This document shows, piece by piece, positions 1-64,000 of a stretch of 64,000 bases of DNA (within the stretch, counting starts at the first letter, position 1; each line of letters starts with the position of its first letter). Position numbers and translations under genes: made by a program. This DNA is from Bacteroidales bacterium (GTDB lineage: Bacteria > Bacteroidota > Bacteroidia > Bacteroidales > P3), in NCBI GenBank assembly GCA_009785505.1, contig WQWA01000002.1, forward strand, positions 1 to 64,000, read 5' to 3'. Under the pieces are notes generated by a model, which saw nothing but the letters and a program-made list of their open reading frames with translations, was not told the origin of the DNA and did no database searches.

Positions 1-582
1 AAAAAAATTCTTGACGATGCGAATAAATTAGTCGAAAAAACTATTCGCGAAATCAAAGAATCCCAAGCGGAAAAGACTGCCACGCAAGCCGTTCGCAGTG
101 AAATGGAAAAAATGAAAGGCATCGTTGCTGACACAGCGAAAGGTGAAAGGCGAAAGGCGAAGGGTGAAAAACGTGAAAAAGACACTCGTAGGGGCGTATT
201 GCATACGCCCAACAACCCCGACGAAATTTCGTTCGAACAAAAATTGCAACAATTACAAGATGCGCTGAACGGCGGAACTCCCAAAAAGAAAAACAGATTC
301 GGCAGTATTTTAAGCGACATCAACATACGAAAATCCAAATTCAGCCCAAATTTAGACTTGCGTGGATTGAATGCGGAGGATGCGACAAACGCAACTTTAA
401 AATTTTTAGACGATGCCGTTTTGTTCAGCGAAAAACACCTGCAAATCCTGCACGGGCGTGGCGATGGCGTGCTTCGTCGAATCGTTCGCGATATTCTTGA
501 ACTCAACAAAGAGGTCGAACGCTTCAATTATGAACACATCGAACGTGGTGGTGACGGAATCACCGTTGTTGTGATGAAATAA
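1..582 (+). CDS. mutS2: Endonuclease MutS2, C-terminal part (5' end outside window)
   Basis: The frame is open from base 1, so the gene begins upstream of the window; about 193 residues are visible. The first ~45 residues are charged and helical, as in the region before the Smr domain of MutS2. The last ~85 residues are an Smr nuclease domain with the LDLRG motif and the HGRGDGVLR motif (usual form HGKGTGxLR). MutS2 acts on stalled or collided ribosomes and in recombination control. Between the helical region and Smr the protein carries a lysine/arginine-rich stretch encoded by AAAGG-type simple repeats (about bases 138-180) and by a 26-bp palindromic element (188-213) that adds RGVLHTPN in frame. 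Convergent with the acetate-CoA ligase gene, 17 bp away. Function is secure from the Smr motifs; the insertion is a local peculiarity. Confidence 0.9.
   Translation, partial: KKILDDANKLVEKTIREIKESQAEKTATQAVRSEMEKMKGIVADTAKGERRKAKGEKREKDTRRGVLHTPNNPDEISFEQKLQQLQDALNGGTPKKKNRFGSILSDINIRKSKFSPNLDLRGLNAEDATNATLKFLDDAVLFSEKHLQILHGRGDGVLRRIVRDILELNKEVERFNYEHIERGGDGITVVVMK
188..213 (+). repeat. 26-bp palindromic element inside mutS2
   Basis: GTAGGGGCG ... CGCCCAAC hairpin with inner arms GTATTGCATAC. Its exact reverse complement (26 of 26) is found at 43643-43668, inside another gene. The element is translated in frame and leaves mutS2 open. Confidence 0.9.
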
Positions 583-599
583 TTTGTTGAGGTCGAGAA

Positions 600-2654
600 T
601 TATTTTTCAATCCGAATTCGAGCATCTACAGCCACAACTTTTTGAGGCGAAGCCAAAAGCGGATTCAAGTCAAGTTCTTTGATTTCCGGTGCAACGGCAA
701 CCAATCTCGACAAACCTGCGACTACTTCTGCAAATTGGTCAATCGGAATTCCGGCTTGACCGCGAACGCCGTGCAAAATTTCGTAACCGTTCAATTTTTC
801 AATCATTGTTTTGCCGTCTTCAGCAGTTAACGGAGCCAAACCGCTTTGTACATCTTTCAAGACCTCGATAAAAATTCCGCCCAATCCGCAAAGAATGAGA
901 TGCCCGAAATTGTCTTCATATTTTACTCCTGCAAACAATTCAATTCCCGATAACATCGGCTGCATCAAAATTGCTGTCGTATCTTTGATTTGAATCATGC
1001 GCTCGAATTCTTTGGCAACGGTTTCTTCGTCTTTTACATTGAGAACAACACCTCCAACATCAGATTTATGAACGGGTCCGACGACTTTCATTACAACTGG
1101 AAAACCTAAGTTTTTCGCTTCTTTAATTGCGTCTTCTTTCGTTGTAACAACCGCTTCGCCTGCTCTCGGAATGTTGCAAGCATCAAGCAATGCCTGAATT
1201 TTTTCAGGCTCAATATAGCCGTCCGAACATTCGTCAATAATTTTGCGAATGGTTTTTGTATCTACTTTGCTCAAATCATCTTTCGATTCGGAAGGTTTTG
1301 GCGTGAAGAATACACGTCCCAAAGCAGTTCCAAACACAACTTCATCGGGGAAATTCACATTTCCTTTGTTCAAAAATTCCTCTACTTCTTCTTTTGCCGT
1401 GAGAGTTGAAGGCAAAATTGGATAGATTGGTTTTTTGCAAGTTTTCATTTTTTCGTCGAGCAATTTGTAAACGTCGAAAATTCTGGAAAGTCCCGGAGTT
1501 CCAAAGATTACAACCATGGCATCAACATCGAAATAGTTTTCGCAATAATCAATGATATCACCTAATTGTTGGGCTGTTCCCGTTGCTAAAAAATCGATTG
1601 GATTTGCAACCGACGAACCCGGAAAAAGTTTGGTCAAAAGTTCGTCTGCTTTTTCGCCTTCGATGTGCGGAACTTCCAAACCCGCTTTGGACAAGGCATC
1701 CGTGAGCATCACAGCCGGACCGCCGGCATGCGTAATCACAGCGATTTTTTTACCGTTCAATTCGTTATTTTGAAAAATTGAAGCCACCGAAATCAAATCC
1801 TGACGACCGTAACAACGCACGATTCCTGCTTTTTTGAACAACGCATCAACCGCCACATCAGAGTTTGCTAACGCACCGGTGTGCGAAGTTGCGGCACGAC
1901 TTCCGGCATCGGATGTGCCTGATTTTACAGCTGCAATTTTACAGCCTTTTTCGATTAACGAACGCGCTGCCTTTAGAAGTTTTTCCGGATTGTTAATCGT
2001 TTCGACATACAATAATTTTACAGGAGCCGAAGTTTCAGGATCGTAAGATTCATCAAGGTTTTCCAAGATCTCTTCAACACCGAGCTGTGCTGAATTTCCT
2101 ACGGAAAACACATTGGCAAATTTTAATCCGTTCGGAATTCCTGCTTCCATGATGAATACAGCAGTTGCGCCCGAACCGGAAATAAAATCACAACCTTTCG
2201 GATCCAATTTCGGAATCGGCAACGTAAAAATACTGTGATGATTTGGTGTTAGAATCCCCACACAATTTGGACCAATCAACGAACATTTCGCTTCGTTGCA
2301 CATCGCCACGATTTGGTCTTCCAAAACCTTGCCTTCTTCAGATTCTTCGCTAAATCCGGCAGAAAGAATAATGATGCCTTTGGTGTTTTTTTGTTTGGTT
2401 AAAACTTCAACCGTTTGTGGACAAAATTTTGCGGCGATGGCTAAAATCGCCAAATCGGTTTCCGGTAAATCCTCAACTTTTGAAAAACAAGAAATGCCTT
2501 GTATCTCGGTTTCTTTGGGATTTACAACATAAAGTTGTCCGGCAAAATTTCCGTCAATAATGTTTTTCAAAATTTTTCCGCCGGGTTTGGATACATCGTT
2601 GGACGCGCCGATTACGGCAATGCTTTTCGGATTTAGGAGTTGTTGGGTTATCAT
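600..2654 (-). CDS. ADP-forming acetate-CoA ligase (fused alpha and beta parts)
   Basis: 684 residues. Order of domains: N-terminal CoA-binding Rossmann domain (about 5-100, with VIGASND), succinyl-CoA-ligase-like domain with the phosphohistidine motif TSHTGALA (His258), and a C-terminal ATP-grasp domain (about 470-680) with VVMKVVGPVHKSDVGGV. The family converts acetyl- or other acyl-CoA with ADP and phosphate to acid, CoA and ATP, giving substrate-level ATP in amino-acid and sugar fermenters. The start chosen is ATG at 2654-2652: a longer frame runs to 2705, but the -7 box TATCTTTG (2671-2678) lies inside that extension, so it cannot be translated from this promoter. Single-gene unit. The acyl substrate range cannot be read from sequence. 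Confidence 0.9.
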   Translation of the reverse strand: MITQQLLNPKSIAVIGASNDVSKPGGKILKNIIDGNFAGQLYVVNPKETEIQGISCFSKVEDLPETDLAILAIAAKFCPQTVEVLTKQKNTKGIIILSAGFSEESEEGKVLEDQIVAMCNEAKCSLIGPNCVGILTPNHHSIFTLPIPKLDPKGCDFISGSGATAVFIMEAGIPNGLKFANVFSVGNSAQLGVEEILENLDESYDPETSAPVKLLYVETINNPEKLLKAARSLIEKGCKIAAVKSGTSDAGSRAATSHTGALANSDVAVDALFKKAGIVRCYGRQDLISVASIFQNNELNGKKIAVITHAGGPAVMLTDALSKAGLEVPHIEGEKADELLTKLFPGSSVANPIDFLATGTAQQLGDIIDYCENYFDVDAMVVIFGTPGLSRIFDVYKLLDEKMKTCKKPIYPILPSTLTAKEEVEEFLNKGNVNFPDEVVFGTALGRVFFTPKPSESKDDLSKVDTKTIRKIIDECSDGYIEPEKIQALLDACNIPRAGEAVVTTKEDAIKEAKNLGFPVVMKVVGPVHKSDVGGVVLNVKDEETVAKEFERMIQIKDTTAILMQPMLSGIELFAGVKYEDNFGHLILCGLGGIFIEVLKDVQSGLAPLTAEDGKTMIEKLNGYEILHGVRGQAGIPIDQFAEVVAGLSRLVAVAPEIKELDLNPLLASPQKVVAVDARIRIEK

Positions 2655-2670
2655 GTGCTTTGTTTTTTTG

Positions 2671-2678
2671 CAAAGATA
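2671..2678 (-). promoter_or_regulatory. -7 promoter element for the acetate-CoA ligase
   Basis: TATCTTTG on the minus strand, 17 bp before the chosen ATG; matches the Bacteroidetes TAnnTTTG box and decides the start codon. Confidence 0.75.
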
Positions 2679-2754
2679 CGAAAAATAATTGAGATTGTTT
2701 TTCATTTTTTGCTTTTTTGCAATAATATGATACTCAAATGAAAATGCTATTTAC

Positions 2755-2810
2755 AACTAAAAGATTAGTTATATAACTAAAAATTTAGTTGCATAACTAA
2801 AAAAATAGTT
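2755..2810. promoter_or_regulatory. Three-unit palindrome array (putative operator) before the double-thioredoxin gene
   Basis: Three 16-bp palindromes at 2755-2770, 2775-2790 and 2795-2810 (central one AACTAAAAATTTAGTT) separated by 4-bp spacers ATAT and GCAT, i.e. an exact 20-bp period. The last unit abuts the -7 box at 2812-2819, so a bound protein would cover the promoter. The same array is found at 35041-35076 and 47248-47303. Function as operator is inferred. Confidence 0.7.
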
Positions 2811-2811
2811 G

Positions 2812-2819
2812 TATATTTG
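2812..2819 (+). promoter_or_regulatory. -7 promoter element for the double-thioredoxin gene
   Basis: TATATTTG directly after the palindrome array and 33 bp before the ATG at 2852. Confidence 0.7.
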
Positions 2820-2851
2820 TGGTGGTCGAAATTCTAAAACTAAAAAAAATC

Positions 2852-4186
2852 ATGAAAAAACTTATTGTATTTCTATTGCTTTGTTCCGTGTATTTTTCGT
2901 ACGGACAAAGACCCGCTGCAGGAAATCCCGAACGTGTAGCAATTGTGCAAGGCCGAATTATTCCAATGGAGCAGATGGGCCAACTCAGACTAAATGATCT
3001 CGGAGGTGCACCTCGTATACACATGGGAATTTCCGAGGAAAAAAGAGATAGTTTGATAGAAATATTCGGCGACATCCTTCCACCTAAAGAGCTTATAATG
3101 TATATCGAGGTTGTACCTTTTACAGAAGAGCAACAAGTGGCGAGAGGAGAAGTCGGGTCAGGTGAACCTATTGTTATAAGTCCTGATGTTAGTGGGCCTA
3201 TTGTTGTAAGGCGTGGACCTGGCGGTGAGCCTATTGTTGCGAGAGGCGAATCCGGAGAACCTATTACTGTGCGTGAACATCGTGTCGCAGGAACCGGTGG
3301 TCAAATGCCAGCAAGCCTGACAAGCCTCTTTCCCTTTGAGGTCGGTGAAAAAGTCCCCGATTTTACGCTAAACGATGTAGATGGAAACCCGTTTACGCTT
3401 TCATCACTTCGAGGTCAATATGTAGTTTTAAGTTTTTGGGGAACGTGGTGTGGACCTTGTATCGCAGGCATGCCCCAGTTGAAAGAAGTTTACGAAACCT
3501 ACAAAGGGCTTGTTCATTTTGTCGGTGTTGCATCTCGCGAGAGGTCGGCTGAAGTTTGGCGTCAGACTGTTGTTGAACGTTTTGAACTGCCGTGGATAAA
3601 CGTTATTGACGAGGCGGATGATGTTACTACAAAATATGGCATAGGATTTTGGCCTACACAAATTCTTGTTGATTCCGAAGGGCGGTTTGTAACATTCGCT
3701 CTTAATGCAAGTATGCTTTCGATGGTACTTGAAAATACGCTTGGTGGACGAGGCACTCGAAGTGTTGCTGTGGGTGATAAAGCTCCCGATTTTACGTTGA
3801 ATGATGTGAATGACAACCCATTTACGTTTTCATCGCTTCGAGGTAGATATACTCTTGTGTATTTTTGGGGAACGTGGTGTGTGCCTTGTATCAGAGGTAT
3901 TCCGCGAATGAAGGAATTTTACCAACAACATCAGCACAACATAGATATTGTTGGTGTGGCAACTCGTGAAAGAGATGTTGAATCTTGGCGATCAGAGGTT
4001 AAGCGTTTGGAATTGCCGTGGATAAATGTTTTTAACGATAGTGTATCGGCTGTTCACGAAAAATACGATGTAGGTGGGTTTCCAACCTTGTTTCTTGTCT
4101 CGCCTGACGGAACGGTTTTGTTGCGTCACATGGGAGGAAACGTTGGAAATTTTTACGAACAGGTTGAAAACATTATCGGACAATAG
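2852..4186 (+). CDS. Exported protein with two TlpA-like thioredoxin domains
   Basis: 444 residues. The ATG at 2852 starts a signal peptide (MKKLIVFLLLCSVYFSYGQ); an upstream in-frame ATG at 2819 overlaps the -7 box and is rejected. After a ~140-residue region of unknown fold, ending in Gly/Pro-rich imperfect repeats of the form GEPIVxxxGxSG, come two AhpC/TSA-TlpA type thioredoxin folds (about 165-300 and 305-444), each with an intact redox pair: WGTWCGPC (Cys200, Cys203) and WGTWCVPC (Cys343, Cys346). The two domains share long blocks such as GDKAPDFTLNDV and LPWINV, so they arose by internal duplication. Likely a periplasmic thiol-disulfide reductase; partners unknown. Its promoter is overlapped by the three-unit palindrome array, which suggests regulation shared with iorAB and rnf. 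Confidence 0.85.
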   Translation: MKKLIVFLLLCSVYFSYGQRPAAGNPERVAIVQGRIIPMEQMGQLRLNDLGGAPRIHMGISEEKRDSLIEIFGDILPPKELIMYIEVVPFTEEQQVARGEVGSGEPIVISPDVSGPIVVRRGPGGEPIVARGESGEPITVREHRVAGTGGQMPASLTSLFPFEVGEKVPDFTLNDVDGNPFTLSSLRGQYVVLSFWGTWCGPCIAGMPQLKEVYETYKGLVHFVGVASRERSAEVWRQTVVERFELPWINVIDEADDVTTKYGIGFWPTQILVDSEGRFVTFALNASMLSMVLENTLGGRGTRSVAVGDKAPDFTLNDVNDNPFTFSSLRGRYTLVYFWGTWCVPCIRGIPRMKEFYQQHQHNIDIVGVATRERDVESWRSEVKRLELPWINVFNDSVSAVHEKYDVGGFPTLFLVSPDGTVLLRHMGGNVGNFYEQVENIIGQ

Positions 4187-4203
4187 CAGTTGCATTTTTA
4201 AGT

Positions 4204-4237
4204 CGCTGGCGCGGACGTCCTCGTCCGTGCCGATGCA
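4204..4237 (+). repeat. Palindromic element, CGCTGGCGCGGACG family
   Basis: CGCTGGCGCGGACG, CCTCGTCCGTGCC and GATGCA; near-identical to a copy inside nspC at 31405-31436. Lies between the thioredoxin gene and the next promoter. Confidence 0.85.
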
Positions 4238-4258
4238 ACATAATTTAAACATTTTTCG

Positions 4259-4266
4259 TATCTTTG
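4259..4266 (+). promoter_or_regulatory. -7 promoter element for the DUF2520-type gene
   Basis: TATCTTTG only 10 bp before the GTG start, implying a very short leader. Confidence 0.7.
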
Positions 4267-4276
4267 CAAAAAACTT

Positions 4277-5020
4277 GTGACTTTGAACATTGTTATTCTC
4301 GGAAACGGAAATGTAGCAACGCACCTCTCTGAGGCTTTGCTGAATGCGGAGTACAGCGTTTTGCAACTTTGGAAACGCGGCGAAAGCTTGCGCAATGCAG
4401 ACCTGTATTTTATTGCCGTGAGCGATGATTCTATTGAGGAAGTAGCAAAATTAATCCCGGAAAACAAACCTTTTGCACACACTTCCGGAAGTGTAAATTT
4501 AGCGAAAGGCGGGGTGTTTTATCCGCTTCAAACGTTTTCAAAAGATGTTGAGGTGGATTGGAAAAATGTTCCGATTTTAATTGAATATAATGACGTAGAG
4601 ACGCAATACATTGCGTCTCTACACGAAATCGCAAAAAAAATCAGCAACAACGTACAAGTCGTAGATGCCGAAAAACGCCTGCAATTTCATCTTTCAGCCG
4701 TGTTTGCCTGCAATTTCACCAATCATTTATGGACGATCTCCGAAGAATTATTGAACGAAAAAAATCTTTCTTTCGATTTGCTGAAACCGCTGATTTATCA
4801 GACTGTTCAGAAAATAGAAAACCACTCTCCAAAAAATGTTCAAACGGGTCCTGCCATTCGAAATGATTTGAAAACATTGGAAAAACATCGGGAAATACTG
4901 CGTAGCTCGGGCGCTTCGGCAGGCTCAGCGTCCGTAGTTCCGGTGGCTGAGCTTGTCGAAGCCACCGAGATTTACGATGTTTTGACCAAATCCATACAAA
5001 ACACTTATGGTTCGCATTGA
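4277..5020 (+). CDS. Rossmann-like / DUF2520 domain protein
   Basis: 247 residues. N-terminal NAD(P)-binding-type fold (ILGNGNVATHLSEALL, residues 5-20), then a DUF2520-type helical C-terminal domain (KRLQFHLSAVFACNFTNHLW). Family members resemble 6-phosphogluconate/ketopantoate reductases, but the substrate is not established. The start is GTG at 4277 (TTG at 4283 is an alternative); no ATG exists between the -7 box and the conserved glycine motif. Two palindromic elements are embedded in frame: 4595-4622, adding roughly VETQYIASLH at residues 107-116, and 4901-4969, adding roughly residues 209-231 near the C-terminus. The stop overlaps the start of the S4-domain gene by 14 bp, so the two are co-translated. 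Confidence 0.8.
   Translation: MTLNIVILGNGNVATHLSEALLNAEYSVLQLWKRGESLRNADLYFIAVSDDSIEEVAKLIPENKPFAHTSGSVNLAKGGVFYPLQTFSKDVEVDWKNVPILIEYNDVETQYIASLHEIAKKISNNVQVVDAEKRLQFHLSAVFACNFTNHLWTISEELLNEKNLSFDLLKPLIYQTVQKIENHSPKNVQTGPAIRNDLKTLEKHREILRSSGASAGSASVVPVAELVEATEIYDVLTKSIQNTYGSH
4595..4622 (+). repeat. 28-bp palindrome inside the DUF2520-type gene
   Basis: Perfect hairpin arms GTAGAGACGCAA and TTGCGTCTCTAC around ATACA-type centre. Related to the intergenic element at 28576-28604. Translated in frame. Confidence 0.9.
4901..4969 (+). repeat. Composite palindromic element inside the DUF2520-type gene
   Basis: Contains CTTCGGCAGGCTCAGC and then a 25-bp hairpin (4942-4966) with arms GGTGGCT / AGCCACC. 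The hairpin matches the reverse complement of 49600-49624 with one difference. Confidence 0.85.
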
Positions 5021-5381
5021 TAAATATCTTTGGGCGGTTCGCCAATATAAAACTCGAACGATGGCAGGTGATGCTTGTCGTGGCGGAAAAATTAAACTCA
5101 ATGGAATGTCCGTGAAAGCCTCTCGTGAACTAAAAGTTGGCGATATTATTGAAGTTGCAACACCCGGATTAGTTAAAAAAATCAAGGTTTTAGAGTTACT
5201 CAACAATCGTGTCGGTGCTCCGAAAGTATCGGAATATATGGAAGACTTGACACCTCAAGATGTTATTGAGCAAGCCAAATTGGTTCGTCAGACGAATTAC
5301 GAAAAACGCGACAGAGGCATTGGACGCCCGACCAAACGCGATCGCCGGGATATTGAGGCGTTGAAAAAATATTTGATGTGA
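5007..5381 (+). CDS. S4-domain RNA-binding protein (Hsp15/HslR-like)
   Basis: 124 residues. The S4 domain spans about residues 2-60, with the typical opening RIDKYLWAVRQYKTRT and the KASRELKVGDIIEV strand; the tail is basic (RDRGIGRPTKRDRRDIEALKKYL). Hsp15 binds free 50S subunits carrying nascent chains after translational abort; this is the likely role here. The gene starts with ATG inside the last codons of the upstream DUF2520-type gene (14-bp overlap) and ends before a rho-independent terminator at 5408-5440. Confidence 0.85.
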   Translation: MVRIDKYLWAVRQYKTRTMAGDACRGGKIKLNGMSVKASRELKVGDIIEVATPGLVKKIKVLELLNNRVGAPKVSEYMEDLTPQDVIEQAKLVRQTNYEKRDRGIGRPTKRDRRDIEALKKYLM

Positions 5382-5400
5382 CTTCGACTCTGCCAGTCAC
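5379..5400 (+). repeat. Small inverted repeat at the end of the S4 gene
   Basis: GTGACT / AGTCAC arms around an 10-bp loop; the stop codon of the S4 gene (TGA, 5379-5381) is in the left arm. Directly followed by the terminator hairpin. Confidence 0.5.
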
Positions 5401-5407
5401 CGAAGCC

Positions 5408-5440
5408 GGTCGTTGAGCGGAGCCGAAACGACCTTTTTTT
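5408..5440 (+). terminator. Terminator after the S4 gene, built from a repeat element
   Basis: Arms GGTCGTT / AACGACC (5408-5433) followed by seven T. The loop GAGCGGAGCCGA resembles repeat elements at 34492-34513 and 49632-49652, so a mobile palindrome appears to serve as terminator. Confidence 0.7.
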
Positions 5441-6935
5441 ATTCTCCAACAACAGCTTTGCGGATACCTTCGTCAACCAAAATCCGTCCGCAATGTTCAC
5501 AAACCAAAATCTTTTTGTGCAATTTGATTTCTGCCTGACGTTGTGGAGGAATCTTATTGAAACAACCGCCGCAAGCATCACGCTCAACAACCACAACCGC
5601 TAATCCGTTGCGTGCATTGTGACGAATTTTGTCGTAAGAAGCAATCAAACGTTGCTCTACTTTTTTCTTGTGCTCGTCAGAGACTTTCAATAATTCCTTT
5701 TCTTCGATTTCGGTTTCTGCAATAATTTCGTTCAATTCGGCTTTTTTGGCAGCTAAATCCTGCGTGCGTTCTTCAAATGTTTCTTTAACAGTTTCAAGGT
5801 CGGCTTTCTTTTGTTCGAGCTGCCAGTTCGCTTCTTTGATGCGTTTGTCTTGAAGCTGAATTTCCAGACTTTGGAACTCAATTTCCTTGTTTAGAGATTC
5901 ATATTCACGATTATTACGAACTTTACTTTGTTGCGCCTCGTATTTTTTGATTGCGTCTCGAGCCTCTAAAATTGCAGCTTTTCGATCAACAACTTGTTGT
6001 TCGAGTTCTTCAATCTCTCCTTGAAATCTGTTCAAACGTGTTTCCAAACCGGCAACTTCATCTTCAAGGTCTTGTACCTCAAGAGGCAATTCTCCGCGAA
6101 TGATACAAATTTTGTCGATTTGAGAGTCGATGAGTTGCAATGAATACAATGCGGTCAGTTTTTGTTCGATGCTGTAGTCCCCGGTGTCCATACTGGCGTT
6201 TGAAATAGAGGCTTTGGCTTTTTCGATGGTTTCTTTCATAAGGTTAAAATCTAATTCGGTCGTAAAATTAAATGCGTTGGTTATTTTTGGTTTTTCTGTT
6301 TTTTTTGCAATAGGTTTTGCCGCTGCCTTTTTCTCCACAGGTTTGATCACCTTTTTTGGAACAGACTTTACAACTTTTTTTGGTTGAGGTTTTGCCTTAA
6401 CAACAGTTTTTTTGACAGTGGTTTTTTTTGCGGCAACTTTTTTCGCAATGGGCTTAGTTGTTTTCTTAACGACAGGTTTTGCTGTTGTTTTTTTTACCGG
6501 AGTTTTTTTGACAATGGGCTTTACAGCTTTTTTTGGAGCAGGCTTAACAGTTTTTTTAGGTTGAGGCTTTGCTTTTGCAACGGTTTTCTTTGTTGTAACT
6601 TTTTTTGGAACTACCTTTTTCACAGGAGCTTTTTTCGCAACTACTTTTTTTGGAGCAGGTTTTACTTTTGCCGCTACTTTTTTTACTGCAATTTTTTTTG
6701 GAGCAACCTTTTTCACAGGAGTTTTTTTCGCAATGGGCTTAGTTGTTTTCTTAGCAGCAGGTTTTGCTGTTGCTTTTTTTACCGGAGTTGCTTTTTTTGG
6801 AGCAGGTTTTACAACCTTTTTTGGAGCGGATTTAACTGCTTTTTTTGCTGCTTTAGCAACAGGCTTTTTTGCAACCACTTTTTTTACAGGGGCTTTCTTT
6901 GCCGTAGCCTTTTTTGGTTTTGTTTTTGCTGACAT
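5439..6935 (-). CDS. Coiled-coil C4 zinc-ribbon protein with a histone-H1-like Lys/Ala/Pro-rich N-terminal tail
   Basis: 498 residues. Residues 1 to about 210 are almost only K, A, P, V and T in repeats such as KKTTKPIAKK and PVKKVAPKK, resembling histone H1/Hc1 tails and strongly basic. Residues ~240-430 form a long coiled coil (LEDEVAGLETRLNRFQGEIEELEQQ), and the end has a C4 zinc ribbon: CGGC about 20 residues before CEHC. The last two parts match the CT398/CdsZ-like zinc-ribbon family. Start ATG at 6935 (an ATG two codons earlier at 6941 is equally possible). It lies 11 bp after the Nif3-like gene, a common neighbour in Bacteroidetes. Role is unknown; the tail suggests nucleic-acid binding, which is inference. 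DNA of the tail is highly repetitive and could vary in length. Confidence 0.8.
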   Translation of the reverse strand: MSAKTKPKKATAKKAPVKKVVAKKPVAKAAKKAVKSAPKKVVKPAPKKATPVKKATAKPAAKKTTKPIAKKTPVKKVAPKKIAVKKVAAKVKPAPKKVVAKKAPVKKVVPKKVTTKKTVAKAKPQPKKTVKPAPKKAVKPIVKKTPVKKTTAKPVVKKTTKPIAKKVAAKKTTVKKTVVKAKPQPKKVVKSVPKKVIKPVEKKAAAKPIAKKTEKPKITNAFNFTTELDFNLMKETIEKAKASISNASMDTGDYSIEQKLTALYSLQLIDSQIDKICIIRGELPLEVQDLEDEVAGLETRLNRFQGEIEELEQQVVDRKAAILEARDAIKKYEAQQSKVRNNREYESLNKEIEFQSLEIQLQDKRIKEANWQLEQKKADLETVKETFEERTQDLAAKKAELNEIIAETEIEEKELLKVSDEHKKKVEQRLIASYDKIRHNARNGLAVVVVERDACGGCFNKIPPQRQAEIKLHKKILVCEHCGRILVDEGIRKAVVGE

Positions 6936-6946
6936 AACCATTTATT

Positions 6947-7717
6947 TTATCGGTAGAATACCGGATTATTATTTGTTTTTGTTTTCACGATTACAAGGTT
7001 AGGGAAATTTTTGGAAATTTCCGAATATAAAATATCAACAGCGAATTGTTCAGTTTCAAAATGTCCGGCATCTACTAGTAAAAGCGGCGTATTTATTGTG
7101 TGATATTCAAAATGTTTGAAATCTGAACTAACGTATGTGTCAGCATTTTGGGCGATTGCATCTTCTCTTAATTCTGAGCCGCCGCCACCGCACAAAGCCA
7201 CAGTTTTTATTGGTTTTCCTGACAACCTCGAGTGTTTTACAAACGGAATTTGACATGTTTTTTTTACTAAATCCAAAAAAACTAGCTCGCTTAAAGCGGT
7301 TTCAAATTCGCCTACAACACCCATTCCATAATTTTCGTCTACAGCATTTTTTTTCAAAGCACGGAGATTTTTTAATCCGAGTTTTTCGCCCAAAATCGTG
7401 CTTACGCCAAAATGTGCAGAATCTATATTTGTGTGTGCACAGTAAACGGCAATTTTGTTTTGAATGGCTTTGTAAACGAGGCTGTTTGTGTAAATTTTTT
7501 TCAAACCGAAGAAAATCATCGGGTGATGCGAGATAATCAAATCACATTTTTCGGAAATAGCCTCTTGTAGAACATCTTCTGTAATATCCAAGCACAATAA
7601 AATTTTACTCACGTCATCATCCGGATGACCCACCAAAAGCCCGCAATTATCCCAACTTTCCTGAATATTCAGCGGAGCGATAGTTTCGATGCATTTCGCA
7701 ATTTCGGAAATTTTCAT
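6947..7717 (-). CDS. Nif3-like dinuclear metal-centre protein (GTP cyclohydrolase I type 2 homologue)
   Basis: 256 residues, the short form of the family without the PII-like insert. Metal ligands are visible: SHHPMIFFG (two His, around residues 65-70), HTNIDSAHFG, and the C-terminal DAGHFETEQ. Function in cells is not settled for this family. The ATG at 7717 is chosen: the frame extends upstream to 7870 but crosses its own -7 box at 7741-7748 and the divergent promoter. First gene of a two-gene unit with the zinc-ribbon gene. Confidence 0.9.
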   Translation of the reverse strand: MKISEIAKCIETIAPLNIQESWDNCGLLVGHPDDDVSKILLCLDITEDVLQEAISEKCDLIISHHPMIFFGLKKIYTNSLVYKAIQNKIAVYCAHTNIDSAHFGVSTILGEKLGLKNLRALKKNAVDENYGMGVVGEFETALSELVFLDLVKKTCQIPFVKHSRLSGKPIKTVALCGGGGSELREDAIAQNADTYVSSDFKHFEYHTINTPLLLVDAGHFETEQFAVDILYSEISKNFPNLVIVKTKTNNNPVFYR

Positions 7718-7740
7718 GTGCGATTGAACGTTGTATTTTG

Positions 7741-7748
7741 CAAAGATA
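7741..7748 (-). promoter_or_regulatory. -7 promoter element for the Nif3-like gene
   Basis: TATCTTTG on the minus strand, 23 bp before the ATG; part of a divergent promoter region with the GH3 gene. Confidence 0.75.
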
Positions 7749-7761
7749 CGAAAAAAAATCG

Positions 7762-7769
7762 TATATTTG
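7762..7769 (+). promoter_or_regulatory. -7 promoter element for the GH3 gene
   Basis: TATATTTG, 20 bp before the ATG at 7790; divergent from the Nif3-like promoter. Confidence 0.75.
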
Positions 7770-7789
7770 TACAAAATTTTACGAAAATC

Positions 7790-9490
7790 ATGCAAAAAAG
7801 ATATATTTTGATTGGATGCTTTGTTGCGTTTTTGTTTCCGCAAATTAAGGCTAATCCTGCTGTTGAGCAAGTTTTACAATCGCTGACTTTGGAAGAAAAG
7901 ATCGGACAATTAATCACCATTCGCTCCGATGCACAAGGCAGTCCGGCGTATTTTCAACGCATTGCAGAAAAAATCAGACGGCACAATATCGGTGGTGTGT
8001 GTTTTTTCAGAGGAACACCGCACGGACTGGTTCATGCAAACAATTTATTTCAGTCTGTTTCGAGAATTCCACTGATGATTAGTATTGACGGCGAATGGGG
8101 CGTTTCGATGCGATTGGATAGTGTTCCGAGATTTCCTCGCAAGCAAACGTTGGGTGCGGTACAAAACGATCATTTGATTTTTGAAATGGGTCAATTGATA
8201 GGTGAACAGTGCAATAGACTTGGCATTCACGTGAATTTTGCGCCGGTTGTCGATGTAAATTCCAATCCGCAAAATCCGGTCATCAACACACGTGCATTTG
8301 GCGAATGCCGCGTCAATGTTGCGAATAAGGGCATTGCTTACATGTTGGGCATGCAATCTCGTGGCGTAATGGCCTCTGCTAAACACTTTCCCGGACACGG
8401 CGACACATATTTGGATTCGCATTACGCTTTGCCGACTATCACACATTCGTTCGAACGGATTGATTCCATTGATTTATTTCCGTTCAAAATGTTGATTCGA
8501 AATGGCGTACAAAGTGTGATGGTTGCACATTTGAACATTCCGGCAATGGACGGCTCTCGCTATCCTTCGACGGTTTCAAAGGCGATTGTGGACACACTTT
8601 TGAGACGGCAACTCGGTTTCGAAGGTTTGATTTTTACCGATGGTTTAGAAATGGTTGGATTTACGAAATTCGGACTGCCCGACGGCGAAATGGAACTACG
8701 TGCTTTGATAGCCGGAAATGATGTTTTGCTGCTTCCGATGAATACCGAACGAACGATTCGACATATTGCAAATGCGGTGCGTTCAGGACGAATTTCGGAA
8801 GATTTGATTGATGACAGAGCACGCAGAGTTTTGCAAGCCAAATATGATCTCGGAATTCTGCATTCCGCACCGGCCATAAGCACCAAAAATTTAATTCAAG
8901 ACCTGAATGATCCGAGATTTACGGATTTAATCAAGCGTATTTATGCAGATGCGATCACGGTTTTGGAAAATGAAAACAACATCTTGCCGATAAATCCTGA
9001 AAAATACAAGCGTGTAGCCAATATCAACATTGGAAATACAAATCCGAACTTATTTCAACGTTTAGTGTCGGGTTATATTTCTAATGGAACAACTCTAAAT
9101 CTTGCTCATAATTTTGAGGAACGGCGGATAAATAGCGTTGTTCAGCAATTTTCTGACTACGATTTATTGATTGTTTCAATCACAAATACCAGCATGCACG
9201 CCGCACGAAACTATGGCGTAACTCAACAAGCTATTCGTTTGATTGAACGACTCTCTGCCCTTGATGTACCAATGGTTTTAACGATATTTGCAAGTCCTTA
9301 TGTATTGAGTTCGTTTCCGCAAAATTTGTCGGTTGAAGGCTTGATAATCGGCTATCAATATCAGCAGGAGGCTATGGAAGTTGCAGCACATGGTATTTTC
9401 GGAAACAGTGATTTAAGGGGAAGATTGCCGGTTACCGCTTCCGAGCGATACCCACTTTTTTCCGGAATGCCGTTAAAAAAAAAGAACTAA
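7790..9490 (+). CDS. Exported glycoside hydrolase family 3 protein (beta-N-acetylglucosaminidase-like); first half of a probable split or frameshifted gene
   Basis: 566 residues. Signal peptide (MQKRYILIGCFVAFLFPQIKA), GH3 TIM barrel with KHFPGHGD (residues 198-205), VMVAHLNIPAMD and the catalytic Asp in FTDGLEM (Asp284), then a GH3 C-terminal-like region to ~560. NagZ-type enzymes cut N-acetylglucosamine from peptidoglycan fragments. The frame ends just after a run of nine A (9475-9483; codons AAA AAA AAG then AAC TAA). A one-base backward shift in this run continues without a stop into the serine hydrolase frame (KKKELTTVFNG, then MPKEVSDD), giving one protein of about 962 residues. GH3 plus serine-hydrolase fusions are known in Bacteroidetes, so the split is either recent, programmed, or a sequencing error. 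Confidence 0.85.
   Translation: MQKRYILIGCFVAFLFPQIKANPAVEQVLQSLTLEEKIGQLITIRSDAQGSPAYFQRIAEKIRRHNIGGVCFFRGTPHGLVHANNLFQSVSRIPLMISIDGEWGVSMRLDSVPRFPRKQTLGAVQNDHLIFEMGQLIGEQCNRLGIHVNFAPVVDVNSNPQNPVINTRAFGECRVNVANKGIAYMLGMQSRGVMASAKHFPGHGDTYLDSHYALPTITHSFERIDSIDLFPFKMLIRNGVQSVMVAHLNIPAMDGSRYPSTVSKAIVDTLLRRQLGFEGLIFTDGLEMVGFTKFGLPDGEMELRALIAGNDVLLLPMNTERTIRHIANAVRSGRISEDLIDDRARRVLQAKYDLGILHSAPAISTKNLIQDLNDPRFTDLIKRIYADAITVLENENNILPINPEKYKRVANINIGNTNPNLFQRLVSGYISNGTTLNLAHNFEERRINSVVQQFSDYDLLIVSITNTSMHAARNYGVTQQAIRLIERLSALDVPMVLTIFASPYVLSSFPQNLSVEGLIIGYQYQQEAMEVAAHGIFGNSDLRGRLPVTASERYPLFSGMPLKKKN
9475..9486 (+). other. Possible slippage site joining GH3 and serine hydrolase frames
   Basis: Nine A followed by G (contains A AAA AAG, a classic -1 slippery heptamer; A9 is also long enough for transcriptional slippage). 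The -1 frame from here joins the downstream frame exactly. No strong downstream stem-loop is visible. Confidence 0.5.
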
Positions 9491-9507
9491 CGACGGTTTT
9501 TAACGGA

Positions 9508-10677
9508 ATGCCGAAAGAAGTTTCGGATGATCCCCGTTTTATCGCAATTAACGAGCGAATATTGCAGGCAATCGCCGATTCGGTTTTCCCCGGATGTCAA
9601 GTTTTAGTTGCACAAAACGGAGAAATCATTTTTCACAAGGCTTTCGGCACTCACACTTATGAAGACACAACTCCGGTAAGATTGACCGATATTTACGATG
9701 CGGCATCCATAAGCAAAATTGCAGCAACTACGATCGCTTTGATGAAGCTGTACGATGAAGGAAGATTCAAGTTGGACGACAGGCTTTCGAGACATTTGCC
9801 GTTTCTACGGAATACTAACAAGTCGAGCATGACGATTCGTCAAGTGTTGGCACATCAAGCCCGCTTGCGGCCATCTGTTGTGACTCACAGGCAGGATACG
9901 TTGTTCAGCACGGAGCGTTGCGGAGTGTTTTCCATACAAGTTGCAAACGGATTTTATACGTCAACAGCAGCGTTAGACAGCGTTCGTCGAAATGTTATTA
10001 CCAGTCCGCTATTAAGCAGGCGGGAATTCAGATATAGTGATTTAGGTTTTTTTCTCATGGGAGAATTGGTTTACGCATTGAGCGGAAAACCTTTGGACGA
10101 ATACGTAGAAGAGTACTTTTTTCGTCCACTCGGATTAAGACATACAGCATTTCGCCCTACAGAAAGATTTCCGCTTTCGCAAATTATACCGACCGAATAC
10201 GACAGCGTTTTTCGAGGGCAGTTGGTGCATGGATTTGTTCATGATCCGACCGTTGCAATGCTTGGCGGGGTAGGAGGTTCGGCAGGTTTATTTTCAAATG
10301 CAGAAGATTTATTTGTAATTATGCAGATGCTTTTGAATGGCGGCGAATTTGCCGGAAAACGGTATATTTCCGAACAAACGGTTGATTTATTTACACAGCG
10401 CATCATCAGAGGCAATCATCGAGGTGCCGGTTTCGACAAGGCACGTATAGACGATCGAGATAGATGTCTTGCCGCACCGTCTGCATCTCCGAGAAGTTTC
10501 GGACACACCGGTTTTACAGGCACCATCGCATGGGCAGATCCGGAAAATCAAATCGTTTTTATTTTTCTTTCAAATCGTGTAAATCCTTCAGTCGCCAATC
10601 CAAGAATGAGAGAACAACGTTTTCGTCAAGAATTGATGGAGATGTTTTATGATGTGCTAAGCGAACCACCGGCATAA
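9508..10677 (+). CDS. Serine hydrolase / class C beta-lactamase-like domain; second half of the GH3 pair
   Basis: 389 residues from ATG 9508, but the frame is open upstream to the A9 run, and residues ELTTVFNG precede this ATG in frame. Motifs of the penicillin-binding-protein/class C fold: SISK (Ser67, Lys70), YSDLG in place of YxN, and HTGFTGT in place of KTG. The protein has no signal peptide of its own, so as a separate product it would stay in the cytoplasm while its usual partner domain is exported; this favours production as a GH3 fusion. Likely acts on cell-wall peptides or as an esterase; substrate not predictable. Ends before a possible terminator shared with the convergent threonine dehydrogenase gene. 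Confidence 0.8.
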   Translation: MPKEVSDDPRFIAINERILQAIADSVFPGCQVLVAQNGEIIFHKAFGTHTYEDTTPVRLTDIYDAASISKIAATTIALMKLYDEGRFKLDDRLSRHLPFLRNTNKSSMTIRQVLAHQARLRPSVVTHRQDTLFSTERCGVFSIQVANGFYTSTAALDSVRRNVITSPLLSRREFRYSDLGFFLMGELVYALSGKPLDEYVEEYFFRPLGLRHTAFRPTERFPLSQIIPTEYDSVFRGQLVHGFVHDPTVAMLGGVGGSAGLFSNAEDLFVIMQMLLNGGEFAGKRYISEQTVDLFTQRIIRGNHRGAGFDKARIDDRDRCLAAPSASPRSFGHTGFTGTIAWADPENQIVFIFLSNRVNPSVANPRMREQRFRQELMEMFYDVLSEPPA

Positions 10678-10686
10678 AAATCCGAG

Positions 10687-10724
10687 AAAAACACAAGATT
10701 ATATTAGCCCCTTTTTGTGTTTTT
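10687..10724. terminator. Possible bidirectional terminator
   Basis: AAAAACACAA ... TTTGTGTTTTT inverted repeat between convergent genes, with A-rich left and T-rich right arms; it reaches into the last codons of the threonine dehydrogenase gene. Moderate support because the loop is long. Confidence 0.45.
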
Positions 10725-11664
10725 CACCAATTGCATGAAGCATATCCTCTGTCATAGCATCTAAATCGTATTGCGGTTTCCAGCCCCACTCCTCACGAGC
10801 AGCAGAATCATCAATACTGTTGGGCCAAGAATCGGCAATGGCTTGACGAAAATCCGGTTTGTAAGTAATCTCAAAATTCGGTATGAATTTTTTTATGGAT
10901 TCAGTCAATTCTTTTGGTGTAATGCTGAAAGCACCGACATTGAAACCCGCATGATGTTTGAGTTTGTCAAAATCTGCCGCAAATAAATCTGTTGTTGCTT
11001 TCAAGCAGTCGGGCATATACATCATAGGTAATTTTGTATCTTCTTTCAAGAAACATTCGTATTTTCCATGTTTTACAGCGTCGTAAAAAATTGCGACGGC
11101 GTAGTCGGTTGTTCCGCCGCCGGGAAGCGTTTCGTGGCTGATAATACCGGGATATCGCAAACCTCGAACATCCATACCGTATTTTTGAACGTAGTAGTCA
11201 CCAAGCAATTCACCGGCAACTTTGGTTACACCGTACATGGTTGAAGGCTGCAGAATGGTGTCTTGCGGTGTGTTTTCAATGGGAGTAGTTGGGCCAAAAA
11301 CAGCGATAGAACTTGGAATAAGAATGCGTTTAATTCCTTTTTCACGCGAAACTTCTAAAACATTCATCGTTCCGTTGATGTTTACATCCCAAGCCAACTG
11401 CGGATTTTTCTCGCCGACAGCCGACAGCAGTGCCGCCAAATGTATAATACCGTCGATTTGGTATTTGTCAATCAACGTTTCCAATTTTGTTCGGTCGAGA
11501 ACATCAAGTCGGTCGGTTGGCCCGCCTTCTGTGATTTCCGCACTGAATACGGGATTGAGGTCTGTTGCAACGACATTTTCGTTACCATAAATTTTTCGAA
11601 ATGCCAAGGTTAGCTCTGAACCAATTTGACCACCGGCACCTGTGATGAGAAGTTTTTTAGCCAT
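10699..11664 (-). CDS. L-threonine 3-dehydrogenase-type short-chain dehydrogenase (GalE-like NAD-dependent epimerase family)
   Basis: 321 residues. N-terminal NAD-binding motif GAGGQIG (residues 8-14), IPSSIAVFG, and catalytic YGVTK with a preceding Ser; the C-terminal half carries GGTTDYAVAIFYDA and NSIDDSAAREEWGWKP, which are typical of the SDR-type L-threonine dehydrogenases of Bacteroidetes. Converts L-threonine to 2-amino-3-oxobutyrate, which is then split to glycine and acetyl-CoA. Start ATG at 11664 is set by the -7 box at 11682-11689; the longer frame crosses it. Divergent from the sigma-54 activator. Confidence 0.85.
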   Translation of the reverse strand: MAKKLLITGAGGQIGSELTLAFRKIYGNENVVATDLNPVFSAEITEGGPTDRLDVLDRTKLETLIDKYQIDGIIHLAALLSAVGEKNPQLAWDVNINGTMNVLEVSREKGIKRILIPSSIAVFGPTTPIENTPQDTILQPSTMYGVTKVAGELLGDYYVQKYGMDVRGLRYPGIISHETLPGGGTTDYAVAIFYDAVKHGKYECFLKEDTKLPMMYMPDCLKATTDLFAADFDKLKHHAGFNVGAFSITPKELTESIKKFIPNFEITYKPDFRQAIADSWPNSIDDSAAREEWGWKPQYDLDAMTEDMLHAIGEKHKKGLI

Positions 11665-11681
11665 GGGATATTTTTTTTTTG

Positions 11682-11689
11682 CAAAGATA
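11682..11689 (-). promoter_or_regulatory. -7 promoter element for the threonine dehydrogenase gene
   Basis: TATCTTTG on the minus strand, 17 bp before the ATG, only 12 bp from the divergent -7 box at 11702-11709. Confidence 0.75.
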
Positions 11690-11701
11690 CAAAAAAATTC
11701 G

Positions 11702-11709
11702 TATCTTTG
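11702..11709 (+). promoter_or_regulatory. -7 promoter element for the sigma-54 activator gene
   Basis: TATCTTTG only 4 bp before the ATG at 11714: the transcript would be leaderless or nearly so. Confidence 0.7.
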
Positions 11710-11713
11710 CAAC

Positions 11714-12949
11714 ATGGAAATAGGAACCATCAAACAACGTCTGGGTATAGTTACCGTGAATGCGGAAATGGATCGTGCTATTGAAGTGGCTTGTCAAGTG
11801 GCAGCAACAGATTTGAGTGTTTTGGTTATGGGCGAATCGGGAGTTGGTAAAGAATTTTTCCCGAAAATTATTCATCAACTCAGTCCTCGAAAACACGGAC
11901 AATATATTGCAATCAACTGCGGTGCAATTCCTGAAGGAACGATTGATTCCGAACTTTTCGGACACGAAAAAGGTTCGTTTACAGATGCCAAAGAAGCGCG
12001 AAAAGGCTACTTTGAAATGGCCGACGGCGGAACGATTTTTATGGATGAAGTTGCCGAACTGCCTTTGAGCACACAGGTTCGATTACTACGTGTTTTAGAA
12101 ACCGGAGAATTCATCAAAGTTGGGTCTTCCAAAGCTCAAAAAACCAACGTTCGTGTAGTGGCTGCAACAAATGTAGATATTCCGACAGCGATTTCTCGCG
12201 GCATATTTCGCGAAGACTTGTACTATCGTTTGAATACGATTTCCATTCATGTTCCACCACTCCGGCAACGCAAAGAAGATATCGTACTGCTGTTCCGAAA
12301 ATTTGCAGGCGATATGAGCGAAAAGTACAAAATGCCGGCATTACAACTGACTCCGGACGGAAAAGAAGAGTTGATAAATTATTCGTGGAAAGGCAATGTC
12401 CGACAACTGAAAAACATAACCGAACAAATCTCTATTGTTGAAACCAATCGCGAATTATCCGCTGAAACCTTAAAAAAATATCTGCCAACGGTGGACAGCA
12501 GTGTGCCTGTGTTGCTCGGAAAACAAGGTATAGACAGCATGAGCGAGCGTGAAATTTTGTACGGCGTTTTGTTCGATATGAAACGGGATATTATTGATAT
12601 GAAAAAAGTAATTTCCGAAATAGCCAAAGGTAATATGCCGCATGATTTTCTGCAGAACGAGCTTCACACACTGGCACCAACTTTCTATTCAGAACCTGCA
12701 CAAATTGTGTCGCCTGCGCCTGCACCCGCACAAATTTACAAACCATCCACTCAAAATATACCAACGGAAGAGGTTGGCTTTCACGAAATTCACGATGTTG
12801 AAGACTCGCTTTCATTGGAAAAACGAGAATTAGTTTTAATCAAAAAAGCGCTTCGGAAACATCAGGGAAAACGCCGCGCGGCAGCAGAAGAACTCGGTAT
12901 CTCCGAGCGAACATTATATCGCAAAATTAAAGATTATGACCTTGAATAA
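11714..12949 (+). CDS. Sigma-54-dependent transcriptional activator, no receiver domain
   Basis: 411 residues. AAA+ domain from about residue 8 to 245 with Walker A GESGVGKE, Walker B TIFMDEVAEL, and arginine-finger region FREDLYYRLN; C-terminal Fis-type helix-turn-helix (LGISERTLYRKIKDYDLE). There is no N-terminal receiver or sensor domain, and a ~130-residue linker with Pro/Ala-rich stretch separates AAA+ and HTH. The sigma-54 contact loop reads GSFTDA rather than the canonical GAFTGA, which could weaken or alter sigma-54 contact. Followed by lptE, a conserved order in Bacteroidetes. Target genes are not visible here. Confidence 0.9.
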   Translation: MEIGTIKQRLGIVTVNAEMDRAIEVACQVAATDLSVLVMGESGVGKEFFPKIIHQLSPRKHGQYIAINCGAIPEGTIDSELFGHEKGSFTDAKEARKGYFEMADGGTIFMDEVAELPLSTQVRLLRVLETGEFIKVGSSKAQKTNVRVVAATNVDIPTAISRGIFREDLYYRLNTISIHVPPLRQRKEDIVLLFRKFAGDMSEKYKMPALQLTPDGKEELINYSWKGNVRQLKNITEQISIVETNRELSAETLKKYLPTVDSSVPVLLGKQGIDSMSEREILYGVLFDMKRDIIDMKKVISEIAKGNMPHDFLQNELHTLAPTFYSEPAQIVSPAPAPAQIYKPSTQNIPTEEVGFHEIHDVEDSLSLEKRELVLIKKALRKHQGKRRAAAEELGISERTLYRKIKDYDLE

Positions 12950-13030
12950 TGGTTAATGATTAGTGGTTAATGATTAATGCTTCGCCCGAAGCCGCTATTA
13001 ACCACTAATCATTAACCATTAACCACTAAC
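12950..13030. repeat. Long imperfect inverted repeat of GGTTAATGATTAGT units
   Basis: Left arm made of GGTTAATGATTAGT-type repeats, centre GCTTCGCCCGAAGC, right arm the complementary ATTAACCACTAATC repeats. Similar TTAATGGTTA simple repeats occur at 39946-40004. Could act as an intercistronic hairpin between the activator gene and lptE. Confidence 0.75.
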
Positions 13031-13039
13031 TTCACAGCT

Positions 13040-13537
13040 ATGAAACGCATCATTCTAATTCTTTTCGGAATCTTTGCAACAATGTTGATAAGTTGCTACA
13101 GCTTCCACGGAGCATCCATTCCGCCGAACATCCGGTCGTTTTCGATAGATATGTTTCAAAACCGGGCAACGATGGTTAATCCTGTATTGAGCCTTGAAAT
13201 TACAGACGGATTGCGCGATCACATCACTTCTCGATCCAATTTGGTGGAGATCAGCGGTTCAGGTGATATCGAAATTTCCGGAGAAATTACAGGCTACACC
13301 CTTATGCCGATGGCAGCACAAGCCGATGCACAAGCTGCTTTGCAACGATTTACCATAAGCATTCGTGTGAATTTTGCCAACAATGTGACGCCTGCGGATA
13401 GTTTTACACAGAGTTTCAGCGTGTATCGAGATTTCGACAGCACCATAGATTTTGCTTTTGTGGAAGAAAATTTAATGCGGGAAATTGTTGAGCAGCTTAT
13501 CAACGATGTTTTCATGCGGGCGTTTGCAAATTGGTAG
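13040..13537 (+). CDS. lptE: LptE family lipoprotein (LPS assembly)
   Basis: 165 residues. Lipoprotein signal with lipobox LISC (Cys19) and the family opening CYSFHGASIPPNIRSFSIDMFQN; central GSGDIEISGEITGY and C-terminal RDFDSTIDFAFVEENLMREIVEQLINDVFMRAF match LptE of Bacteroidetes. LptE plugs the LptD barrel in the outer membrane and helps place LPS on the surface. Follows the sigma-54 activator, as usual in this phylum, but separated by a hairpin-rich gap. Confidence 0.85.
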   Translation: MKRIILILFGIFATMLISCYSFHGASIPPNIRSFSIDMFQNRATMVNPVLSLEITDGLRDHITSRSNLVEISGSGDIEISGEITGYTLMPMAAQADAQAALQRFTISIRVNFANNVTPADSFTQSFSVYRDFDSTIDFAFVEENLMREIVEQLINDVFMRAFANW

Positions 13538-13573
13538 AATTTGGTAAAATTTTGTAAATTCAAAAAAAAGTGC

Positions 13574-13581
13574 TATCTTTG
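13574..13581 (+). promoter_or_regulatory. -7 promoter element for dnaN
   Basis: TATCTTTG, 23 bp before the dnaN ATG. Confidence 0.75.
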
Positions 13582-13604
13582 CAAAAAAATAAAACATAAC
13601 AACC

Positions 13605-14735
13605 ATGAAATTCATTGTAAACAGTCAGGTTTTAATCAAAAATTTATCCGCATTGAGCGGTGTTGTCGGCACAAATAAACTGCTGCCTATTTTGAACAAT
13701 TTCCTTTTCGTTTTAAAGGATAAAACATTGACTTTGACAGCTTCTGATTCGGAAACCATTATGGTTGTGAATGTTGAACTTAGCGAAGCCTCCGAAAATG
13801 GCGCAATTGCCATCCCGGCAAAGATTTTGATGGATCTTTTGAAAACTTTTTCGGACTTACCTTTGGTTTTCACAATCAATGAAGAGGATTGCTCAATAGA
13901 AATCACGGCAGGTGAAGGAAAATATAAATTAGTCGGTGAAAAAGCTGAAGGTTTTGTTGAGATTCCGGAAGCCAACAACTTGACAAAAACTCAAATTTCT
14001 GCTCCGATTTTGGGAGAAGCCATTCAAAAAACGGTGTTTGCAACAGGAAACGATGATTTGCGTCCTGTGATGTCGGGTGTATTTTTTGAGCTTTCGCCGG
14101 AAAACATACGCTTTGTGGCTACCGATGCTCACAAATTAGTTCGCTATACACGCACGGATGCAAAATCCGAAGTGGAAGCCAGTTTCATCATTCACAAAAA
14201 ACCGTTGAATTTGTTGAAAAATATCTTGACGGGAACAAAAGATGAGGCTTCGGTTTCTATTGAGTTTAACGAGAAAAATGTATTTTTCACATTTGAAAAC
14301 ACACGAATTATCTGCCGTTTGATTGATGGTCGTTTCCCGAATTACAAAGCAGTTATTCCGGAAAACAATCCGAATAAGTTGACAGTTGATCGCCAATTGT
14401 TGTTGAACGCCGTGCGTCGTGTATCTATTTTTTCGGAGCAAAGCATTCAGCAAGCCCGTTTAAAAATCAATGGAAAAGAGTTGACCGTTTCGGCTGAAGA
14501 CCGTGAATTTTCCAATGAAGCGAAAGAGCGTATCACATGCAGTTATGAAGGCGAACCTATTGAAATAGGCTTCAATACAAAATTTTTGATGGAAATGCTA
14601 GGCAATGTTGATACAGATGAAGTGATGATAGAAATGTCGCATCCGACTCGTCCGGGGCTGATTTTGCCGGTCGGCGATTCTACAGCCGGCGAGGACCTTC
14701 TGATGTTGGTCATGCCGATTATGTTGAATAATTAA
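13605..14735 (+). CDS. dnaN: DNA polymerase III beta subunit (sliding clamp)
   Basis: 376 residues, normal length, three clamp folds. Recognisable blocks: NKLLPILNNFLF, LRPVMSGVFFEL, FVATDAHKLVRY, LIDGRFPNYKAVIPENN and the C-terminal GEDLLMLVMPIMLNN. Forms a ring that tethers the replicative polymerase. Own promoter at 13574-13581 and own terminator at 14754-14790. dnaA is not beside it in this window. Confidence 0.97.
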   Translation: MKFIVNSQVLIKNLSALSGVVGTNKLLPILNNFLFVLKDKTLTLTASDSETIMVVNVELSEASENGAIAIPAKILMDLLKTFSDLPLVFTINEEDCSIEITAGEGKYKLVGEKAEGFVEIPEANNLTKTQISAPILGEAIQKTVFATGNDDLRPVMSGVFFELSPENIRFVATDAHKLVRYTRTDAKSEVEASFIIHKKPLNLLKNILTGTKDEASVSIEFNEKNVFFTFENTRIICRLIDGRFPNYKAVIPENNPNKLTVDRQLLLNAVRRVSIFSEQSIQQARLKINGKELTVSAEDREFSNEAKERITCSYEGEPIEIGFNTKFLMEMLGNVDTDEVMIEMSHPTRPGLILPVGDSTAGEDLLMLVMPIMLNN

Positions 14736-14753
14736 AAACAATATACAAGAATA

Positions 14754-14790
14754 GCAGGAGCACGGAATTTTGTGCTCCTGTTGCTTTTTG
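14754..14790 (+). terminator. Rho-independent terminator after dnaN
   Basis: Stem CAGGAGCAC / GTGCTCCTG with loop GGAATTTT, then TTGCTTTTTG. Confidence 0.85.
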
Positions 14791-14810
14791 TATCCAAAAA
14801 TAACAAAGTT

Positions 14811-15638
14811 ATGAAAAAAATTATTCTTACATTAGGACTGATCTCTTTTGCTGTGATTTTGCAAGCACAATGGTTTGTTGGTGGCAATTTTGGGTACAAG
14901 CACGACTTCGAAAGAGATGAGGGATCTCACATGAGAACAACCCAAACATTTTCGGAATTTTCTTTGGCTCCTATGTTTGGTTATCAAATTAACGACAGAT
15001 TTGCAATTGGAGCAAACATTGGTTTTGTATGGAATAAAACCACAGAGAAAAGCGAGTTTTTGTGGGGTCAAAATTGGACAACATCTTACGAGCATGAGGC
15101 AACGACGGGTCTTTTTGGTATTCAGCCGTTTGTTCGATACACGTTTGTAGAATTTGGAAGATTTTCCGTATTTGCAAATATTAAAGCACATTTTTTCATT
15201 GGATCTATCGAACGACCACATACATACTACCTCCACTGGTCTGGTCCGGGATGGCAGTGGCCCCCAACTCCACACACTGTTATGGTGAAATACAATATGA
15301 ATTCTTTCGGTATTAACATTACGCCTGCCTTGTCTTTCAGCTTATCTAAAAGAATTAATCTTGAGGCTTCTCTTAACTTTATGAATTTGGGTTGGAACAG
15401 AACGTCGATGAGACGTGATGAGGCACATCGTGACGACAAAATAATTGAACGCAATTTCGGAGTTGGAGTAAATGCCGCAAATGTGGTTGATGTCGGTGTC
15501 ATTTCGGTTGGATTTATCTATAAATTTGGAGGATCGACTCGCGAACTTAGAGTGCCGGATGGCGAGCCGAGAGCAATACGCACCGGACAACCAAGGCCGC
15601 CAAGACCGGGAAGAGTTGTAACTGTACCGAGCTTGTAA
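14811..15638 (+). CDS. Outer-membrane beta-barrel protein
   Basis: 275 residues. Signal peptide (MKKIILTLGLISFAVILQAQ), then alternating beta strands ending with aromatic residues typical of an eight-stranded OMP_b-brl porin-like barrel (WFVGGNFGYKHD, FAIGANIGFVWN, VISVGFIYKFGG). After the last strand there is a ~35-residue Pro/Arg-rich tail (QPRPPRPGRVV) that would face the periplasm or surface. No close function can be given. Isolated unit: terminators lie on both sides (14754-14790, 15664-15691). Confidence 0.75.
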   Translation: MKKIILTLGLISFAVILQAQWFVGGNFGYKHDFERDEGSHMRTTQTFSEFSLAPMFGYQINDRFAIGANIGFVWNKTTEKSEFLWGQNWTTSYEHEATTGLFGIQPFVRYTFVEFGRFSVFANIKAHFFIGSIERPHTYYLHWSGPGWQWPPTPHTVMVKYNMNSFGINITPALSFSLSKRINLEASLNFMNLGWNRTSMRRDEAHRDDKIIERNFGVGVNAANVVDVGVISVGFIYKFGGSTRELRVPDGEPRAIRTGQPRPPRPGRVVTVPSL

Positions 15639-15663
15639 AGGCAAAAAAAACCGCTGGATCATC

Positions 15664-15691
15664 ACAGGCAGAATTCTTTCTGCCTGTTTTT
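15664..15691 (+). terminator. Rho-independent terminator after the barrel gene
   Basis: Stem ACAGGCAGAA / TTCTGCCTGT, short loop, then TTTTTG. Confidence 0.8.
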
Positions 15692-15750
15692 GTTGATTAA
15701 TAGTGGCGATTACGTTTTTATCGAAATTTGGTTATTTCAAAAATTTATTG

Positions 15751-15758
15751 TACCTTTG
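15751..15758 (+). promoter_or_regulatory. -7 promoter element for the 2-oxoacid oxidoreductase operon
   Basis: TACCTTTG, 47 bp before the ferredoxin-subunit ATG. Confidence 0.65.
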
Positions 15759-15805
15759 TAGTTGGATAATAATTGTAAAAAAATAATAACAAAAAAATCA
15801 AAACT

Positions 15806-16033
15806 ATGGCAAAAATCAAAGGCGAAATCATCATTGATGTCGAAAGGTGTAAGGGGTGCCACGTGTGCGTTCCTGCTTGTAACTTCAAATGCGTGGGTGT
15901 TTCCCCAAAAGTAAACAGCAAAGGCTACAATTATGTGGTTTTTGAAAATTCGGAGTCTTGTACCGGTTGTGCAAATTGTGCAATCGTTTGTCCGGATGCG
16001 GCAATCACAGTTTACAGAACAAAAGTCGAATAA
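15806..16033 (+). CDS. 2-oxoacid:ferredoxin oxidoreductase delta subunit (2x[4Fe-4S] ferredoxin)
   Basis: 75 residues with two complete [4Fe-4S] motifs, CKGCHVCVPAC (residues 15-25) and CTGCANCAIVC (residues 52-62). In KOR/VOR enzymes this subunit carries electrons from the TPP site to ferredoxin. First gene of a four-gene operon in the order delta-alpha-beta-gamma; 19 bp to the alpha gene. Confidence 0.9.
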   Translation: MAKIKGEIIIDVERCKGCHVCVPACNFKCVGVSPKVNSKGYNYVVFENSESCTGCANCAIVCPDAAITVYRTKVE

Positions 16034-16052
16034 CAAAAAAGTAACAACACAT

Positions 16053-17132
16053 ATGCAAAAAGAATTTAAACTAATGAAAGGAAACGAAGCCGTTGCAGAA
16101 GCAGCGATTCGTGCGGGTTGCGACGGTTATTTCGGGTATCCGATTACTCCACAGTCGGAGATCATGGAATATCTGATGCTTGAACAACCCGAAAAACGTA
16201 CCGGAATGGTCGTACTTCAAGCGGAATCTGAGGTAGCGGCTATCAACATGGTTTACGGCGGTGCAGGTTGCGGAAAACGTGTGATGACCTCTTCGTCAAG
16301 TCCGGGAATTTCCCTGAAACAAGAAGGAATCTCGTACATGGCTGGTGCAGAACTGCCTTGTTTGCTCGTGAACATTGTTCGCGGCGGTCCGGGATTGGGA
16401 ACCATTCAGCCTTCGCAGCAAGATTATTTCCAATCTGTGAAAGGCGGCGGCCATGGCGATTACCGCGTAATCGTTCTCGCTCCGGCATCTGTTCAAGAAA
16501 TGGCGGATTTCGCAGTACTGGGCTTCGATTTGGCATTCAAATACCGAATACCTACATTGATTCTTTCGGACGGAATTATCGGTCAAATGATGGAAAAAGT
16601 GGTTCTTCCGGAACAGCGTCCGCGTTTTACCGAAGAAGAAATCCGTAAGAACACGCCTTGGGCAACCGTTGGAAAAACACCGGATCGTGAGCGGAATGTA
16701 ATCTCTTCGCTCAACTTGATTGCTTGCAACCAAGAAGCTCATGTAAACGACTTGAAGAAAAAATACGACACAATCGAAGAAAATGAAGTGCGTTACGAAA
16801 CCTATCAATGCGATGATGCGGAACACGTAATTATTGCTTACGGATCAAGTGCACGAATCAGCCGAAAAGCCGTTGATTTGCTGCGTGCAGAAGGCAGAAA
16901 AGTGGGCTTGCTTCGTCCGATTACGTTATTCCCGTTCCCGAAAAAACAAATTTCCGATTTAGTTGCAAAAAAAGTAAAAGGCTTTTTAACTGTGGAAATG
17001 AGTTTGGGACAGATGGTCGAAGATGTGAAATTAGTCGTAAATGGTCAAACCAAAGTAGAGCACTACGGACGTGTCGGTGGAAGTATTCCAACACCTGAAG
17101 AAGTTGCTGATGCTGTTAAATCAATCATGTAA
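16053..17132 (+). CDS. vorB: 2-oxoacid:ferredoxin oxidoreductase alpha subunit (VorB/KorA type)
   Basis: 359 residues. Pyrimidine-binding TPP domain with GCDGYFGYPITPQSEIMEYL at the start, then the MVLQAESEVAAINMVYGGAGCGKRVMTSSSSPG block, and a C-terminal transketolase-like domain (KKVKGFLTVEMSLGQMVEDV). Oxidatively decarboxylates a 2-oxoacid to acyl-CoA with ferredoxin as acceptor. Annotated in relatives as branched-chain (3-methyl-2-oxobutanoate) or 2-oxoglutarate oxidoreductase; sequence alone does not separate these. ATG 16053 chosen; the longer frame overlaps the delta gene. Confidence 0.88.
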   Translation: MQKEFKLMKGNEAVAEAAIRAGCDGYFGYPITPQSEIMEYLMLEQPEKRTGMVVLQAESEVAAINMVYGGAGCGKRVMTSSSSPGISLKQEGISYMAGAELPCLLVNIVRGGPGLGTIQPSQQDYFQSVKGGGHGDYRVIVLAPASVQEMADFAVLGFDLAFKYRIPTLILSDGIIGQMMEKVVLPEQRPRFTEEEIRKNTPWATVGKTPDRERNVISSLNLIACNQEAHVNDLKKKYDTIEENEVRYETYQCDDAEHVIIAYGSSARISRKAVDLLRAEGRKVGLLRPITLFPFPKKQISDLVAKKVKGFLTVEMSLGQMVEDVKLVVNGQTKVEHYGRVGGSIPTPEEVADAVKSIM

Positions 17133-17137
17133 GGAGG
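17131..17137 (+). promoter_or_regulatory. Unusually strong Shine-Dalgarno before the beta subunit
   Basis: AAGGAGG placed 6 bp before ATG 17144 and overlapping the alpha stop codon. Other genes here lack such a site, in keeping with weak Shine-Dalgarno use in Bacteroidetes. Confidence 0.7.
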
Positions 17138-17143
17138 TTTATT

Positions 17144-17914
17144 ATGTCAAGTATAGCAAAAAAAGAAAATTTGGTTTATCAAAGACCAGCTCTACGCACG
17201 GAAAAAGAATATAGTTTTTGTCCGGGTTGTGGACACGGAACCGTTCATAACATCATTTTGGAAGTCATCGAGGAAATGGGCTTGCAAGAAAAAGCTATCG
17301 GTATCACACCTGTAGGTTGTGCCGTTTTGGCTTACGAATTTATGAATATCGATATGCAGCAAGCTGCTCACGGACGTGCTCCTGCGTTGGCAACAGCCAT
17401 CAACCGCATGATGCCCGACAAGGCCGTATTTACATATCAAGGTGATGGTGATTTGGCTGCAATCGGTACAGCAGAAACCATTCACGCGTGTAACCGTGGC
17501 GAAAATATCGTAATCTTTTTCGTGAACAACGGAATTTATGGTATGACGGGCGGACAAATGGCTCCGACAACCCTGCCGGGAATGCCTTCATCCACATCTC
17601 CGTACGGACGTGATGTTGAAACTATGGGTGGACCTATGAAAATTACCGAAATGATTTCGCAATTAGATGGTGTTTACATGTCTACACGTCAAGCGGCACA
17701 CACGCCGGCTTATGTCCGCAAACTGAAAAAAGCAATTCGTCAAGCGTTCGAAAACCAACAAGCAAGAAAAGGTTTGTCGTTTGTCGAGATCGTCACGAAC
17801 TGTGCATCAGGTTGGAAAAAAACACCTACCGATGCTAACAAGTGGTTGGAGGAAAATATGTTTCCGGTGTATCCGCTTGGCGACATTAAAATTGATGGTA
17901 AATTAGTAAAATAA
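17144..17914 (+). CDS. 2-oxoacid:ferredoxin oxidoreductase beta subunit (TPP-binding)
   Basis: 256 residues. CPGCGHGTVHNI near the N-terminus and the TPP/Mg motif GDGDLAAIGTAETIHACNRGENIVIFFVNNGIYGMTGGQ (about residues 102-140) identify the pyrophosphate-binding subunit of KOR/VOR. Works with the neighbouring alpha, gamma and delta subunits. Preceded by a strong Shine-Dalgarno site; a palindromic element separates it from the gamma gene. Confidence 0.92.
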   Translation: MSSIAKKENLVYQRPALRTEKEYSFCPGCGHGTVHNIILEVIEEMGLQEKAIGITPVGCAVLAYEFMNIDMQQAAHGRAPALATAINRMMPDKAVFTYQGDGDLAAIGTAETIHACNRGENIVIFFVNNGIYGMTGGQMAPTTLPGMPSSTSPYGRDVETMGGPMKITEMISQLDGVYMSTRQAAHTPAYVRKLKKAIRQAFENQQARKGLSFVEIVTNCASGWKKTPTDANKWLEENMFPVYPLGDIKIDGKLVK

Positions 17915-17916
17915 TC

Positions 17917-17944
17917 GTAAGGGCGACCCTTGCGGCCGCCCAAC
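17917..17944 (+). repeat. Palindromic element between beta and gamma subunit genes
   Basis: GTAAGGGCGACCC TTGC GGCCGCCCAAC; same outer arms as the element in mutS2 with a different inner stem. Sits inside an operon. Confidence 0.85.
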
Positions 17945-17959
17945 AAAAAAATAAAAACA

Positions 17960-18511
17960 ATGACAGAAGAAATCATCATAGCAGGCTTCGGCGGTCAAGG
18001 TGTTTTGTCGATGGGCAAAATCTTGGCATATTCCGGAGTTATGGAAAACAAGGAGGTTACATGGATGCCTTCTTACGGTCCGGAAATGCGTGGCGGCACG
18101 GCAAACGTGTCGGTCATTATCAGTGACGAGCGCATTAGTTCGCCAATTATCAATACATTTGATACGGCGATAGTTCTTAATCAACCTTCGTTAGACAAGT
18201 TCGAAGAAGCCGTGAAACCGGGCGGATACTTGCTGTACGACCCTAACGGGGTTAACACCCCGCCCACTCGAAAAGATATCAACATCTATTCGATTGAAGC
18301 AGCGGCAAAAGCCAGTGAATTAGGATTGGCGAAAGTGTTCAACATGATTGTGTTGGGCGGATTTTTGAAGATCAAACCAATCGTTGGAAACGAATTTATC
18401 CGTAAAGGATTGGAAGCATCGTTGCCCGAACGCCACCACCACCTCATTCCGGAAAACGAAAAAGCCGTTGAAATCGGTAAGGAATTGGTAAAAGAGGTAC
18501 AAAAGGTGTAG
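17960..18511 (+). CDS. 2-oxoacid:ferredoxin oxidoreductase gamma subunit
   Basis: 183 residues. Starts with IIIAGFGGQGVLSMGKIL, the glycine-rich signature of the gamma domain, followed by MPSYGPEMRGGTANVSVIIS. Last gene of the delta-alpha-beta-gamma operon. ATG at 17960 is used; the frame extends 10 codons upstream through the palindromic element and that part (MRPPNKKIKT) is not conserved in type. A GC-rich palindrome (18247-18262) inside the gene encodes PNGVNTPP and may be another embedded element. Confidence 0.92.
   Translation: MTEEIIIAGFGGQGVLSMGKILAYSGVMENKEVTWMPSYGPEMRGGTANVSVIISDERISSPIINTFDTAIVLNQPSLDKFEEAVKPGGYLLYDPNGVNTPPTRKDINIYSIEAAAKASELGLAKVFNMIVLGGFLKIKPIVGNEFIRKGLEASLPERHHHLIPENEKAVEIGKELVKEVQKV
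18247..18262 (+). repeat. Possible embedded palindrome in the gamma subunit gene
   Basis: GGGGTTAACACCCCGC, encoding part of NGVNTPP. Resembles the core of the GTAGGGGCG elements but lacks their outer GTAG arm, so it may be chance or a decayed copy. Confidence 0.35.
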
Positions 18512-18522
18512 CAAAACGACCT

Positions 18523-18547
18523 GTAGGGGCGGGTTTTATACCCGCCC
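18523..18547 (+). repeat. Palindromic element after the oxidoreductase operon
   Basis: Arms GTAGGGGCGGG / CCCGCCC around TTTTATA; GTAGGGGCG family. Confidence 0.9.
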
Positions 18548-18602
18548 ATGCAAAAAACAATAGTTCTCTATTCATAATGTTGAACCCTAAATACAAATCA
18601 AA

Positions 18603-19073
18603 ATGAAAAAAGTAATCGTATTCTTATGTGTTGTCGCTATTGCTTTCACAGTAGCAGCATTTGCAACAAGGAGTGAAGGAGAAGCTCCGCAGCGCCCACA
18701 AAATTGTAGAGAGTGGCAAGCCGAAGGAAGTTGTCCGAAACCTGCTGATCCAAGACCTTGTGCAGAAATCATTGCAGTTGGAGAATGTCCAATGTTTGTA
18801 ATGGAAAGAGTAAGGCGTCCGCGAACTTGTGCAGAGTGGCAAGCCGAAGGAAGCTGTCCGAAACCTGCTGATCCAAGACCTTGTGCTGTAATTATTGAAG
18901 CAGGAGAATGTCCGGTGTTTTTGCCGGGAAGAGAGAGACGTCCAACGACTTGCAGAGAATGGCAAGCCGAAGGAAGCTGCCCAAAGCCTGCTGATCCAAG
19001 ACCTTGTGCTGTAATTATCTCAGCAGGAGAGTGCCCGGTGTTTTTGCCTCAAAGGGTCAGACGCACTGAGTAA
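18603..19073 (+). CDS. Exported Cys-repeat protein with three 41-residue tandem repeats (unknown family)
   Basis: 156 residues. N-terminal hydrophobic segment (MKKVIVFLCVVAIAFTVAAFA) acts as signal peptide or anchor. The rest is three tandem 41-residue units (DNA period exactly 123 bp: 18705, 18828, 18951), each with two copies of a motif C-x2-[W/I]-x4-G-x-C-P, for example CREWQAEGSCP then CAEIIAVGECP. Even Cys number (12) suggests disulfides outside the cytoplasm. The motif slightly recalls ShK-type and CCCH-type Cys spacings, but I do not recognise the family. The first 30 bases match the start of the gene at 19623, so these are paralogues. Near-identical repeats could change in number. Confidence 0.75.
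   Translation: MKKVIVFLCVVAIAFTVAAFATRSEGEAPQRPQNCREWQAEGSCPKPADPRPCAEIIAVGECPMFVMERVRRPRTCAEWQAEGSCPKPADPRPCAVIIEAGECPVFLPGRERRPTTCREWQAEGSCPKPADPRPCAVIISAGECPVFLPQRVRRTE
18705..19073 (+). repeat. Three 123-bp in-frame tandem repeats
   Basis: Units start at 18705, 18828 and 18951; each encodes 41 residues with four Cys. Units share runs such as TGGCAAGCCGAAGGAAG. Confidence 0.9.
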
Positions 19074-19082
19074 TAAAATGTG

Positions 19083-19109
19083 GTGGCGGGTTTCAAAACC
19101 TGCCGCCAC
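19083..19109 (+). repeat. Palindromic element between Cys-repeat genes
   Basis: Arms GTGGCGGGTTT / AACCTGCCGCCAC; hairpin just after the stop codon, could also act as terminator. Confidence 0.8.
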
Positions 19110-19206
19110 ACAATAGTTTGGTGCGGTATTAAACTTTTTACATTTTCAAACATCAAAGAGATAAAGGAGCCTAAAAGGCGAATTATTAATTTAAAATGAA
19201 TGAAAA

Positions 19207-19587
19207 ATGAAAAAGCTATTGGTACTTACAGCAGTATTTGCGCTATCTCTTGCTTTGATGGCACAACGTCCGGCTCAAGAGCAGCCAACAAGACCTGACT
19301 CAGAAAAAACATGTCGCGATTGGAAAGAAGCAGGAAAATGCCCTAGAGTAACAGAACGTACCTCTTGTCGCGAACTTATCGAGCAAGGAAGATGTCCTCT
19401 GCATAACGCTCGACAAGCAGCAGCTAATGCTGAGCCAAGAAGACAGTGTCCAAGATCACAGGGAGCAACGGCTTGTTGCGGAAGACACGGAGGAATCGGA
19501 AATACGGCGGAAGTTTCCGGAAGTGCTGAAAACACGACGGAAGAAGTACCAAGAAGAAGAGGAAGACGTGCCAACAGAGCACGTTAA
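19207..19587 (+). CDS. Exported Cys-repeat protein, second paralogue
   Basis: 126 residues. Signal peptide (MKKLLVLTAVFALSLALMAQ). Two copies of the C-x2-[W/L]-x4-G-x-C-P motif: CRDWKEAGKCP and CRELIEQGRCP, about 18 residues apart. These are followed by a region with CPRSQGATACCGRHGG and a basic tail (RRRGRRANRAR). Lies 133 bp after the first and 35 bp before the third Cys-repeat gene, so the three probably form one unit. Function unknown. Confidence 0.7.
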   Translation: MKKLLVLTAVFALSLALMAQRPAQEQPTRPDSEKTCRDWKEAGKCPRVTERTSCRELIEQGRCPLHNARQAAANAEPRRQCPRSQGATACCGRHGGIGNTAEVSGSAENTTEEVPRRRGRRANRAR

Positions 19588-19622
19588 AACCATTAATATT
19601 AACAACGAAAAAATCAAAAATC

Positions 19623-19928
19623 ATGAAAAAAGTAATCGTAATCGTATGTGCAGTTGTTATTGCCATTGTTGCAATAGTACTCGTAACAAACAGAAAATGC
19701 ACTGAAACTTGTGTAGTTGTAGTAGAAAGAACTTGTGTCGAATGGCAAGAACTAGGTGAATGTCCGCTACATTGGACTTGTGCAACATGGTTAGCCGATG
19801 GTACATGCCCGAGAGACATAGAGGGCGTACGCTGCGCACAGCTTATAGAAGAAGGCAGATGTCCGGTAAGATGGACTTGTACTCAACTTAAAGAGAAAGG
19901 TCTCTGTCCACTTGTACCCCAGTCGTAA
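19623..19928 (+). CDS. Membrane-anchored or exported Cys-repeat protein, third paralogue
   Basis: 101 residues. N-terminal hydrophobic helix (VIVIVCAVVIAIVAIVLV) without a clear cleavage site, so it may be an anchor. Then four copies of the motif: CVEWQELGECP, CATWLADGTCP, CAQLIEEGRCP, CTQLKEKGLCP. The 5' end is nearly identical in DNA to the gene at 18603 (ATGAAAAAAGTAATCGTA). Convergent with the M28 peptidase gene, 10 bp apart. Function unknown; with its neighbours it gives 12 motif copies in 1.3 kb. Confidence 0.7.
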   Translation: MKKVIVIVCAVVIAIVAIVLVTNRKCTETCVVVVERTCVEWQELGECPLHWTCATWLADGTCPRDIEGVRCAQLIEEGRCPVRWTCTQLKEKGLCPLVPQS

Positions 19929-19938
19929 GTAAGGTAGA

Positions 19939-22314
19939 CTATTCTTCGGTTTCAACCTCATCGCAATTCATACACTTCCGGCTTCTAACGCCGTAGGTTG
20001 TTTCCCATTTTCCCCACACATGGTTTTCGTTGCAAATCCATCGTGCAGATACTGTTATGTCGTGAGTGAAAGGAGATAGTTCTGTGAACCATGGCGATAC
20101 AAAAATGGGAGCTCTTACACCTATTTGTACCTCTCCGCCATAAACAGCTGCAGCATCCCAACCCAAGAAGGTAAACCCTTCTCTTGTTGGGTTCTCCGGA
20201 AAGTTCAAACCTTGTTCTGCAAGGCTCATGTTGGGCCATATAATGGTTCGGGTTGTTGAGCCTTGTCCGCCGTTCGCGTCAAAAATAACTGTTGAGACAG
20301 TTTCTTCCTGTGGAATGTAGGTTCCTGCAGCTATCGCAAAAGAAGACGCAGCTCCTATCCTGAAAATTATCTCCATACGGGTTTTGCAGTAATTGCGGTC
20401 GAAAATATCATCAACAACGTGGTATCTTGTTTCGAGTTGAGCGGCTACAGGCCAAACTTGACTACCCGGTACACCTGCCTGTCTCGGTAGATCGTGTGCA
20501 ATTCTAAAGGTGTGATTGGCATTAGGAATGCCATGACGGATACCAAAAGGCTCATGATCGCTGCCGCCGCCATTCGAAACCCTGATAGCCCAACCGTGTT
20601 GAGCCATTTGCTCTATGGTTGGTGATCGGTGTCCCGGTTTCGGCATCACAGGCCGTGGGTTTATTGCCGCATTTTGCACGGGATTTGCTTCATTAAAAGG
20701 AAGCACAGGTATGTTATAAAGCCTTTGAGCAGCTGCAATGGTATTAAGAGCTACAAGATCCATGATAGGGGCTGTGTGATTGTATCTATTGTAGCGTTGC
20801 CGCAAATCAATAGTCATACCTGAATTCCAAGTGTCGGAAGAAGCGATACAATCAAAATTATAGACGGCAACTATTCTACTGAGGCGCTCTGCATCAAAAC
20901 CTGTTGGAATATGAGCCCGCCACGGCTTATCACTTTCTACGATTGCATAAGTGCCGTTTATACCGTCTTCTTCGGCTCCGGCTCCTACAATCACAATTTC
21001 AGCTTTCAACAATCCTGCCCTTTGAATTTCCTTGTAAACGCGGGCCATTTCTGTTATGAGAGCCATGCCTGCAGCATTGTCGTTAGCACTGGGTGAAGCG
21101 GATACACCATCTATGTGGGCGATGAAAAGAATAATAGGAGCATCCGGATTTGGAACTGACGGAGGAATTGTAGCTACGACATTCCATGATGTGTCATACA
21201 CATCCAATATATAGGTTACTTTTGCACCATCGGTTAGGATTTCCGCATGAAAATCCGGAACGAAAGCATACGGAATTAAATCTGCCTCCGGTACTGCAAA
21301 TTCGCCGGTATCATAGATGGCATGATCAGTAAAAATAGGTCTGCTGATTCTGTGATTAATCGGCCATCCCGAGGCAGCTATTCTAACATCATCGGGATTT
21401 TCGCTGCGAAGAACCATGAGTTGATCACCGTTTTCCGGCATCCATCCTGTGGTGTTGACAGAAGAGTGAAGCCTCACATCCGGTTCGGGGACATTGAACA
21501 AAACAACTCGTGCACCGGCATGTAAGGCACGGTAATAAGCTTCTTGAACCATTGGCAAATGCAATGCATTTCGGTCTATTATGGTTCGAGGACGACCGCA
21601 AGTCACACATTTGTTATTAACAACCGGATTTGCCCGAGCTTCTTCGTTGATTTTTCTGCACTGATTTATCATGGGCAAATCAACCACAACGATGCTGTTC
21701 GGCGGCACTTGAGGGACAAACGTACCCCGACGACGTGGTTGAGTTCCAAGCCCTCTATCTGCATAATCCTGCAGGCGCCCATAACCAACGCGGACAATAG
21801 TTCCGGTGATTCCTTCAGATCCGGTTTTGGTTATACCGGGAGCATCTGCCGTGCCTGAACCGGTAGGACCGTGGAAAACGGAAAGACCTTTTCTTTCAAC
21901 AATTGCCGGAACATTATAAGTTGTGTTGCGAGGATCAAAATGATTATAGATAAAAAGAGAAGGCAGAAGTGCTTTTATAGGATCGGGCGTTAGATTATCC
22001 TCAGTAATACTAAGTATATTGCGGGGAAAAGGAAAAATTTGCACATCTTCAACGCCGTTGGCACGAATTCTCCTTGCCATTTCTTCTGCACCCCACCTTT
22101 CGCCGGGAGTTCCCCACATTCTTGGACCAACCACTTCGGACAAATAAAAGACAAAATCGTGAATACGCTGAAGGCTTCCACTATTGTCAATAATGTTGAG
22201 AATAATCGCATCGGAGGCAGCCGCATCGCTTGGTGGCGATAGTTGTGTTTGGGCATTAACTGTGCTTATGCATAGGGTGGTTATTGTGAGTGTTGAAATA
22301 ATTATTTTTTTCAT
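19939..22314 (-). CDS. Exported M28-family metallopeptidase with C-terminal InlB-type repeat
   Basis: 791 residues. Signal peptide (MKKIIISTLTITTLCISTVNA). The M28 zinc peptidase domain is around residues 380-660 with ligands visible in FIAHIDG (His400, Asp402), SANDNAAG (Asp412) and AGAEEDG (Glu448/Glu449), and a later NGGGSDHEPFG His. A PA-like insert may lie at ~130-350. Near the C-terminus is a Listeria-Bacteroides repeat (VIFDANGG ... GFTFLGWD) and then HVWGKWET with a CMNC pair. No T9SS sorting domain is seen. It lies 24 bp downstream of the S8 peptidase gene on the same strand, so the two form an operon of secreted peptidases. Confidence 0.85.
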   Translation of the reverse strand: MKKIIISTLTITTLCISTVNAQTQLSPPSDAAASDAIILNIIDNSGSLQRIHDFVFYLSEVVGPRMWGTPGERWGAEEMARRIRANGVEDVQIFPFPRNILSITEDNLTPDPIKALLPSLFIYNHFDPRNTTYNVPAIVERKGLSVFHGPTGSGTADAPGITKTGSEGITGTIVRVGYGRLQDYADRGLGTQPRRRGTFVPQVPPNSIVVVDLPMINQCRKINEEARANPVVNNKCVTCGRPRTIIDRNALHLPMVQEAYYRALHAGARVVLFNVPEPDVRLHSSVNTTGWMPENGDQLMVLRSENPDDVRIAASGWPINHRISRPIFTDHAIYDTGEFAVPEADLIPYAFVPDFHAEILTDGAKVTYILDVYDTSWNVVATIPPSVPNPDAPIILFIAHIDGVSASPSANDNAAGMALITEMARVYKEIQRAGLLKAEIVIVGAGAEEDGINGTYAIVESDKPWRAHIPTGFDAERLSRIVAVYNFDCIASSDTWNSGMTIDLRQRYNRYNHTAPIMDLVALNTIAAAQRLYNIPVLPFNEANPVQNAAINPRPVMPKPGHRSPTIEQMAQHGWAIRVSNGGGSDHEPFGIRHGIPNANHTFRIAHDLPRQAGVPGSQVWPVAAQLETRYHVVDDIFDRNYCKTRMEIIFRIGAASSFAIAAGTYIPQEETVSTVIFDANGGQGSTTRTIIWPNMSLAEQGLNFPENPTREGFTFLGWDAAAVYGGEVQIGVRAPIFVSPWFTELSPFTHDITVSARWICNENHVWGKWETTYGVRSRKCMNCDEVETEE

Positions 22315-22338
22315 GTATCAGACTATTTTACGGATTAT

Positions 22339-25035
22339 TTAATTTCGTTGTATGATAATTTGATGTTTTTCTATTTGTCCGTTATGTTCGATATGCAGAT
22401 AATATGTGCCTTCGGGAAGTCGCGATACATCGAACTGCACTTTGCCGGTTTGCGTTCGTTGTTGGCGGACTACGATACCATGAGCGTTGAGCAAACGGAT
22501 ATCAAAGATTTGCTCCGAAGTGGTTCGTGCTTCGAAAACATCGGTTTCTCGCCGGGTGAGATCTATGATTAACACATCGTCAACCGGGTTGGGTGAAAAA
22601 ATAAAAGGGGAGCACCAAGGACAACCACTTCCATCGCAAACAATACACCCATGATTTGAACCTCCGCAATTACCGGGCCACCAAACACTGCGTGGCACAA
22701 CTTGAACCAAAAATCGATCAACCAAACTTTCTCCACAAGCATCCGTAACTTTTAATTCAATTCTATATTGTCCCGGATGAGAAAAACCAAATGGCGTAAA
22801 TTCAGTATTCCAACCCGAAAACATCATGAATGGAAGTTGAGAAGTGCTGCGAGTAACTGACCATGTATATTGTGATGGAAAATTTCCGATGGGAGGTCTC
22901 GCCCGCAAATAGTAGCATTCCCCCACTTCGGCGTGAAATACCTGACAGTGGCATGTATGTTCGAAAATAAATCCGTTGGTTGCAACGTCCGGGCGGATTT
23001 GGATGCGCTGTGAAATTACACGGTAAAAAGTTTCGCCAAAATGAAGCGTGCAATAAATAGTGGCAAATATGGGTGCAAGTGTTGTTGTAACATTTGCCGG
23101 ACGTTCGAAAGTTACTCCATGCAAACCGCTACCGGGCCTCAATGTGAGTGCTCCATCGCTACTCCATACAGCACGCGTAGCACCCGAAGGAAGGTTTGAC
23201 AAGGTAAAAGAGGATTGGCAAGATGTTTGACCGATGATGTTTGGACCGGAGATAGCAGTATTCCAGTTGCAAGCCCGAATGGATTTAGTAACAGGAATTC
23301 CATTAACCATTGTGGAGAGGGTACCGGTCTGTCCGGTTAAGTTTATCGCTCTAACTACGGCGGTAGTACTATTCTGATAAGGGATTTCAAACCCTGCGGT
23401 TACCATCCAAGGCGATGAAATAGGAAAATTTGTGGTAAATGTACCTGTTGCACAAACAGTTGTTTCGCCGTCTATTCTCGGAACAGCTCTCACTGCCGCA
23501 TAAGCATCTACAAGACCATGCCCAACATATCGATTCCATGTCCCGTTTGGGCGATTTGGGTGATAGGAATAAATGTACAAATCCGGCCTCACTCTTTGTG
23601 CTGTTCTTTCTATTATGTCCCGCACTTGTCTTTGCGTAAGATTTGGGTTTACTGAAAGTATCAAAGCTGCGACACCGGCTACGTGTGGAGCAGCCATTGA
23701 TGTTGCTGCACAGTTGAAGAAATCAACTTCATTATTGTTGAAAGTTGATAATATATTTTCTCCGGGCGCAACAACATCTAACTGATGACCGACTCCGGAA
23801 AGTCCTGCTCTCTTGCCGGTATTATTGACAGCTCCAACAACTAAAATTTCATCATGAAAGCTTGCCGGATAATCTATCACACCAAAATTTCCGGCAGCAA
23901 ACACAACAACGGTACCTTTTCCACTTCTACCATATCTCAAAGCGCTATCAATGGCATTTTCCAAAATTGAACTATGTAGCGGATATATCAGCGCCCCTCC
24001 TTGATCCCCCCACGAATTATTGATAACATCTGCACCATTTCGCCATGCCCAACTGATACCACTTGCTAATTCTTCAGACTGGGTGGGGCTGGGATGCATA
24101 TCGTGACTAACTCTCATTATTCTTGATTCAGGTGCAACGCCTATTACTTGCAATCCATTATTTTTTATTGCTCCGATGATACCTGCAACAAATGTTCCGT
24201 GGTGATAGTATCGATTAAAAGCGCTTGGCGATGTTCCGCTTTGAGTGTTAAAATTTTGAGGATGAAAATTCGCTCTCAAATCATCATGATAAGGGTCTAT
24301 TCCTTCATCAATTACTGCGATATTAATATCAGCACCTCTCGTTATAGTCCATGCATTGCACATATTGATACCAACGCTTGTATTAGAAGTTGTATTTCTT
24401 AATCCCCACTGTTCCCCAAACCTCGGATCATTTGCGCAATTTGGTCTAAAATTGAACATAAAAGCAGGATCCACCTCTTCAAACAACCCGGTTCTGAAGA
24501 AATAATTTGTTGCTTCTATTGAATTACTGAAAGAGGAGCCCCTTACCGACAGTCTATACCATAAAGGCATATATGGAACTTGCCTAACGATTTGTACATT
24601 CTTTTGTTTTGCCACTCTCTCTAAAAGTGCGATATCCGCTACATTTTTCAATTGTATGTAAAAATAGCTAGATGTTCCTATCGGCTCAGCACCTTCACCT
24701 CGCTCAAAAAAAGGAAAAACATATCGAACATATTGGCTTTGCCTTAATGATTCTATGATGCTTGCATATTCGACTCTTTCAGATCTTGTTCCTAATCTCA
24801 GTCTTACGAGATCTCCAACAGATCGAACTTCATCTTGTTCCAAATTAAATTCTTGAAAGAGCTTGGTTGCATTTAGTGATCTGCTAAAATTTTCCGCCAC
24901 AATAAGGTTAACATAGTCTCTACTCACGGTCAAAGGTATCCTTTCACCTCGAAAATAATAGTAAAACTCTGTTTGAGCATTCAGGCCAATAAAAGATGAG
25001 GAAATTAATAATCCTAATAAAATGCTTTTTTTCAT
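22339..25035 (-). CDS. Exported subtilisin-like (S8) serine peptidase with type IX sorting domain
   Basis: 898 residues. Signal peptide (MKKSILLGLLISSSFIGLNA), a propeptide-like region to ~200, then the S8 domain with catalytic Asp243 (INIAVIDEG), His279 (YHHGTFVAG) and Ser446 (ATSMAAPHVAG). After it come Ig/PKD-like beta domains (about 520-800), a Cys/Gly-rich linker (CGGSNHGCIVCDGSGCPWC) and a C-terminal T9SS type A sorting domain (FSPNPVDDVLIIDL ... LPEGTYYLHIEHNGQIEKHQIIIQ). So it should cross the outer membrane by T9SS and be attached to the surface or released. Upstream gene of the M28 peptidase, 24 bp away; 32 bp after a lipoprotein gene. Confidence 0.92.
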   Translation of the reverse strand: MKKSILLGLLISSSFIGLNAQTEFYYYFRGERIPLTVSRDYVNLIVAENFSRSLNATKLFQEFNLEQDEVRSVGDLVRLRLGTRSERVEYASIIESLRQSQYVRYVFPFFERGEGAEPIGTSSYFYIQLKNVADIALLERVAKQKNVQIVRQVPYMPLWYRLSVRGSSFSNSIEATNYFFRTGLFEEVDPAFMFNFRPNCANDPRFGEQWGLRNTTSNTSVGINMCNAWTITRGADINIAVIDEGIDPYHDDLRANFHPQNFNTQSGTSPSAFNRYYHHGTFVAGIIGAIKNNGLQVIGVAPESRIMRVSHDMHPSPTQSEELASGISWAWRNGADVINNSWGDQGGALIYPLHSSILENAIDSALRYGRSGKGTVVVFAAGNFGVIDYPASFHDEILVVGAVNNTGKRAGLSGVGHQLDVVAPGENILSTFNNNEVDFFNCAATSMAAPHVAGVAALILSVNPNLTQRQVRDIIERTAQRVRPDLYIYSYHPNRPNGTWNRYVGHGLVDAYAAVRAVPRIDGETTVCATGTFTTNFPISSPWMVTAGFEIPYQNSTTAVVRAINLTGQTGTLSTMVNGIPVTKSIRACNWNTAISGPNIIGQTSCQSSFTLSNLPSGATRAVWSSDGALTLRPGSGLHGVTFERPANVTTTLAPIFATIYCTLHFGETFYRVISQRIQIRPDVATNGFIFEHTCHCQVFHAEVGECYYLRARPPIGNFPSQYTWSVTRSTSQLPFMMFSGWNTEFTPFGFSHPGQYRIELKVTDACGESLVDRFLVQVVPRSVWWPGNCGGSNHGCIVCDGSGCPWCSPFIFSPNPVDDVLIIDLTRRETDVFEARTTSEQIFDIRLLNAHGIVVRQQRTQTGKVQFDVSRLPEGTYYLHIEHNGQIEKHQIIIQRN

Positions 25036-25067
25036 AACGTAGATATTGTGTGGTTGCAGGCAAATAA

Positions 25068-25925
25068 TTAGGGCTGTTCTATCAATTCAAACCTAACATT
25101 TTTATCTGATCGAGGCATTTTGATAATATGGTGAGCCTGAGTTGTTACAGAAGCAATACTTGATCGAAAAAAATCTCTTACTACTACAACGATTTCTTCC
25201 GAATGCTCCGTAATAGATATAATTTCTATGTCTGAGCCTGTTCCACCACGTAGTCTGTCTATTGCAACAATTATCTGATATTTAGAAAAATCTATTGTTG
25301 TTTCTGTAAGTCTCAATCTTGGAGTATTCTCTAAAAAAGCTGACCATGCTTCAGGAGTTGTGATAACATCAAGAAAAATATTTTCAACTATATCCAACCT
25401 AATAACTGTAGCATGTGGAAAGCCGCGAGCTTGTGATATCGTAGTAACATACGGATGTCCTTCGTTTTGAAATATAGAGACATTCAGATCAATACGGCTT
25501 TCGTCATTCATTTTAGGTATGAGAATAGCAGTCACATGCCGGGATCTGTTTATTATGCTAAGTGTGGAGCTCAATCGAATTTCCATATTTAATTCATATT
25601 CACTTCTTGAAAATTTCCATATATTTTTTGTCAGGTCGTAAACGATAGCAGGTGATTGAAAATTAACTAACAGCAATGTTTGTCTCGAAAAATCTATAGC
25701 GGGGAAATCATTTCCTATGATGTGAGCGTCTAATTCCTGATTGTTGTTGATAATGATAATTGTCTTGTTAGGTAGAGCTATCCATTGACTCGAAGTTCCC
25801 ACCAATGAATATTCTACAAAAGAAACTTCCTTGGGGAATGTTTCTTTGTCATTGCAGGACCCCAATCCCCCTGCCAGCCCCAGTAGGAGTGCTGAAAGTG
25901 CTGTTATTTTTAAGATTTTTTTCAT
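25068..25925 (-). CDS. Lipoprotein of unknown function
   Basis: 285 residues. Lipobox LGSC within GLAGGLGSCNDKET (Cys about residue 24), so exported and lipid-anchored. The mature part is predicted mostly beta with no domain I recognise; two regions of similar type (QTLLLVNFQSPA and YQIIVAIDRLRGGTGSDIEI) may be related halves resembling protease-complex (PrcB-like) folds, which is only a guess. Start ATG 25925; the longer frame crosses the -7 box at 25959-25966. First gene of a probable operon with the S8 and M28 peptidases, which suggests a role with them. Confidence 0.7.
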   Translation of the reverse strand: MKKILKITALSALLLGLAGGLGSCNDKETFPKEVSFVEYSLVGTSSQWIALPNKTIIIINNNQELDAHIIGNDFPAIDFSRQTLLLVNFQSPAIVYDLTKNIWKFSRSEYELNMEIRLSSTLSIINRSRHVTAILIPKMNDESRIDLNVSIFQNEGHPYVTTISQARGFPHATVIRLDIVENIFLDVITTPEAWSAFLENTPRLRLTETTIDFSKYQIIVAIDRLRGGTGSDIEIISITEHSEEIVVVVRDFFRSSIASVTTQAHHIIKMPRSDKNVRFELIEQP

Positions 25926-25958
25926 GATTATGTTGTTTTTAGGGTTAATGTATTTTTG

Positions 25959-25966
25959 CAAAAATA
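25959..25966 (-). promoter_or_regulatory. -7 promoter element for the lipoprotein-S8-M28 operon
   Basis: TATTTTTG on the minus strand, 33 bp before the lipoprotein ATG. Confidence 0.6.
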
Positions 25967-25981
25967 CGAAAAAAATCGGAA

Positions 25982-27364
25982 TTACCCCAATATCACAAAA
26001 TTGTAAGCCAGCATAAAAACTAAAGCGATCGCAAACGGTATGGCGTTTCTCTTTGCCAAATCGAAAGGCGAAACTCCTGCTATTTCCGAAATAGCAACTA
26101 CCACACCTGATATCGGTGAAACTGTTCGTCCCATAGAGGCAGACATTTGAATTGGAGTAATCATATCTGATGTTGATAATCCGAATTGTTTGGCAATGTT
26201 TGGTACCAAAGGACCAAAAGAAAAGAATGCAGCATTTCCACTACCCATCAACACTCCTGCCAAAAATACAATTACTGCTATAAGCATTCCCACGGCTGCA
26301 CCGGAAAGACTCAGATGCATAGAGCCGGCAACAAGCGCTTCGATAAATCCAAGCCCGATAAGTCCGGAAGCAAATATCTCGGCACATACAATCAACGTAA
26401 CAACTTTCATAAAGAGATTACCCATCCCTTCCCAGAAATATTTTATACCGGTAAAAAACAGTGTCAAGTTTCTGTTTCTGACCAATTCAAAAAGTAGGGC
26501 AACCACAAACGAAAACAACATGGCTGTAGTTGTGTCGAGCGTTATTCCTGTGTTGAATAGATCTGAAAATACAATGAGCAATACGACCGGCAGCATCGGC
26601 AATACGGCATAAATAAGAGGTGCATCTATCTTGGCTGCAGCTTGTGATGAGGTACTTGTCGTCACAAAAGTGCTTTTGCCTTTTTCTATGTCACGCTTGT
26701 CGTAGTAGCGGCTCGAGAAGTAGTAAATCACCACAAGCAAAATCGTCATAGGTATTACCAAAGGAAGTTGATGCCCGACGAAATAGCTGACAGCGCTTAT
26801 TTCAGCAAGTTCTGATGCTAATACTGCGTTTCCAAAGCCCGGCCCTACGTCGAATGCCGTACATGCCGCAATAACCGATACTGCCGTAAGCCTGCTCACT
26901 CCAAGCGAAATCAAAACAGGAAAGACAGAAACTACAAGCAGCAATCCCAAACCCGATGCACTCGGAATACAAATAGACAACAATGCTCCTAATGGAATAA
27001 CTGCTATTGCCGCAATGTAAGGATATTTTTTGAAAAGCGACAACGGTTTCATAGAAACGTACACCAACGCATCGCTAGCTTTAATGTGATTCATGTACCC
27101 CACATAGCCTCCAATAGCCATAATCATAAAGCCAAATCGAGAAAGAACTCCTGTAAAAGTTTCGGCAACAGACCGAAAGAGGTCGAATAAGACAGAGCCT
27201 GTTGAAACTCTTGCCAAATCGCTGTTTATTCCCAAAATCAGCGATAAGGAAAGCATCATAAGACCGGTCACGAGTAATACAGCCTGTGGATTGTGTTTCT
27301 GAACCAACCATCGTGCCGCGACGGTGATAAAAAAAAGCGAAATAATGGCTCCAAGTAATAGCAT
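25982..27364 (-). CDS. DcuC-type C4-dicarboxylate carrier
   Basis: 460 residues, strongly hydrophobic, about 12 membrane segments. Blocks such as SICIPSASGLGLLLVVSVFPVLISLGVSRL, TAFDVGPGFGNAVLASE and MSASMGRTVSPISGVVVAISEIAGVSPFDLAKRNAIP match the DcuC / YfcC-like anaerobic dicarboxylate carriers. In anaerobes DcuC exports succinate or exchanges fumarate for succinate. A paralogue of similar architecture is encoded at 28974-30497; both share the opening pattern LxxxxAARWLVxKxxPQAVL. Monocistronic from the -7 box at 27394-27401. Confidence 0.85.
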   Translation of the reverse strand: MLLLGAIISLFFITVAARWLVQKHNPQAVLLVTGLMMLSLSLILGINSDLARVSTGSVLFDLFRSVAETFTGVLSRFGFMIMAIGGYVGYMNHIKASDALVYVSMKPLSLFKKYPYIAAIAVIPLGALLSICIPSASGLGLLLVVSVFPVLISLGVSRLTAVSVIAACTAFDVGPGFGNAVLASELAEISAVSYFVGHQLPLVIPMTILLVVIYYFSSRYYDKRDIEKGKSTFVTTSTSSQAAAKIDAPLIYAVLPMLPVVLLIVFSDLFNTGITLDTTTAMLFSFVVALLFELVRNRNLTLFFTGIKYFWEGMGNLFMKVVTLIVCAEIFASGLIGLGFIEALVAGSMHLSLSGAAVGMLIAVIVFLAGVLMGSGNAAFFSFGPLVPNIAKQFGLSTSDMITPIQMSASMGRTVSPISGVVVAISEIAGVSPFDLAKRNAIPFAIALVFMLAYNFVILG

Positions 27365-27393
27365 AACAAAAGTTGTAAAGAAATTTCAAGTTG

Positions 27394-27401
27394 CAAATAT
27401 A
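27394..27401 (-). promoter_or_regulatory. -7 promoter element for the first DcuC-type gene
   Basis: TATATTTG on the minus strand, 29 bp before the ATG. Confidence 0.7.
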
Positions 27402-27445
27402 CGAAAAAAAAATGACAAAAGTTTGTGAGAATACAAAAAAAATCG

Positions 27446-27453
27446 TATCTTTG
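27446..27453 (+). promoter_or_regulatory. -7 promoter element for tRNA-Pro
   Basis: TATCTTTG, 19 bp before the tRNA 5' end. Confidence 0.7.
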
Positions 27454-27472
27454 CACCTCTATTTTACCGATT

Positions 27473-27546
27473 CGGGATGTAGTTCAGCCCGGTAGAATTC
27501 GCGTCTGGGGGGCGCGCGGTCGTCAGTTCGAATCTGGCCATCCCGA
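27473..27546 (+). tRNA. tRNA-Pro (anticodon GGG)
   Basis: Cloverleaf folded by hand: acceptor CGGGATG / CATCCCG, D arm GTTC..GAAT, anticodon stem CGCGT/GCGCG with loop CTGGGGG (anticodon GGG at 27507-27509), T arm GTCAG TTCGAAT CTGGC, discriminator A. CCA is not encoded. Flanked by its own promoter and a terminator; it sits in the 340-bp gap between the two DcuC-type regions. Confidence 0.92.
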
Positions 27547-27556
27547 CACTAAAAAT

Positions 27557-27596
27557 CAAGCATTTACAAATATTGTTTTGTGAATGCTTGTTTTAA
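27557..27596 (+). terminator. Terminator after tRNA-Pro
   Basis: Stem CAAGCATT.ACAA / TTGT.AATGCTTG followed by TTTTAATT. Confidence 0.75.
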
Positions 27597-27669
27597 TTAG
27601 CGGTGCGATTTAGCCCTGACACAGGAAGAGAGTTCTTATCTTTGATTTGTTACAATTCAACTTTTTTCG

Positions 27670-27677
27670 TATATTTG
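27670..27677 (+). promoter_or_regulatory. -7 promoter element for the small Cys-rich gene
   Basis: TATATTTG, 27 bp before the ATG at 27705. Confidence 0.7.
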
Positions 27678-27704
27678 CAATCTGAAACAGTAAAATAACA
27701 AAAA

Positions 27705-27896
27705 ATGATTTGTGAAAAAAACGTAAAAGAATGCTCTTGCCCAAACACAACCTGTCCAAACCACGGCAAATGCTGTGCCTGTGTCCTCAACCATCGAACA
27801 AAAGATAGCTTAACATTTTGTATGTTTCCAGACAACGAGGGCAGTAAAAGCGTTGAAAGCTATTATAAAAAGTTGAAAGAGCGATTTGAAAAATAA
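27705..27896 (+). CDS. Small Cys-rich protein, DUF6485-like
   Basis: 63 residues with seven Cys: CEK, CSCPNTTCPNHGKCCACVLNH and FCMF. The pattern GKCCxCVxxHR with a helical tail (ESYYKKLKERFEK) matches a small metal-binding-looking family (DUF6485) seen in anaerobes; role unknown. No signal peptide, so cytoplasmic. Followed within a few bases by a barrel-protein gene, probably same transcript. Confidence 0.7.
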   Translation: MICEKNVKECSCPNTTCPNHGKCCACVLNHRTKDSLTFCMFPDNEGSKSVESYYKKLKERFEK

Positions 27897-27902
27897 ATGA
27901 CA

Positions 27903-28502
27903 ATGAAAAAACTACTTCTTCTCTCAACATTAATCTCGGTTTCGCTTCTTTTGAATGCACAAACACGAAGCGGAAGTATAAGCGACGTTCAAAGAGATCA
28001 AAACCGACGTAATCAAGCTCAAAACGAACAACAAAGTGGTTTTCAAAGAGAAAATTTGCGATTTGGCGGAAACTTCGGACTTCGATTTGGTACTATTACA
28101 TTCATTGATGTTTCACCAGCCGTAGGTTATCAATTTACCAACAGATTTCTCGCCGGGGTTGGAGTTACTTACAACTATTACCGTGACAGGAGGTTTGACC
28201 CGCCATTCACAATGAGTGTTATAGGGGGAACAACATTCGCGCAGTTTGCCGTAATACAAATACCTTCCATGCATTTTTTCTTGCGAGCAGAATATAGTTT
28301 GTTGAATCAAGAGGTCGATTTTTTCGGACAATACCAACGTCGTGATTGGGTGCATTACCCAATGGTTGGCGGCGGTATTCTTTTGCCTTTTGGACGAAGT
28401 AGCGGAGTGTCAATACAATTGATGTGGGATTTGATAGAAAAAGATAACTCTATTTTTCCCATGAATCCGATTATTCGAATGGGATTTATGTTCGGGTTAT
28501 AA
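27903..28502 (+). CDS. Outer-membrane beta-barrel protein
   Basis: 199 residues from ATG 27903 (ATG 27897, two codons earlier, is an alternative and lies 0 bp after the preceding stop). Signal peptide (MKKLLLLSTLISVSLLLNAQ), a Gln/Asn/Arg-rich linker (about 22-50), then a small barrel with strands such as LRFGGNFGLRFG, FLAGVGVTYNYYRD and a terminal IIRMGFMFGL ending in an aromatic-rich strand. Function not assignable. Confidence 0.75.
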   Translation: MKKLLLLSTLISVSLLLNAQTRSGSISDVQRDQNRRNQAQNEQQSGFQRENLRFGGNFGLRFGTITFIDVSPAVGYQFTNRFLAGVGVTYNYYRDRRFDPPFTMSVIGGTTFAQFAVIQIPSMHFFLRAEYSLLNQEVDFFGQYQRRDWVHYPMVGGGILLPFGRSSGVSIQLMWDLIEKDNSIFPMNPIIRMGFMFGL

Positions 28503-28552
28503 AAAATATTACAAGTTATCAACAATTCGTTGATTTTTCCAAAATAATTTTG

Positions 28553-28560
28553 TATTTTTG
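28553..28560 (+). promoter_or_regulatory. -7 promoter element for the DUF3276 gene
   Basis: TATTTTTG, 69 bp before the ATG; a palindromic element lies in the leader. Confidence 0.6.
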
Positions 28561-28575
28561 CGGTGTAAATTAAAT

Positions 28576-28604
28576 GTAAAGACGCGATTAATCGCGCCTC
28601 TAAC
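28576..28604 (+). repeat. Palindromic element in the DUF3276 leader
   Basis: GTAAAGACGCGATT / AATCGCGCCTCTAAC; GTAGAGACGC family with two arm mismatches. Would form a hairpin in the 5' leader of the mRNA. Confidence 0.85.
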
Positions 28605-28629
28605 CAATAAATATCAAAACAGAAAACGC

Positions 28630-28977
28630 ATGGAAGACATGGAACACGGCAGAGGAGAGATTTTTTCCAAAGCAATTAGGGCAGGCAAACGCACGTATTT
28701 TTTGGACGTGAAAGAAATGAAGTCGGGAGATCGCTACTTAGCAATTACGGAAAGTAAGCGCAAGTTTTTGGATGATCAAGGCAAATTTATTTACGAAAAA
28801 CACAAAATTTTCCTCTACCAGGAAGATTTTGAAAAATTCATGACGGGATTAACGCAAACCATTCATTTTATTAATACGGGAGAGCGTCCGCCGGAAGAGA
28901 TTGAGGAGCCAAAAACCTCAGAAGATAATGAAAGCAAGTATACCGCAAAGGTTGACGATATAGATTTTGGTGTATGA
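28630..28977 (+). CDS. DUF3276 family protein (PUR-alpha-like fold)
   Basis: 115 residues. The core GEIFSKAIRAGKRTYFLDVKEMKSGDRYLAITESKRKF and the IYEKHKIFLYQEDFEKFMTGL block match DUF3276, a family with a PUR-alpha-like fold that can bind single-stranded nucleic acid; physiological role is unknown. Acidic tail. Start ATG 28630 follows the leader hairpin; the longer frame would translate the repeat. The stop overlaps the start of the second DcuC-type gene (ATGATGA), so the two are translationally coupled. Confidence 0.85.
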   Translation: MEDMEHGRGEIFSKAIRAGKRTYFLDVKEMKSGDRYLAITESKRKFLDDQGKFIYEKHKIFLYQEDFEKFMTGLTQTIHFINTGERPPEEIEEPKTSEDNESKYTAKVDDIDFGV

Positions 28978-30497
28978 TGAACTTTCTATCGTTTCTTGTG
29001 TCTCCAAACGGTCTCGGCCTCATTGCAACCCTTCTGGTTTGTACTTGGGCGGCGCGTTTGGTATTGAGAAAATACAAGCCTCAGGCAGTACTATTTCTCG
29101 GTGGAATTATGTTGCTCACAGTCGTCATTTTGATTAATTGGCTTTGGGGACAGCCCACGAATATTATCGGCAATCCAAATCTTCCTCCCGATCATCTTTT
29201 TAATCGGGCAAGAACATTAGGAAATCCTTTTTTGGATATTTTTGCCGGAAAATCAAATGTGTTTAGCACACGTGTTGCCGGTCTCGGACTACTCATCATG
29301 TCCGTGATGGGTTTTGTGAAATACATGGATGCCATTGGTGCAAACAAAGCGCTGGTAAGGATTGGCGTTAAACCGTTGAAGTTTATCAAGTCGCCTTACG
29401 TTGTTTTGGTTTGTGCTTTTTTGATTGGACTTGCCATGAAAATGGCGATTACAAGCGCCGCAGGATTGGGTGTACTTTTAATGGCAACCATGTTCCCGAT
29501 TATGCTAAAACTCGGCGTTTCGCGTGGTGCGGCAACAGCCGTTATTGCAACTACCGGGTGTATTGATTTGGGTCCGGCAGCGGGTATTAATGTCGCAATT
29601 GTAGAGGCTTCAGGTATCTTAACTTCGGACGGAACAGCCGATGTAGCAAGATATTTTTTCCAGTACCAGCTTCCGGTTGCTATTCCTATCATTATTGTAA
29701 TATCTATTTTACACTTTGTCGTTCAGCGTTGGTGGGATAAAAAAGAAGGATTTTCTTTTGTGTATAACCAAGCAGTAGACATCGAAGAAGAAAAGGACGA
29801 AAATCCGGCTCCGAATTACTATGCTGTTTTCCCTCTTATTCCGTTGCTTTTAGTATTTACGTTTAATGAGGTTGTCCTTAACGGAATAAATAATCTATTT
29901 GTTTCAATGGGTTCATCGTGGTACATTACTCCAAGAACAATGGGTTTGGCAACAGCCGTTTTCCTGAGTTTATTTGTTGTCATGCTGGTTGAATATATTC
30001 GTTCGCTAAGTGCAAAAAAAGTTTTCGACAGCATTCAAACGGTTTTCGATGGAATGGGCTATGCTTTTGCTACGATTGTAACGTTAATTGTAGCCGGAGA
30101 GGTTTTTGCCACAGGACTTTTAGCGTCGGGCTCTGTCAATACACTTTTGGGCTTTGCCGAAGATGCCGGAGCAGGCGTTGTGCCGATAGCTATTTTCATG
30201 CAAGGTTTGATTTCTATTGCAACCGTTTTGATGGGTTCGGGCGATGCTGCGATTTTCTCGTTTATGGGCGTTGGTGCTATGATTGCAGAACACTTTGATG
30301 TTGAAGCAATCTCTGTTATCATGCCGATGCAGATCAGTAGTTCGCTGGCACGATCCATGTCGCCGATAACGGCTGTGGTTGTTGCTGTTTCGGCTATTGC
30401 CGGATTAAATCCGCTTGATGTGGTCAAACGAACGGCAATTCCGATAATTGGCGGAATTATCACGTTGGCAATTGTGAATGCAATTTTGTTTTTATAA
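28974..30497 (+). CDS. DcuC-type C4-dicarboxylate carrier, second paralogue
   Basis: 507 residues with about 12 membrane segments. Family blocks: MAITSAAGLGVLLMATMFPIMLKLGVSRG, TGCIDLGPAAGINVAIVEASG and SSSLARSMSPITAVVVAVSAIAGLNPLDVVKRTAIP. Longer than the paralogue at 25982 because of an extra periplasmic-type loop near residues 55-85 and a hydrophilic loop near 260. Overlaps the DUF3276 gene by 4 bp and is followed 14 bp later by nspC; transport of succinate, fumarate or related acids is likely but not proven. Confidence 0.85.
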   Translation: MMNFLSFLVSPNGLGLIATLLVCTWAARLVLRKYKPQAVLFLGGIMLLTVVILINWLWGQPTNIIGNPNLPPDHLFNRARTLGNPFLDIFAGKSNVFSTRVAGLGLLIMSVMGFVKYMDAIGANKALVRIGVKPLKFIKSPYVVLVCAFLIGLAMKMAITSAAGLGVLLMATMFPIMLKLGVSRGAATAVIATTGCIDLGPAAGINVAIVEASGILTSDGTADVARYFFQYQLPVAIPIIIVISILHFVVQRWWDKKEGFSFVYNQAVDIEEEKDENPAPNYYAVFPLIPLLLVFTFNEVVLNGINNLFVSMGSSWYITPRTMGLATAVFLSLFVVMLVEYIRSLSAKKVFDSIQTVFDGMGYAFATIVTLIVAGEVFATGLLASGSVNTLLGFAEDAGAGVVPIAIFMQGLISIATVLMGSGDAAIFSFMGVGAMIAEHFDVEAISVIMPMQISSSLARSMSPITAVVVAVSAIAGLNPLDVVKRTAIPIIGGIITLAIVNAILFL

Positions 30498-30511
30498 CCT
30501 TTGAAAGAGTT

Positions 30512-31684
30512 ATGAACTATGCTCAAATTCCTTCGCCTTGCTACGTTTTAGACGAAGCTCTTTTAAGAAAAAATCTGCAGCTGATCGACAGCGTGCGAAA
30601 ACGTGCAGATGTGGAAATAATTCTCGCATTCAAAGGTTTTGCGATGTGGAGTGCATTTCCGATTTTGAATGAATTCGGATTTCGGCGTGCTACGGCGAGT
30701 TCGTTGGCAGAAGCACGTTTGGCAGTGGAGGAAATGGGTGATTTTGCACACACGTATGCACCGATTTATACGGACTACGACATTGATGAAATTTCGGCGT
30801 TGAGTTCGCACTTAACGTTTAATTCGTTGTCGCAGTTTGAGCGTTTTTCGGAACGTGCAAAATCTGCAAACAAGGCAGTTTCTCTCGGTTTGCGGGTTAA
30901 TCCGGAGTTTTCGGAAGTAGAAACAGACTTGTATAATCCTTGTGCAAAAGGATCGAGATTAGGTATCACACCCGAACACTTAAAAACTTTACCTGAAGGT
31001 GTAGAAGGCTTGCATTTCCATGCGCTTTGCGAATCTGACTCACACGATTTGGCAAAGGTTTTGAGCGCTTTTGAACAACGTTTCGGACATTTTTTGCCAA
31101 GATTGAAATGGCTCAATATGGGCGGAGGACATTTGATGACACGAAAAAATTACGATGTTGAATTTCTGATTGAACTTCTGAAAAACTTTCAAAACAAATA
31201 TCCAAACCTAAAACTAATTTTAGAGCCGGGCTCCGCTTTTGCTTGGGAAACAGGCGTTTTGGTAAGTACCGTAGAAGATATTGTGGAAAATCACGGACAA
31301 AAAACCGCAATTTTAGATGTGTCGTTTACCGCACATATGCCCGATTGTTTAGAAATGCCGTACAAACCAAAAATTCTTTCCGCACTTCCCGTATCGAACA
31401 CCACCGCTGGCGCGGACGTCTCGTCCGTGCCGACGCATTTCCCAACATATCGCATCGGCGGAAACTCTTGTTTGGCCGGCGATTTCATGGGCGATTGGTC
31501 ATTTGAAAAACCACTAAAAGTCGGCGATAAAATCGTATTCAACGACATGATTCATTACACGATGGTCAAAACCTCAATGTTCAACGGCGTAAAGCATCCG
31601 TCAATCGGCATTTGGCGAGAAAAAACAGGCTTTGAATTAGTGCGCGAATTTTCTTACGAAGATTATCGCAACCGCCTGTCGTAG
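30512..31684 (+). CDS. nspC: Carboxynorspermidine decarboxylase
   Basis: 390 residues. Alanine-racemase-fold PLP enzyme: PLP lysine in ILAFKGFAMW (Lys41), Gly-rich LNMGGGHLMTR, and the C-terminal CLAGDFMGDW containing the active-site Cys/Asp region of this family. Makes spermidine or norspermidine in the carboxy(nor)spermidine pathway used by Bacteroidetes. A palindromic element (31405-31436) is embedded in frame and adds roughly TAGADVSSVPTH at residues 298-309. The stop codon TAG is the second to fourth base of another palindromic element (31681-31706). Confidence 0.9.
   Translation: MNYAQIPSPCYVLDEALLRKNLQLIDSVRKRADVEIILAFKGFAMWSAFPILNEFGFRRATASSLAEARLAVEEMGDFAHTYAPIYTDYDIDEISALSSHLTFNSLSQFERFSERAKSANKAVSLGLRVNPEFSEVETDLYNPCAKGSRLGITPEHLKTLPEGVEGLHFHALCESDSHDLAKVLSAFEQRFGHFLPRLKWLNMGGGHLMTRKNYDVEFLIELLKNFQNKYPNLKLILEPGSAFAWETGVLVSTVEDIVENHGQKTAILDVSFTAHMPDCLEMPYKPKILSALPVSNTTAGADVSSVPTHFPTYRIGGNSCLAGDFMGDWSFEKPLKVGDKIVFNDMIHYTMVKTSMFNGVKHPSIGIWREKTGFELVREFSYEDYRNRLS
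31405..31436 (+). repeat. Palindromic element inside nspC
   Basis: CGCTGGCGCGGACG and CGTCCGTGCCGACGCA; near-identical to 4204-4237 but translated in frame here. Confidence 0.9.
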
Positions 31685-31706
31685 GGGTGGGTTTGAAATC
31701 CCCTAC
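31681..31706. repeat. Palindromic element that supplies both stop codons of convergent genes
   Basis: Arms GTAGGGG / CCCCTAC. TAG at 31682-31684 ends nspC on the plus strand; TAG on the minus strand at 31705-31703 ends the IPExxxVDY gene. May also serve as shared terminator. Confidence 0.9.
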
Positions 31707-32179
31707 ATGGGCTCTCGTAATAATTTCGTCTGATATTCCGAAAAATCAATTTCAAAATCTTTGAAATTCGCCAGTTTTTCCGGATCAGCATGAAGCACAG
31801 AAAACACGCCTTCTATCTGGGCTAAATCCCTGTACAATTTTTCTCTAAACGCAAGAAAACGCTGATCATTTAATTCGTTTTCGAATTGCACCAAAAACCA
31901 AAAATCCATTTCGGGATAATTTGAAAACAACTGTACACCGACTGTTTTATTTCCAATCAAATGATACGAACATTGATCGATTTCCGAATCATAGATGTAG
32001 CAAGGGAAGTCAAAGAATTTTTCGTCTTCGAATTTTTCAAAATCGATTGTTTTTGCTAATTCTATATCCAAAGATTTGTTGATGTGATGCGCCAAATTAT
32101 GGGCTTTTAACAACGGACATTGAATGCCGAAATACACCATGCCTTCCAAGCCGATTTCTATTTTTCCGAGTTTGGGCAT
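31703..32179 (-). CDS. IPExxxVDY family protein
   Basis: 158 residues. The opening KIEIGLEGMVYFGIQCPLLKAHNLAHHINKSLDIEL and central FDFPCYIYDSEIDQCSYHLIGNK match the small Bacteroidetes family named for its C-terminal motif; the motif itself is replaced here, since the C-terminus runs into the palindromic element and ends LLREPM. Function unknown. Lies 4 bp downstream of galE on the minus strand. The usual neighbour of this family is pyruvate kinase, not seen here. Confidence 0.7.
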   Translation of the reverse strand: MPKLGKIEIGLEGMVYFGIQCPLLKAHNLAHHINKSLDIELAKTIDFEKFEDEKFFDFPCYIYDSEIDQCSYHLIGNKTVGVQLFSNYPEMDFWFLVQFENELNDQRFLAFREKLYRDLAQIEGVFSVLHADPEKLANFKDFEIDFSEYQTKLLREPM

Positions 32180-32183
32180 GCTC

Positions 32184-33203
32184 TTATTTTTTTGCCAAAT
32201 TCTTCTGCCAATTCCACGCACTCAGCGTCATTTCGTCAAGCGATTTTTCGGCTTTCCAGCCCAATTCTTCGTTTGCAAATTTTGGATCTGCCCAAATTTG
32301 TTCGATATCTCCGGCACGACGATCAACGATTTGATAATTTAGTTTTTGTCCCGATGTTTTTTCAAAACTTTTTATCACATCTAGAACGCTGAAACCATTT
32401 CCGGTTCCGACATTAAAAAATTCGATTGATTTTTTTTGCAGGTTATTCAGCATGCGGTTAAGCGCGACTACGTGTGCTTTTGCTAAATCTACAACATGGA
32501 TGTAATCGCGGATACACGTGCCGTCCGGTGTGTTGTAATCGTTCCCGAAAACCGATAATTTTTCACGAATGCCTGTTGCGGTTTGTGTGATAAACGGCAT
32601 CAAATTATTCGGCACACCAATCGGAAGTTCACCGATCATTGCGGTTTCGTGTGCTCCGATCGGATTGAAATAACGGAGAGAAATGACCTTAATCGAAGTT
32701 GCTTTTGTGCAGTCCGACAAAATTTCCTCGCAGATTTGTTTGGTATTGCCATATGGCGATTCCGCAGGCTGCAAGGGGCACCGCTCGTTTACCGGCAGTG
32801 TTTTCGGCTGTCCGTAAACGGTGCATGATGACGAAAACACAATTGGTTTGATGTTATGCAACGTCATATTTTCCAATACATTCAACAGTGAACACAAATT
32901 GTTTTTATAATAAAACAACGGTTTTTCAACGGATTCTCCAACGGCTTTGCTCGCTGCAAAATGAATCACAGCAACGATATCCGAATGTTTTGCAAACAGT
33001 TTTTTGCAAGCCTCTTCACTGGCTAAATCCACCAATTCAAACAGCGGTTTTTTCTTTGTAATTTCAGCGATCTGCTCAATGACACTTTCATTTGAATTAG
33101 ATAAATCGTCCGCAACTACAACCTCAAACCCGTTGTTTTGAAGCTCAACAACCGTGTGGCTTCCGATAAATCCGGCTCCTCCTGTAACTAAAATTTTTGA
33201 CAT
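32184..33203 (-). CDS. galE: UDP-glucose 4-epimerase
   Basis: 339 residues. NAD-binding GGAGFIGSH (residues 8-16), FSSSCTVYG and catalytic YGNTK, then the sugar-nucleotide region LRYFNPIGAHETAMIGE and the C-terminal RRAGDIEQIWADP, all typical of GalE. Interconverts UDP-glucose and UDP-galactose for envelope glycans. Start ATG 33203; -7 box TACCTTTG lies 39 bp upstream and is divergent with the dnaX promoter. Confidence 0.95.
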   Translation of the reverse strand: MSKILVTGGAGFIGSHTVVELQNNGFEVVVADDLSNSNESVIEQIAEITKKKPLFELVDLASEEACKKLFAKHSDIVAVIHFAASKAVGESVEKPLFYYKNNLCSLLNVLENMTLHNIKPIVFSSSCTVYGQPKTLPVNERCPLQPAESPYGNTKQICEEILSDCTKATSIKVISLRYFNPIGAHETAMIGELPIGVPNNLMPFITQTATGIREKLSVFGNDYNTPDGTCIRDYIHVVDLAKAHVVALNRMLNNLQKKSIEFFNVGTGNGFSVLDVIKSFEKTSGQKLNYQIVDRRAGDIEQIWADPKFANEELGWKAEKSLDEMTLSAWNWQKNLAKK

Positions 33204-33242
33204 GTATTGTTTTTGTTTTGCTCGCTTAATTGCATTTTTTTG

Positions 33243-33250
33243 CAAAGGTA
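33243..33250 (-). promoter_or_regulatory. -7 promoter element for galE
   Basis: TACCTTTG on the minus strand; 12 bp from the divergent dnaX box. Confidence 0.65.
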
Positions 33251-33262
33251 CGAAATTTTTCG

Positions 33263-33270
33263 TATCTTTG
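33263..33270 (+). promoter_or_regulatory. -7 promoter element for dnaX
   Basis: TATCTTTG, 19 bp before the ATG. Confidence 0.75.
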
Positions 33271-33289
33271 CAAACAGATTTGAACAACT

Positions 33290-35020
33290 ATGGAAAACTA
33301 CATTGTTTCTGCACGAAAATATCGCCCCGAAACCTTTGACACGGTAGTCGGACAAGAGGCAATTACCACAACACTAAAAAATGCGATCAAAAGCGGACAT
33401 TTGGCACAAGCATTTTTGTTTTGCGGGCCGAGAGGTGTTGGTAAAACCACGTGTGCACGAATCTTAGCACGAACTATCAACTGCTTTAATCCGACCGAAA
33501 ACATGGAGGCCTGCGGCGTTTGCGAATCGTGCGAAAGCTTCAAAAACAATGCATCTTACAATATCCATGAACTAGATGCTGCGTCGAATAATTCGGTGGA
33601 AAATATCCGAAGTTTGATCGAACAAGTGCGTGTTCCGCCGCAAGTCGGCAAATACAAAATCTACATCATTGATGAGGTTCATATGCTCTCAACAGCTGCG
33701 TTCAATGCTTTTTTGAAGACTTTGGAAGAACCGCCTGCATACGCAAAATTTATTTTGGCAACGACCGAAAAACACAAAATTTTACCGACGATTTTGTCGC
33801 GTTGTCAGATTTTCGATTTCAAACGAATTAAAATTGAAGATATCGCCAATCATTTGACGAAAATCTCAGAAAAGGAAAGCATAACTGCCGAGCCTGATGC
33901 ACTGCACATCATCGCACAAAAAGCCGATGGAGGCTTGCGTGATGCACTTTCTATGTTCGACCAATTGGTTAGTTTTTCGGGAAATAACCTGACTTATCAA
34001 TCGGTCATTGAAAATTTGAATGTGTTGGATTACGATTATTATTTTCAAATCGTAGATGCATTCCTAAAAGGTGATTTGCCGAGCAGTTTGCGGATTTTTA
34101 ATGAAATTATGGACTGCGGCTTCGACGGACAGCACTTTATCATCGGATTGGGCGAACATTTGCGAAACTTGTTGGTGTGCAAAGACCCGCAAACCGTGAA
34201 TCTACTTGAGGTAGGAGAGACCATCAAAGCCAAATATTTACAACAGGCGCAAGCGTGTCCGATTGCTTTTTTGATCAAGGCTTTAGATATCAATAATCAA
34301 TGTGATTTGAATTATAGAAATGCAAGTAATAAACGCCTTTCGGTAGAAATTGCTTTGATGCAGATTGCAAGTTTTTTTTTACCCGAAGTTGACGTAAAAC
34401 CGGAGTCGCCGCCGTTTATCGCACCGGCTGTAAAGCTTGAAACTACTGAAAAAACTGTTGGCAAAGAAACTTCAGGTAACGAGGTACGAGGTGTCGTTGA
34501 GCCTATCGAAACGCCCGCACCCCGCACCCCGCACTCGGTTGCAGAGCCAGTGAATCCTGCACAAGAGCCGATAAAACCAAAACCAACAGCCTCTTTAAAA
34601 TCCCTATTGGCAGAACCTTCTAAAACCGAAGTAAAAGAAGAAGCTGTTGTCGAAAATTCAAAAGACATTACCTTCGAAGACATTCAAAATGCTTGGAAAT
34701 CGTACTCTGAAACACAAGAGAAAGACCCACCATTTTTAAATCTCCTTCAAACTGCGGAAATCCAACTAAACGGAGAAATTTTGGAAGTTGTTCTAGCAAG
34801 CTTGGTTCAAGAAAAATTTTTATTGGAGAAAAAAACGGAAGTGATGAACTACCTTCGTTCGAAATTGTCCAATACTTCGCTGCAACTGAAAACAATTGTC
34901 AATGAAGCCAAAGTACAAAACATTCTTCACACACCGAGTGAAAAATTCGTCAAACTTTCCGAAAAAAATCCGGAACTAAAGCGTCTGCGGGAAGTGTTAG
35001 ATTTGGAAATACAATATTGA
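33290..35020 (+). CDS. dnaX: DNA polymerase III gamma/tau subunit
   Basis: 576 residues. Clamp-loader AAA+ domain: Walker A GPRGVGKTTCARIL (about 45-58), zinc Cys in CGVCESC, DEVHML and SRCQIFDFKRI, followed by the collar and a long variable linker (about 365-440), then a tau C-terminal region. A composite repeat (34476-34537) is embedded in the linker and encodes about residues 396-416 (NEVRGVVEPIETPAPRTPHS). No A AAA AAG slippery site like that of E. coli dnaX is evident around the collar, so I expect a single product. Confidence 0.95.
   Translation: MENYIVSARKYRPETFDTVVGQEAITTTLKNAIKSGHLAQAFLFCGPRGVGKTTCARILARTINCFNPTENMEACGVCESCESFKNNASYNIHELDAASNNSVENIRSLIEQVRVPPQVGKYKIYIIDEVHMLSTAAFNAFLKTLEEPPAYAKFILATTEKHKILPTILSRCQIFDFKRIKIEDIANHLTKISEKESITAEPDALHIIAQKADGGLRDALSMFDQLVSFSGNNLTYQSVIENLNVLDYDYYFQIVDAFLKGDLPSSLRIFNEIMDCGFDGQHFIIGLGEHLRNLLVCKDPQTVNLLEVGETIKAKYLQQAQACPIAFLIKALDINNQCDLNYRNASNKRLSVEIALMQIASFFLPEVDVKPESPPFIAPAVKLETTEKTVGKETSGNEVRGVVEPIETPAPRTPHSVAEPVNPAQEPIKPKPTASLKSLLAEPSKTEVKEEAVVENSKDITFEDIQNAWKSYSETQEKDPPFLNLLQTAEIQLNGEILEVVLASLVQEKFLLEKKTEVMNYLRSKLSNTSLQLKTIVNEAKVQNILHTPSEKFVKLSEKNPELKRLREVLDLEIQY
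34476..34537 (+). repeat. Composite repeat inside the dnaX linker
   Basis: Includes GTGTCGTTGAGCC TATCGAAACG and CGCACCCCGCACCCCGCA; the CGTTGAGC..TCGAAACG part matches elements at 5408 and 49632. Confidence 0.65.
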
Positions 35021-35040
35021 CAGGCTTTTCCGGACACTAG

Positions 35041-35076
35041 AACTAAAAAATTAGTTATGTAACTAAAAATTTAGTT
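35041..35076. promoter_or_regulatory. Two-unit palindrome array (putative operator) before iorAB
   Basis: AACTAAAAAATTAGTT (35041-35056) and AACTAAAAATTTAGTT (35061-35076), spacer ATGT, exact 20-bp period; 27 bp upstream of the -7 box at 35103. Same motif as before the double thioredoxin and rnf. Confidence 0.7.
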
Positions 35077-35102
35077 GTACTTGTATTTCTCATTTTTTTT
35101 CG

Positions 35103-35110
35103 TATCTTTG
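35103..35110 (+). promoter_or_regulatory. -7 promoter element for iorAB
   Basis: TATCTTTG, 29 bp before the iorA ATG. Confidence 0.75.
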
Positions 35111-35139
35111 CACTATAAAAAAATAAATAAATTACACAT

Positions 35140-36732
35140 ATGAAAAAAGCCTTACTTTTGGGTGATGAAGCGATCGCTCAAGCAGCCTTGGATGCAGGTA
35201 TTTCCGGTGTTTATGCATATCCCGGAACGCCGTCTACAGAAATTACGGCGTACATCCAAAACTCCGAACAAGCTAAAGCCGGAAACGTGCACAGCATTTG
35301 GTCGGTGAATGAAAAAACTTCAATGGAAACCGCTATCGGTATGTCGTATGCCGGGAAACGTGCTTTATGCTGCATGAAACATGTGGGTTTGAACGTAGCG
35401 ATGGATCCGTTCGTAAATTCCGCAATTACCGGTGCAAACGGAGGCTTGGTGTATGTAGTTGCCGACGACCCTTCCATGCACTCTTCACAAGACGAACAAG
35501 ATTCGCGTGCTTTGGCGAAATTTGCATTTATTCCGTGTTTCGAGCCTTCGAGCCAGCAGGAAGCCTACGACATGATGTTTGATGCATTCGATTTGTCGGA
35601 AAAAATGCAGATTCCGGTAATGATGCGCATTACAACACGTTTGGCTCACTCGCGTGCAGGCGTTGCAAGACGTGAACCCCGCAAACAAAATGAGGTGAAA
35701 CTGCACCCAAATCCAAAGCAATTTATTTTACTGCCGTCGATTGCACGCAAGCAATACAACGAACTTTTAGACAAGCAACCTATTCTCGAAACCGCTTCGG
35801 AAAACTCAAAATACAATCAATATGTTGATGGTGCCGATAAATCGCTGGGTATTATTGCTTGTGGCTTGGCCTACAATTATTTGATGGAAAATTATCAAGA
35901 TGAGCCTTGCAAACACCCGATTTTAAAGGTTGCACAATATCCTCTGCCACGCAAAATGGTTGAAAAAATCACCAAAGAGTGTAAGGAAGTTTTGATTATC
36001 GAAGACGGCTATCCGGTTTACGAGGAATTGCTGAAAGGCTATTTAAATCAAGGACCTTCGATAAAAGGCCGTTTGGACGGATCGCTTCCACGTGTTGGCG
36101 AGCTGAACCCAAATCATGTTGCGAAAGCACTTGGAATGCCGGATACAAAAGGTGCAGATATTCCTGAATTGGTTGTTGGACGTCCGCCGTCGTTGTGTCC
36201 GGGTTGTCCGCATATTGACACGTACAAAGCGTTGAACAAAGTTATGGAGCAATACGGCCAAGGAAAAGTTTATTCGGATATTGGATGCTACACGCTTGGT
36301 GCTTTGCCGCCTTACAATTCAATTTATACGTGTTTGGATATGGGTGCAGCTGTTACCATGGCGAAAGGTGCTGCAGATGCAGGTTTGTTGCCGGCTGTAG
36401 GCGTGATTGGAGATTCTACATTTACCCATTCGGGGATAACCGGACTGCTTGATGCCGTGATTGAAAAAACCCCGATGACTTTGCTTATTTTAGATAACTT
36501 CACTACGGCGATGACAGGAGGTCAGATTTCTCATGCTTACGGACGTTTGGAGCAAATCTGCGAAGGTTTGGGTGTTGAAAAAGAACATATCCGTGTGATC
36601 AATCCAATTCCGAAAAATCATGCTGAATTTGTAAAAATTCTTCAAGAAGAAATCGAATATCAGGGTGTATCCGTAATTATTCCACGTCGCGAATGTATCA
36701 AAACTATCGGTCGTCCGAAAACGCATAAATAA
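35140..36732 (+). CDS. iorA: Indolepyruvate:ferredoxin oxidoreductase alpha subunit
   Basis: 530 residues. N-terminal TPP pyrimidine domain (AYPGTPSTEITAYI, WSVNEKTSMETAIGMSYAGKRALCCMKHVGLN, DDPSMHSSQDEQDSR), and C-terminal TPP-binding domain with CPGCPHIDTYKAL and GDSTFTHSGITGLLDAV. Oxidises aryl pyruvates made from Trp, Phe and Tyr to aryl-acyl-CoA, reducing ferredoxin. The classical enzyme ends with an 8-Fe ferredoxin domain; here the chain stops at RRECIKTIGRPKTHK without any Cys cluster, so a separate ferredoxin must take the electrons, or the form is typical of the lineage. Followed 10 bp later by iorB. Confidence 0.92.
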   Translation: MKKALLLGDEAIAQAALDAGISGVYAYPGTPSTEITAYIQNSEQAKAGNVHSIWSVNEKTSMETAIGMSYAGKRALCCMKHVGLNVAMDPFVNSAITGANGGLVYVVADDPSMHSSQDEQDSRALAKFAFIPCFEPSSQQEAYDMMFDAFDLSEKMQIPVMMRITTRLAHSRAGVARREPRKQNEVKLHPNPKQFILLPSIARKQYNELLDKQPILETASENSKYNQYVDGADKSLGIIACGLAYNYLMENYQDEPCKHPILKVAQYPLPRKMVEKITKECKEVLIIEDGYPVYEELLKGYLNQGPSIKGRLDGSLPRVGELNPNHVAKALGMPDTKGADIPELVVGRPPSLCPGCPHIDTYKALNKVMEQYGQGKVYSDIGCYTLGALPPYNSIYTCLDMGAAVTMAKGAADAGLLPAVGVIGDSTFTHSGITGLLDAVIEKTPMTLLILDNFTTAMTGGQISHAYGRLEQICEGLGVEKEHIRVINPIPKNHAEFVKILQEEIEYQGVSVIIPRRECIKTIGRPKTHK

Positions 36733-36742
36733 AAAACCAAAT

Positions 36743-37318
36743 ATGAAAAAAGACATCATTTTAGCTGGTGTGGGAGGACAAGGCATCCTCTCTATCGCTA
36801 CAATCATTGGCGCAGCAGCCGTTGAACTGGGTATGCATCTCAAACAAGCTGAAGTACACGGCATGAGCCAACGCGGCGGAGACGTGCAGTCGCACCTGCG
36901 AATTTCCGACAAGCCCATTTTTTCGGATTTGATTCCGCAAGGAAAAGCCGACTTGATTATTTCCGTTGAGCCGATGGAAGCACTTCGTTATCTACCTTGG
37001 CTTTCGAAAGAAGGCTGGGTTATCACAAGTAAAGAGCCTGTGAAGAATGTTCCGAATTATCCTGAAATGGACGCTGTTTTGGTCGAGATAGAAAAAGTTA
37101 TACAGCATGTAACGCTTGATGCTGAAAAAATCGCCAAAGAATTGGGCAGCATTCGCGCTGCAAACATGGTGATTCTCGGTGCCGCATCGCCGTATCTCGG
37201 AATTGCTTTCGATAAATTGGAAGCAGCAATTCGCGAAGTATTCGGACGAAAAGGCGACGATATTGTGAACCTCAATCTCGAAGCACTTCGGGCGGGAGCG
37301 AAAATTGCCAACGGGTAA
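36743..37318 (+). CDS. iorB: Indolepyruvate:ferredoxin oxidoreductase beta subunit
   Basis: 191 residues. Gamma-type domain of 2-oxoacid oxidoreductases with IILAGVGGQGILSIATIIG and AEVHGMSQRGGDVQSHLRI, typical of IorB. Pairs with IorA directly upstream. Ends before a strong terminator that faces the nqr operon. Confidence 0.92.
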   Translation: MKKDIILAGVGGQGILSIATIIGAAAVELGMHLKQAEVHGMSQRGGDVQSHLRISDKPIFSDLIPQGKADLIISVEPMEALRYLPWLSKEGWVITSKEPVKNVPNYPEMDAVLVEIEKVIQHVTLDAEKIAKELGSIRAANMVILGAASPYLGIAFDKLEAAIREVFGRKGDDIVNLNLEALRAGAKIANG

Positions 37319-37340
37319 AAAGGCGAAAGGAAAAAATAAA

Positions 37341-37375
37341 AAAAGAGAAGCAACAAAGTCGCTTCTCTTTTTTTT
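37341..37375. terminator. Bidirectional terminator between iorB and nqrF
   Basis: AAAAGAGAAGC / GCTTCTCTTTT stem with loop AACAAAGTC, T run on one side and A run on the other, so it can work for both converging operons. Confidence 0.85.
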
Positions 37376-37382
37376 ACTTTAA

Positions 37383-38642
37383 TTAATCGCCAAAGTCATC
37401 AAGTGCGATCATCTCTTTCGGAACTCCCAAGTCGTCAAGCATTTGTAGGACAGCCTTGTTCATTTGAGGTGGCCCGCAGATGTAGTATTCGATTTCTTCG
37501 GGTTCGGGGTGGTTTCTCAAGTAATTCTCTAAAATAACTTGGTGAATAAAGCCGGTGTAGCCTGTCCAATTGTCCTCAGGACGTGGTTCGGAAAGGGCGA
37601 TATTGAATTTGAAATTCGGAAAATCTTTTTCGATTTTACGGAAATCTTCCTCGTAGAATAACTCGCGAAGCGAACGTCCGCCGTACCAAAACGTGGCTTT
37701 TCTGTCTGTTTTTTTCGTAACGAATTGATCCAAAATATGCGAACGCATGGGCGCCATTCCGGCTCCACCGCCGATAAACATCATTTCGCGTTTGGTATCT
37801 TTTATGTGGAATTCGCCGTAAGGTCCGGAAACCGTAACCTTGTCACCGGGTTTCAATGAGAAAATATATGACGAGCAAACACCCGGATTCACTTTCATAA
37901 ATCCGCCTGTTTTGGGATCGAACGGCGGTGTTGCAACACGTATGGTCAGCATCACAATATCGCCTTCTGCAGGGTAGTTAGCCATGGAATACGCACGATA
38001 GCAAGGCTCTGTGTTTTTCATTTTTAAATCCCACATGCGGTATTTATCCCATTCGTCGCGGTATTCTTCTTCCACAAGAATATCTTTACCATAATCCACT
38101 TCGCAAGCAGGCACATCAATCTGAACGTAGCCACCCGATTGGAAGTTCAAGGTTTCGCCTTCAGGTAATTTCACGATAAATTCTTTAAGGTAAGTTGCCA
38201 CATTTCGGTTGGAAACCACTTCGCATTCCCATTTTTTGACACCAAAAACTTCTTCCGGAACATGAATATCCAAATCGCCTCGAACTTTGACTTGACAAGC
38301 CAATCGCCATTTGTCTTGTTGTTCTCTGCGTGTAAAAAATCCGGTTTCTGTTGCTAAAATATCGCCGGCTCCGTCTAAAACTTGACAGCGACAAACACCG
38401 CAAGTTCCGCCTCCACCGCAAGCAGATGGCAGAAAAATTTTATTGTCGGTCAATGTTGTGAGCAGGGTTGAGCCCGGCTGAACGATGAGTTCGTTTTCAC
38501 CGTTAACCTTGATTTTGACATCGCCTTGGGGCATCAATTTTTTTCGTGCGTAGAGAATTACTCCTACAAGTGTCAAAATAACAATCAGAAATCCGACAAC
38601 GCCGAAGATAATGTGTTGGAATATTGGGTCTGTGTTTAACAT
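37383..38642 (-). CDS. nqrF: Na+-translocating NADH:quinone reductase subunit F
   Basis: 419 residues. One N-terminal membrane helix, a plant-type [2Fe-2S] ferredoxin domain with [12 protein letters not shown] and a later Cys (about 70-110), then an FAD/NADH reductase domain ([34 protein letters not shown]). Accepts electrons from NADH for the Nqr pump. Last gene of nqrABCDEF on the minus strand, 21 bp after nqrE. Confidence 0.97.
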
Positions 38643-38663
38643 TTTTGATTTTTAATTTTTGAT

Positions 38664-39281
38664 TTACAATCTAATTCCCATAAATGACATGAAACCTATC
38701 GCCATTAATCCGGTAACGATAAAGGCAATTCCAAGACCTCTAAGCGGTGCAGGAATGTTTGAATAACGAATTTTTTCACGAATGGCGGAAATACCGACAA
38801 TGGCAATCAGCCAGCCGATTCCCGAACCTAACGCAAATACTGAGACTTCCAAAATATTTTCGTATTCGCGTTCCTGCATAAACAACGATCCTCCCATAAT
38901 CGCACATTGTACGGCGACCAAAGGCAAGAAAATTCCCAATTCGTTATACAATACCGGAGCATATTTTTCAACAACCATTTCCACCACTTGCGTAAGCGAT
39001 GCAATAACGGCAATGAACATAATAAAACTGAGAAAACTCAAATCAACGTGTGCCAAATCAGGACTAATCCAAACCAATGCACCTTGTTTGAGCAGATAGT
39101 TAAAAATCAAATAGTTTAGCGGAACCGTTACAGCCAAAACAAACAGGATAACGAGTCCAAATCCTACTGATGTTCTAACCGTTTTAGAAATCGCCAAGAA
39201 TGCACACATCCCAAGGAAATATGCAAAAATCATGTTATCGACAAAGATCGATGAAATGAATATATTGAGTAAATTTTCCAT
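38664..39281 (-). CDS. nqrE: Na+-translocating NADH:quinone reductase subunit E
   Basis: 205 residues, six membrane segments. MIFAYFLGMCAFLAIS and the internal NELGIFLPLVAVQCAIMGGSLF repeat carry the two Cys-containing half-helices that hold an iron centre together with NqrD. Homologue of RnfA (52038-52610). Gap to nqrD is 9 bp. Confidence 0.97.
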   Translation of the reverse strand: MENLLNIFISSIFVDNMIFAYFLGMCAFLAISKTVRTSVGFGLVILFVLAVTVPLNYLIFNYLLKQGALVWISPDLAHVDLSFLSFIMFIAVIASLTQVVEMVVEKYAPVLYNELGIFLPLVAVQCAIMGGSLFMQEREYENILEVSVFALGSGIGWLIAIVGISAIREKIRYSNIPAPLRGLGIAFIVTGLMAIGFMSFMGIRL

Positions 39282-39290
39282 AGTCTATGA

Positions 39291-39938
39291 TTAATTTTTT
39301 TCGATGAGTTCGTTATTTTTTAGGCGATGAATCCAAATCATAACGCCCACAAGAATGAGTGCCATTGGAGGCAAGATAAACAAGCCGTTGTTCACATAAC
39401 CTGCTTCGTAAAAGGCATTTGGGATAACTTGAAAACCCCAAAGTGTTCCCGAGCCGAGAAGTTCGCGGAAGAATGCAACAATTAATAAAATCACGCCATA
39501 ACCGGTCGCATTTCCGATTCCATCTAAAAACGATTGCCAAGGTTTGTTGGTCATAGCAAAGGCTTCCAAGCGTCCCATTACGATACAGTTTGTGATGATT
39601 AGACCGACAAAAATCGAAAGTTGTCTGCTGATTTCAAACGCAAAAGCAAGTAAAATTTGGTCAACAATAATTACCAAAAACGCTACAATCATCAGCTGCA
39701 CAATCATTCGAATTCGCGGCGGAATGGTTGTACGCAAAAGCGAGACCAACAAGTTCGACACTGCCAAAACGGCAATAACGGAAACTGCCATAACGAAAGC
39801 CGGTTGGAGTTGTACGGTTACTGCCAAAGCGGAACAAACACCAAGCACTTGCACGGTGATTGGGTTGTCTCTACCCAATGGTTTGCTCAGCAATTTCATA
39901 TTTGCCGGAGAAAATAAAGGTTGTTTTTTGTTTTCCAT
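39291..39938 (-). CDS. nqrD: Na+-translocating NADH:quinone reductase subunit D
   Basis: 215 residues, six membrane segments; NPITVQVLGVCSALAVTVQL and ITNCIVMGRLEAFAM carry the inverted-topology Cys pair. Homologue of RnfE (51355-51942). Separated from nqrC by 66 bp of TTAATGG-type simple repeats. Confidence 0.97.
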   Translation of the reverse strand: MENKKQPLFSPANMKLLSKPLGRDNPITVQVLGVCSALAVTVQLQPAFVMAVSVIAVLAVSNLLVSLLRTTIPPRIRMIVQLMIVAFLVIIVDQILLAFAFEISRQLSIFVGLIITNCIVMGRLEAFAMTNKPWQSFLDGIGNATGYGVILLIVAFFRELLGSGTLWGFQVIPNAFYEAGYVNNGLFILPPMALILVGVMIWIHRLKNNELIEKN

Positions 39939-39945
39939 GTTTTTA

Positions 39946-40004
39946 ATGGTTAATGGTTAATGGTTAGTGGTTAATGTTTACCCTTTACCTTTTACCCTAC
40001 TTTG
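39946..40004. repeat. Simple-repeat spacer between nqrC and nqrD
   Basis: TTAATGGTTAATGGTTAG and then TTTACCCTTTACCTTTTACCC; low-complexity tracts like those at 12950-13030. Confidence 0.7.
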
Positions 40005-40742
40005 TTATTTTATGTTTTGCTGTTGTTGTCTACGTTGATTTCTAAAGTATGGTACATAATTTTCCAAACTCGTTTGAATGGTTTCGCTCAAGCCGTCGCC
40101 GGTAATTGTCCCTCCGGAGAGTGCATCAACCCCGTGAGGATTATTTGCCCCGCCTCTCATCAATCTTACCGATACGAAATTATCGTTATCGTCAAAAATT
40201 CGCTTTCCCACAAACTGTTTGTGAAACCACGATTCGGCGATTTGTGAACCCAATCCGGGTGTTTCGCCGGCATGGTCAAACACAACACCTGCAATCGTAT
40301 TGAAGTCGCCTAGCAGTGCTACATAACCCCAAAGCGGTCCCCACAAACCTCTGCCGATTACGGGAACAATATATTTTCTTTCTCCGTTGACTTCACTTAT
40401 AAACAGTGGAAATACAGGCTCTTCAGTGCCTCTGCCTCTTTCGAGGTCTTGAAGTCTTCGGAGCTCGTCTCTTAGTTCGACATCAAACGGATTGCGGCCA
40501 TCGTCAACAATATCTCCGTGGCGATTGATCAAGCGTTGTTCAACAATATATCTGTCGAACAATTCTTCGGCATTAGTTCTTTTAGAATCTATGCCTGCCG
40601 AAGTCAAAATGTCTTGAATTTTTGCAATTCTTATGTTGCGTTGTTGAAACGGTTGAAGAAACTGTGCGGTCATTGAAAGAACGGCAGCAATTACAACGAC
40701 CAAAACGGTTGCATAGATGAAGATGTATCGGTTGCTGAACAT
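40005..40742 (-). CDS. nqrC: Na+-translocating NADH:quinone reductase subunit C
   Basis: 245 residues. One N-terminal membrane helix, then a periplasmic FMN-binding domain ending in DALSGGTITGDG; the covalent FMN should sit on Thr214 of the SGGTIT site. Flavinylation needs an ApbE transferase, which is not in this window. Flanked by repeat-rich gaps (96 bp to nqrB, 66 bp to nqrD). Confidence 0.95.
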   Translation of the reverse strand: MFSNRYIFIYATVLVVVIAAVLSMTAQFLQPFQQRNIRIAKIQDILTSAGIDSKRTNAEELFDRYIVEQRLINRHGDIVDDGRNPFDVELRDELRRLQDLERGRGTEEPVFPLFISEVNGERKYIVPVIGRGLWGPLWGYVALLGDFNTIAGVVFDHAGETPGLGSQIAESWFHKQFVGKRIFDDNDNFVSVRLMRGGANNPHGVDALSGGTITGDGLSETIQTSLENYVPYFRNQRRQQQQNIK

Positions 40743-40760
40743 TTTTTATTTGTTTTTTGT

Positions 40761-40833
40761 CGTCATTGCGAGCGTAGCGAAGCAATCTATTTGCATTCTG
40801 GATTGCTTCACTGCTTTGCAGTTCGCAATGACG
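40761..40833. repeat. Hairpin element between nqrB and nqrC
   Basis: CGTCATTGCGAGCG..GAAGCAATC / GATTGCTTC..CGCAATGACG long inverted repeat; related copy at 45907-45982. Placed inside the nqr operon, so it may modulate mRNA stability or expression of distal genes. Confidence 0.9.
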
Positions 40834-40838
40834 TGTTT

Positions 40839-42002
40839 TTATATTGTTTGTTCTAATTTAATTTGTGCTCGTTTCAAACGACGTCTTTTATTAGCATTGA
40901 TTACATAATAGTCAATCAGCGGAGCAAAAGTGTTCATCAATAAAATTGCCAACATCATACCTTCCGGATAAGCCGGATTGAACACACGTATCAATACAGC
41001 AATCACACCGATCAAGAATCCGTAAAACCATTTTCCTGTGCCTGTTTGCGAGGCAGTTACAGGGTCAGTTGCCATAAATACCGCACCAAACAAAAATCCT
41101 CCCATCAATAGGTGATAATATGCCGGAACTTGAAACCACACATTTTCGCCTCCAATCAAATTGAGGAGCCCACCCATTGCCAAACCGCCAAGTATAACTG
41201 AGAACATAATTCGAAAACTTGCAACGCCTGTAAACAGTAAAATTGCAGCACCAAGCAAAATCGCTATTGCTGAGGTTTCACCGATACTTCCGGGCATCAG
41301 TCCGACAAACATATGTTGTGCAGACATGATGTCAAGACTTCCGGCTTGTATTTCTGCTAACGGAGTTGCACCTGTGAGAGCGTCGCCTTTATCGCGGATC
41401 CAAACGCCGTCGCCGGACATTTGCCCCGGATAGGCGAAAAATAAAAATGCACGTGCAATCAAAGCCGGATTCCAAACATTCATTCCCGTTCCACCAAACA
41501 CTTCTTTTCCGATAATCACTGCGAAAGCTGTTGCTACTGCTACCATCCAAAGCGGAACCGTAGGCGGACAAAGCAAAGGAATCAATAAACCCGTTACTAA
41601 AATCCCTTCGTGTACTTCGTGCCCGCGAAGTTGTGCCGCAACAAATTCAATAATAAAACCCGTTGCATAAACTACAATAACAATCGGCAAAACTCTCCAA
41701 AATCCGTAAAAGAACTCCTGCCAGAAAGTTGCGTCTATGCCATTTGACAAAAAGTGTTGAACTCCCACATTCCACATACCAAACAACAAAGCCGGAATCA
41801 GCGCCAAAAGCACTATTCCCATATTGCGCTTCGAGTCAATGCTGTCGCGAATATGTGAGCCTTTTAAGGTTACTTTGTTCGGCACGAATAAAAGCGTTTC
41901 AAAGGCATCAAACGTGGAGTGCAACCAATGTAATTTACCGCCCTTTTGGAAGTTTGGCTTGATTTTATCAATAAAATCTCTTAAAAATCGCATTTCTAAC
42001 AT
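40839..42002 (-). CDS. nqrB: Na+-translocating NADH:quinone reductase subunit B
   Basis: 387 residues with about ten membrane segments. NVWNPALIARAFLFFAYPGQMSGD and the covalent FMN site GDALTGATPL (Thr213) identify NqrB. Homologue of RnfD. Start lies 2 bp after the nqrA stop, so the two are tightly coupled. Confidence 0.97.
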   Translation of the reverse strand: MLEMRFLRDFIDKIKPNFQKGGKLHWLHSTFDAFETLLFVPNKVTLKGSHIRDSIDSKRNMGIVLLALIPALLFGMWNVGVQHFLSNGIDATFWQEFFYGFWRVLPIVIVVYATGFIIEFVAAQLRGHEVHEGILVTGLLIPLLCPPTVPLWMVAVATAFAVIIGKEVFGGTGMNVWNPALIARAFLFFAYPGQMSGDGVWIRDKGDALTGATPLAEIQAGSLDIMSAQHMFVGLMPGSIGETSAIAILLGAAILLFTGVASFRIMFSVILGGLAMGGLLNLIGGENVWFQVPAYYHLLMGGFLFGAVFMATDPVTASQTGTGKWFYGFLIGVIAVLIRVFNPAYPEGMMLAILLMNTFAPLIDYYVINANKRRRLKRAQIKLEQTI

Positions 42003-42004
42003 AT

Positions 42005-43363
42005 CTAAGATGTTTCTTGTTTAACTAAATCCATTCCTTTGCGAATGATGTCTTGAATTTCTGTTTTCGACGGATCAATAAATTCACACAACGCAAAATC
42101 CTCGGCATCGACTTCGTAAATCCCCAATTGTTCCATTGCATCAATATCTTCGATGATACAGGCTTTGATAAGTTGCGTCGGCAAAATATCCATCGGAAAA
42201 ACTTTTTCGAACTTCCCTGTCCAAATCAAGGCACGCTCTCCGCCGTGATAATTCGTATCTAACACATATTTTGCATTCGGCATTATCCACGAAAAGAACG
42301 AATGCCAAAAACTGAATTTCTCAAACCCGGGCATTCCCCAACCCATAAATTCGTAATAATCTCCTTCGGGGATTACAGTAATTACATAATCGTAAAAACC
42401 CAAATAACCGTCTAATGAAACCTTTTTTCCGGTAAGTACGTTTCCACTGATGTAGCGAGGATTTGCATCAGCAATCAATGATTTTTCAACAAGCGGCTTT
42501 ATGCATGCACCGGCAGTAATTTTATGATAGCCCGTCCGCTTGAGTTCGGAACCGGCCATAGGTACAATTTTAGTCATGTCTAAATGACCTTCCAAAAACA
42601 ATCGTCCAATGACAATCACATCTTGCGGATTGACAAACCACACGACTTCTCCCTTATTAATAGGACTGAGATGATGAATTTGAATACCGACATTTCCGGT
42701 TGGATGTTTTCCTGAAAATTTGTTAATCACCACATTTTTTGCAGACAAAAAGGTATCTTCGCGTGTGAGATCTTCGTGTACATTCAAATGTACTTTTGCT
42801 TCGGTCAATTTTGCCAAAATATCCAATCCTGTTTGAAAGTTTTGCTTTTCACCATATACAGCATAATCGTAATCCACACCCATCGGAGCTGTGTCGAATG
42901 CTGAAACCACAATCATTTTCGGCTTGTCGTCAGGGTTGGCAATCACATTGAAAGGGCGCATACGAATGCATGCCCACAAACCGCTTTCGAGTAGTTTTGA
43001 ACGGATTTGACAACACGTTAGTTCGCTTGCCTCGCCTTTACCGAAGTCGATACGTTCGATTTTTTCATCAGGTGTGATACGAATTTCTTCGATCACACGT
43101 TTTTCGCCGCGTACAATCGCTGAAACTATCCCGCTGACCGGCGATGTGATCTTGATGCGTTCGTCTGCTTTGTCGAAAAACAGGGGTGTCCCGGCTTTAA
43201 CAACCGTTCCTTCCTCAACCAAAAGTTTCGGACGAACACCATGAAAATCGGTCGGTTTAACCGCATAAGAGTCGATTTTGAACGTTGAAGACATCATCGT
43301 TTTGTCAGCCTCGCCCTCGATTCGAATTGTAAAACCCCGCTTTATACGAATTTCTTTTGACAT
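42005..43363 (-). CDS. nqrA: Na+-translocating NADH:quinone reductase subunit A
   Basis: 452 residues. N-terminal RnfC-like barrel-sandwich region (VVKAGTPLFFDKADERIKITSPVSGIV) and the long soluble part with LRPF-type MRPFNVIANPDDKPKMI and GHLDMTKIVPMAGSELKRTGYHKI; no 4Fe-4S motifs, which separates it from RnfC. First gene of the nqr operon. ATG 43363 is chosen because the longer frame crosses the -7 box at 43394-43401. Confidence 0.96.
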   Translation of the reverse strand: MSKEIRIKRGFTIRIEGEADKTMMSSTFKIDSYAVKPTDFHGVRPKLLVEEGTVVKAGTPLFFDKADERIKITSPVSGIVSAIVRGEKRVIEEIRITPDEKIERIDFGKGEASELTCCQIRSKLLESGLWACIRMRPFNVIANPDDKPKMIVVSAFDTAPMGVDYDYAVYGEKQNFQTGLDILAKLTEAKVHLNVHEDLTREDTFLSAKNVVINKFSGKHPTGNVGIQIHHLSPINKGEVVWFVNPQDVIVIGRLFLEGHLDMTKIVPMAGSELKRTGYHKITAGACIKPLVEKSLIADANPRYISGNVLTGKKVSLDGYLGFYDYVITVIPEGDYYEFMGWGMPGFEKFSFWHSFFSWIMPNAKYVLDTNYHGGERALIWTGKFEKVFPMDILPTQLIKACIIEDIDAMEQLGIYEVDAEDFALCEFIDPSKTEIQDIIRKGMDLVKQETS

Positions 43364-43393
43364 GATATTGAGATATGCTTTTGAAATGATTTG

Positions 43394-43401
43394 CAAAGGT
43401 A
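43394..43401 (-). promoter_or_regulatory. -7 promoter element for nqrABCDEF
   Basis: TACCTTTG on the minus strand, 30 bp before nqrA ATG; divergent from the THI-box promoter. Confidence 0.65.
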
Positions 43402-43453
43402 CAAAAAAAAAATTGTATTTCAAAATTTTTTTGGCATTTTCAAAAAAAAACCG

Positions 43454-43461
43454 TATCTTTG
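43454..43461 (+). promoter_or_regulatory. -7 promoter element for the thiamine operon
   Basis: TATCTTTG ten bases before the TPP riboswitch. Confidence 0.75.
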
Positions 43462-43470
43462 CAAAAAAAT

Positions 43471-43537
43471 TAGGGGTGCTGAAAGGCTGAGATTATACCC
43501 TCTGAACCTGTACGGATAATGCCGGCGTAGGAAAAGA
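43471..43537 (+). ncRNA. TPP riboswitch (THI box)
   Basis: Core elements in order: GGGGTGCT, GGCTGAGATTATACCC, CTGAACCTG, GGATAATGCCGGCGTAGGAA; this is the conserved thi-box. It lies between its promoter and the TonB receptor gene, so it should lower expression of the receptor, pnuT and kinase when TPP is abundant. No clear separate terminator hairpin follows, so control may be at translation initiation. Confidence 0.93.
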
Positions 43538-43584
43538 TGCGTTTGTACTTCTGATTTTTTGACACGAAAACAAAAATTAGAAAT

Positions 43585-45906
43585 ATGAACATCAAACAAA
43601 CAATCAAACAAATTTTTCTGCTATCCTTGTTAATGTTGGGCAGTTGGGCGTATGCAATACGCCCCTACGATGCACAAATTGAAAACATTGAAGAAATCAT
43701 CAGATTACTCGAGTTGGAAAGCGTAACCATTGAAGCCGTTCGTGCCGATGATCAAACGCCCGTCAGTTTTTCAAACATGAGCCAAGCCGAAATTCAACGG
43801 TTGAATAATGCAACCAATATCCCTGTTTTATTGCAACTGATGCCGTCGGTGGTTGCAACTACGGAAAACGGTACTGCCATGGGCAATACGTCGTTCAGAA
43901 TTCGTGGTGTAGATGCTTCGCGAATTAATGTAACGCTCAACGGACTTCCGTTAAACAATCCGGCTTCGCAAGAAGTGTTTTGGGTTAATTTGCCGAATCT
44001 TGCAGGGTTTCTCAACTCCGTTCAAATCCAGCGCGGCGTGGGAACTTCAACGACCGGTTCTTCCGCTTTCGGTGCTTCGATCAATTTAGAAACAAACACT
44101 GTCTCGCCACGACCAACTCTTGATTTTTCAACAACTCTCGGAAGTTTCAATACGTTTGCAGCCAATGTTTCGGCAAGTTCCGGATTGCTCCAAAACGGCG
44201 TATTTGCTGAAGGAAATTTTTCTATGTTGAACAGCGATGGTTATGTTCGCAATGGATTTTCGAACCATCATTCTGCCTATTTTTCTGCCGGATTAGTCAG
44301 ATCAAGACATTTTTTGAGATTTAATTATTTGTATGGAAATCAAAAAACAGGCATCACTTGGAGAGGTGCAACAGAGGAGCAATTAGAGCAATCTCGCCGT
44401 TTCAATCAAGACGGATTTATGAGGGTATACGATGAAGATGGAAATCGTGTGTATTTTGACAATGAATCCGATAATTATCGTTCGCATATTTTACAAGCGT
44501 TTTACACGTTTCGTTTGTCCGATAATCTGAGAATTAATGCAGGATTCAACTATACGCACGGCTTTGGATATTTTGAAACCTTTCGCCCTAATGTGCGGTT
44601 ACGCAACTTTGGATTTCCTGACCAAACCGTTGACGGAGTCACATACCAAAGCTCCGATGTGATTCGCCGACAATTTATGCAAAACGATTTTTATGCTGTA
44701 AACCTTAATTTTTTATACACAAGAGATAATCTGAACGTCACGGTTGGCGGGCATTACAACTTTTACGATGGTGTTCATTTCGGACGATTGCCGTATGTGC
44801 GATTGGGCGAAAATATCTTGCAAATTCAAAACTGGCATACCAACTTAAATCAAGACTGGTACAGAAACTATATTCAACAGTCGGAAACGAGTGCTTTTGT
44901 AAAATTCAACTACACATTTTTCAATAGATTCAACGCTTTTGTGGATTTGCAATATCGTTTTCTAACTATTGCTATGAATGGAACATATCACGAACAAACG
45001 TGGCGAAATTTGCAAAACGAGTTAGAATTTTCAGAAACATTTTCGTTTTTTAATCCGAAATTCGGTATCTCGTTTCAACCTAACAGATACCAACGGATTT
45101 TTGCCTCTGTTGCACAATCTTCACGCACACCCACACGTGCTGATTTTAGAAATGCGTTTGTGATGTATTCTGAGTGGGGCGGGGAAATGGCAACGATGCG
45201 GCCGGAACATTTGACCAATTTTGAGATCGGTTATCAAATCAACAGAGATCGTTGGGCGTTTGGCAGTAACATCTATTTTATGAATTATCGCAATCAATTG
45301 ATGCCGAACGGCAGAACGAGCGAAAGTGGCTCAGCTTTGATGGATAATGTCGAGAGAAGCTATCGCTTGGGATTAGAATTGACGGGCGGTTTCAGACTCA
45401 ATAATTGGTTGAGAGCAGATGCAAATTTGACATTGAGTCAAAATAGAATTCAAGAATATGCGGTTACTCGTCACTTGTTTGATAATAACAACGATTGGAA
45501 TTTTGTCGGATTCGACACGATTACTTATCGCAATGTGGATTTGGCATATTCGCCAAACGTAGTCGGAGCAGGGATTTTGACATTTACACCGATCAAAAAT
45601 CTCAACATTATGCTCACCGGAAAATATGTCGGCAGACAATATTTTGATAATTTTTCAACACGTGAAAATCGTTTAGACGCTTATTTCGTCAGCAATTTGA
45701 GTGTTCGTTATGAATTTCCGTTTGGAAGACGAGAGGGTCGAATATTTTATGTGCAAGCATTCGTCAATAATTTGTTCAACGCAGATTATATCAGCAATGC
45801 GTACAGTTGGTCGAGTTTTTTCAGAGATGAACCCACATTTACCGAACGCCGATTTTTTGTGCAGGCGCCTATTCATTTTTCGATAAAACTCGGGATGAGA
45901 CTTTAA
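43585..45906 (+). CDS. TonB-dependent outer-membrane receptor for thiamine (OMR1 type)
   Basis: 773 residues. Signal peptide, then plug domain (about 45-170: VLLQLMPSVVATTENGTAMGNTSFRIRG, NVTLNGLPLNNPASQEVFWVNLPNLAGF, VQIQRGVGTSTTGSSAFGASINLET) and a 22-strand barrel ending in an aromatic-terminated strand (FSIKLGMRL). Its place under a TPP riboswitch and before pnuT and thiamine pyrophosphokinase supports thiamine uptake, as described for Bacteroidetes THI-box regulons. Odd feature: a 26-bp palindromic element at 43643-43668 encodes WAYAIRPY, that is the end of the signal peptide and cleavage region (LGSWAYA). No N-terminal carboxypeptidase-like domain. Confidence 0.9.
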   Translation: MNIKQTIKQIFLLSLLMLGSWAYAIRPYDAQIENIEEIIRLLELESVTIEAVRADDQTPVSFSNMSQAEIQRLNNATNIPVLLQLMPSVVATTENGTAMGNTSFRIRGVDASRINVTLNGLPLNNPASQEVFWVNLPNLAGFLNSVQIQRGVGTSTTGSSAFGASINLETNTVSPRPTLDFSTTLGSFNTFAANVSASSGLLQNGVFAEGNFSMLNSDGYVRNGFSNHHSAYFSAGLVRSRHFLRFNYLYGNQKTGITWRGATEEQLEQSRRFNQDGFMRVYDEDGNRVYFDNESDNYRSHILQAFYTFRLSDNLRINAGFNYTHGFGYFETFRPNVRLRNFGFPDQTVDGVTYQSSDVIRRQFMQNDFYAVNLNFLYTRDNLNVTVGGHYNFYDGVHFGRLPYVRLGENILQIQNWHTNLNQDWYRNYIQQSETSAFVKFNYTFFNRFNAFVDLQYRFLTIAMNGTYHEQTWRNLQNELEFSETFSFFNPKFGISFQPNRYQRIFASVAQSSRTPTRADFRNAFVMYSEWGGEMATMRPEHLTNFEIGYQINRDRWAFGSNIYFMNYRNQLMPNGRTSESGSALMDNVERSYRLGLELTGGFRLNNWLRADANLTLSQNRIQEYAVTRHLFDNNNDWNFVGFDTITYRNVDLAYSPNVVGAGILTFTPIKNLNIMLTGKYVGRQYFDNFSTRENRLDAYFVSNLSVRYEFPFGRREGRIFYVQAFVNNLFNADYISNAYSWSSFFRDEPTFTERRFFVQAPIHFSIKLGMRL
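43643..43668 (+). repeat. Palindromic element in the signal-peptide region of the thiamine receptor
   Basis: GTTGGGCGTATG CAATACGCCCCTAC; exact reverse complement of the element in mutS2 at 188-213. Confidence 0.92.
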
Positions 45907-45982
45907 CGTCATTGCGAGGGAGGCACGACCGAAGCAATCCATAATGATGTTGGATTGCTTCGCCTAACGGCTCGCAATGACG
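45907..45982. repeat. Hairpin element between the receptor and pnuT
   Basis: CGTCATTGCGAGG..GAAGCAATCC / GGATTGCTTCG..CGCAATGACG; same family as 40761-40833. Begins directly after the receptor stop codon within the operon. Confidence 0.9.
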
Positions 45983-46022
45983 ACAATAATCCCACATTGG
46001 TGGGGTAGAAAACATTAAAACT

Positions 46023-46637
46023 ATGATAGACTTTTTACTGAACCATTGGATTGAAATTTTCGCCGTAATAACGGGATTACTGTACGTATACTTGCAAATC
46101 CGACAAAACAAAATTATGTGGATTGTCGGATTTATCAGTTCGGCGATGTTTGTTTATTTGTTTTTTTCTGCGAAAATTTATGCACAGTCGGCGATATATG
46201 TATATTATGTTTTGATTAGTGTCTACGGCTATTTTAAATGGACACGAATTGAAAAACAAGCCGTTATCCCGAGCGTAGTCGAGGGATCCCCAAGCATTAA
46301 GGGGATGTCTCGACTTCGCTCCGCTCCGCTCGACATGACGGCCTTAATCACCATCAGCATAATCTTATCCGCCACCCTCGGTTGGGTATTGACCAAAACC
46401 GACTCCCCAATTCCTTGGTTTGACGGAATAGTCGCGGGCTTCAGCATCGTTGCCACGTGGATGGTCACCCAAAAAATCATTCAACATTGGTATTTTTGGA
46501 TTGGAATTAATTTATTTTGCGTACCTTTGTACCTTTCGCAGGGACTTTATTTCACTGCGCTCATGTTTTTAGTTTACTTCATCATGTCAATTATAGGTTT
46601 GAAAGAATGGAAAAAAACAGCGATAAAACCGCAATAG
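46023..46637 (+). CDS. pnuT: PnuT-type thiamine transporter (PnuC family)
   Basis: 204 residues, about seven membrane segments; NHWIEIFAVITGLLYVYLQIRQNKIMWIVGFISSAMFVYLFFSAKIYA and FWIGINLFCVPLYLSQGLYFTALMFLVYFIMSIIG are PnuC-family blocks. Position under the THI box indicates thiamine. Residues about 81-107 (IPSVVEGSPSIKGMSRLRSAPLDMTA) are encoded by a palindromic element (46263-46341) inserted in a loop between membrane helices. Overlaps the kinase gene by 31 bp. Confidence 0.88.
   Translation: MIDFLLNHWIEIFAVITGLLYVYLQIRQNKIMWIVGFISSAMFVYLFFSAKIYAQSAIYVYYVLISVYGYFKWTRIEKQAVIPSVVEGSPSIKGMSRLRSAPLDMTALITISIILSATLGWVLTKTDSPIPWFDGIVAGFSIVATWMVTQKIIQHWYFWIGINLFCVPLYLSQGLYFTALMFLVYFIMSIIGLKEWKKTAIKPQ
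46263..46341 (+). repeat. Palindromic element inside pnuT
   Basis: GTTATCCCGAGCGTAGTCGAGG and CTCGACATGACGGC as outer arms with GATCCCC..GGGGATG and nested CTTCGCTCCGCTCCGC; translated in frame in a hydrophilic loop. Confidence 0.8.
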
Positions 46638-47269
46638 TTCTCGCCAACGGCGAATTTCCGAAAAACAATGTTTTGTTGGAAAAATTGTTGCGTTCAAAAA
46701 TGATAATCTGTTGCGACGGGGCAGTTCAAAACTTGCTGAATTTCGGCATAATTCCGAATTTTATTGTCGGCGATATGGACAGTATTTCGGAAGAAAGCAA
46801 AATTAAATTTGCGGATATTCTCGTTCCCGTCCAAGATACAGACACTAATGATTTGACCAAAGCCGTAAAATTTTGCATCAAAAAAGGATTTAAAAACGTA
46901 GAAATATTTGGTGCAACCGGAAAAAGGGAAGATCATACATTGGGAAATATCTCGCTTTTGGCAGATTATATGGACGAACTTGTTTCTGTAAAAATGTTTA
47001 CGGATTACGGCGTTTTTATACCGATTTCGCAAACAACAACGCTTGAAAGTTTCGCAAATCAAGTGGTTTCTATTTTTTCAATAACACCTGAAACACTTAT
47101 TACTACGGAAAATTTGGCTTATCCGGTAAAAAATCACAACTTTCGTTCGTGGTGGGAAGGCACCTTGAATCGCTCGCTCGGCGAACAATTTTCTGTTGCG
47201 ATCGATTGTGGAAAGATCGTTATTTTTCAAGGGTTCTGCGACTCTACAACTAGAAAAATAGTTGCATAA
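46607..47269 (+). CDS. Thiamine pyrophosphokinase
   Basis: 220 residues. N-terminal TPK catalytic domain: CCDGAVQNLLNFGIIPNFIVGDMDSI, DTNDLTKAVKFCIKKG and GATGKREDHTLGNISLLADY, then the B1-binding domain (LSYPVKNH-like LAYPVKNHNF). Converts thiamine and ATP to TPP, the cofactor of the nearby Ior and Kor enzymes. Last gene of the THI-box operon; ATG at 46607 lies inside pnuT. Its last eight residues (STTRKIVA) are encoded by the first unit of the palindrome array upstream of rnf. Confidence 0.92.
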   Translation: MEKNSDKTAIVLANGEFPKNNVLLEKLLRSKMIICCDGAVQNLLNFGIIPNFIVGDMDSISEESKIKFADILVPVQDTDTNDLTKAVKFCIKKGFKNVEIFGATGKREDHTLGNISLLADYMDELVSVKMFTDYGVFIPISQTTTLESFANQVVSIFSITPETLITTENLAYPVKNHNFRSWWEGTLNRSLGEQFSVAIDCGKIVIFQGFCDSTTRKIVA

Positions 47270-47303
47270 CTAGAAAAATAGTCATATAACTAAAAAGTTA
47301 GTT
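47248..47303. promoter_or_regulatory. Three-unit palindrome array (putative operator) before rnf
   Basis: Units at 47248-47263 (AACTAGAAAAATAGTT), 47268-47283 and 47288-47303 (AACTAAAAAGTTAGTT), spacers GCAT and ATAT, exact 20-bp period. Overlaps the end of the thiamine pyrophosphokinase gene and lies 49 bp upstream of the rnf -7 box. Confidence 0.7.
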
Positions 47304-47352
47304 GTAATCCTGCATCTTCAATTTTTGATTTTTATTTCTCATTTTTTTTTCG

Positions 47353-47360
47353 TATCTTTG
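47353..47360 (+). promoter_or_regulatory. -7 promoter element for the rnf operon
   Basis: TATCTTTG, 38 bp before the rnfB ATG. Confidence 0.75.
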
Positions 47361-47398
47361 CAACTTATTTTTCATATTCTTTGCAAAAAAAAGTGCTT

Positions 47399-48256
47399 AT
47401 GAATGCAATTTTATTGTCTGTTATAATTTTCGTGTCGCTTGGTGCTTTTGCGGCGGCAATCCTATACATCATAGGAAAGAAATTTTATGTTGAAGAAAAT
47501 CCGCTTATTGGCGTAATCAGTGATTTATTGCCGGGTGCAAACTGCGGTGGTTGCGGCGTTCCGGGTTGTAGAGCTTTTGCCGAAAAAATCGTAAAACAAG
47601 GAAGTATGGCAGGACTGAATTGTCCTCCGGGAGGTGCCGATACCGTGCAGAATATTGCAAAGGCTTTGGGCGTTGAGGCGGCTGTCGAAGATCCGAAAAT
47701 TGCGGTGGTTTGTTGTTCGGGAAGTAGAGCGAATTCGCCCCAAAAAGTGAATTACGAAGGTCTTCAGTATTGTGGTTTTGCACATTCGCTTTATACCGGT
47801 GAGGGTGGCTGTCCGAACGGTTGCTTGAGTTTGGGAAGTTGTGTGAAAGTGTGTCAGTTTGATGCGATGTATATGGACGAAGAAACGGGTTTACCTGTGA
47901 TTGTCGAAGATAAATGTGTCGGTTGTGATGCTTGTGTGAAAGCGTGTCCGCGTCAAATCATCGAATTGCGATTGAAGGGCAAGAAAAGTCGTCGTATTTT
48001 TGTGTCTTGTGTAAATAAGCAAAAAGGCGCTTTGGCGAGAAAAAGCTGTTCGGTCGCATGTATCGGCTGCTCGAAATGTCAGAAAATATGCACGTTTGAT
48101 GCGGTTACGATGGAAAATAATTTGGCGTATATTGACTACGAAAAATGTAAATTATGTCGCAAATGTCTTCCCGAATGTCCGACAAATGCTATTCATGAAT
48201 TGAATTTTCCGCCAAGGAAAGAGAAAGTCGAAAATACAGAATCCGTAGAAAATTAG
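47399..48256 (+). CDS. rnfB: Rnf electron-transport complex subunit B (polyferredoxin)
   Basis: 285 residues. One N-terminal membrane helix, then the Fe-S domain GANCGGCGVPGCRAFAEKI with CPPGG, followed by ferredoxin motifs CVGCDACVKAC, CIGCSKCQKIC and CKLCRKCLPEC. Takes electrons from reduced ferredoxin. First gene of rnfBCDGEA. A TTG six codons upstream (47381) is possible but the ATG is preferred. Confidence 0.95.
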   Translation: MNAILLSVIIFVSLGAFAAAILYIIGKKFYVEENPLIGVISDLLPGANCGGCGVPGCRAFAEKIVKQGSMAGLNCPPGGADTVQNIAKALGVEAAVEDPKIAVVCCSGSRANSPQKVNYEGLQYCGFAHSLYTGEGGCPNGCLSLGSCVKVCQFDAMYMDEETGLPVIVEDKCVGCDACVKACPRQIIELRLKGKKSRRIFVSCVNKQKGALARKSCSVACIGCSKCQKICTFDAVTMENNLAYIDYEKCKLCRKCLPECPTNAIHELNFPPRKEKVENTESVEN

Positions 48257-48274
48257 AAATACAGCAATCAAGAT

Positions 48275-49597
48275 ATGAAAACTTTCAAAATCGGCGGCGT
48301 ACACCCCCCTGAACATAAACTTAAAGCAGAAGATCCATCCATCACTTTGGAACTGCCAAAGCAGGGCATCGTGTTTGTGAATCAACATCTGGGAGCACCT
48401 TCGCAGCCTATCGTTGCCAAAGGCGACAAGGTGAAAGTGGGACAGCTTTTGACGAAAAACGAAAATTTTATCGCAGCAAATGTACACAGTCCTTTCTCAG
48501 GAACGGTCAATAAAATTGATTTGGTTTACGATGCAAGCGGCTATCGCAAAGAAGCCATCATCATCGACGTTGAAGGCGACGAATGGCTCGAAAACATTGA
48601 TCGTTCGGAAACTATCAGCCGTGAAATCAAATTGAGCAAAGAGGAAATCATCGCCAAAGTTAAAGAAATGGGCATCGTTGGATTGGGTGGTGCGTGTTTT
48701 CCAACGCAGGTAAAACTAATGATTCCTGAAGGAAAAACAGCCGAATGTCTTATCATCAACGGTGTAGAGTGCGAGCCCTATTTGACCGACGACTATCGTT
48801 TGATGATGGAAAAAGGCGAAGAGATTTTGATTGGAGTTTCCATTTTACAAAAAGCAATCGGTGTAAAAAAAGCCTACATTGGTATTGAAAACAACAAGCC
48901 GAAAGCCATTGAATATTTGGCGAAATTAGCCAAATCTTTCGAAGGCATTGAGGTTGTTCCACTTAAAGTGATGTATCCGCAAGGTGCTGAGAAGCAGTTG
49001 ATTTATGCCATCCTGAAAAAAGAAGTTCCTTCAGGAAAACTCCCGATTGATATTGGTTGTGTTGTGAGCAATGTAGCAACAAGTTTTGCAGCATACGAGG
49101 CTGTTCAGAAAAACAAACCGCTTATTGATAGATTGGTGACGGTTACAGGGCTTCACGTTGAAAAAGTATCGAATTTCAAAGTGCGTGTCGGCACGCCGAT
49201 TTCCATGCTTTTAGAAGCGGCAGGCGGTGTTCCTGAAAATACAGGTAAAATTATCAGTGGTGGTCCGATGATGGGAAAAGCCTTGCTTTCGCTTGATACA
49301 GCGGTTACCAAAGGAACGTCTGCGTTATTGTTGATGAACGAAAAAGATTCACATCGCGGCGAACCGGTAAATTGCATTCGATGTGCAAAATGTGTAGAAG
49401 CTTGTCCGATGGGCTTAGAGCCTTACCTTTTGTCGGCTTTGGTAGAAAATGAAAATTTTGAACGCTTGTTGGATGAAAACGTGTTGGATTGTATCGAATG
49501 TGGTTGCTGTTTGTACAGTTGCCCGTCGTATCGTCCGCTACTTGACTGCCTTCGAATAGGCAAACAAAACGCTCGACAGCTGCAGAGTAAAAAATAA
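48275..49597 (+). CDS. rnfC: Rnf complex subunit C
   Basis: 440 residues. Starts with the FKIGGVHPPEHK signature, has a GVVGLGGA-type FMN/NADH region (MGIVGLGGACFPTQVKL, NGVECEPYLTDDYRLM), and near the C-terminus two [4Fe-4S] motifs (CIRCAKCVEACPMG and CIECGCCLYSCPS). Binds NADH and exchanges electrons with RnfB. Followed by a repeat-rich 92-bp gap before rnfD. Confidence 0.97.
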   Translation: MKTFKIGGVHPPEHKLKAEDPSITLELPKQGIVFVNQHLGAPSQPIVAKGDKVKVGQLLTKNENFIAANVHSPFSGTVNKIDLVYDASGYRKEAIIIDVEGDEWLENIDRSETISREIKLSKEEIIAKVKEMGIVGLGGACFPTQVKLMIPEGKTAECLIINGVECEPYLTDDYRLMMEKGEEILIGVSILQKAIGVKKAYIGIENNKPKAIEYLAKLAKSFEGIEVVPLKVMYPQGAEKQLIYAILKKEVPSGKLPIDIGCVVSNVATSFAAYEAVQKNKPLIDRLVTVTGLHVEKVSNFKVRVGTPISMLLEAAGGVPENTGKIISGGPMMGKALLSLDTAVTKGTSALLLMNEKDSHRGEPVNCIRCAKCVEACPMGLEPYLLSALVENENFERLLDENVLDCIECGCCLYSCPSYRPLLDCLRIGKQNARQLQSKK

Positions 49598-49599
49598 TA

Positions 49600-49659
49600 G
49601 GTGGCTTCGACAGGCTCAGCCACCGGATTGCGGTCGTTGAGCGAAGTCGAAATGTCCGC
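49600..49659. repeat. Palindromic elements between rnfC and rnfD
   Basis: Hairpin GGTGGCT..AGCCACC (49600-49624) followed by GGTCGTTGAGCGAAGTCGAA type element. The first matches the reverse complement of 4942-4966 but for one base. Confidence 0.9.
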
Positions 49660-49689
49660 AGTCAATAAAAAAAAACGAAAATCAAAAAT

Positions 49690-50697
49690 ATGAATAACAG
49701 ACTAATAATTTCCGGAGCACCACACGTGCATAGTCCCGAAAATGTCAGTAAAATAATGTGGGGCGTGGTCATTGCACTTCTTCCGGCGGCGTTTGTTGCT
49801 GTCTATTTTTTCGGATTTGACGCTTTAGTCACGATTTGCGTTGCGGTGGCATCGTGCTTGTTTTTTGAATGGGCCATTCAAAAATACATGTTCAAGGCAA
49901 CGCCGACCGTAACCGATGGTTCTGCTGTAATTACGGGGCTTTTGCTTGCGTTCAACTTGCCAAGTAATCTGCCGATTTGGATGACCATTCTAGGTTCGTT
50001 GGTAGCGATCGGTGTTGCCAAAATGGCCTTTGGCGGCTTAGGTAAAAACCTGTTCAACCCGGCTTTGGTAGCACGTTGTTTTTTGTTGATCTCATTTCCG
50101 GTGGCGATGACCTCTTGGCCCAAAATTATTCGTCCGCTATTCGGCGAAGGTTTTGTAGCTGGTCCGGATGCTTTGACCGGTGCAACACCGCTTGGATATC
50201 TTGTAGATGGTATTGCTCAAAATGTTCCCGTGAGTACATTGATGCAATCGGACATTATGCCTTCATATTTCGGAATGTTTTTAGGTGCACACGGCGGCTC
50301 GCTTGGCGAAATCTCGGCAATAGCGATTTTGTTGGGCGGTCTTTATATGTTGTGGAGACGCATCATCACGTGGCAGATTCCGGCAGCATTTATCGGAAGT
50401 GCATTTGTGTTTGCATTTATTCTTAACGCAATCAATCCGGAAATATACATCAGTCCTTTGGCACATATTCTTACAGGCGGCCTGATGCTTGGTGCGATAT
50501 TTATGGCAACGGATATGGTCACTTCGCCTATGTCGCCGAAAGGTCAGTTGTTATTCGGTTTAGGATGCGGTGTACTGACGATTATCATTCGCGTTTGGGG
50601 TGCATTCCCCGAAGGCGTATCGTTTGCGATTTTGATTATGAATGCGTTTGTTCCACTAATTGATAAGGCGTTTAAACCAAGAGTATTCGGAAAATAA
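49690..50697 (+). CDS. rnfD: Rnf complex subunit D
   Basis: 335 residues, about ten membrane segments; FNPALVARCFLLISFPVAM and the covalent FMN site DALTGATPLGYL (Thr166). Core membrane subunit of the ion pump, homologous to NqrB. Confidence 0.97.
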   Translation: MNNRLIISGAPHVHSPENVSKIMWGVVIALLPAAFVAVYFFGFDALVTICVAVASCLFFEWAIQKYMFKATPTVTDGSAVITGLLLAFNLPSNLPIWMTILGSLVAIGVAKMAFGGLGKNLFNPALVARCFLLISFPVAMTSWPKIIRPLFGEGFVAGPDALTGATPLGYLVDGIAQNVPVSTLMQSDIMPSYFGMFLGAHGGSLGEISAIAILLGGLYMLWRRIITWQIPAAFIGSAFVFAFILNAINPEIYISPLAHILTGGLMLGAIFMATDMVTSPMSPKGQLLFGLGCGVLTIIIRVWGAFPEGVSFAILIMNAFVPLIDKAFKPRVFGK

Positions 50698-50705
50698 AGC
50701 CACGG

Positions 50706-50770
50706 TGTCATTCCGCCGTAGGGCGGAATTTCCCGACATTAAGGGGATTCCCGCTTTTGCGGGAATGACG
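50706..50770. repeat. Hairpin element between rnfD and rnfG
   Basis: TGTCATTCC..GCCGTAGGGCGGAA..GGGATTCCCGCTTTTGCGGGAATGACG; nested palindromes with outer arms TGTCATTCC / GGAATGACG. Confidence 0.85.
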
Positions 50771-50786
50771 ACAAAAAAAAATAACT

Positions 50787-51350
50787 ATGAAAAAGAAACC
50801 TTCAACATTAAAAAATATGCTCCTCGCTCTAACGCTGATAGCCGGTGCTGCAGCATTGAGTGTAGGACTTGTAGTTGCCGTCACGGAAGAGCCCATTGCA
50901 TTGGCTCGACAAGCCAGATTAGAGGCTGCAATTCGAACCGTTTTGCCGGAGTTTGACCACCTTGACGAACCCAAAATTCAAGAAGTTGACGGCGGAGAAC
51001 TCGTGTTTTACAGAGCGTATTACAACGACGAATATGTTGGAACAGCCATTGCAACCTTTTCAACGAGAGGTTTTAAGGGTTTGATCCAATTGATGGTTGG
51101 CTTACTTCCCGATGGAACGATCCACAATATTGATGTTATCAGACATCGCGAAACACCCGGACTCGGCGATAGAATCGAACTCCGATTTCCTTGGCCCCGA
51201 CAATTTCAGGGTGTGCATCCGGATAATGTAAATTTACGTGTCAGACAAGACGGGGGAGATATAGATGCAATTACCGCAGCCACAATTACCGCAAGGGCTT
51301 ATCTCGAAGCCGTTAGACTTGCTTTTGACAATTTCACAATCGAAAATTAA
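50787..51350 (+). CDS. rnfG: Rnf complex subunit G
   Basis: 187 residues. One membrane helix, then a periplasmic FMN-binding domain (RETPGLGDRIEL, then DIDAITAATITARAYLEAV). The flavinylation site reads TAATIT (Thr168) where [ST]GATxT is usual; the G-to-A change is uncommon but other bases of the motif are kept. Coupled to rnfE by a 4-bp gap. Confidence 0.95.
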   Translation: MKKKPSTLKNMLLALTLIAGAAALSVGLVVAVTEEPIALARQARLEAAIRTVLPEFDHLDEPKIQEVDGGELVFYRAYYNDEYVGTAIATFSTRGFKGLIQLMVGLLPDGTIHNIDVIRHRETPGLGDRIELRFPWPRQFQGVHPDNVNLRVRQDGGDIDAITAATITARAYLEAVRLAFDNFTIEN

Positions 51351-51354
51351 AACT

Positions 51355-51942
51355 ATGAGTAACATTGCCACCTTGACAAGAGGTATTATCAAAGAAAACC
51401 CCGTATTCGTTTTGCTTCTGGGGCCGTGTCCGGTTTTGGGCGTTACCTCCTCAGCCATGAATGGATTGGGTATGGGCGTTGCCACGATGTTCGTTCTAAC
51501 GTTATCGAACGTGCTTATTTCTATACTCAAAACTCAAATTCCGGACAACGTACGCGTTCCGGCATTCATCGTGATTATTGCGTCATTCACAACCGTTGTG
51601 CAATTTTTGATGGAAGCTTATACACCCGAACTATTTACACAGCTCGGTGTTTTCATTCCGTTGATCGTTGTAAACTGTATCGTTTTGGGGCGTGCCGAAG
51701 GTTTTGCAATGAAAAACGGTGTTTTCAAAAGTTTTTTGGACGGAATAGGTATGGGATTGGGCTTTACGCTTGCTTTGACGTTGCTCGGAGGCGTTCGTGA
51801 AATTTTAGGCGCGGGTAGTATTTTCGACTGGAAATTCATTTCCGGCGACGGGATTCTCATTTTTATTTTAGCACCGGGTGCGTTTATTGCACTTGGATTC
51901 TTAATCGCAATAATCAACCAAATACAGCGCAAGAAAACATAA
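51355..51942 (+). CDS. rnfE: Rnf complex subunit E
   Basis: 195 residues, six membrane segments; NPVFVLLLGPCPVLGVTSSAMNG and VVNCIVLGRAEGFAMKNGVFKSFLDGIGMGLGF are the RnfE/NqrD blocks with the half-helix Cys. ATG 51355 is used; the longer frame overlaps rnfG. Confidence 0.97.
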   Translation: MSNIATLTRGIIKENPVFVLLLGPCPVLGVTSSAMNGLGMGVATMFVLTLSNVLISILKTQIPDNVRVPAFIVIIASFTTVVQFLMEAYTPELFTQLGVFIPLIVVNCIVLGRAEGFAMKNGVFKSFLDGIGMGLGFTLALTLLGGVREILGAGSIFDWKFISGDGILIFILAPGAFIALGFLIAIINQIQRKKT

Positions 51943-51950
51943 ATACAGAA

Positions 51951-52030
51951 AGTGACAACTTACAACTGACAATTGACAAGTTGTAGGCTGTAATTAAATT
52001 TGTCAGTCGTAAATCGTAAATTGTAAATAA
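51951..52030. repeat. Low-complexity inverted repeats between rnfE and rnfA
   Basis: GTGACAACTTACAACTGACAA and later TTGTCAGTCGTAAATCGTAAA form imperfect complementary tracts (ACTGACAA / TTGTCAGT). Similar in style to the other simple-repeat spacers. Confidence 0.6.
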
Positions 52031-52037
52031 AAAAAAC

Positions 52038-52610
52038 ATGGAATATATCTTAATCATTATCGCCGCCGTATTCATCAATAACGTCATACTTGCACAATTT
52101 TTGGGTGTATGTCCGTTTTTGGGTGTATCGAATAAAATGTCAACCGCCATAGGAATGGGGCTTGCTGTACTGTTCGTGATTACATTAGCAACGATTATCA
52201 CTTTTTTGGTTCAAACCTATATTCTTGATCCGTCCGGATTGGGCTATTTACAAACGATTGCTTTCATTTTGCTCATTGCAACCTTAGTGCAGATGATTGA
52301 AATTATTTTGAAAAAAGCAAGTCCGCCGTTGTACCAATCTTTAGGTATATTTTTGCCGTTGATGAGTACGAATTGTGCGATTTTGGGTGTTGCTATTTTG
52401 GTTATTCAAAATAATTTGAATCTGCTACAAGCTACAACAACGGCAGCCGGCACAGGATTAGGCTTTTTGCTTGCTATGGTTATTTTTGCCGGACTTCGCG
52501 AACAAATGGAACTTCAAGGAGTTCCAAAAGCCATGAAAGGTGCACCGATTGCAATGATTACAACCGGTATTTTGGCTTTGGCGTTTATGGGATTTTCGGG
52601 GTTGGTGTAG
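52038..52610 (+). CDS. rnfA: Rnf complex subunit A
   Basis: 190 residues, six membrane segments; NNVILAQFLGVCPFLGVSNKM and LGIFLPLMSTNCAILGVAILV are the conserved RnfA half-helix regions with Cys. Completes the B-C-D-G-E-A operon. Stop lies 7 bp before the remnant transposase gene on the other strand. Confidence 0.97.
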   Translation: MEYILIIIAAVFINNVILAQFLGVCPFLGVSNKMSTAIGMGLAVLFVITLATIITFLVQTYILDPSGLGYLQTIAFILLIATLVQMIEIILKKASPPLYQSLGIFLPLMSTNCAILGVAILVIQNNLNLLQATTTAAGTGLGFLLAMVIFAGLREQMELQGVPKAMKGAPIAMITTGILALAFMGFSGLV

Positions 52611-52617
52611 GTTAAAT

Positions 52618-52911
52618 CTATTCCTGTTTTCTGTCGATTTTGAAATTAAATCGGTCTTTGTTCCATGTTTTGGGATTGTTGATGATGTATTCGCCCAACG
52701 TAATATCTGTGAATTTGATTGGTAATTTTTCACACCATTTTTCAGTCATCTTTCCTGCGTCATTCAATATTATCTTTCCATTATCAATGTTTCCAAACAA
52801 ATGTTGTCTATTATTCACACAAATCGTCACAAAATACAGCCCTGCCTGCGAATAATCATATCCCTTCAGACGAATGCTGCGACGATGATGAATGTTTGAG
52901 TTGTAATGCAT
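52618..52911 (-). pseudogene. REP-associated tyrosine transposase (RAYT, Y1 family) with large internal deletion
   Basis: 97 residues. Residues ~10-70 match the N-terminus of RAYT proteins (RRSIRLKGYDYSQAGLYFVTICVNNRQHLFG, then LNDAGKMTEKWCEKLPIKFTDITLGEYII). The family would continue with the MPNHxH metal motif and catalytic Tyr, but instead the chain jumps to the typical C-terminal end YIINNPKTWNKDRFN. So about 80 or more residues are missing in frame, including the HUH site; the product cannot be an active transposase. Such proteins mobilise REP-type hairpins, which links it to the palindromic elements in this window. Confidence 0.8.
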
Positions 52912-52930
52912 AATTTTTCGATATTTTAAT

Positions 52931-52955
52931 GGGACGACCGCGAGAGTGCCCCTAC
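52931..52955. repeat. Decayed palindromic element
   Basis: GGGACGACCGCGAGAG TGCCCCTAC: keeps the CCCCTAC arm of the GTAGGGG family with imperfect pairing. Lies 19 bp beyond the 5' end of the RAYT remnant. Confidence 0.6.
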
Positions 52956-53048
52956 AAGATATAAACGCAAAAATCCTGATTTTCGTATAAAAAATTCCTT
53001 AAAAACTGTTAAAATGTTGATAATTTCCAAAATTGTTAATAACTTTTC

Positions 53049-53079
53049 TTGACAGGATGATATTTTTTTAGTACTTTTG
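53049..53079 (+). promoter_or_regulatory. Promoter of the large secreted protein
   Basis: TTGACA (53049-53054), 17-bp gap, TACTTTTG -7 box (53072-53079). Leader of 80 bp before ATG 53160. The rest of the 52912-53159 gap shows only AT-rich sequence and one decayed palindrome. Confidence 0.6.
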
Positions 53080-53159
53080 TAACGGTTTAGACACAATAAA
53101 GCGCTAATCTTGTGGTGTCGAAAACTTGAAAAAATTTAATCTCAAAAACAAAATACATC

Positions 53160-56100
53160 ATGAAAACATCAACACTAACAAAAAAACTAGCCTTGCTTCT
53201 TTGTGCGATATTTTTAGCACAGGGAGCGTTTGTGGCGGTGCAGGCACAAGGATCACCACAGCCAATCAATTTAGCCACTTGGACACTAAGTGGCATGTCA
53301 GGTGGAGGTGTGTCGCCTTTTGCACCAACCACCAGTGCAGATGGCATTATTGTCGGAGGTTTAACAAGAGGAGGGAGTACTACGGGTCTGATAGCCTCCG
53401 GTTCTCCTGCTGGAAGTGCTTGGGGTGGAGTTATTACCCCCGCTAATAATGCAGGAGGAGGTAGTATGGCAACTGCTATAGCAAATGGGTCTTTTGTAAC
53501 ATTTACTGTTCAGGCAGAAGTAAATAATCGCGTTTCTTTAACACAAATAGGAGCGTATAATGTTAGACGGTCAGCAGGTGGTCCACAACAAGGGCAATGG
53601 CAGTATTCATTGAACGGTACGGACTTTTTCGATATTGGTAGCCCGATTACTTGGGGCGGAACTACTAGTGATGCCGGAAATGTTCAACCAGCGATAGATT
53701 TATCAAGTATAAATGCCCTGCAAGATGTAGGTAATGAAGTAACGATAACTATTCGCATCGTTTTATGGAACAATGGTAACAATGGTACGTTTTGGTTAAA
53801 TGGTCATAGCAACGGCGGCTCAATGAACTTTACTATAAATGGAGTGGTTACTTTTCCACAAGGACACATAGACCTACCAACATTCTCTCACCAAACCGGA
53901 AATATTTTTGAGCCAAGTATAAACGTAACAATTTCACCTGCCGTTACAAACGGTGGTGATGAAATCCTTTTTTCAACAGACCCTAATGCTCCAAGATGGG
54001 AGTTTACACCTTACGTCAGCGCTATCGCGATTTCCGAAACAACAATTTTAAGAGCAATTGCCGTTTCCGGAAACGATACGAGCGATATAGCAACAGCAAC
54101 CTACACATTCCCAATTAATGTGCCGGATATTGCGACGTTTTTCGCACAAAGTGCATTGCCACAGAATGATGGTGCCATTTTCAGAATTGAAAGTGACTTA
54201 ATTTTTGTTTGGAGTTCTGCTCGTAATGTGTGGCTCAGAGAAGCAAGTGGAAGTGGTTTGTATGTTTTCGATTGGGGAGTAGCAAATGCTGTTTTGTCAG
54301 GCTTAAGTCCGGGCAATATAATTACAAGTGGTCTCATCGGAACTCGCGGAGAATTTGGTGGCCAGTCTCAATTTATACCGGTTCAAGGCCATCCGACACT
54401 ACAAACTGAAACAGGAAGTCCAGATGTGCTGCCAATTGTAATCTCAATGGAAGACCTATTAGGGAACTTTGACGAATATCTTGGAAGTTTTGTAAGATTA
54501 GAAGGTGTTACTTTCCAGTCAACTACGACATTTGGAACTGCAATTTGGAACCGTACTATTGAGCAAGGCTCTTCAGAAATGATATTCCGTAACAATTGGG
54601 GAGGCATAGATGGAACAACAGTTACAGCGGGAGTATTGTATGATATTACAGGTTTTGTAAGGTATAACAACAGTACTGGCCAAGGGCGACAAATCGGACC
54701 TCGCTTCAGTGCCGACATCACTCCCACTCCAATCATCACAGTCAACCATCTTTCGCACGGATTTGGCAATGAGGAAGTAGGTGAAACAACCGCACCTTTT
54801 GAATTCAATGTTTCGCAAGTAGGACTTACAAGCGATATTTCATGGCAACTGAATGATACATCTGCAGGAGGTGTTTTCAATGTAACGGAATACACAAACT
54901 GGACAGATGCTGATGGCGGAACTCTGCTTGTAACATTTACCCCGAATGGAGAATACACGTTTAGAGCAACAATTACGCTTATCGGACCAGGAGCGCAATC
55001 CATAGATACTGTGGTTATAAACCTAACAGGTACAGGTGTCGCAGTAGGAACTCCAATCCTTCAATTTGCAGACGACACACCTCTTAATTTCGGCAGAAAA
55101 CTTGTTGGAGAAACAAGCCAATCACAAACAACATCTGTGGTTTCTGGCGAAAATTTGACCGAAAATATTTCATTTTTCTTCAATACAACAGGTTCAGCGG
55201 CGGGTACAAACTTCACGATAGTTGCCCCTATTGCTCCAAACTTTGATGCGGCTGCTGGCGGATTTTTCACGATCACTTTTACACCAACACAAACAGGTGT
55301 AGTTTACGATACACTGGTTGTTCGTTCCGTTGCAGACGGCGTAAGCGATACTCTCATCATGTTTGGTGAAGGTGTAGCACCAATGACTGTTCCGATTGCA
55401 ACTGCTGCAACAAACGTAGGGCCAATATCGTTTACAGCAAATTGGAATTCGGTAGCAGGTGCAGACTCGTTCCGTTTGTACGTTGTTGATGCGGCAAGTA
55501 CGCCGGTCACAGGTTCGCCGTTTACAAATATCACCGGAACTTCATTCAACGTTACAGGCTTAACGCCCGATACGGAATACACTTACACCGTTGTGGCAAT
55601 CAATGATGTGGAAACAACTGCAGCTTCAAATCAGATTTTGGTTGCAACGTTGGAGCCGGAAGTGTTTTCGCTAATCACAGGAATGGGCGAGTTTGGTCCG
55701 GGATTGTTTGTGATTGTTAATTTAGATTCTGATTTTGCAATGAGTACCCATAATACAGGAACAGGTCCTCTCGGCTTTGCTCGTGCAGCAGTTACAAGCA
55801 CTAACGATACTATCATTAATCCTGCGGAAAATCTAATTTGGGAAATTCAACGTGTTGGAGATGTTTACACAATTCGCACTCATACACCTCCGGCAGCAGG
55901 TCAGAATTTTATAAATTGGGCAACTGTAAATGATCTGTCATTGACAGAAACAGCCGGAGATTCTGCACATTTTGAGGTATCATATAATAATGGGTTTGAG
56001 TTCTTCTTGCCTGCGGAAGTAACGAATCCGGCAGGTACGGCGAGAAGAAGGCTTGCTTATCGTTCAGCACTTGGTGTTGCTGGCGGTGGTCCAAGATTTG

Positions 56101-57527
56101 GCTTGCACAGCACAGTATTTAATGCGGATAACCAGCGCATAGCATTATTCCGTCTTGGTGGAGCGTTTGTTCCTCCTGTTGCAGACCCAACATTCGACCC
56201 GCCGGCAGGTGCATTCTTTGCAGAACAAAATGTAACGATTTCTACAGTTACCGAAAATGCAAGAGTTTACTGGACAAATAACCCTACGGCGACAATAGAC
56301 GAATTTACGCTTTTCACTACGGCTGTTCCGGTTTCTACAACTACAACACTTAGGGCATTTGCGGTTTCTCAAGACAATGCAGATACGAGTCAAATCGTTT
56401 CGGCAACTTATATTTTCCCTGTAGATGTCGCAAACATCGAAGAGTTTCTTGCCCTTGAAGAGGGAGCTATAGCAAGAATTACCGAAGAACTTACAGTAGT
56501 TTTCCAATTCACCAGAAATCTCTTTGTGCAAGATGCGTCGGGTTGGTTGCTTATTGACTGGCAGAATCCACTCAACCAATACATTGATGGCGATAGAATT
56601 ACCGGTGTAGTTGGAACTCGCGGCGTATTTGGCGGCCACCCACAATTAGTTGTGATTCCTAATGTGTGGTTGCCGAAAGGCGTAGCAGGCGGACCTGCTG
56701 TAGCAGCAGTGGTTGAAGCTAAAGACATTACCGAAGACGATATGAATCGCTACATTGCAATTGAAGGTGCAGTGATGGCAGCTGCGGTTACTTTTAACAA
56801 TACTGCAATCGATGGGCAAATTGTTGTTGGCAATCCCACAATGACAATCCGCGACCATTGGGGCTTGATCAGCGGTACGTTCACCGAAGGTGCTGTTGTA
56901 AATCTGAAAGGAATTGTAAGACCATTCGAAGGTACACGTCGTATCCACTTGCTCCAAATAGAAGCTGTACCTACTCCAACCATTACAGCAAGTCCAAATC
57001 CGATCGCTTTCGGAACCCAAAACATTGGTACGACATCATCGGCTCATACGCTAACAGTTACCGGTGCAGCTCTAACACAGAATATCACTGTAGCAATCAG
57101 CGGGTCAGATGCGGCAGCATTTAGTGCAGGCGTAACATCGTTGCCGACTGCCGGCGGAACGCTGAACATCACATTTGCTCCAACAGCAGCACGTGCTTAT
57201 AGTGCGACTCTCACGTTGAGCAGTGCAGGTGCAGAAAATGTTGTTGTTCAGTTGAGCGGTACAGGAGTAGTTGCAAACTCAATCTGTCCGAGAGAAGAAC
57301 TTGAGAACAGCGTAGTACTCTTCCCGAATCCGGTTCAAGATGAGCTTTTCATTGAAACAACAGAAACCATTTCTGCTGTGAGAATTTACAACCTTTCCGG
57401 ACAACTGGTTGTTCAGCAACATGGCAATGTGAATTCGGTTGATGTGTCTGCACTTCCGCAAGGAACGTATATTGTGCGCATCGTGTTCGATAGCGGAATA
57501 ATTCTGTCGCGAACAATTGTGAAGTAA
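53160..57527 (+). CDS. Large multidomain secreted protein with type IX sorting domain
   Basis: 1455 residues. Signal peptide (LALLLCAIFLAQGAFVAVQAQ). Domains as read by eye: beta-rich region (30-235); chitobiase-C-like Ig domain (245-325, FEPSINVTISPAV); an OB-fold-like module (about 330-470, VWLREASGSGLYVFDWG, GTRGEFGGQSQFIP); two ASH/HYDIN-like choice-of-anchor domains (500-740); fibronectin III (745-830); a second chitobiase-like domain (1005-1085) and second OB-like module (1090-1250, FVQDASGWLLIDWQ, GTRGVFGGHPQLVV); a third ASH-like domain (1270-1375); T9SS type A sorting domain (1385-1455, LFPNPVQDELFIET, LPQGTYIVRIVF). No catalytic motif seen. OB-like modules of this kind often accompany extracellular nucleases, which fits the genes that follow. 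Confidence 0.85.
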   Translation: MKTSTLTKKLALLLCAIFLAQGAFVAVQAQGSPQPINLATWTLSGMSGGGVSPFAPTTSADGIIVGGLTRGGSTTGLIASGSPAGSAWGGVITPANNAGGGSMATAIANGSFVTFTVQAEVNNRVSLTQIGAYNVRRSAGGPQQGQWQYSLNGTDFFDIGSPITWGGTTSDAGNVQPAIDLSSINALQDVGNEVTITIRIVLWNNGNNGTFWLNGHSNGGSMNFTINGVVTFPQGHIDLPTFSHQTGNIFEPSINVTISPAVTNGGDEILFSTDPNAPRWEFTPYVSAIAISETTILRAIAVSGNDTSDIATATYTFPINVPDIATFFAQSALPQNDGAIFRIESDLIFVWSSARNVWLREASGSGLYVFDWGVANAVLSGLSPGNIITSGLIGTRGEFGGQSQFIPVQGHPTLQTETGSPDVLPIVISMEDLLGNFDEYLGSFVRLEGVTFQSTTTFGTAIWNRTIEQGSSEMIFRNNWGGIDGTTVTAGVLYDITGFVRYNNSTGQGRQIGPRFSADITPTPIITVNHLSHGFGNEEVGETTAPFEFNVSQVGLTSDISWQLNDTSAGGVFNVTEYTNWTDADGGTLLVTFTPNGEYTFRATITLIGPGAQSIDTVVINLTGTGVAVGTPILQFADDTPLNFGRKLVGETSQSQTTSVVSGENLTENISFFFNTTGSAAGTNFTIVAPIAPNFDAAAGGFFTITFTPTQTGVVYDTLVVRSVADGVSDTLIMFGEGVAPMTVPIATAATNVGPISFTANWNSVAGADSFRLYVVDAASTPVTGSPFTNITGTSFNVTGLTPDTEYTYTVVAINDVETTAASNQILVATLEPEVFSLITGMGEFGPGLFVIVNLDSDFAMSTHNTGTGPLGFARAAVTSTNDTIINPAENLIWEIQRVGDVYTIRTHTPPAAGQNFINWATVNDLSLTETAGDSAHFEVSYNNGFEFFLPAEVTNPAGTARRRLAYRSALGVAGGGPRFGLHSTVFNADNQRIALFRLGGAFVPPVADPTFDPPAGAFFAEQNVTISTVTENARVYWTNNPTATIDEFTLFTTAVPVSTTTTLRAFAVSQDNADTSQIVSATYIFPVDVANIEEFLALEEGAIARITEELTVVFQFTRNLFVQDASGWLLIDWQNPLNQYIDGDRITGVVGTRGVFGGHPQLVVIPNVWLPKGVAGGPAVAAVVEAKDITEDDMNRYIAIEGAVMAAAVTFNNTAIDGQIVVGNPTMTIRDHWGLISGTFTEGAVVNLKGIVRPFEGTRRIHLLQIEAVPTPTITASPNPIAFGTQNIGTTSSAHTLTVTGAALTQNITVAISGSDAAAFSAGVTSLPTAGGTLNITFAPTAARAYSATLTLSSAGAENVVVQLSGTGVVANSICPREELENSVVLFPNPVQDELFIETTETISAVRIYNLSGQLVVQQHGNVNSVDVSALPQGTYIVRIVFDSGIILSRTIVK

Positions 57528-57550
57528 AAAATCAATAATCAGACGAAAAT

Positions 57551-57579
57551 GTAGGGGCAGGTTTCAAACCTGCCCCTAC
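57551..57579. repeat. Perfect 29-bp palindromic element after the secreted protein
   Basis: Arms GTAGGGGCAGGTTT / AAACCTGCCCCTAC followed by ATTTTTG; may also terminate transcription. Confidence 0.92.
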
Positions 57580-57618
57580 ATTTTTGCCAAAAAATTTGGT
57601 AAAAATGTTTTTTTTTTG

Positions 57619-57626
57619 TACTTTTG
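57619..57626 (+). promoter_or_regulatory. -7 promoter element for the BACON lipoprotein gene
   Basis: TACTTTTG, 28 bp before ATG 57655; the ATG at 57631 would be nearly leaderless. Confidence 0.6.
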
Positions 57627-57654
57627 TAAAATGAATAAATCCCCCCAAAAAAAT

Positions 57655-59418
57655 ATGAAAACATTTTTGAAAACTTTATCCGTTTTTGTGCTGATAGCAC
57701 TTGTTATTTCAGGCTGTACACGAGACGAGCCTACCGTTGGCGAGCCAAGATTGTTTATCCCCGAAAATCAGCGTTCATTTATTGTTGAATATGGAGTTGC
57801 CGCTACGCTAACCATTGATGTAGAAAGCAATCGTCAGTGGATCATCACACCTTCTGCTTCCGTTAACGTTATGGGAGAAGATTGGGCGTTTGTCACACCG
57901 GAATCATTACAAGGTGAAAACAATGGACAAATTACGGTTACGTTATTGTCTAACCCGGGCACTCAGTCACGCAATCTCAATCTAACGATTGCTACTGCCG
58001 GTCGTATATCGCAACAAGTAACGATTATACAGTACGGTACGGAAGGACCGCCTCCGCCAACAACATTGATTTATGCAGAAGATTTTGGAACAGACCCAAT
58101 GCGACCAACACCAACAACCTGGGCTACTGTAAGTGCCTTTGAAGGTTGGAACACTACAGGTAGCAGCGCAGCAACGATTTGGTATGAAGGTACAGGTGCT
58201 ACGATAAGAACAACCAACTCGTCACCAACCCCGCAGTTTTCAGGTGGTAATGTTTTGATGTTTGCAGGGTTTCCACCCGGCACTACTACCGGTGGCGGCG
58301 GAACGTTTACCATCAATGGTGTTATGCCTGACGGCTATCAAAACTTCTTCCTTTCATTTGGAACAAATCAGACAAATGATTCAATTTCTGCTTACATCAG
58401 TATAGACAATAAATCAACATGGACAGAGATACCTTTTATTAAAACCACAACCACTTGGGGTTTGGTAGAAATGGCGTTTAGTATTCCTGTGGCAGTAGAT
58501 TCGTTTAGTTTGAGATTTTCTGCACCGGGAACATCAGGTGGAGCGAGAATTGACGACATAGAATTACGCGGAACAACGCAAGCATTACCGCCACTACCAC
58601 TTCCGACAGATTATTTAACCGTAACGCCGACAAATTTGGATTTTTTCAGAGATGCAGATACGACAGAAATTAATATAAACAGCAACGTAGATTGGACCAT
58701 TGTTTCTTCGGAAAATTGGGCAACAGTAAGTTCTGAAAGAGGTTCAAACAGCGAAACAGTTGAAGTTTTTGTAACTGAAAACACAACCGGAGCAAATCGC
58801 TCGGCGACACTTACAATTAGTGGCGAAGGTGTGAGCGATTGGAGCGTTACAATTACGCAAAGACATTTTGTTCCGACAAACCTTATGGTTAACGGAAGTT
58901 TTGAAAACTGGTCGGGCGATACGTTGGAAGATTGGAGATTTAGAAATGGAACCGCTCCCGGGGCTCCGATAAATCCTTTCCCAATTTCTCGCAGAGAAAC
59001 AACCATAGTTAGTGATGGAACATCGTCTCTCTCTGTACCTCAATTTATTGGAACCGGTAGTGATGCAATAGTACCACGCCGAATTTTCTTGCCTGCCGGA
59101 GATTACACGTGGTCATTCGATTACAGAGCTGAAAGTGGTCAAACCTTAAATTTGAGAAATTGGGGTACGGCACATGCTTCAGAAACAATTGCAGGACAAA
59201 TATCAACAGATATTTTTGTAAGAACTCCAATACAACAAGGAACAAATTTGCCTATAACTCAAGGAGCTTGGAGAACACAGTCGGTTGACTTCACCGTTCC
59301 TGCATTTGAAGGTGCGGGACCGAATGGAGAAGCCGGTTTGTGGTTTGTATTTGAACTGCGAACATACGCAGGAACTAATGGGGGTTTTATAGATAATGTA
59401 CGAGTTGTCGCTAGATAG
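57655..59418 (+). CDS. Surface lipoprotein with BACON domains and carbohydrate-binding-like jelly rolls
   Basis: 587 residues. Lipobox VISGC (Cys about residue 21). BACON-type beta domain (about 35-135, SNRQWIITPSA, LNLTIATAGRISQQVTIIQYG), a discoidin/jelly-roll-like domain (140-325, YAEDFGTDP ... FSLRFSAPGTSGGARIDDIEL), a second BACON domain (335-420, SNVDWTIVSSENWATVSSERGSNSETVEVFV), then a C-terminal jelly roll (NGSFENWSGDTLEDWRF ... GGFIDNVRVVAR). No enzyme motif; likely binds a polymer at the surface. Followed 11 bp later by the lipoprotein nuclease, so the pair is an operon. Confidence 0.8.
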   Translation: MKTFLKTLSVFVLIALVISGCTRDEPTVGEPRLFIPENQRSFIVEYGVAATLTIDVESNRQWIITPSASVNVMGEDWAFVTPESLQGENNGQITVTLLSNPGTQSRNLNLTIATAGRISQQVTIIQYGTEGPPPPTTLIYAEDFGTDPMRPTPTTWATVSAFEGWNTTGSSAATIWYEGTGATIRTTNSSPTPQFSGGNVLMFAGFPPGTTTGGGGTFTINGVMPDGYQNFFLSFGTNQTNDSISAYISIDNKSTWTEIPFIKTTTTWGLVEMAFSIPVAVDSFSLRFSAPGTSGGARIDDIELRGTTQALPPLPLPTDYLTVTPTNLDFFRDADTTEININSNVDWTIVSSENWATVSSERGSNSETVEVFVTENTTGANRSATLTISGEGVSDWSVTITQRHFVPTNLMVNGSFENWSGDTLEDWRFRNGTAPGAPINPFPISRRETTIVSDGTSSLSVPQFIGTGSDAIVPRRIFLPAGDYTWSFDYRAESGQTLNLRNWGTAHASETIAGQISTDIFVRTPIQQGTNLPITQGAWRTQSVDFTVPAFEGAGPNGEAGLWFVFELRTYAGTNGGFIDNVRVVAR

Positions 59419-59429
59419 TATTTGAAACT

Positions 59430-60908
59430 ATGAAACACGTTTTTCATAAAATATCTGCTTGGTTGCTTTTTTTCTGTTTGATAGGCTTTTTGTCGTCGTG
59501 CAAAGAAAATAACCATGTGAACATACAACTCGCCCTTGAAAGAACAGAGGTTGAAGGTGAGGTCATCGAACAAATTCTACGTCTTCAAACAGATGCCCCC
59601 GATCAATCTTGGACTATAACCGTTAATCCCGGGGCAGATTGGTGTTTTATTTCTCGGACAAGTGGAACGGGCGAAGCACACATCGTTGTTAGAACTGCCG
59701 AAAATGAAGGAGAACCAAGAACGGCAACCATTACAGCAACTTCCGGAAATTCAACCGTATCTGTTGAGCTGACTCAACTTACCATGACCTTGATTAATGT
59801 TTTTGGAAATACGAATTTCTCGAACTACGGTCAAGATCAAGCACAAACACTTCAAATCAGAACAAACTTGGCATGGACGGCTGAAATTACAGAAGGAAAC
59901 GACTATGTTCGACTTAACACAACTTCCGGAAGTGGAAATGGCGTGATAATAGTTACATTTGATGACAATCCGGGTGGGATACCAAGAAGAGCAAACCTAC
60001 GAATAGCGGTCGAAAATCAGGAAACAAACTTAACGCAAGAAGTAAATTTAACACTAATACAAGGTCAAGCCTATGGAAATTTCGAACGGTATGTTCCGTT
60101 TCGAATCGAATTGCCTTTGGTAAGAGATACAATGTGGTTCATTCAGCACAATGTTGGTCCGATTGTTAACTTTGCTTTGGAATATGATACCGGACAGCGT
60201 CATCCATTTTGGGTGGCGTATCAACTCACTACTGCACATTTCGGAACCATTGACCGACAGAGTTTTACATTCGACCCTAAAATTCCGAGAGAACTTCAAC
60301 CACATGAATTCATTGGTGGTGAAATTAGAATTCCGAGGTACTGGTCAACGTATCGCTACGAGCGCGGACATATCTTGGCTTCGGCAGATCGTACGTTTAG
60401 TCAAGCAGCAAACGATCAAACCAACTTTATGTCGAATATCAGTCCGCATTTGCCGGAATTTCATAACCAGTCGGGAGGCACAGGAAGTGGTCAAGGCATT
60501 TGGCTCAGGCTCGAACATCAAGTCAGATCTTGGGCAAGGATGCAAAATATAGATACGCTTTATGTTGTAAAAGGCGGGTCTATTGTCCCGGGTGCTCCGG
60601 GCACTCAAATTGTGGAAACACTACACAGCCTGAACAGAACAGTTGTCCCAAGATACTACTTCAAAGCACTCGTTCAGCGTTGAGGTGATTCATTTTACGG
60701 TATTGGATTTTGGTTAAGACAGGAAAGAGGAATGGCTCGCAGAGCACCAACACGAGCAGATGCAAGAACTATTCGAGAGTTGGAACATTTAACCGGGATA
60801 GACTTCTTCCCAAATTTAAGAATCGTTGGCGAACAACTCGGACAACCGAATTTGGAAAACGAAGTGGAAACGACTATAAATTGGAGCCGATGGCCCGGAA
60901 TAAATTAG
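59430..60908 (+). pseudogene. BACON lipoprotein with DNA/RNA non-specific endonuclease domain, interrupted by an in-frame TGA
   Basis: Lipobox LSSC (Cys about 23), two BACON-like domains (about 35-115 and 120-210), then an endonuclease G/NucA-type domain with RYERGHILASADR (His314, usual DRGH) and NFMSNISPHLPEFHNQ, the metal-ligand Asn region. The frame ends at TGA 60681-60683 after 417 codons, but the same frame then runs 74 more codons to TAG 60908, and this part (GDSFYGIGFWLRQERG ... LTGIDFFPNL ... WSRWPGIN) has the final strand and helix expected of the family. So the gene carries one nonsense codon near the end. TGA is used as a normal stop elsewhere here, and I see no SECIS-like hairpin. 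The 417-residue product keeps the catalytic core and might still work. It is followed directly by the S23 element. Confidence 0.75.
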
Positions 60909-60943
60909 TATGAAAGTGTGAAAGTAGAAAGTGTGAAAGTATG
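60907..60943. repeat. Left inverted repeat of the S23 element
   Basis: AGTATGAAAGTGTGAAAGT (60907-60925) plus further GAAAGT units; the first two bases are part of the TAG stop of the nuclease frame. Exact inverse copy at 61289-61307. Confidence 0.9.
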
Positions 60944-61285
60944 TTGATTAAGAGATTTGAAGATATTTTGGCTTGGCAAAAAGCACTGGATTTGACTAAA
61001 GAATGTTATGTGTTGTTTGGCGAGTCGAAGGATTGGGGATTTAAGGATCAGATATTAAGGGCATCAGTATCAATTATGAATAATATCGCCGAAGGATTTG
61101 AGAGAAAGTCAAAAAATGAATTTAAGCATTTTTTATCTATAGCAAAAGGCTCTTGTGGCGAGGTACGCTCAATGATAACTCTCGCTAAAGAACTCAAAAA
61201 AATAAATCAAACACAATACAACAAACTGTTCACTCAGTCAGAAGAAATCTCAAAAATGCTTTCGGCACTAATCAAAACTCTATAA
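60941..61285 (+). CDS. Four-helix-bundle protein, S23/IVP (23S rRNA intervening-sequence protein) family
   Basis: 114 residues. FEDILAWQKALDLTKECYVLF, ILRASVSIMNNIAEGFERKSKNEFKHFLSIAKGSCGEVRSMITLAKELKKI match the S23 family, small four-helix bundles found in 23S rRNA intervening sequences of some bacteria and, as relatives, the Avd accessory proteins of diversity-generating retroelements. Role unknown. Here it is not in rRNA but between two secreted-nuclease genes, enclosed by an exact 19-bp inverted repeat. That arrangement looks like a discrete insertion. Confidence 0.9.
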   Translation: MLIKRFEDILAWQKALDLTKECYVLFGESKDWGFKDQILRASVSIMNNIAEGFERKSKNEFKHFLSIAKGSCGEVRSMITLAKELKKINQTQYNKLFTQSEEISKMLSALIKTL

Positions 61286-61287
61286 CC

Positions 61288-61322
61288 CACTTTCACACTT
61301 TCATACTTTTCACTTTCTCACT
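61288..61322. repeat. Right inverted repeat of the S23 element
   Basis: ACTTTCACACTTTCATACT (61289-61307) is the exact reverse complement of 60907-60925, followed by further CACTTTCTC units. Confidence 0.9.
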
Positions 61323-61330
61323 AAAACAGC

Positions 61331-62428
61331 ATGAAAACATTAAAATCGGCCCTTTTTCTTATAGCTTTACTACTGATATCGGTAGTAGGCTATTCGCAAA
61401 CCCATGTCATTGTATCTTACAACGTAGAAAATCTCTTCGACACGTACAGAGATACAACCATTAACGACGGAGATTTCACGCCGGAAGGCAGGTTCAACTG
61501 GACACCGGAAAAATACTGGCATAAAATCGGTCAATTATCGTATGTGATTGAAAGAATTGCCATAGCAACCCGATCGCACACAACCGGAAATTGGCCTATT
61601 TTGATTGGTTTGCAAGAGGTTGAAAATCGCTCCGTACTGCAAGATTTGGCGAATGCACCTCGAATTCGAGCGGCAAGATACCAAATTGTACACTATGATT
61701 CGCCCGACAGACGTGGTGTTGATGTGGCATTTTTGTATTGTGCCGAAACGATCGAATACATATATAGTAGACCTATTCTCGTTAGAGGGGGAGACTTTCC
61801 AACCCTGCGAACACGCGATATTTTGTGGTTTAAAGGACGAATAGACCAAGATACGTTTCATTTTTTCAATATGCACTGGCCTTCTCGTTTGGGCGGACAG
61901 CAAGCTTCCGAACCCAGACGTGAGCTCGCCGCATCAATTTTGCGCCATGTTGTTGACTCTATCAAAGAGGCAGCACCGAATCATCGAATTGTCATAATGG
62001 GCGACTTTAATGATGATCCAAACAATCGTGCGATAGAATATGTGCTGCGTGCCAAAAACAGAAGAAACCTAGGAGAAGGCGATTTGTTCAATCCGTTTTT
62101 CGATATGCATAGAGCAGGGCTTGGAACATTGCCCTTTCGCGGTGCATGGAATTTATTTGATATGATTATAGTGAGCCAAAATATGATTGGTGGTAACGGA
62201 GGATTTCAATTAATGCCTCCGCCAAGACCAGAAACAAGAAGAAATCGCAGAAACCAAAATTTTGAAGGAGTTATCTTCGGCAAGTGCGTGGCTGCACCAT
62301 TTCTTTTTGAACCCCCGGAAGCTGGAAACCGTGCAGGTTACACATTCAGGTCGTTTCTCCCCGGACCGGGAAGATATCATGGTGGCTTTAGCGATCATTT
62401 ACCGGTGTACATATTCATTTCAAGATAA
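61331..62428 (+). CDS. Exported endonuclease/exonuclease/phosphatase family protein
   Basis: 365 residues. Signal peptide (MKTLKSALFLIALLLISVVGYSQ). Motifs of the DNase I-like fold in order: SYNVENLFDT (metal Asn), LIGLQEVENRSVL (Glu), RRGVDVAFLY, FFNMHWPSR (His), IVIMGDFNDDP (Asp, Asn) and FSDHLPVYI (final Asp-His). All catalytic positions are present. Likely cleaves nucleic acid outside the cytoplasm; a phosphodiesterase on another substrate is the alternative. Follows the BACON lipoprotein nuclease once the S23 insertion is ignored, and precedes a TonB-receptor-like gene by 14 bp. Confidence 0.9.
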   Translation: MKTLKSALFLIALLLISVVGYSQTHVIVSYNVENLFDTYRDTTINDGDFTPEGRFNWTPEKYWHKIGQLSYVIERIAIATRSHTTGNWPILIGLQEVENRSVLQDLANAPRIRAARYQIVHYDSPDRRGVDVAFLYCAETIEYIYSRPILVRGGDFPTLRTRDILWFKGRIDQDTFHFFNMHWPSRLGGQQASEPRRELAASILRHVVDSIKEAAPNHRIVIMGDFNDDPNNRAIEYVLRAKNRRNLGEGDLFNPFFDMHRAGLGTLPFRGAWNLFDMIIVSQNMIGGNGGFQLMPPPRPETRRNRRNQNFEGVIFGKCVAAPFLFEPPEAGNRAGYTFRSFLPGPGRYHGGFSDHLPVYIFISR

Positions 62429-62442
62429 AACAAACAAACCAT

Positions 62443-64000
62443 ATGAACTTACGTTTAACCCTAACAACAATCCTAATCGCAACGTCTGCGGTATTGTTTG
62501 CTCAAACCGAGCAAATAACCGGAGTTGTCATCAACCGTGTCGGTGGAAATGCTCCGATAGAGGGTGCTGCAGTTTTAGTGACCAACAATGTTGACGAACA
62601 CGTTGTAACATCCAATGAATTCGGACAATTCACAATTTCGAACTTGTCAGCCGGCACGTGGCGAATCATGATTTCTGCCGTAGATTTCGACAGTTATCAG
62701 GCTTCATTAACCCTGCCTGCGGGTGCTACTCTGAATTTAGGAAACGTTTTCATGTTTCCGGAGTTAGACGTCTCAACAGTATCTGACGAAGGAATGGGTG
62801 ATATGGAGTCCGAAGAAGGCGACCATCAAGGTGGCTTTGCTCTTTTGGGTGCACAAGATGTTTTTACAAGCAACTCATCAAGATTTAGTCAAATGCGTTT
62901 CAGAGCAAGAGGTTACGAGTTCGGACTCAACAGAACTTTTCTCCATGGATTAGAAATGAGCGATATGAATACCGGAGCCTCTCCGTTTTCGCTCTGGGGC
63001 GGACTGAACGATGTGACCCGTAATCAAGACCGTTCAAGGGGTATGCAACCAACATCATACGGAATAGGCGGTGTGGCAGGAACAAACAATGTTCTCTTAC
63101 ATGCGTCAAGAATTCGCACAGGATGGCAAATCAATTACGCAAGTGCCTCTTCCGCTCGTTGGGCACATCGCTTGGGCGTAGCTTGGGCAAATCAACTCGC
63201 ACCGGGTTGGTATTTGGCAGTTATGGGCTCTGTTCGCTATACACCTGCAGACTATGTTTTTAACTGGAATAGAGGAGTTGAAGCACAAGGTGCATCTTAT
63301 TTTCTGTCATTGGAACGCCGATTTGGATTTGGAGAAAGTTTGTCGTTCACATTTTTTGGAGCACCGAATATGGCTAGTGCGATTGGTGGGGCTACACAAG
63401 AAGTTTTTGATTTGGTTGGTAATAATTTTTACAATCCGAATATGGGTTTTCAAAACGGACAAATCCGAAATGCACGCGTAAGAAATTCGCATGAGCCGGT
63501 TATGGTACTCGATTACAGCAACCGAATCAACCACCGACTACGTGTACAAGCCGCAACAAGTTTCCGTTTCGGACGAAACGGTTTCACCGCTTTGGACTGG
63601 CAAGATGCACCGGATCCGCGCCCCGACAACTTCCGACTTCTGCCGAGTTTTTTCTTAAATCCTGATTTTTCAAACTATAACCCTCTAAGAGCGATAGATA
63701 TTCGAGAAGGCTGGTTGACTGATCCAAGCGTTCGATATATCAATTGGGACGCGCTGTACAATGTGAATTTCAACGGTTGGGAAAGAGTAGATAGCGTTAC
63801 GGATAACGGTGTTCGACGTCCATACATTACCGGACGACGTTCGAGCTACGCCATCGAAAATCGTCGTCAAGATCAACTGGATTGGAATTCAGGCGTTACG
63901 ATCAACGCATTGCTCACAAATAATCTCAGATTAAATGCCGGCTTGACATATCGCTGGAACCGCACACATTACTTCAAAGAAATGTTCGATCTTTTAGGCG
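62443..64000 (+). CDS. TonB-dependent receptor-like outer-membrane protein with carboxypeptidase-like domain (3' end outside window)
   Basis: About 519 residues are visible and the frame is open at the window end. Signal peptide (MNLRLTLTTILIATSAVLFAQ), then a CarboxypepD_reg-like/CarbopepD_reg_2 domain (22-105: ITGVVINRVGGNAPIEGAAVLVTNN ... GQFTISNLSAGTWRIMISAVDFDSYQ), a plug-like region (FSQMRFRARGYEFGLNRTFLHGLEMSDMNTG, ASPFSLWGGLNDVTR) and beta-barrel strands. 14 bp after the nuclease gene, so probably its operon partner and the importer of its products. Substrate is inferred from context only. Confidence 0.85.
   Translation, partial: MNLRLTLTTILIATSAVLFAQTEQITGVVINRVGGNAPIEGAAVLVTNNVDEHVVTSNEFGQFTISNLSAGTWRIMISAVDFDSYQASLTLPAGATLNLGNVFMFPELDVSTVSDEGMGDMESEEGDHQGGFALLGAQDVFTSNSSRFSQMRFRARGYEFGLNRTFLHGLEMSDMNTGASPFSLWGGLNDVTRNQDRSRGMQPTSYGIGGVAGTNNVLLHASRIRTGWQINYASASSARWAHRLGVAWANQLAPGWYLAVMGSVRYTPADYVFNWNRGVEAQGASYFLSLERRFGFGESLSFTFFGAPNMASAIGGATQEVFDLVGNNFYNPNMGFQNGQIRNARVRNSHEPVMVLDYSNRINHRLRVQAATSFRFGRNGFTALDWQDAPDPRPDNFRLLPSFFLNPDFSNYNPLRAIDIREGWLTDPSVRYINWDALYNVNFNGWERVDSVTDNGVRRPYITGRRSSYAIENRRQDQLDWNSGVTINALLTNNLRLNAGLTYRWNRTHYFKEMFDLLG

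Follow-up and report, generated by a model that had tools for sequence, protein, structure and literature searches.

Intervening sequences (IVS) with an S23 protein ORF are known from the 23S rRNA of Coxiella and Leptospira. In Coxiella, tandem heptamers (GACAGAT), variable in number between strains, lie before the S23 ORF, and the IVS stem is cut by RNase III in vitro; the authors called the element selfish and repeated older hypotheses of its mobility (PMC4990558). In RAYT/REP/REPIN systems, a gene is flanked by its own locus-specific inverted motif, and gene-less inverted pairs are scattered between genes (PMC3116915). Intergenic tandem heptamers have been described as the STRR of cyanobacteria (Nostoc), GGGAATC of Xanthomonas and TAACTGA of Beggiatoaceae (PMC4692102, PMC4679880). 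Those of Xanthomonas are often inverted pairs (70-75 cases; PMC4692102), and heptamer repeats can be found next to start codons (PMC4679880). A text search for S23 gave 0 matches in these two papers, which make no connection between S23 and heptamers; Xanthomonas campestris, from a heptamer-repeat genus, is the source of the S23 structure 2GSC. A homologous four-helix-bundle protein, Avd, belongs to the diversity-generating retroelements (DGRs) (PMC10053308). The occurrence of S23 in rRNA, of heptamers at one rRNA site and of the heptamer repeats in Xanthomonas, Nostoc and Beggiatoaceae is already published (PMC4990558, PMC4692102, PMC4679880). Searches of an open-access library, preprints excluded, turned up no report that ties S23 genes in general to inverted heptamer arrays beyond rRNA, the Coxiella IVS apart; such a report may exist elsewhere.

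The window (the whole 64-kb stretch of DNA analysed) carries an S23 / 23S rRNA-intervening-sequence-protein gene of 114 aa at 60941-61285 on the plus strand. PF05635 is its sole Pfam match (E = 5.3e-35) and, at 120.3 bits against a curated cut-off of 33.8, places it within the family. A profile search of the PDB returned 2gsc (E = 4.5e-33) and 2rld (E = 6.2e-15) as relatives. The features surrounding the gene, and similar ones elsewhere in the window, are as follows.

59430 to 60683, plus strand: upstream neighbour, an ORF with BACON and DNA/RNA non-specific endonuclease (PF01223), ending at an internal TGA
60905 to 60940, plus strand: 5′ arm, a 7-8-nt array, TTAGTATGAAAGTGTGAAAGTAGAAAGTGTGAAAGT, with the exact 19 nt at 60907-60925
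61289 to 61324, plus strand: 3′ arm, reverse complement of the 5′ arm, ACTTTCACACTTTCATACTTTTCACTTTCTCACTAA, with the exact 19 nt at 61289-61307; closes the predicted stem
61331 to 62428, plus strand: downstream neighbour, endonuclease/exonuclease/phosphatase (PF19580, Exo_endo_phos), starting 6 nt past the right arm; the gene by which the empty site is recognised in relatives
About 12950 to 13025, plus strand: gene-less ("solo") heptamer inverted repeat with 29-nt arms and an 18-nt loop, located where the preceding gene has its stop codon
39938 to 39982, no strand assigned: heptamer half-array beginning TTTTTAATGGTTAATGGTTAATGG, with no obvious S23 gene
Directly after the half-array, to about 39998: a short, different array, TTTACCCTTTACC

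As the preliminary description of this DNA had it, the S23 gene lies between exact inverted arms. The 19 nt of the left arm, AGTATGAAAGTGTGAAAGT, are matched by their exact complement in the right arm at 19/19 positions, and the pairing extends imperfectly to 41 nt (60905-60945 / 61284-61324, 76% identity). The within-locus arm score is 25, whereas 2000 dinucleotide shuffles of the flank averaged 11.6 and reached 22 at most (p<0.0005). The arms had been presented as terminal inverted repeats. The inverted pairing stands, but these are not classical, single repeats: the arms are tandem arrays of 7-8-nt units (GAAAGTGT/GAAAGTA), in the order GAAAGTGT GAAAGTA GAAAGTGT GAAAGT. RNA of positions 60900-61330 has a predicted folding energy of -114.3 kcal/mol (z = -6.3); in this fold the two arms close a single long stem that encloses the S23 gene and overlaps part of its start codon, which agrees with the suggested transcript with the gene in its loop. 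It had also been claimed that the left end overlaps the stop codon of the nuclease frame. There is indeed a TAG (60906-60908) at the start of the left arm, but it ends only the continued frame, the actual ORF being closed earlier by an in-frame TGA (60681-60683). The frame is open at this position in congeners (in G004 there is an arginine codon, and the frame goes on to the position equivalent to 60908), and the TGA is probably a nonsense mutation or a sequencing error.

Only four exact inverted repeats of at least 15 nt with arms within 600 bp were found in the 64-kb window, one of the others being the gene-less heptamer hairpin, here at about 12947-13025, of the same kind as the S23 arms. 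The loop of the hairpin at 12950-13025 is GC-rich (GCTTCGCCCGAAGCCGC). The loop core GGCGAAGC was seen several times among gene-less hairpins of the genus, a recurrence with no statistics behind it.

The window unit shares with the 23S IVS the protein family, a length of about 0.4 kb, the sense orientation relative to the host transcript and complementary ends that are predicted to enclose the S23 ORF in a stem. Unlike the IVS, it sits between two protein genes and not within a 23S rRNA gene, and a search with Rfam found no rRNA in the 64-kb window; moreover, units of this type have arms that vary by locus around a common core, and gene-less versions occur at the same sites. The closest working analogue is RAYT/REPIN: in both, a gene lies inside its own inverted motif, as Y1 genes also do in the genomes studied here, and inverted pairs lacking the gene occur elsewhere. 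However, the window gene is not a Y1 HUH transposase, and S23 arms are 7-nt tandem arrays whereas those of Y1 genes are GC-rich palindromes. As S23 is not a Y1 enzyme, this is a resemblance to RAYT/REPIN and not membership. The Y1_Tnp genes of the same genomes (L366-L376 and further loci) carry locus-specific GC-rich REP-like palindromes, e.g. GCATCCCGTTAGGGATGC, without 7-nt periodicity; their self-pairing is 27.5, against 11.5 in cross-pairing. Unlike Avd in a DGR, the window gene has neither a nearby reverse transcriptase nor template/variable repeats, its neighbours being nucleases and BACON or secretion-tail proteins. Two RVT_1 genes are present in the genome, both on other contigs, and reverse transcriptase was undetected in many S23-bearing relatives.

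The flanks of other S23 loci, whose comparison had been proposed as a check, pair within their own locus, both among Bacteroidales and across many phyla. The assembly containing the window (G000) has four further S23 copies. Three of these are flanked by inverted arrays, each with a sequence of its own (TTTGTAAAGTTCATAAAG, GTGGTTAATAGTCAATAGTTAG and GAGATAAAAGATAAG), and the fourth (on C38) has heptamers at the 3′ side but lacks a clear 5′ arm. PF05635 matches were found in 46 of 61 relatives, with 0 to 17 per genome. The G012 assembly holds 208 heptamer-pattern hits and no PF05635 match. At 77 mobile-type S23 loci of Bacteroidales, the 200-nt 5′ flank was locally paired with the 200-nt 3′ flank, start codons being picked by rule and neighbours by ORF heuristics. 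Self-pairing averaged 21.1, against 11.6 between loci, and the best 7-nt periodicity was 18.3/17.9, against approximately 13.3/13.6 for the flanks of 18 neighbouring genes. A single-copy, core-type family of S23-like proteins of about 165 aa (n = 19) paired equally within (12.3) and between (12.5) loci, and no excess 7-nt periodicity was seen at its 19 loci. This family is probably a branch with another function and serves as an internal negative control.

A further 80 loci came from one scan of a species-representative genome collection, in which a peptide motif was required. They cover Bacteroidota, Patescibacteria, Verrucomicrobia, Lentisphaerae, Planctomycetota, Acidobacteria, Chloroflexi, Cyanobacteria, Proteobacteria, Clostridia and others, and include named isolate genomes (e.g. 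Grimontia hollisae and Flavobacterium strains). Mean self-pairing was 21.6, against 11.1 for cross-pairing. In 2000 partner permutations, the mean never exceeded 13.0 for Bacteroidales or 13.2 for the many phyla. Two conserved 23S motifs were absent at all 80 loci, and the rRNA habitat lies outside this sample. Taken singly, 65-66% of loci beat all of their own shuffles, as did none of the core-type controls; the third or so that fail are attributed to decay or to limits of the arm search.

When units were phase-aligned, a common core R-A-G-T emerged (5′ arm, sense strand), with the remaining unit positions specific to the locus. The core exceeded a null in which positions were shuffled within the unit (2.01 vs 1.50±0.02; 2.49 vs 1.77±0.06). 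However, the RGT pattern read backwards is likewise frequent in array-rich genomes, and the core therefore constrains only partly. Array length has a median of 4.8-5.5 units per arm. The S23 structures 2gsc and 2rld have five chains each, and the title of the 2gsc paper, as given in the reference list of PMC10053308, names an assembly of five four-helix bundles. That five units per arm correspond to five subunits is only a suggestion. At one locus (L041, G006 C7 4500-18600), seven S23 genes lie within approximately 11 kb, several with different heptamer arms, forming a cluster of units.

The junction occupied in the window was compared in relatives, and the empty site that had been sought was found in one congener: in G003 the two genes are 7 nt apart. 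Gene-less heptamer hairpins, in two other sequences, occupy this junction in G001 and G002, and G004 has an unrelated gene there. The latter (L097, G004 C3, upstream of 1501) is PD-(D/E)XK/DUF1016-like, as named by eye; its end repeats GGTATAAAyTAA from the gene before it, which may be a 12-bp duplication. At other S23 junctions, too, the gene is absent from at least one congener. Between permease and HlyD, G000 has an S23 unit whose arms begin at the permease stop codon, and G004 a short spacer with no S23. The gamma-carbonic-anhydrase junction holds S23 in G004, a gene-less hairpin with other heptamers in G000, and nothing in G003. The pyrH and kce junctions have S23 in one congener; no S23 was seen there in others, whose gene order is in part different. 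In the wider family, S23 units whose arms differ occupy the serC-serA junction in G020, G009, G006 and G030, gene-less hairpins do so in G084 and G072, and in G029, G032 and G078 the junction is almost closed, with gaps of 5-14 nt. The occupied cases have GTGATCTGTGAACT, GTGAATTGTGAATG or GTTGAATTGTTTAA units, and each pairs with itself although the sequence differs between genomes, so that the pairing is kept despite sequence change.

Two S23 copies, G000 C33 and G001 C11, share 87% protein identity and have similar arms within unrelated outer flanks, which indicates that the arms travel with the gene. Across all pairs, arm similarity rises only above approximately 55% protein identity. Both features generally expected of a mobile element were found: the unit is present or absent at orthologous sites, and related copies lie at sites that are unrelated. 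A target-site duplication was also looked for, and none was visible at the window, permease|HlyD or carbonic-anhydrase junctions, where the compared sites have diverged. The reading of the locus as a small mobile unit is supported.

Both neighbours could be assigned at 75 loci. S23 is sense to both at 56 of these and antisense to both at 3 (p = 1e-13), the baseline being that 72% of adjacent gene pairs in these genomes share a strand. Selection against antisense copies can be the source of this bias, which is stronger than that of the 31 Y1_Tnp genes (15:5). Genomes with more S23 genes also have more array matches (rho = 0.68, 61 genomes, uncorrected for phylogeny). No constant partner gene was found for S23, and we know of no catalytic motif in the protein. 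Two candidates were rejected as obligatory helpers; their correlations with S23 are likewise uncorrected for phylogeny. Reverse transcriptase numbers correlate weakly with S23 (rho = 0.32, partial 0.20), and the enzyme was undetected in 17 S23-bearing genomes. The Y1 transposase correlates strongly (rho = 0.69), yet no Y1 gene was detected in seven of the genomes that bear S23, and the palindromes beside Y1 genes are of another kind; this rejection covers the obligatory role alone and not that of an occasional helper.

Taken together, S23 genes with their mirror-image 7-8-nt arrays are probably very small mobile genetic units that form a widespread family, one that has largely been overlooked. 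What can be read directly from the sequences is the architecture and its occurrence across phyla, the occupied, empty and gene-less alternatives, the carriage of the arms and the sense bias in operons. Judged by such comparisons, the window likely contains one copy of a selfish unit resembling REP/RAYT, and the 23S rRNA intervening sequences would be a special case of such units. The unit would consist of an S23 gene, encoding an Avd-like, pentameric four-helix bundle, and its cognate inverted arrays of about five 7-8-nt units each. In DNA or in RNA, the protein would recognise the heptamers belonging to its own element, a role in which arms of five units would suit a pentameric ring. It may also help to copy the unit into new positions close to stop codons, and the unit would spread as a REP/RAYT-like selfish element. 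Gene-less hairpins may be non-autonomous or decayed copies. In operon transcripts the arms would pair into a stem, a possible RNase III substrate like the stem of the 23S intervening sequences, and such cutting would make insertion between genes tolerable.

A different reading takes S23 for a passenger, which settles or survives inside heptamer inverted repeats made by replication slippage, template switching or another enzyme (a Y1/RAYT transposase). Template switching would homogenise the arms, and the number of Y1_Tnp genes does follow that of S23. Moreover, gene-less arrays far outnumber S23 in some genomes (467 overlapping pattern hits vs 5 S23 genes in G027) and are present in G012, G005 and G035, where mobile-type S23 was not found; arrays may arise or persist independently. 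However, most mobile-type S23 genes carry arrays in many phyla, and 388 kb of sequence from genomes that lack S23 contained no strong 7-nt array. Arm likeness also goes with protein likeness, and the Y1 genes have REP palindromes of their own that lack the 7-nt periodicity. We consider it unlikely that S23 is a passenger.

Somewhat less likely again is an operon-embedded regulatory or RNA-processing module, in which RNase III cuts the polycistronic stem, an RNA-binding S23 acts on its own or neighbouring mRNA, and ordinary horizontal transfer with rearrangement explains the spread. The 56:3 sense bias, a predicted stem (z = -6.3) lying partly over the S23 start codon and the known RNase III excision of the rRNA version (PMC4990558) all suit such a module. 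It is harder to reconcile with a patchy distribution of 0-17 copies per genome, empty sites in congeners, gene-less versions at the same sites and neighbours that have no evident common function. Finally, the window belongs to an assembly in draft state, with 50 contigs, but chance or an assembly artefact can be given virtually no weight: the arms are significant at the window locus itself (p<0.0005), and the pattern was replicated in 157 loci, named isolates included, a replication by which this explanation is refuted.

A bolder proposal can be put forward tentatively. S23 elements might form a phylum-spanning class apart from all transposon families, in which a nuclease-less pentamer recognises five single-stranded heptamers and inserts its own gene in sense near operon stop codons, possibly by an RNA-level route. 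Gene-less hairpins would then be parasites, and STRR, GGGAATC and TAACTGA footprints of such elements. Tying S23 genes to heptamer arrays gives both a testable function, and rRNA intervening sequences would become one habitat of a general element. The pair of protein and motif is also named, S23 with its own heptamer, and is open to direct binding and mobility assays.
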